Shown: piece after piece, positions 1-11,432 of the stretch | How positions within the stretch are numbered: position 1 is the first letter of the stretch | Layout of the letters: every line of letters begins with the position of its first letter | Assembly: GCA_903831585.1 (NCBI GenBank) | Contig: CAIKYE010000272.1 | Location: forward strand, 1 to 11,432 | Length of the DNA stretch: 11,432 bases | Origin: an uncultured Micrococcales bacterium | GTDB lineage: Bacteria > Actinomycetota > Actinomycetes > Actinomycetales > Microbacteriaceae | Direction of reading: 5' to 3' | Program-made: the position numbers and the translations under genes | Notes under the pieces: generated by a model | Told to the model about the DNA's origin: nothing | The model's database searches: none | What the model saw: only the letters and a program-made list of their open reading frames with translations

Positions 1-2634
1 GACGAAATGTTTGCCGACCTTCGCATTCCATATGAGCCAGTTCGCTGGGTTCACGACTTCGATCAAGATGACGCCGATGAGCGCAGCAAGGCTGCGCGCA
101 TCCAAGAAATGATCAATGCCTATCGCGTGCGCGGTCACCTGATGGCCGACATCGACCCGCTCGAATACAAGCAGCGCTCGCACCCAGACCTAGACATTTT
201 GAACCACGGATTGAGCCTCTGGGATCTCGACCGCACCTTCAAGACCGGCGGTTTCGGCGGCAAGTCAAAGATGGCGTTCAGAGACATCTACAAGATTTTG
301 CGCGACAGCTACTGCCGCACCGTTGGTGTTGAATACATGCACATCCAAGACCCCGCTCAACGCGAGTGGTTTCAGGCGAAGCTCGAGAAGCCTTACGCCA
401 AGCTCACCAGAGAAGAGCAGTTTCGAATTCTCGAGAAGCTAAACGAATCTGAGGCATTCGAGACCTTCTTGCAGACCAAATTCGTTGGTCAAAAGCGCTT
501 CTCGCTCGAGGGTGGTGAAACCACCATCACCGCGCTCGATGAAATCTTGCAGAGCGCTGCCAACGCGGGGCTAGAAGAAGTAGCGATTGGAATGGCCCAC
601 CGCGGTCGCCTGAATGTGCTCACCAACATCGCCGGCAAAACCTACGGTCAGGTGTTCCGCGAGTTCGAAGGCAACTACGACACCAACACCGTTCAGGGTT
701 CTGGCGATGTTAAGTATCACCTCGGCACCGAGGGCGTTTATTCGAGCCTGGAGGGTAAGCAGGTAAAGGTATCGCTCGCTGCAAACCCTTCACACCTCGA
801 AGCCGTAAACCCGGTTCTCGAGGGAATCGTGCGCGCGAAGCTCGACCGCATTGGCAGCATCTACGACGCCACCTATCCGGTGCTGCCAATCTTGATTCAC
901 GGTGACGCAGCATTTGCCGGTCAAGGTGTTGTTCCCGAAGTTTTGAACATGTCGCAACTTCGCGGCTACAAGACTGGCGGAACCATCAACATCGTGATCA
1001 ACAACCAGGTTGGTTTCACCACACCGCCATCTGAGTCGCGCTCGACCATATACTCAACCGATATCGCAAAGAGCATTCAAGCGCCAATCTTCCACGTGAA
1101 CGGTGACGACCCTGAGGCCGTCTATCGTGTTGCTCAGTTGGCCTTCGAGTTCCGTCAGCAATTCAATAAAGACGTCGTAATCGATATCGTTTGCTACCGC
1201 CGCCGCGGTCACAACGAGGGTGACGATCCGTCGATGACCCAGCCACTGATGTATAACCTCATCGAAGCTAAGCGTTCGGTTCGCACACTTTATCTCGAGT
1301 CGCTCGTTGGCCGTGGCGATCTAACTCGCGAAGAATTCGAACAGGCAAACGCAAGTTTTCAGGCATCTCTCGAACAGGCCTTCAACGATGTTCACGAGGC
1401 AACCTCGAAGCCAGTCGAACTTGTCGCCCGCCCGGTTGGCATCGGCACAACCGCTTCAGAGCAGACTGCCGTCACACACGAGACCTCGGTTTCGCGCAAC
1501 GTCGTCGAGCAGATTGCCAACGCCCACGGCAACGTGCCACCGTCATTCAACGTTCACCCAAAGTTGCAGCAGCTGTTGCAGAAGCGCGTCGAGATGGGTC
1601 GCGAAGGCGGCATCGACTGGGGTTTCGGCGAGCTTCTAGCTCTCGGATCTCTCTTGATGGAAGGCACCGTTGTTCGCATGGCCGGCCAAGACAGCCGACG
1701 CGGAACCTTCGTTCAGCGTCACGCCGTTTTTCACGATCGCGAAAACGGCCAGGAATGGTTGCCATTGCGCAACCTCGCCAACGGTCAGGCCAAGTTCTAT
1801 ATCTATGACTCACTGCTCAGCGAATATGCCGCAATGGGCTTCGAGTATGGCTACTCGGTCGAAAACCAAAATGCTCTCGTGCTCTGGGAAGCCCAGTTCG
1901 GTGACTTCGCCAACGGCGCACAGACCATAATCGACGAATTCATCTCATCGGCCGAACAGAAGTGGGGCCAGCACTCTGGTGTCGTGCTTCTTCTTCCACA
2001 CGGATACGAAGGCCAAGGCCCAGACCACTCATCTGCGCGAATTGAACGTTACCTTCAGCTGTGCGCTCAGAACAACATGACCGTTGCACAGCCTTCTACC
2101 CCGGCCTCGCACTTTCACCTGTTGCGCCGTCAGGCATACTCAACACCGAAGCGCCCGCTTATCGTCTTCACACCAAAGTCGATGCTTCGCCTCAAGGCGG
2201 CATCATCTGCTGTCGAAGACTTCACCAACGGAACCTTCCGCCCAGTGATCGACGACGAGCAGGGTCTCGATAAGAACAACGTCAAGCGCGTGCTGTTCTG
2301 CTCGGGCAAGGTCTACTGGGATCTCTTGGCAGAGTCGCAAAAGCGCAACGATGGCACAACCGCAATCGTTCGTGTCGAGCAGCTCTACCCGACCCCGGTC
2401 GACGAGATCAAGCAGACCTACGCTCAGTATCCAAACGCCGAGTTGGTTTGGGTTCAAGACGAACCCGCCAACCAAGGCCCTTGGACATACATCGGCTTGT
2501 TCCTACCTCGATACATGGATGGCAAGGTCGCCAAGTTGGTTTCTCGCCCGGCGAGCGCATCACCGGCAACCGGTTCAGCAAAGACTCACGCCGCCGAGCA
2601 AGAAGATCTAGTCGCAAGAGCGTTCGGCAACTAA
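1..2634 (+). CDS. kgd: 2-oxoglutarate dehydrogenase E1 (multifunctional Kgd/OdhA type), 5' partial
   Basis: This is the thiamine-diphosphate E1 component of the 2-oxoglutarate dehydrogenase complex, a cytoplasmic TCA-cycle enzyme that decarboxylates 2-oxoglutarate and passes on the succinyl group. The frame is open from base 1, so the gene starts upstream; the ATG at base 7 is internal. Numbering from that Met, E1 hallmarks occur in order: EGGE (168-171), HRGRLNVL (198-205), the ThDP/metal site GDAAFAGQG (299-307) with NNQ (332-334), YRRRGHNEGDDP (from about 398), then the transketolase-like half with LWEAQFGDFANGAQ and PHGYEGQGPDHSSARIERY. Actinobacterial homologues are about 1,220-1,270 residues because an E2-like acyltransferase domain is fused in front. 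About 350 N-terminal residues, including most of that domain, would therefore lie outside the window. That fusion is inferred from the family and cannot be seen here. The gene ends with TAA, 6 bases before the next start, which suggests one transcript with the GDSL-like gene. Confidence 0.95.
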   Translation, partial: DEMFADLRIPYEPVRWVHDFDQDDADERSKAARIQEMINAYRVRGHLMADIDPLEYKQRSHPDLDILNHGLSLWDLDRTFKTGGFGGKSKMAFRDIYKILRDSYCRTVGVEYMHIQDPAQREWFQAKLEKPYAKLTREEQFRILEKLNESEAFETFLQTKFVGQKRFSLEGGETTITALDEILQSAANAGLEEVAIGMAHRGRLNVLTNIAGKTYGQVFREFEGNYDTNTVQGSGDVKYHLGTEGVYSSLEGKQVKVSLAANPSHLEAVNPVLEGIVRAKLDRIGSIYDATYPVLPILIHGDAAFAGQGVVPEVLNMSQLRGYKTGGTINIVINNQVGFTTPPSESRSTIYSTDIAKSIQAPIFHVNGDDPEAVYRVAQLAFEFRQQFNKDVVIDIVCYRRRGHNEGDDPSMTQPLMYNLIEAKRSVRTLYLESLVGRGDLTREEFEQANASFQASLEQAFNDVHEATSKPVELVARPVGIGTTASEQTAVTHETSVSRNVVEQIANAHGNVPPSFNVHPKLQQLLQKRVEMGREGGIDWGFGELLALGSLLMEGTVVRMAGQDSRRGTFVQRHAVFHDRENGQEWLPLRNLANGQAKFYIYDSLLSEYAAMGFEYGYSVENQNALVLWEAQFGDFANGAQTIIDEFISSAEQKWGQHSGVVLLLPHGYEGQGPDHSSARIERYLQLCAQNNMTVAQPSTPASHFHLLRRQAYSTPKRPLIVFTPKSMLRLKAASSAVEDFTNGTFRPVIDDEQGLDKNNVKRVLFCSGKVYWDLLAESQKRNDGTTAIVRVEQLYPTPVDEIKQTYAQYPNAELVWVQDEPANQGPWTYIGLFLPRYMDGKVAKLVSRPASASPATGSAKTHAAEQEDLVARAFGN

Positions 2635-2640
2635 GAACTC

Positions 2641-3249
2641 ATGGCAGAGCAGCGTCGAGACATTCGAATCGTCATTCTTGGCGACACGTTTGTTAGCGCA
2701 GCGGGCGACGAACGCGGCATGGGTTGGGTTGGTCGCGTAACCGCTAAGACTCCTTCGAACAACCCGCGCATCGATATCTTTGCCCTGCCAGCTCCTGGTG
2801 AAACCACCACGATGTTGGCCGATCGCTGGGTTGCCGAAGTTCAGCGACGTTTCAGCACCGACACCGAAAATCGTCTAGTGCTTGCTCTGCCAAACACCGA
2901 CCCGGCAGCTGGCATCTCAATCTCGCGCTCGCGTTTGAATATCGCGACCATCGTTGACGAAGCCAAGAAGTCGGGCATCGAGAGTTTCTTGGTCGGGCCG
3001 ATTCCGAGTCGCAACCCACAGCTCAACCCAGAGATCGAGCACCTCGCCAGCGGCTTCGAAGACGTTGCAACCCGTCGCGGCATCCCGTTTGTTGATTGCT
3101 TCAGACCACTTGTCGAGCACGATGGTTTCAATGCCGAGCTGCAAGCCTCAGAACACGGGCTTTCGGGTCAAACCGGCCACGGCCTAGTGGCTTGGCTAGT
3201 GCTCAACCGCGGCTGGTATGAGTGGCTCGACATCGAGTCACCCGAATAG
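2641..3249 (+). CDS. GDSL/SGNH hydrolase-like protein, catalytic residues apparently lost
   Basis: A 202-residue protein with the fold signature of actinobacterial GDSL (SGNH) esterases: N-terminal VILGDTFVSAAGD followed by GWVGRV, block II PAPGETT (50-56), a block III strand LALPNTD (81-87), GPIPSRN (119-125), and a C-terminal GQTGHGLVAWLV segment like the block V helix. The expected active-site residues differ. The nucleophile Ser of GDS is Thr16. The block III Asn is displaced (NTD instead of VND). Aligning the C-terminal Gly-helix puts Glu171 and Leu174 where Asp and His of DxxH belong, although His172 lies close by. I see no signal peptide, so it is probably cytoplasmic. It starts 6 bases after the kgd stop with no clear Shine-Dalgarno, so translation may be coupled to kgd. 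The fold assignment is good. Enzyme activity is doubtful and the function unknown. It converges with rsrA, with only 16 bases between the two stops. Confidence 0.85.
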   Translation: MAEQRRDIRIVILGDTFVSAAGDERGMGWVGRVTAKTPSNNPRIDIFALPAPGETTTMLADRWVAEVQRRFSTDTENRLVLALPNTDPAAGISISRSRLNIATIVDEAKKSGIESFLVGPIPSRNPQLNPEIEHLASGFEDVATRRGIPFVDCFRPLVEHDGFNAELQASEHGLSGQTGHGLVAWLVLNRGWYEWLDIESPE

Positions 3250-3275
3250 CCACTGGGCTAATCAGTTAGTGGGCT
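3248..3275. terminator. weak hairpin at the convergent junction
   Basis: AGCCACT (3248-3254) can pair with AGTGGGCT (3268-3275) with a one-base bulge. The hairpin covers the stop codons of both the GDSL-like gene and rsrA. There is no T-run on either side, so termination here is only a suggestion based on its position between two convergent transcripts. Confidence 0.3.
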
Positions 3276-3514
3276 TCGCCGGCCTGAATCGCGCGAATGC
3301 GGGCCATGATGTTATCGGCTAGCTCTTGCGGTGGCATCTCGGTGCAGTGCTTCTCGATGGTCCCGTTGATGGTGTTCTCGAGGTCATAGTCTGACTCGCA
3401 GCTGTCGCAGTTGGCGAGGTGCACGGTAATGTCAGCCAACTCTTGCACCGATAGTTCGTTGTGCAAGAACTCGTGCACGTGACGTTTGGTTTCTTGGCAA
3501 TCGAATTCAGTCAT
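3266..3514 (-). CDS. rsrA: RsrA-type zinc-binding anti-sigma factor
   Basis: An 82-residue protein of the mycothiol-system anti-sigma-R family. In the family it binds SigR through a zinc-held helical fold and releases it when disulphide stress oxidises the cysteines. The ZAS zinc motif is visible as His32-x3-Cys36-x2-Cys39, with Cys6 upstream and Cys57 near the C-terminus. From memory of Streptomyces RsrA (Cys11, His37, Cys41, Cys44, Cys62), all five fit with a constant offset of five residues. Two further Streptomyces cysteines (3 and 31) have no counterpart. The ATG shares its A with the TAA of the preceding gene (TAATG), so it is probably translated by coupling and made in proportion to its partner. 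It is the last gene of the sigR operon. Its true partner could be SigR, the sigma-4-like protein, or both. Confidence in the family is high. Confidence 0.92.
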   Translation of the reverse strand: MTEFDCQETKRHVHEFLHNELSVQELADITVHLANCDSCESDYDLENTINGTIEKHCTEMPPQELADNIMARIRAIQAGEAH

Positions 3515-3771
3515 TATGCACTCACTCCAAGCGTCTTTCCGATTTGCACTTTTGCGCGGTGCAGCAATCGCACAAGCTCTGGCTGGCGAATTGCTAAACG
3601 CTGAGAAACATCGCTGAAGGTGCGCTTCTCAACCAGCACAAGTTGTGCCACGTCTGCCTGGTTCTTCGGTAGTCCTGAAATTGCTGAGATCAAGTCTGCT
3701 TCGCTAACACCAGATAGATCTGGTGCAACATCGTCGTCTTCGAACGTAACGTCGAGATCGTATTCAGCCAT
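3514..3771 (-). CDS. small protein with a lone sigma region 4-like HTH, between sigR and rsrA
   Basis: An 85-residue protein with no match I can name. Residues 1-26 form an acidic tail with ten Asp/Glu, including EDDD at 11-14. The rest aligns without gaps to region 4 of the neighbouring SigR: over 55 residues I count 13 identities by eye, including LPxN, VE, LxI and LHRxK, with many conservative pairs such as TFSDVSQRL against SYAEIAKVL. It therefore looks like a sigma-4 helix-turn-helix without any region 2, so it cannot be a complete sigma factor. Both gene junctions are TAATG overlaps, placing it firmly in the operon and probably coupled in translation to sigR and rsrA. Possible roles, all inference: an alternative ligand for RsrA, a -35-binding competitor or helper of SigR, or an anti-sigma-like modulator. 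It has no cysteine, so it is unlikely to sense thiols directly. Confidence 0.85.
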   Translation of the reverse strand: MAEYDLDVTFEDDDVAPDLSGVSEADLISAISGLPKNQADVAQLVLVEKRTFSDVSQRLAIRQPELVRLLHRAKVQIGKTLGVSA

Positions 3772-4424
3772 TATTTTGCCTCCATTGCGGATGTGTTATA
3801 TCCCTCTTGCTGCGCATACTCGAGAAGCAAGCTGCGAAGCATTTTCTTTCCTCGGTGCAATCCACTCATGACAGAACCGTCAGGAATGTCGAGCACCTTT
3901 GCAATCTCTGCGTAAGACAAACCCTCAACAACGCGATAGTAAACAATCATTCGCCAGTTTTCAGGAAGCTCTGCCAGCGCGCGCTTCACTGCGCTCGATG
4001 GCATTGCGTCAATTGCTTCGACTTCGGCAGACCGGTTGGCCACCGAAGTTAGAGACTCTGCGCCACCAACCTGCCAGTCTTCGAGCTCATCGAGTGCGGT
4101 TTTTGCCTGGTCTTTGCCACGCTTCACACTGTTGTTGATGTTGGTGTTGCTCAGAATTCTGAACAGCCAAGCCTTTAGGTTGGTGCCCTGCTCGAACTGG
4201 TTGAAAGCTTTGAAGGCCTTCACCATGGTTTCTTGCACTAGATCTTCGGCATCGGTGGGGTTCTTGGTCTTCTGCATTGCCACACCGTATAGCTGGGGCA
4301 TGTATTGCAAGGCCTGCTCTTCGAACAGGCGGACCTTCAGTGCCTCGGGAGTCTCTTTTGTGCTCATTGCGTTTGAGTCTATCCGTGCGTGCCTGAAGGG
4401 CTTTCTCGCTGCAAAAGTTGCCAT
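3771..4424 (-). CDS. sigR: ECF sigma factor, SigR/SigH (thiol-oxidative stress) type
   Basis: An RNA polymerase sigma factor of 217 residues from the chosen start. Region 2 is at about 33-102, with [17 protein letters not shown] (58-74) and [20 protein letters not shown] (83-102). Region 4 is at about 145-200, with [24 protein letters not shown] and HRGKKML. This pattern and the following rsrA identify the SigR/SigH group, which in relatives controls mycothiol and thioredoxin genes. The start is uncertain. ATG at 4424 has GAGAGG four bases upstream. ATG at 4367 (198 residues, beginning MSTKE) lacks a good ribosome site but removes an N-terminal stretch with no resemblance to the family. GTG at 4454 is also in frame. 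A perfect SigR promoter lies upstream, so autoactivation is likely. The stop overlaps the next start (TAATG). Confidence 0.95.
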
Positions 4425-4428
4425 GTGA

Positions 4429-4434
4429 CCTCTC
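4429..4434 (-). promoter_or_regulatory. Shine-Dalgarno supporting the 4424 start of sigR
   Basis: On the minus strand GAGAGG is followed by TCAC and then ATG. The GAGG core is only four bases from the start codon, slightly short but the best ribosome site near any candidate sigR start. It favours the longer protein over the one starting at 4367. Confidence 0.5.
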
Positions 4435-4477
4435 TGTACCTGCCAAATCGTCACTTCGTGGGCGGCGCTGTGGCTGA

Positions 4478-4483
4478 TAACTT
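4478..4483 (+). promoter_or_regulatory. -10 box of a probable leaderless aroA promoter
   Basis: TAACTT fits the actinobacterial -10 pattern TANNNT and lies seven bases before the aroA ATG at 4491, the spacing expected when transcription starts at or next to the A of the start codon. No convincing -35 is seen and there is no Shine-Dalgarno, both consistent with a leaderless mRNA. It overlaps the divergent sigR promoter. Confidence 0.5.
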
Positions 4484-4485
4484 AG

Positions 4486-4511
4486 AACCAATGACTTCTG
4501 CCTCTTATTCC
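4486..4511 (-). promoter_or_regulatory. SigR-dependent autoregulatory promoter (GGAAT-N18-GTT)
   Basis: Read on the minus strand, GGAAT (4511-4507) is followed by exactly 18 bases and then GTT (4488-4486). This matches the Streptomyces SigR consensus GGAAT-N18-GTT exactly. Transcription would begin around 4479-4477, about 55 bases before the sigR start at 4424, so it would drive sigR, the sigma-4-like gene and rsrA. The -35 element lies in aroA codons 6-7 and the -10 element just before the aroA ATG. The match is seen directly; SigR control is inferred from the known consensus. Confidence 0.82.
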
Positions 4512-5789
4512 CCCAGCGGCTCGCCTTGGCCTGCCCCGCTGGCCAGAGGCCCGATTCAGGCCACGGTTTCACTGCCCGGCTCGAAGTCTCTGACCAACCG
4601 CGAACTGGTGCTCAGCGCCTTAGCCACCGAACCAACCCGACTGACCTCACCCCTAGCTTCGCGCGATAGTCGCCTGATGATCGAGGCCCTTCGCGCTCTC
4701 GGCACCGAGATCAGCATTGAGCCAAACGGCGACATTCTTGTAATTCCGCACGCTTTTGATAAGGCAGCCAAGATCGACTGCGGGCTCGCCGGCACCGTCA
4801 TGCGATTCGTTCCGCCGATTGCCGCTCTTTCGACCGAGGTCATCGACTTCGACGGTGATAAAGCCGCCCGCAAACGCCCAATGGATGTCACGCTAAGTTC
4901 ACTTCGCGACCTCGGGGTTTTCGTAGTCGACGATGTGAAAGGCGTGTTGCCGTTTTGCATCCATGGCGAAGGTTCAATTGCCGGCGGCGAACTTACTATC
5001 GATGCCTCGAGCTCATCGCAGTTTGTCTCGGGGCTGTTGTTGGCCGCGGCACGCTTTGAAAACGGATTAGTTTTGCGTCACGAAGGTGACCACCTGCCAT
5101 CGATGCCACACATCGAAATGACTCTCGACTGTTTGAACAAGCGCGGAGTTAAGACTCATTCACCAGAGCCGATGGTTTGGGTTGTTGAGCCGGGTCCAAT
5201 CTCTGGCGGAGAATTCGCGATAGAACCCGATCTCTCTAACGCAGGACCATTCTTGGCAGCGGCGATGGTTGCCGGTGGCAGCGTCACTGTGCCGCACTGG
5301 CCAACTAGCACAACCCAGGTCGGCGATGAGTTCGACGGCATCTTGCAGCAGATGGGTGCGATTGTCACTCGCAACGAACACGGATTGACAGTTACCGGTA
5401 ACGGCACGATACACGGAATTGACATTGACCTCTCCATCGGTGGCGAACTCACTCCGGTGATCGCAGCGCTGGCCGCACTTGCCGATTCACCATCGCGCAT
5501 CAGCGGAGTTGCACACCTGCGCGGTCACGAGACCGATCGCTTGGCTGCGCTGGTTGCCGAGATAAACCGCATCGGCGGCATCGCTCGCGAGACTGCCGAC
5601 GGCCTCGAAATCGACCCGAGCCAGAATCTAACCGGTGGGCTTTGGCGCACCTACGAAGATCACCGCATGGCTACCGCTGGCGCAATCATTGGGCTTCGGG
5701 TGTCGGGCATCGAGATCGAAGACATCACCACAACTTCGAAAACCATGCCCGAGTTCGACAAGCTTTGGCTAGAGATGCTCGGCAAATGA
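4491..5789 (+). CDS. aroA: 3-phosphoshikimate 1-carboxyvinyltransferase (EPSP synthase)
   Basis: Catalyses transfer of the enolpyruvyl group from PEP to shikimate-3-phosphate, the sixth step of aromatic amino acid synthesis. The protein is 432 residues, the normal size. Family motifs are all present: GSKSLTNR (30-37), GLAGTVMR (98-105, the actinobacterial form of GNAGTxxR), RKRPM (127-131), SSSQ (174-177), GELTP (318-322, Glu at the position of the usual catalytic Asp, as I recall from actinobacterial enzymes), HETDR (346-350), DHRMA (390-394) and SKTMPEF (416-422). The frame stays open upstream to an ATG at 4389, but that stretch is unrelated to AroA and runs antisense into sigR. The ATG at 4491 is preceded by a TAACTT -10 box, so I chose it. 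It is divergent from sigR and overlaps rsgA by four bases (ATGA), forming an aroA-rsgA operon. Confidence 0.97.
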   Translation: MTSASYSPSGSPWPAPLARGPIQATVSLPGSKSLTNRELVLSALATEPTRLTSPLASRDSRLMIEALRALGTEISIEPNGDILVIPHAFDKAAKIDCGLAGTVMRFVPPIAALSTEVIDFDGDKAARKRPMDVTLSSLRDLGVFVVDDVKGVLPFCIHGEGSIAGGELTIDASSSSQFVSGLLLAAARFENGLVLRHEGDHLPSMPHIEMTLDCLNKRGVKTHSPEPMVWVVEPGPISGGEFAIEPDLSNAGPFLAAAMVAGGSVTVPHWPTSTTQVGDEFDGILQQMGAIVTRNEHGLTVTGNGTIHGIDIDLSIGGELTPVIAALAALADSPSRISGVAHLRGHETDRLAALVAEINRIGGIARETADGLEIDPSQNLTGGLWRTYEDHRMATAGAIIGLRVSGIEIEDITTTSKTMPEFDKLWLEMLGK

Positions 5790-6844
5790 GCTGGCTCTAT
5801 GAGCCTGAGTCTGGCGCAAACGATCTAGACGAAACCGACGTGCGCGTTCGCCCAAACCCGAAGGGCAACAAGCCGCGCACCAAGATCAGACCAGACACCA
5901 CAGATGCGCCTACCGGAATGATTCTCGGAGTCGACCTCGGTCGCTATCGAGTTTTGCTTGATGGCGAGGCACGCGTTGTCGATGCAACCATGGGCAAAGA
6001 GATGCGCAAGGCGGGTGCCGTGGTCGGCGACCACGTTGCTCTCGCAGGTGACCTGAGTGACACCGTCGGTGCCCTGGCTCGAGTGGTTCGTGTTGAACCC
6101 CGTTCGTCTTTGCTTCGCCGAAGTGCTGACGACAGCGACCAGGTTGAGCGCGTGATTGTTGCCAACGCAACGCAGATGCTTATTGTCACAGCAATCGCAA
6201 ACCCCGAACCGCGCACGCGTTTGATTGACCGCTATCTTGCCGCAGCTTTTGATGCTGGCTTGCAACCGATTCTCTGCATCACAAAGATAGACCTCGCAGA
6301 CCCCGCAGAGTTTTTGGCGAACTTCGATGGTTTAAGCATTCCAGTGGTTTTGAACCGCAGCGACGAACCGAGCATCGACGAGCTGCGGGTGTTGCTGAAG
6401 AACCAGCGCACTGTTGCGGTTGGTCACTCGGGTGTTGGCAAGTCGACTCTCGTGAACGCTCTCGTTCCTGATGCAGACAGAGCAACCGGAATCGTCAACG
6501 AGGTAACCGGGCGCGGACGACACACATCCAGTTCGGTTCGCGCTATTCGGTTGCCAGAAGACTTTGGCGACGCGTGGGTTATCGACACTCCTGGCGTTCG
6601 CTCGTTTGGCCTTGGGCATGTGCGGCCAGAGAACATCTTGAAGTCTTTCGAAGATCTCTATGCAGTAATCGAAACCTGCCCTCGAGACTGCAGCCACCTG
6701 AGCGATGCTCCCGACTGCGCGCTCGATGCTCACATCGCAGAGGCCGCAGCCACGACTAACCCCGACGAAAAGTTTGCGCGCCGAGTCGACTCTTTGCGCA
6801 GGCTGATGTCTTCGCTGAGCACTGCTGGCAAAACCGACGACTAG
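5786..6844 (+). CDS. rsgA: ribosome small subunit biogenesis GTPase RsgA
   Basis: A circularly permuted GTPase that assists late maturation of the 30S subunit. In its 352 residues, a charged linker (1-43) precedes an OB-fold (about 44-106). The GTPase motifs then follow in the permuted order typical of the family: G4 TKID (166-169), G1 GHSGVGKS (213-220), a G2 region GRGRHTSSS (242-250) and G3 DTPG (267-270). The C-terminal zinc site is Cys298-x3-Cys302-x-His304-x6-Cys311; Escherichia coli-type proteins have C-x4-C-x-H-x5-C, and I believe the variant here is normal for actinobacteria. The ATG overlaps the aroA stop in ATGA, so translation is probably coupled; the longer open frame begins inside aroA and was not used. 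Linkage to aroA beside a sigR/sigH locus is known in other actinobacteria, for example Mycobacterium. Confidence 0.96.
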   Translation: MSWLYEPESGANDLDETDVRVRPNPKGNKPRTKIRPDTTDAPTGMILGVDLGRYRVLLDGEARVVDATMGKEMRKAGAVVGDHVALAGDLSDTVGALARVVRVEPRSSLLRRSADDSDQVERVIVANATQMLIVTAIANPEPRTRLIDRYLAAAFDAGLQPILCITKIDLADPAEFLANFDGLSIPVVLNRSDEPSIDELRVLLKNQRTVAVGHSGVGKSTLVNALVPDADRATGIVNEVTGRGRHTSSSVRAIRLPEDFGDAWVIDTPGVRSFGLGHVRPENILKSFEDLYAVIETCPRDCSHLSDAPDCALDAHIAEAAATTNPDEKFARRVDSLRRLMSSLSTAGKTDD

Positions 6845-6964
6845 TTGCACACAGCCGCTTAGCTCGCCCAATTCTTCACAGATGTCAGAGCAACCAACTT
6901 CTGAAGTGCCGTAAAGCAGAAACTTTGTTTGCCGAGCGATAAGTGTGTGAATTGCTTAGCCCGG

Positions 6965-6997
6965 CTAAAGAAAAAAGCCCCAGTATGAGCTGGGGCT
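6965..6997 (-). terminator. strong Rho-independent terminator (minus strand)
   Basis: AGCCCCAG (6976-6983) and CTGGGGCT (6990-6997) form a perfect 8-bp GC-rich stem with a six-base loop. On the minus strand the stem runs straight into TTTTTT and then CTTTAG, a textbook intrinsic terminator. On the plus strand it is followed only by AATTCT, so it is at best a weak terminator for aroA-rsgA. It shows that something is transcribed leftward into this point, either a separate small RNA or read-through from mmsA. Confidence 0.85.
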
Positions 6998-7105
6998 AAT
7001 TCTGACGCTGAGAGGCGCCTAGTCAGATTCCCACAGAGGAATCTAAGACGTGGAACTCTTAGATTAAATCACGGCTTGATAGCCCACTGTCAAGCCTGTG
7101 GGAAG
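6971..7105 (-). ncRNA. candidate structured small RNA ending at the 6976-6997 terminator
   Basis: Four inverted repeats are packed in front of a strong minus-strand terminator: TCTGAC/GTCAGA (7001-7006 with 7022-7027), AGATTCC/GGAATCT (7025-7031 with 7038-7044), AATCTAAG/CTTAGATT (7040-7047 with 7058-7065) and GGCTTGA/TCAAGCC (7073-7079 with 7090-7096, extendable by CAC/GTG across a bulge). The second shares bases with both the first and third, so alternative folds are possible. The strand is inferred only from the terminator. No convincing promoter was found, the 5' end is a guess, and the RNA matches no family I recognise. The alternative is that this is the 3' untranslated region of mmsA, or a plus-strand leader for the small ORF at 7154. 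Confidence 0.35.
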
Positions 7106-7153
7106 ATGGCTTTTCGCCTTTTCTGGATCACACCTAGAGAAGAACTCCCCCTG

Positions 7154-7240
7154 ATGGATAAGTCCAAATTGGTGGAACTCATCAAGTTAGTAGCGAAGAT
7201 GATCATCATTTTCATCGAACTACTGGTTCTGCTGAGGTAA
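7154..7240 (+). CDS. candidate 28-residue hydrophobic peptide
   Basis: The ORF encodes a peptide with a charged start (MDKSKLVELIKLVAK) followed by an almost unbroken hydrophobic stretch (MIIIFIELLVLL) and a final Arg, so it could form a single membrane helix or a membrane-active amphipathic helix. AGAGAAGAA (7136-7144) could be a ribosome site but lies about 10 bases from the ATG. An in-frame ATG at 7106 would give 44 residues, preceded by GGGA only two bases away. A 13-bp hairpin follows the stop at 7247-7275. It resembles no named family I can identify. Small hydrophobic peptides of this kind include type I toxins and small membrane regulators, but nothing here proves that it is translated. 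Confidence 0.35.
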   Translation: MDKSKLVELIKLVAKMIIIFIELLVLLR

Positions 7241-7244
7241 AGCC

Positions 7245-7277
7245 CGGTGGCGGCTTTGCTCTGCAAAGTCGCCACTG
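7245..7277. terminator. 13-bp hairpin after mmsA and the small ORF
   Basis: GTGGCGGCTTTGC (7247-7259) pairs with GCAAAGTCGCCAC (7263-7275) with one G-T wobble and a three-base loop; C7245-G7277 and G7246-T7276 can extend the stem. It lies 10 bases past the mmsA stop (minus) and 7 bases past the small ORF stop (plus), so it may end both transcripts. Neither side has a T-run, although the minus side continues with GGGCTTTA. Confidence 0.55.
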
Positions 7278-7284
7278 TTCCCAC

Positions 7285-8778
7285 TCAATTCTGCGGAAAA
7301 CCCAGGTTTATTCCGCCGTGGCTCGGGTCGAGCCAGCGAGACGTGATGGCCTTGCCGCGGGTGTAGAAGTGAACGCCCTCGACACCGTGCGCTTTTGTGT
7401 CGCCGAAGAGCGAGTTCTTGAAACCGCCAAACGAATAGTAGGCAACCGGCACCGGAATCGGAACGTTGATGCCAATCATGCCGACTTCGATTTCATTCTG
7501 AAAGCGTCGAGCGGCTCCACCGTCGTTCGTGAAGATTGCCGTGCCATTGCCAAACGGTGAAGAGTTGATAAGTGCAACACCCTCATCAAATGACTTCACT
7601 CGAACAATCGACAGCACCGGGCCGAAAATTTCTTCGGTGTAGACCTTCGAGCTGGTTGGCACCTGATCAATCAAGGTTGGGCCTAGCCAGAAGCCGTTCA
7701 CGTCACCGTCGAACTCTTGATTGCGTCCATCGACGACCACGCGAGCGCCATCGGCAACCGCGATGTCGATATATGAGGCAACCTTGTCGCGATGCTCGCG
7801 AGTGACCAGAGGGCCCATGTCGCAACCGCGGCGACCGTCACCGGTGCGCAACTTGCTCATGCGCTCGGTGACCTTGGCAATCAAAGTATCGGCAACGGGC
7901 TCGACGGCAACGACAACCGAGATTGCCATGCACCTCTCACCTGCCGAACCAAAGCCAGCGTTAATTGCCGAGTCGGCAACCAACTCGAGATCTGCATCTG
8001 GCAAGACGAGCATGTGGTTCTTCGCACCGCCCAAGGCCTGCACGCGCTTGCCGTGCTTAGCGCCGGTCTCATAGACATACTTGGCAATCGGTGTCGAACC
8101 AACAAACGAGACTGCCTGAACATCCGGGTGAGTGAGCAACCCGTCGACAGCCTCTTTGTCACCATTCAAAACGTTGAAGACACCGGATGGCAGCCCGGCT
8201 TCGCGCCAAAGCTCAGCCATCCAGATTGCCGCGCTCGGGTCTTTTTCGCTCGGCTTCAAAACAACGGTGTTGCCGGCGGCAATCGCAATCGGAAAGAACC
8301 ACATCGGCACCATTGCCGGAAAGTTGAACGGGCTGATGACCGCAACCACGCCAAGTGGCTGGCGAGTCGAGTAGACATCGACACCGGTCGAGGCGTTCTC
8401 GGTATAGAAGCCCTTGAGCAGATGCGGCATGCCACAGGCAAATTCGACTACCTCTTGACCGCGAGTGATCTCACCGAGAGCGTCAGACAAAACCTTGCCG
8501 TGCTCACTCGTGATGATTTCAGCTAGCTCTGGCTTGCGCTCATTTAGCAATTCGCGAAACTTGAACAGCACCTGCTGACGCTTTGCCTGAGGCACGTCTT
8601 TCCAAGTGGCAAAAGCGCTGCTCGCAGCAGCAACGGCTGAGTTGATCTCGGCCTCATTAGCAAGCGCTACCTGTTTGGTCACAACCCCGATAGCCGGGTC
8701 ATAGACCGGTGCGGTTCTGCCCGAGTTGCTTGCTACATGCTTGTCGGCAATCCAGTGCCCAACAATTGGCTGGTTCAT
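7285..8778 (-). CDS. mmsA: methylmalonate-semialdehyde dehydrogenase (CoA-acylating)
   Basis: A 497-residue aldehyde dehydrogenase of the MmsA/IolA group. In the family it converts methylmalonate semialdehyde to propionyl-CoA, or malonate semialdehyde to acetyl-CoA, with NAD and CoA and loss of CO2, in valine, inositol or beta-alanine breakdown. Key signs are FNFP (151-154), KPSE (175-178), SFVGSTP (224-230), ALGGAKNHM (248-256, where ordinary aldehyde dehydrogenases have the general-base Glu in ELGGK), the nucleophile in GSAGERCMA (277-285, Cys283 after Arg282), and NVPIPVPVAYYSFGGFKNS near the C-terminus. These are specific for the CoA-dependent group. The ATG overlaps the stop of the upstream DUF1801 gene (ATGA), so the two are co-transcribed. 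No other valine or inositol genes are in view, so the physiological substrate cannot be decided from this window. Confidence 0.95.
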   Translation of the reverse strand: MNQPIVGHWIADKHVASNSGRTAPVYDPAIGVVTKQVALANEAEINSAVAAASSAFATWKDVPQAKRQQVLFKFRELLNERKPELAEIITSEHGKVLSDALGEITRGQEVVEFACGMPHLLKGFYTENASTGVDVYSTRQPLGVVAVISPFNFPAMVPMWFFPIAIAAGNTVVLKPSEKDPSAAIWMAELWREAGLPSGVFNVLNGDKEAVDGLLTHPDVQAVSFVGSTPIAKYVYETGAKHGKRVQALGGAKNHMLVLPDADLELVADSAINAGFGSAGERCMAISVVVAVEPVADTLIAKVTERMSKLRTGDGRRGCDMGPLVTREHRDKVASYIDIAVADGARVVVDGRNQEFDGDVNGFWLGPTLIDQVPTSSKVYTEEIFGPVLSIVRVKSFDEGVALINSSPFGNGTAIFTNDGGAARRFQNEIEVGMIGINVPIPVPVAYYSFGGFKNSLFGDTKAHGVEGVHFYTRGKAITSRWLDPSHGGINLGFPQN

Positions 8779-9161
8779 TTCTTGGCCTTCTTTGCGATTT
8801 TGGCGGCTCTTTGTAATTCGATCTCGGCGAGACGAACACGGATGAGTTTCTTTACGAGAGACTTTGGCAGTGGCTTGTCGACAGCAAATTGCATGCTGCC
8901 CTTAGACACTGTGTACCCTGCCAGCTCGTCTTGCAGTTGAACAAAAACGTTGCTGCTGTATGGCGACCAGTTGATGTGGTTCTTGAACGGTGCGATGCAA
9001 ACGAAGATCCAGCCATCCTTAACAAAGGCCGGCATTCCGTATTTGATGGTCTGATCGGCGTCTGGAACCACCTCGAGAATGCGTCGACGCATCTCTTCTA
9101 GGGTCGAGCGCTTGGGCTCATCGACCGTCGCAAAGAACTTGTCGATCTCTGATTTAGGCAT
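8775..9161 (-). CDS. DUF1801 (YdhG-like) domain protein
   Basis: A 128-residue cytoplasmic protein that is almost entirely one DUF1801 domain. Recognisable elements are the N-terminal helix with ATVDEPKRSTLEEMRRRI, the core IKYGMPAF (39-46), a strand WIFVCIAPFKNHIN, YTVSKGSMQF (83-92) and VDKPLPKSLVKKLI. The C-terminus is rich in Lys and Ala. A Bacillus member (YdhG/Fra) has been described as a frataxin-like iron chaperone. Most others are uncharacterised, so no function is assigned here. It starts at an ATG seven bases after a TAGGCT -10 box and overlaps mmsA by four bases. Confidence 0.85.
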   Translation of the reverse strand: MPKSEIDKFFATVDEPKRSTLEEMRRRILEVVPDADQTIKYGMPAFVKDGWIFVCIAPFKNHINWSPYSSNVFVQLQDELAGYTVSKGSMQFAVDKPLPKSLVKKLIRVRLAEIELQRAAKIAKKAKK

Positions 9162-9168
9162 AAAGCCA

Positions 9169-9174
9169 AGCCTA
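9169..9174 (-). promoter_or_regulatory. -10 box of a probable leaderless promoter for DUF1801-mmsA
   Basis: On the minus strand TAGGCT fits TANNNT and is separated by seven bases (TGGCTTT) from the ATG at 9161, the same geometry as at aroA. No Shine-Dalgarno or good -35 is visible. The box lies inside a small inverted repeat, AAGCCA (9163-9168) with TGGCTT (9180-9185), which might also help end transcription of the upstream gene. Confidence 0.45.
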
Positions 9175-9203
9175 TTGGGTGGCTTCTGAAGAAGGATTCG
9201 TGG

Positions 9204-11432
9204 CTAACCCTTGAAGGTGATAAACACGAGACCGACTTCTGTGGTCTTGGTTGTTTTCACAGTCGTAACTGACGTCTTCGAAGTTCTTCCTAGCTTGGTG
9301 ATGCTTGTCTTGGCATAAGCACAAGAATTCTGGGCACGCAATTTGTAAAGAGCCAAGTCTTTTGCGGTGGTTTTTGTCGAATAGGCGGCGGTGCAAGAAA
9401 CCTGCTTTACCCGAGGGTCCTTGACCTTTGTAGCGATCCAGCTGCGCTGACTGGTGGTCAGTGCAGTCGACTTGGATGAAAAGGTGGGCAACTGCACTTT
9501 GGCGTTCAGAATGACCACGGCAGTTGGTGTTGGGGTTGGCGTGGGTTTTGGTGACGCTGTAGCAGTAGGAGTGGGTGAGGCGGTTGGGGTTGGCGAGGCT
9601 GTAGGGGTAGGCGATGATGTCGGCGCTGGACCAGGCACAGACACAACTGGGTTCGACGGACCTGGGCCATATTGTGCCCACGCTGCGCGCAGCTGTTTAG
9701 ATCTTGCGCCCAAGTATGAGGCCAGGTGCACGCCCAATTGGTCGTATTCGAATCCATAGACAGTTCTAAACACGTTGGCATTCGCTATGCGCTCAGATGC
9801 ATTGTTCGCACCCTTGGTCTGCAGAAGGCCTTTCATCCAGTCGACATACTTCTGATGTCCATACTTTGAAACCAGCCACTCACTTACCAGGGTTCCGACC
9901 GCGTATTGATCCCAAACGGTACCTCCCCTGGTGAGCATGGTCTGAATGTCAAATACGTTTCCGCTCTCGAAAAGATCTAGCATCTTCAAATCGCCAAATT
10001 GATAGCCGTTGTAAATATCGAACTGTGTGGCTTGCCCGGCAATCGATTTGTTGATGGTCAAAAGCGTTGGGTCATCGGGAGCGATTCCCAAAGCGAGGCC
10101 ATAGAAATTTGCTTGGCCTTCGATCAACCAGGGAACCGTTCCTAGAAACAGAGCTGGGTTCTGTGCGTATTGAATCCAGTGACTGTATTCGTGTGGACCA
10201 ACCTGTTGATCGTTAATTCCGCTATCGCTGCCATTTTTCACACATTGAATAAAAACCTGTTTCTGATCTGCCATGAAGGCAAGCGCGAAACCACAAGAGT
10301 TTCTCTCAATCCAAGAACGAATTCCCCCTGGAATACTGTTGCTCCAAGATGGTTGCTGACTTATCGCCTGTTCGGCCCAAGTGGCATCATTCTGAGTCAG
10401 ATACATAACCGTGACGTCGACCGGGTTGTATTCGGAAAACCAGAAGTCCGCCGCTTTTTGAACCAGGGCTTTCTCTCGAGTGAGAGTTGCATTCGTGACG
10501 GTTGGTGAAGTGATGTAGTTGATGCCATAAACCCTGCTCGATGGCGTATAGCCATTGAATATGGCCGAGTAGGCGCTCATTGGGTTGGCGGGCTGAATGC
10601 TAGACCCAGCAACCGGCTCGCTAATCGCCGATGACGGGCTGTAAGCATCACGCCTTGCGGTCACGAGCACCTGCAGCGCCTTACCAACATCAGTGTTTCT
10701 GACCGTGTAGGTGGCAGAAGTTTCAGTAGCTATAGGCGCATAATCGCTGAACCATTGATAAGTGAGGTTGGCCAGTGGATCCGTGCCAGTTGTTCTTGCC
10801 GTCAGAGTGCTGCCGACAGTCTGTGTGCCAAGAATTGTAGGTTTAGCCATCACAAGTTGATATGGCACCGTAGTTCTGAGTTTCTTGGACTCGCTGAAAA
10901 CAAATCCGTTTGCGTAGGTCACATGGTAAGCGCCCCAAATTGTTTGCCCCGCGTCTGCGGCTTGCAGGCGATAGCTGATGTTGCTGGCCCCGGCAATTAG
11001 TGTTCCGTTTCGATACCAAGAAAACTTCGCGTCAACGGTGCTTCCAAAGTTGGTGTTGTAAGGGTTACAAGAGAACCAAATTGTCCAACCAATTGTTGGA
11101 GTTTCCACCTGACTGGCGCGCGGTGCAAAACATCCGGGTTGCGACACAGATTCGTCGCCCCAGGTCATATTGCCCGAACCGTTGGGCAGTGACCCGAAGA
11201 CAGTTGCTCCAGCTGCCACAATTACCCGATTCGCAAAGCCGGCTTTGCTTAGCGTGATTCTTGCGCTAATAACTTTGCCCACGTGCGCGGCGGTTAGGTT
11301 GAGAGTTACCGACTGCTCTGCGTCAAGCTTGACCGCATCGGCAAACCATTCGAAGGTTGCGCTGACAGCTGTGTCTTCGCTCGGATAAATTGCAGTGACT
11401 GTTCCACCGAGTCCAAAGTAGCCAGCAAGCAA
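9204..11432 (-). CDS. secreted multidomain gluzincin-type metallopeptidase with Ig-like repeats, 5' partial
   Basis: At least 742 residues; the frame is open to the window edge, so the N-terminus and any signal peptide are missing. Residues are numbered from the edge. Three Ig-like repeats come first (about 1-75, 112-189 and 198-274), recognisable by FEW/SWY/TYQWF cores and TAAHVGK, QAADAGQ and RNTDVGK turns, as in actinobacterial surface proteins. A metallopeptidase domain spans about 285-590, with HEYSH (414-418) and WLIEGQA containing Glu438. The 19-residue gap between His418 and Glu438 equals thermolysin spacing, and the WLxEGxA context resembles the peptidase MA group. A Pro/Thr/Ser linker (601-637) leads to a C-terminal domain (638-742) with LRAQNSCAYAK, faintly OmpA-like. 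Cysteines occur in pairs, one pair per region (101/122, 380/397, 680/704), which suits an exported disulphide-bonded protein. No LPXTG anchor is present. The substrate is unknown. Confidence 0.85.
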   Translation of the reverse strand: MLAGYFGLGGTVTAIYPSEDTAVSATFEWFADAVKLDAEQSVTLNLTAAHVGKVISARITLSKAGFANRVIVAAGATVFGSLPNGSGNMTWGDESVSQPGCFAPRASQVETPTIGWTIWFSCNPYNTNFGSTVDAKFSWYRNGTLIAGASNISYRLQAADAGQTIWGAYHVTYANGFVFSESKKLRTTVPYQLVMAKPTILGTQTVGSTLTARTTGTDPLANLTYQWFSDYAPIATETSATYTVRNTDVGKALQVLVTARRDAYSPSSAISEPVAGSSIQPANPMSAYSAIFNGYTPSSRVYGINYITSPTVTNATLTREKALVQKAADFWFSEYNPVDVTVMYLTQNDATWAEQAISQQPSWSNSIPGGIRSWIERNSCGFALAFMADQKQVFIQCVKNGSDSGINDQQVGPHEYSHWIQYAQNPALFLGTVPWLIEGQANFYGLALGIAPDDPTLLTINKSIAGQATQFDIYNGYQFGDLKMLDLFESGNVFDIQTMLTRGGTVWDQYAVGTLVSEWLVSKYGHQKYVDWMKGLLQTKGANNASERIANANVFRTVYGFEYDQLGVHLASYLGARSKQLRAAWAQYGPGPSNPVVSVPGPAPTSSPTPTASPTPTASPTPTATASPKPTPTPTPTAVVILNAKVQLPTFSSKSTALTTSQRSWIATKVKDPRVKQVSCTAAYSTKTTAKDLALYKLRAQNSCAYAKTSITKLGRTSKTSVTTVKTTKTTEVGLVFITFKG
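9522..9632 (-). repeat. Pro/Thr/Ser-rich linker with a six-residue tandem repeat
   Basis: The linker of the metallopeptidase contains three consecutive SPTPTA units (residues 607-624), then a degenerate TASPKP and a PTPTPT run. The DNA copies differ at synonymous sites, so the amino acid repeat is better kept than the nucleotide repeat. Such stretches are typical extended spacers, often glycosylated, between secreted catalytic and C-terminal domains. Confidence 0.8.

Follow-up and report, generated by a model that had tools for sequence, protein, structure and literature searches.

A stand-alone protein resembling ECF sigma region 4, encoded between sigR and rsrA in a Rhodoluna clade: a possible relocated catabolic regulator

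Known systems and the sigR-LONE-rsrA locus

RsrA has been reported to lie between the sigma2 and sigma4 domains of SigR and to contact both of them (PMC4960319, in the portion of the article available), and in Streptomyces p-benzoquinone induces SigR through direct modification of RsrA, according to the accessible part of PMC5288332. An extract of PMC8103513 describes the split sigma factor SigO-RsoA, in which SigO carries sigma4 and RsoA carries sigma2, as well as PhyR, which mimics a whole sigma-like domain. HpaR/HpcR-type MarR proteins control 4-hydroxyphenylacetate genes.

The window analysed here, a stretch of 11,432 nucleotides from an uncultured Micrococcales bacterium of the Microbacteriaceae, has the same operon as the SigR-RsrA (SigH-RshA) system, with its usual SigR-type promoter, and a further ORF between the two genes. 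On the minus strand lie sigR (3771..4367; the likely start codon is the ATG at 4367, a longer GTG form not being common to the homologues), the intervening ORF, which we named LONE (3514..3771; ATG start, 85 amino acids, an acidic tail plus a helix-turn-helix, HTH, like that of ECF region 4), and rsrA (3266..3514), which by Pfam and NCBIfam encodes a mycothiol-system anti-sigma factor with a zf-HC2 domain. The best matches of the window SigR (TIGR02947, 229.1 bits) and RsrA (TIGR03988, 59.8 bits) were just under the curated cut-offs of 251.55 and 62.5, respectively. As the initial annotation had described, TAATG joins the 85-residue frame to its neighbours on both sides: at 3771 the start codon of LONE and the stop codon of sigR have one base in common, and at 3514 the same is true of the LONE stop and the rsrA start.

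Like LONE, SigO has no sigma2 domain, sigma4 being the part that it carries (PMC8103513, same extract). Unlike SigO, LONE was seen with no adjoining sigma2 partner gene, its company being either catabolic genes or a complete SigR. LONE resembles PhyR in its predicted sigma-like fold and in the nearness of its gene to that of an anti-sigma factor, which the decoy idea of the initial annotation would require, although it has no receiver domain (no Pfam match). The likeness to ECF sigma region 4 (PF04545/PF08281, TIGR02937) consists of a four-helix HTH domain at residues 24-81, predicted by AlphaFold2 and corresponding approximately to 3581..3702 on the minus strand (coordinates derived from residue numbers), whereas LONE differs in having no region 2, in scoring under the curated cut-offs and in its second HTH helix, which reads IRQ-ELV as against IPDGSV in SigR. 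No published work on LONE was found among open-licence PMC papers, and the papers listed there did not mention Rv3222c of Mycobacterium tuberculosis, a species for which the initial annotation had pointed to an uncharacterised gene between sigH and rshA.

LONE is a real ORF under purifying selection. The sigR-linked copies are 74-84% identical to each other in protein sequence, and dN was 0.12-0.16 versus a dS of 1.3-2.4 in five of their six pairs (dS was not computable for the sixth), which together with the conservation across genomes rules out a chance ORF or an annotation artefact. The likeness to region 4 of ECF sigma factors lies in the last ~60 residues: Pfam Sigma70_r4 gave E=0.0011 and 18.8 bits (gathering score 24.1), and TIGR02937 gave E=1.2e-4 and 21.7 bits (cut-off 42.9). 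A gapless alignment with region 4 of the adjacent SigR, originally counted by hand as 13 of 55 identical residues, was recovered by BLASTP as 12/48 (E=5e-4, an E value for this single comparison), and the profile-profile alignment of LONE with four SigRs fell on region 4 with a probability of 95.6%. The AlphaFold2 model, built from an alignment of 44 family members, had a mean pLDDT of 83.8 and showed four helices, the helices being confident and the first ~20 residues of low confidence. The absence of region 2 and the acidity of the N-terminal tail, both pointed out from the letters alone, were borne out as well, since a Pfam search gave no Sigma70_r2 match at E<=10 and 8 of the first 20 residues, which include the FDLD-type motif YDLDVTFE, are D or E. 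Being without region 2, LONE is not a sigma factor. It contains no cysteine. A resemblance of the FDLDV tail to a lanthipeptide leader was considered, but the NCBIfam families listed included no lanthipeptide match, and a reading of LONE as a KorA-domain protein was rejected because the PDB match had an E of only 0.06, as weak as that to SigE.

The LONE family and its gene contexts

LONE is a family name coined here, and membership was defined by an FDLD-type tail plus the core SDVSQ-L-IRQ-EL, both of which the window protein has; the core falls within the last two predicted helices. Fourteen columns are invariant across the 44 members, window included, among them D5 and D7 in the tail and R50, S53-Q57, R62, Q63 and R72 in the HTH. 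All 14 are retained by the sigR-linked copies, and the HTH core is invariant in every context. When the 44 members were compared with NCBIfam, the generic TIGR02937 matched 34 and the SigR-type TIGR02947 only five, by which measure the family is not closest to SigR. In other genera the LONE profile matched region 4 of full-length ECF sigma factors (E 1e-6 to 1e-3). Beyond the family, in 398 Microbacteriaceae and 297 order-level genomes, the profile matches were weak and mostly in long frames fitting full-length sigma factors where the frame was given, so LONE appears to be a family of few members that either descended from ECF region 4 or converged on it.

A scan of 84,980 species' genomes yielded 59 LONE loci, in records of Rhodoluna, Microcella, Yonghaparkia and others, mostly Microbacteriaceae or unplaced actinobacterial bins; the homologues in the 59 related genomes searched were 47-84% identical. 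Counted by hand, 39 loci were hpa-linked, having the operon HpaE-HpaD-HpaG-ferredoxin-reductase-LONE, whole or as a remainder at a contig end; in 13, LONE stood behind an APC-type amino-acid permease; four were sigR-linked, one of them (L106) with the contig ending inside LONE; and the other three were a different context (L076), a contig edge (L098) and a remnant (L105). The permease unit and the hpa-like operon belong to one larger cluster, which also has genes for a MarR protein, a P450, a glutamine-synthetase-like (GS-like) enzyme and an amidotransferase. The cluster encodes HpaE-, HpaD- and HpaG-like enzymes, a ferredoxin of 3Fe-4S/4Fe-4S type, a ferredoxin reductase, P450s, the GS-like enzyme, the permease and the MarR regulator. 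The hpa enzymes are named after their best matches, which score under the curated cut-offs, so 'homoprotocatechuate-type' serves as a working label that does not fix the substrate. As in HpaR/HpcR-type control, the cluster has an HpaR-like MarR protein (best match HpaR, 59.4 bits, cut-off 121.2) and a palindromic operator, but LONE is a second, unrelated HTH protein and the operator occurs with or without it.

Some single loci were also recorded. A large cluster in L237 (7775-14639) contains MarR, P450, amidotransferase, GS-like, acetoacetate-decarboxylase-like, permease and LONE genes, and looks like a gamma-glutamyl-amine route joined to hpa-like genes. Microcella alkalica (L096) carries two LONE copies in one locus (4938-5219 and 5992-6252), from different branches of the permease-linked group. 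In genome G033, which has no HpaD match, a 30-residue LONE remnant with stops upstream (L041, ~5000-5090) looks like a decayed copy.

LONE was present in 28 of 67 Rhodoluna genomes (27 at E<1e-30, plus G035 through its first 15 codons) and HpaD in 30, and 27 of the 28 LONE-bearing genomes also had HpaD. The contig of the lone exception (G706) begins inside the reductase gene, and the contigs of the genomes with HpaD and no LONE (G015, G020 and G723) end inside it. Among 398 genomes of the family, all 19 with LONE at E<1e-20 had HpaD, which overall was found in 51. Most informative are the genomes in which the two genes are unlinked, namely the five sigR-linked genomes, all of which (5/5) have HpaD matches, G444 (1.1 Mb apart on one contig) and G240 (different contigs). 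In G000, G032 and G035 a convergent gene comes immediately after the reductase gene, LONE being gone from the end of the hpa operon. The contigs of G022 and G729 start within that operon, and each of these two genomes has a single LONE match. Co-occurrence in most genomes can follow from linkage alone. A test on the SigR tree gave four well supported independent pairs, with LONE and HpaD together in 3.9 on average (median p 0.125), and with only four such pairs the sign test cannot reach 0.05. HpaD-bearing lineages without LONE were found (8 loci), showing that LONE is accessory. Bin contamination (7.04%) is an unlikely source of the hpa genes of the window genome, whose reductase shares 88.5% identity with the G035 enzyme.

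Promoter and operator sequences of the LONE units

The predicted promoter of sigR-LONE-rsrA is a match at 4486..4511 (minus strand) to GGAAT-N18-GTT, which we take to be the consensus of SigR-type promoters, and by this upstream site the unit is a candidate member of the SigR regulon. Such a match was present in 45 of 48 Rhodoluna sigR loci versus 3.9% of shuffled sequences; within the window alone 0.33 matches are expected, so that the single one found is not unusual. The bases between the GGAAT and GTT boxes vary across loci. The site overlaps the start codon of aroA (4491-4493, plus strand), and part of its conservation may therefore stem from aroA. The divergent aroA and sigR genes have the promoter region 4486-4511 in common.

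In the same 48 loci the order sigR-LONE-rsrA was complete in four, and a fifth (G035) has a contig end 15 codons into LONE. In the other 43, rsrA comes directly after sigR, the two genes being directly adjacent in Streptomyces too. This survey excluded G706 and G711, with partial matches, and G718, whose protein was 33% identical and was not taken as SigR. The three-gene order, for which the initial annotation had proposed a survey across the Microbacteriaceae, is conserved in related genomes but is not general in the group, and a three-gene switch common to the whole family was rejected, LONE following sigR in 5/48 Rhodoluna loci, one of them cut.

The palindrome TCRTT-N8-AAYGA was found upstream of hpaE, exactly in 35 of 37 distinct regions outside the LONE-lacking lineages and in all 37 when one mismatch was allowed, as well as upstream of the permease gene (15/16) and of the GS-like gene (14/14); identical upstream regions were taken once. 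Composition shuffles gave no exact match (mean 0.00 each for the hpaE and permease regions). Since the palindrome also precedes hpaE in 8/8 LONE-lacking lineages, the MarR protein is the better candidate for binding it, and an assignment to LONE is unsupported. At one mismatch or less, none was found near the window's sigR or in the five to six related sigR loci scanned, and a stricter form had no match anywhere in the window. No SigR-type promoter was found in 48 hpaE, 13 permease and 17 GS-like upstream regions. Matches to it upstream of hpa-linked LONE copies lie inside coding sequence and are unconserved, and this promoter was rejected as an old feature of LONE. The cluster copies are predicted to be under the palindromic operator and the sigR-linked copy under the SigR-type promoter without the palindrome. 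By eye, a stretch AGTATGSC was seen directly before the probable -10 of hpaE in many Rhodoluna loci that carry LONE (L059, L051, L229 and others); missing from some LONE-bearing rows, also by eye, it was discarded as a LONE-specific promoter element.

Origin and possible function of LONE

A tree of 59 distinct LONE proteins (90 columns, midpoint root) was calculated, from which loci L084, L099, L100, L105, L106 and L126 were absent because they missed the protein-extraction pattern. Every row labelled neither sigR nor permease was called hpa, including L076 with its different context, while L098 and some Microcella rows were called permease-linked by clade. The four full sigR-linked rows formed one clade (100/99), which, nested in the hpa-linked part of the tree, had the hpa rows L056 and L059 as its neighbours (97/90), and the permease-linked rows formed one side of a branch (100/99). 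Given this nesting, the LONE gene most likely moved once, from its place as the last gene of an hpa-like operon into the sigR-rsrA unit. The stem of the sigR-linked clade is long (0.92), and this, with the midpoint root, leaves the exact donor unsure; the clade's reductase, 74-75% identical to that of G008 and 72-74% to that of G001, gave no preference to the donor lineage that LONE suggests. Over their first 15 bases, LONE and rsrA are identical at 11-13 positions in each of the four complete loci, which would suit recombination at both gene starts, although it may be coincidence. The initial annotation had suggested that LONE may be a diverged partial duplicate of sigR. This origin was rejected: the nearest relatives of LONE, 47-58% identical, are genes of the hpa-like catabolic cluster, among which the sigR-linked copies group, and the 47-84% identity to LONE relatives versus 12/48 residues to SigR, as well as the TIGR matches, point the same way.

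The reading that we tentatively favour, at somewhat short of an even chance, is that LONE is a relocated catabolic HTH regulator, acting in trans on the hpa-like cluster and now placed in the SigR autoregulatory operon. We propose that LONE binds DNA and regulates in trans because of its conserved HTH with an invariant start of the second helix, the company of the cluster from several positions and the lack of a cysteine or sensor feature. DNA binding, the target (control of the hpa-like genes), the sign of regulation and the induction of LONE by thiol stress are all points that we infer; no DNA target could be assigned to LONE, the palindrome going with MarR and having no match in the window. 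Catechol pathways can give quinones, and with the induction of SigR by p-benzoquinone in Streptomyces (PMC5288332) a link to thiol stress is chemically plausible. According to the proposed mechanism, LONE would regulate an aromatic/amine catabolic cluster, and in one Rhodoluna clade of freshwater bacteria it would have left the end of the hpa-like operon and inserted between sigR and rsrA with its translational coupling kept, so that its synthesis would have been taken off a MarR-type operator and put onto the SigR autoregulatory promoter. Reactive catechols or quinones of the pathway would then oxidise or alkylate RsrA, and the SigR set free would raise LONE along with SigR and RsrA. It is a doubtful step further that the move amounted to a rewiring from substrate to thiol-stress control, with quinone damage feeding back through RsrA on the quinone-making pathway and, in the boldest form, with LONE touching RsrA or SigR too. 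If true, this would be a datable regulatory rewiring by gene relocation, in which the gene, the LONE-free old operon, the old operator and the new promoter are all visible in relatives. LONE would also mark out a small group of single-domain region-4-like proteins connected with catabolism, and cultured relatives exist in both Microcella and Rhodoluna.

The relocation may instead have been passive, LONE still working in catabolism and the new place only supplying expression, with no functional link to thiol stress. A single event confined to one clade (5/48 genomes), the different positions of LONE in G240 and, behind a permease, in Microcella, and the matching starts of LONE and rsrA as a possible recombination site are consistent with this. 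Nevertheless, a gene kept at 74-84% identity between overlapping neighbours under an autoregulated stress promoter would have its expression altered if the promoter works, and we consider a purely passive move unlikely.

Slightly less likely again, in our estimation, is the original suggestion that LONE is a third part of the SigR-RsrA switch, a region-4 mimic binding RsrA (as a decoy, anti-anti-sigma-like) or SigR and thereby tuning the thiol-stress response. The region-4-like fold adjoins its would-be partner, the genes are strictly coupled in all four complete loci, and a decoy is conceivable because, in the available portion of PMC4960319, RsrA sits between sigma2 and sigma4 of SigR in contact with both, so that a free region 4 could compete. 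The positive evidence does not go beyond position and fold. Against it, at least 52 of the 59 LONE loci have neither sigR nor rsrA in their surroundings, SigR is not the nearest match of the family (TIGR02947 5/44, TIGR02937 34/44), and none of the family invariants has been lost from the sigR-linked copies, R62 and Q63, which look exposed and start the second HTH helix, being among those kept. SigR and RsrA were present in every Rhodoluna genome with a readable sigR locus, and distribution therefore cannot decide the matter.

Very improbable is a sigma-like or RNA-polymerase-bound factor that recognises a -35-like element, serves as the region 4 of a split sigma factor or competes for -35 elements: the region-4 fold, the basic second HTH helix and the precedent of SigO-RsoA (extract of PMC8103513) would suit it, but no region-2-only gene was seen in the LONE neighbourhoods viewed and visual inspection revealed no common -35 element confined to genomes with LONE.

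Elsewhere in the window, a long frame on the minus strand (9204-11432) stays open past the window end and has a T/P/S-rich linker; it likely encodes a secreted or surface protein.
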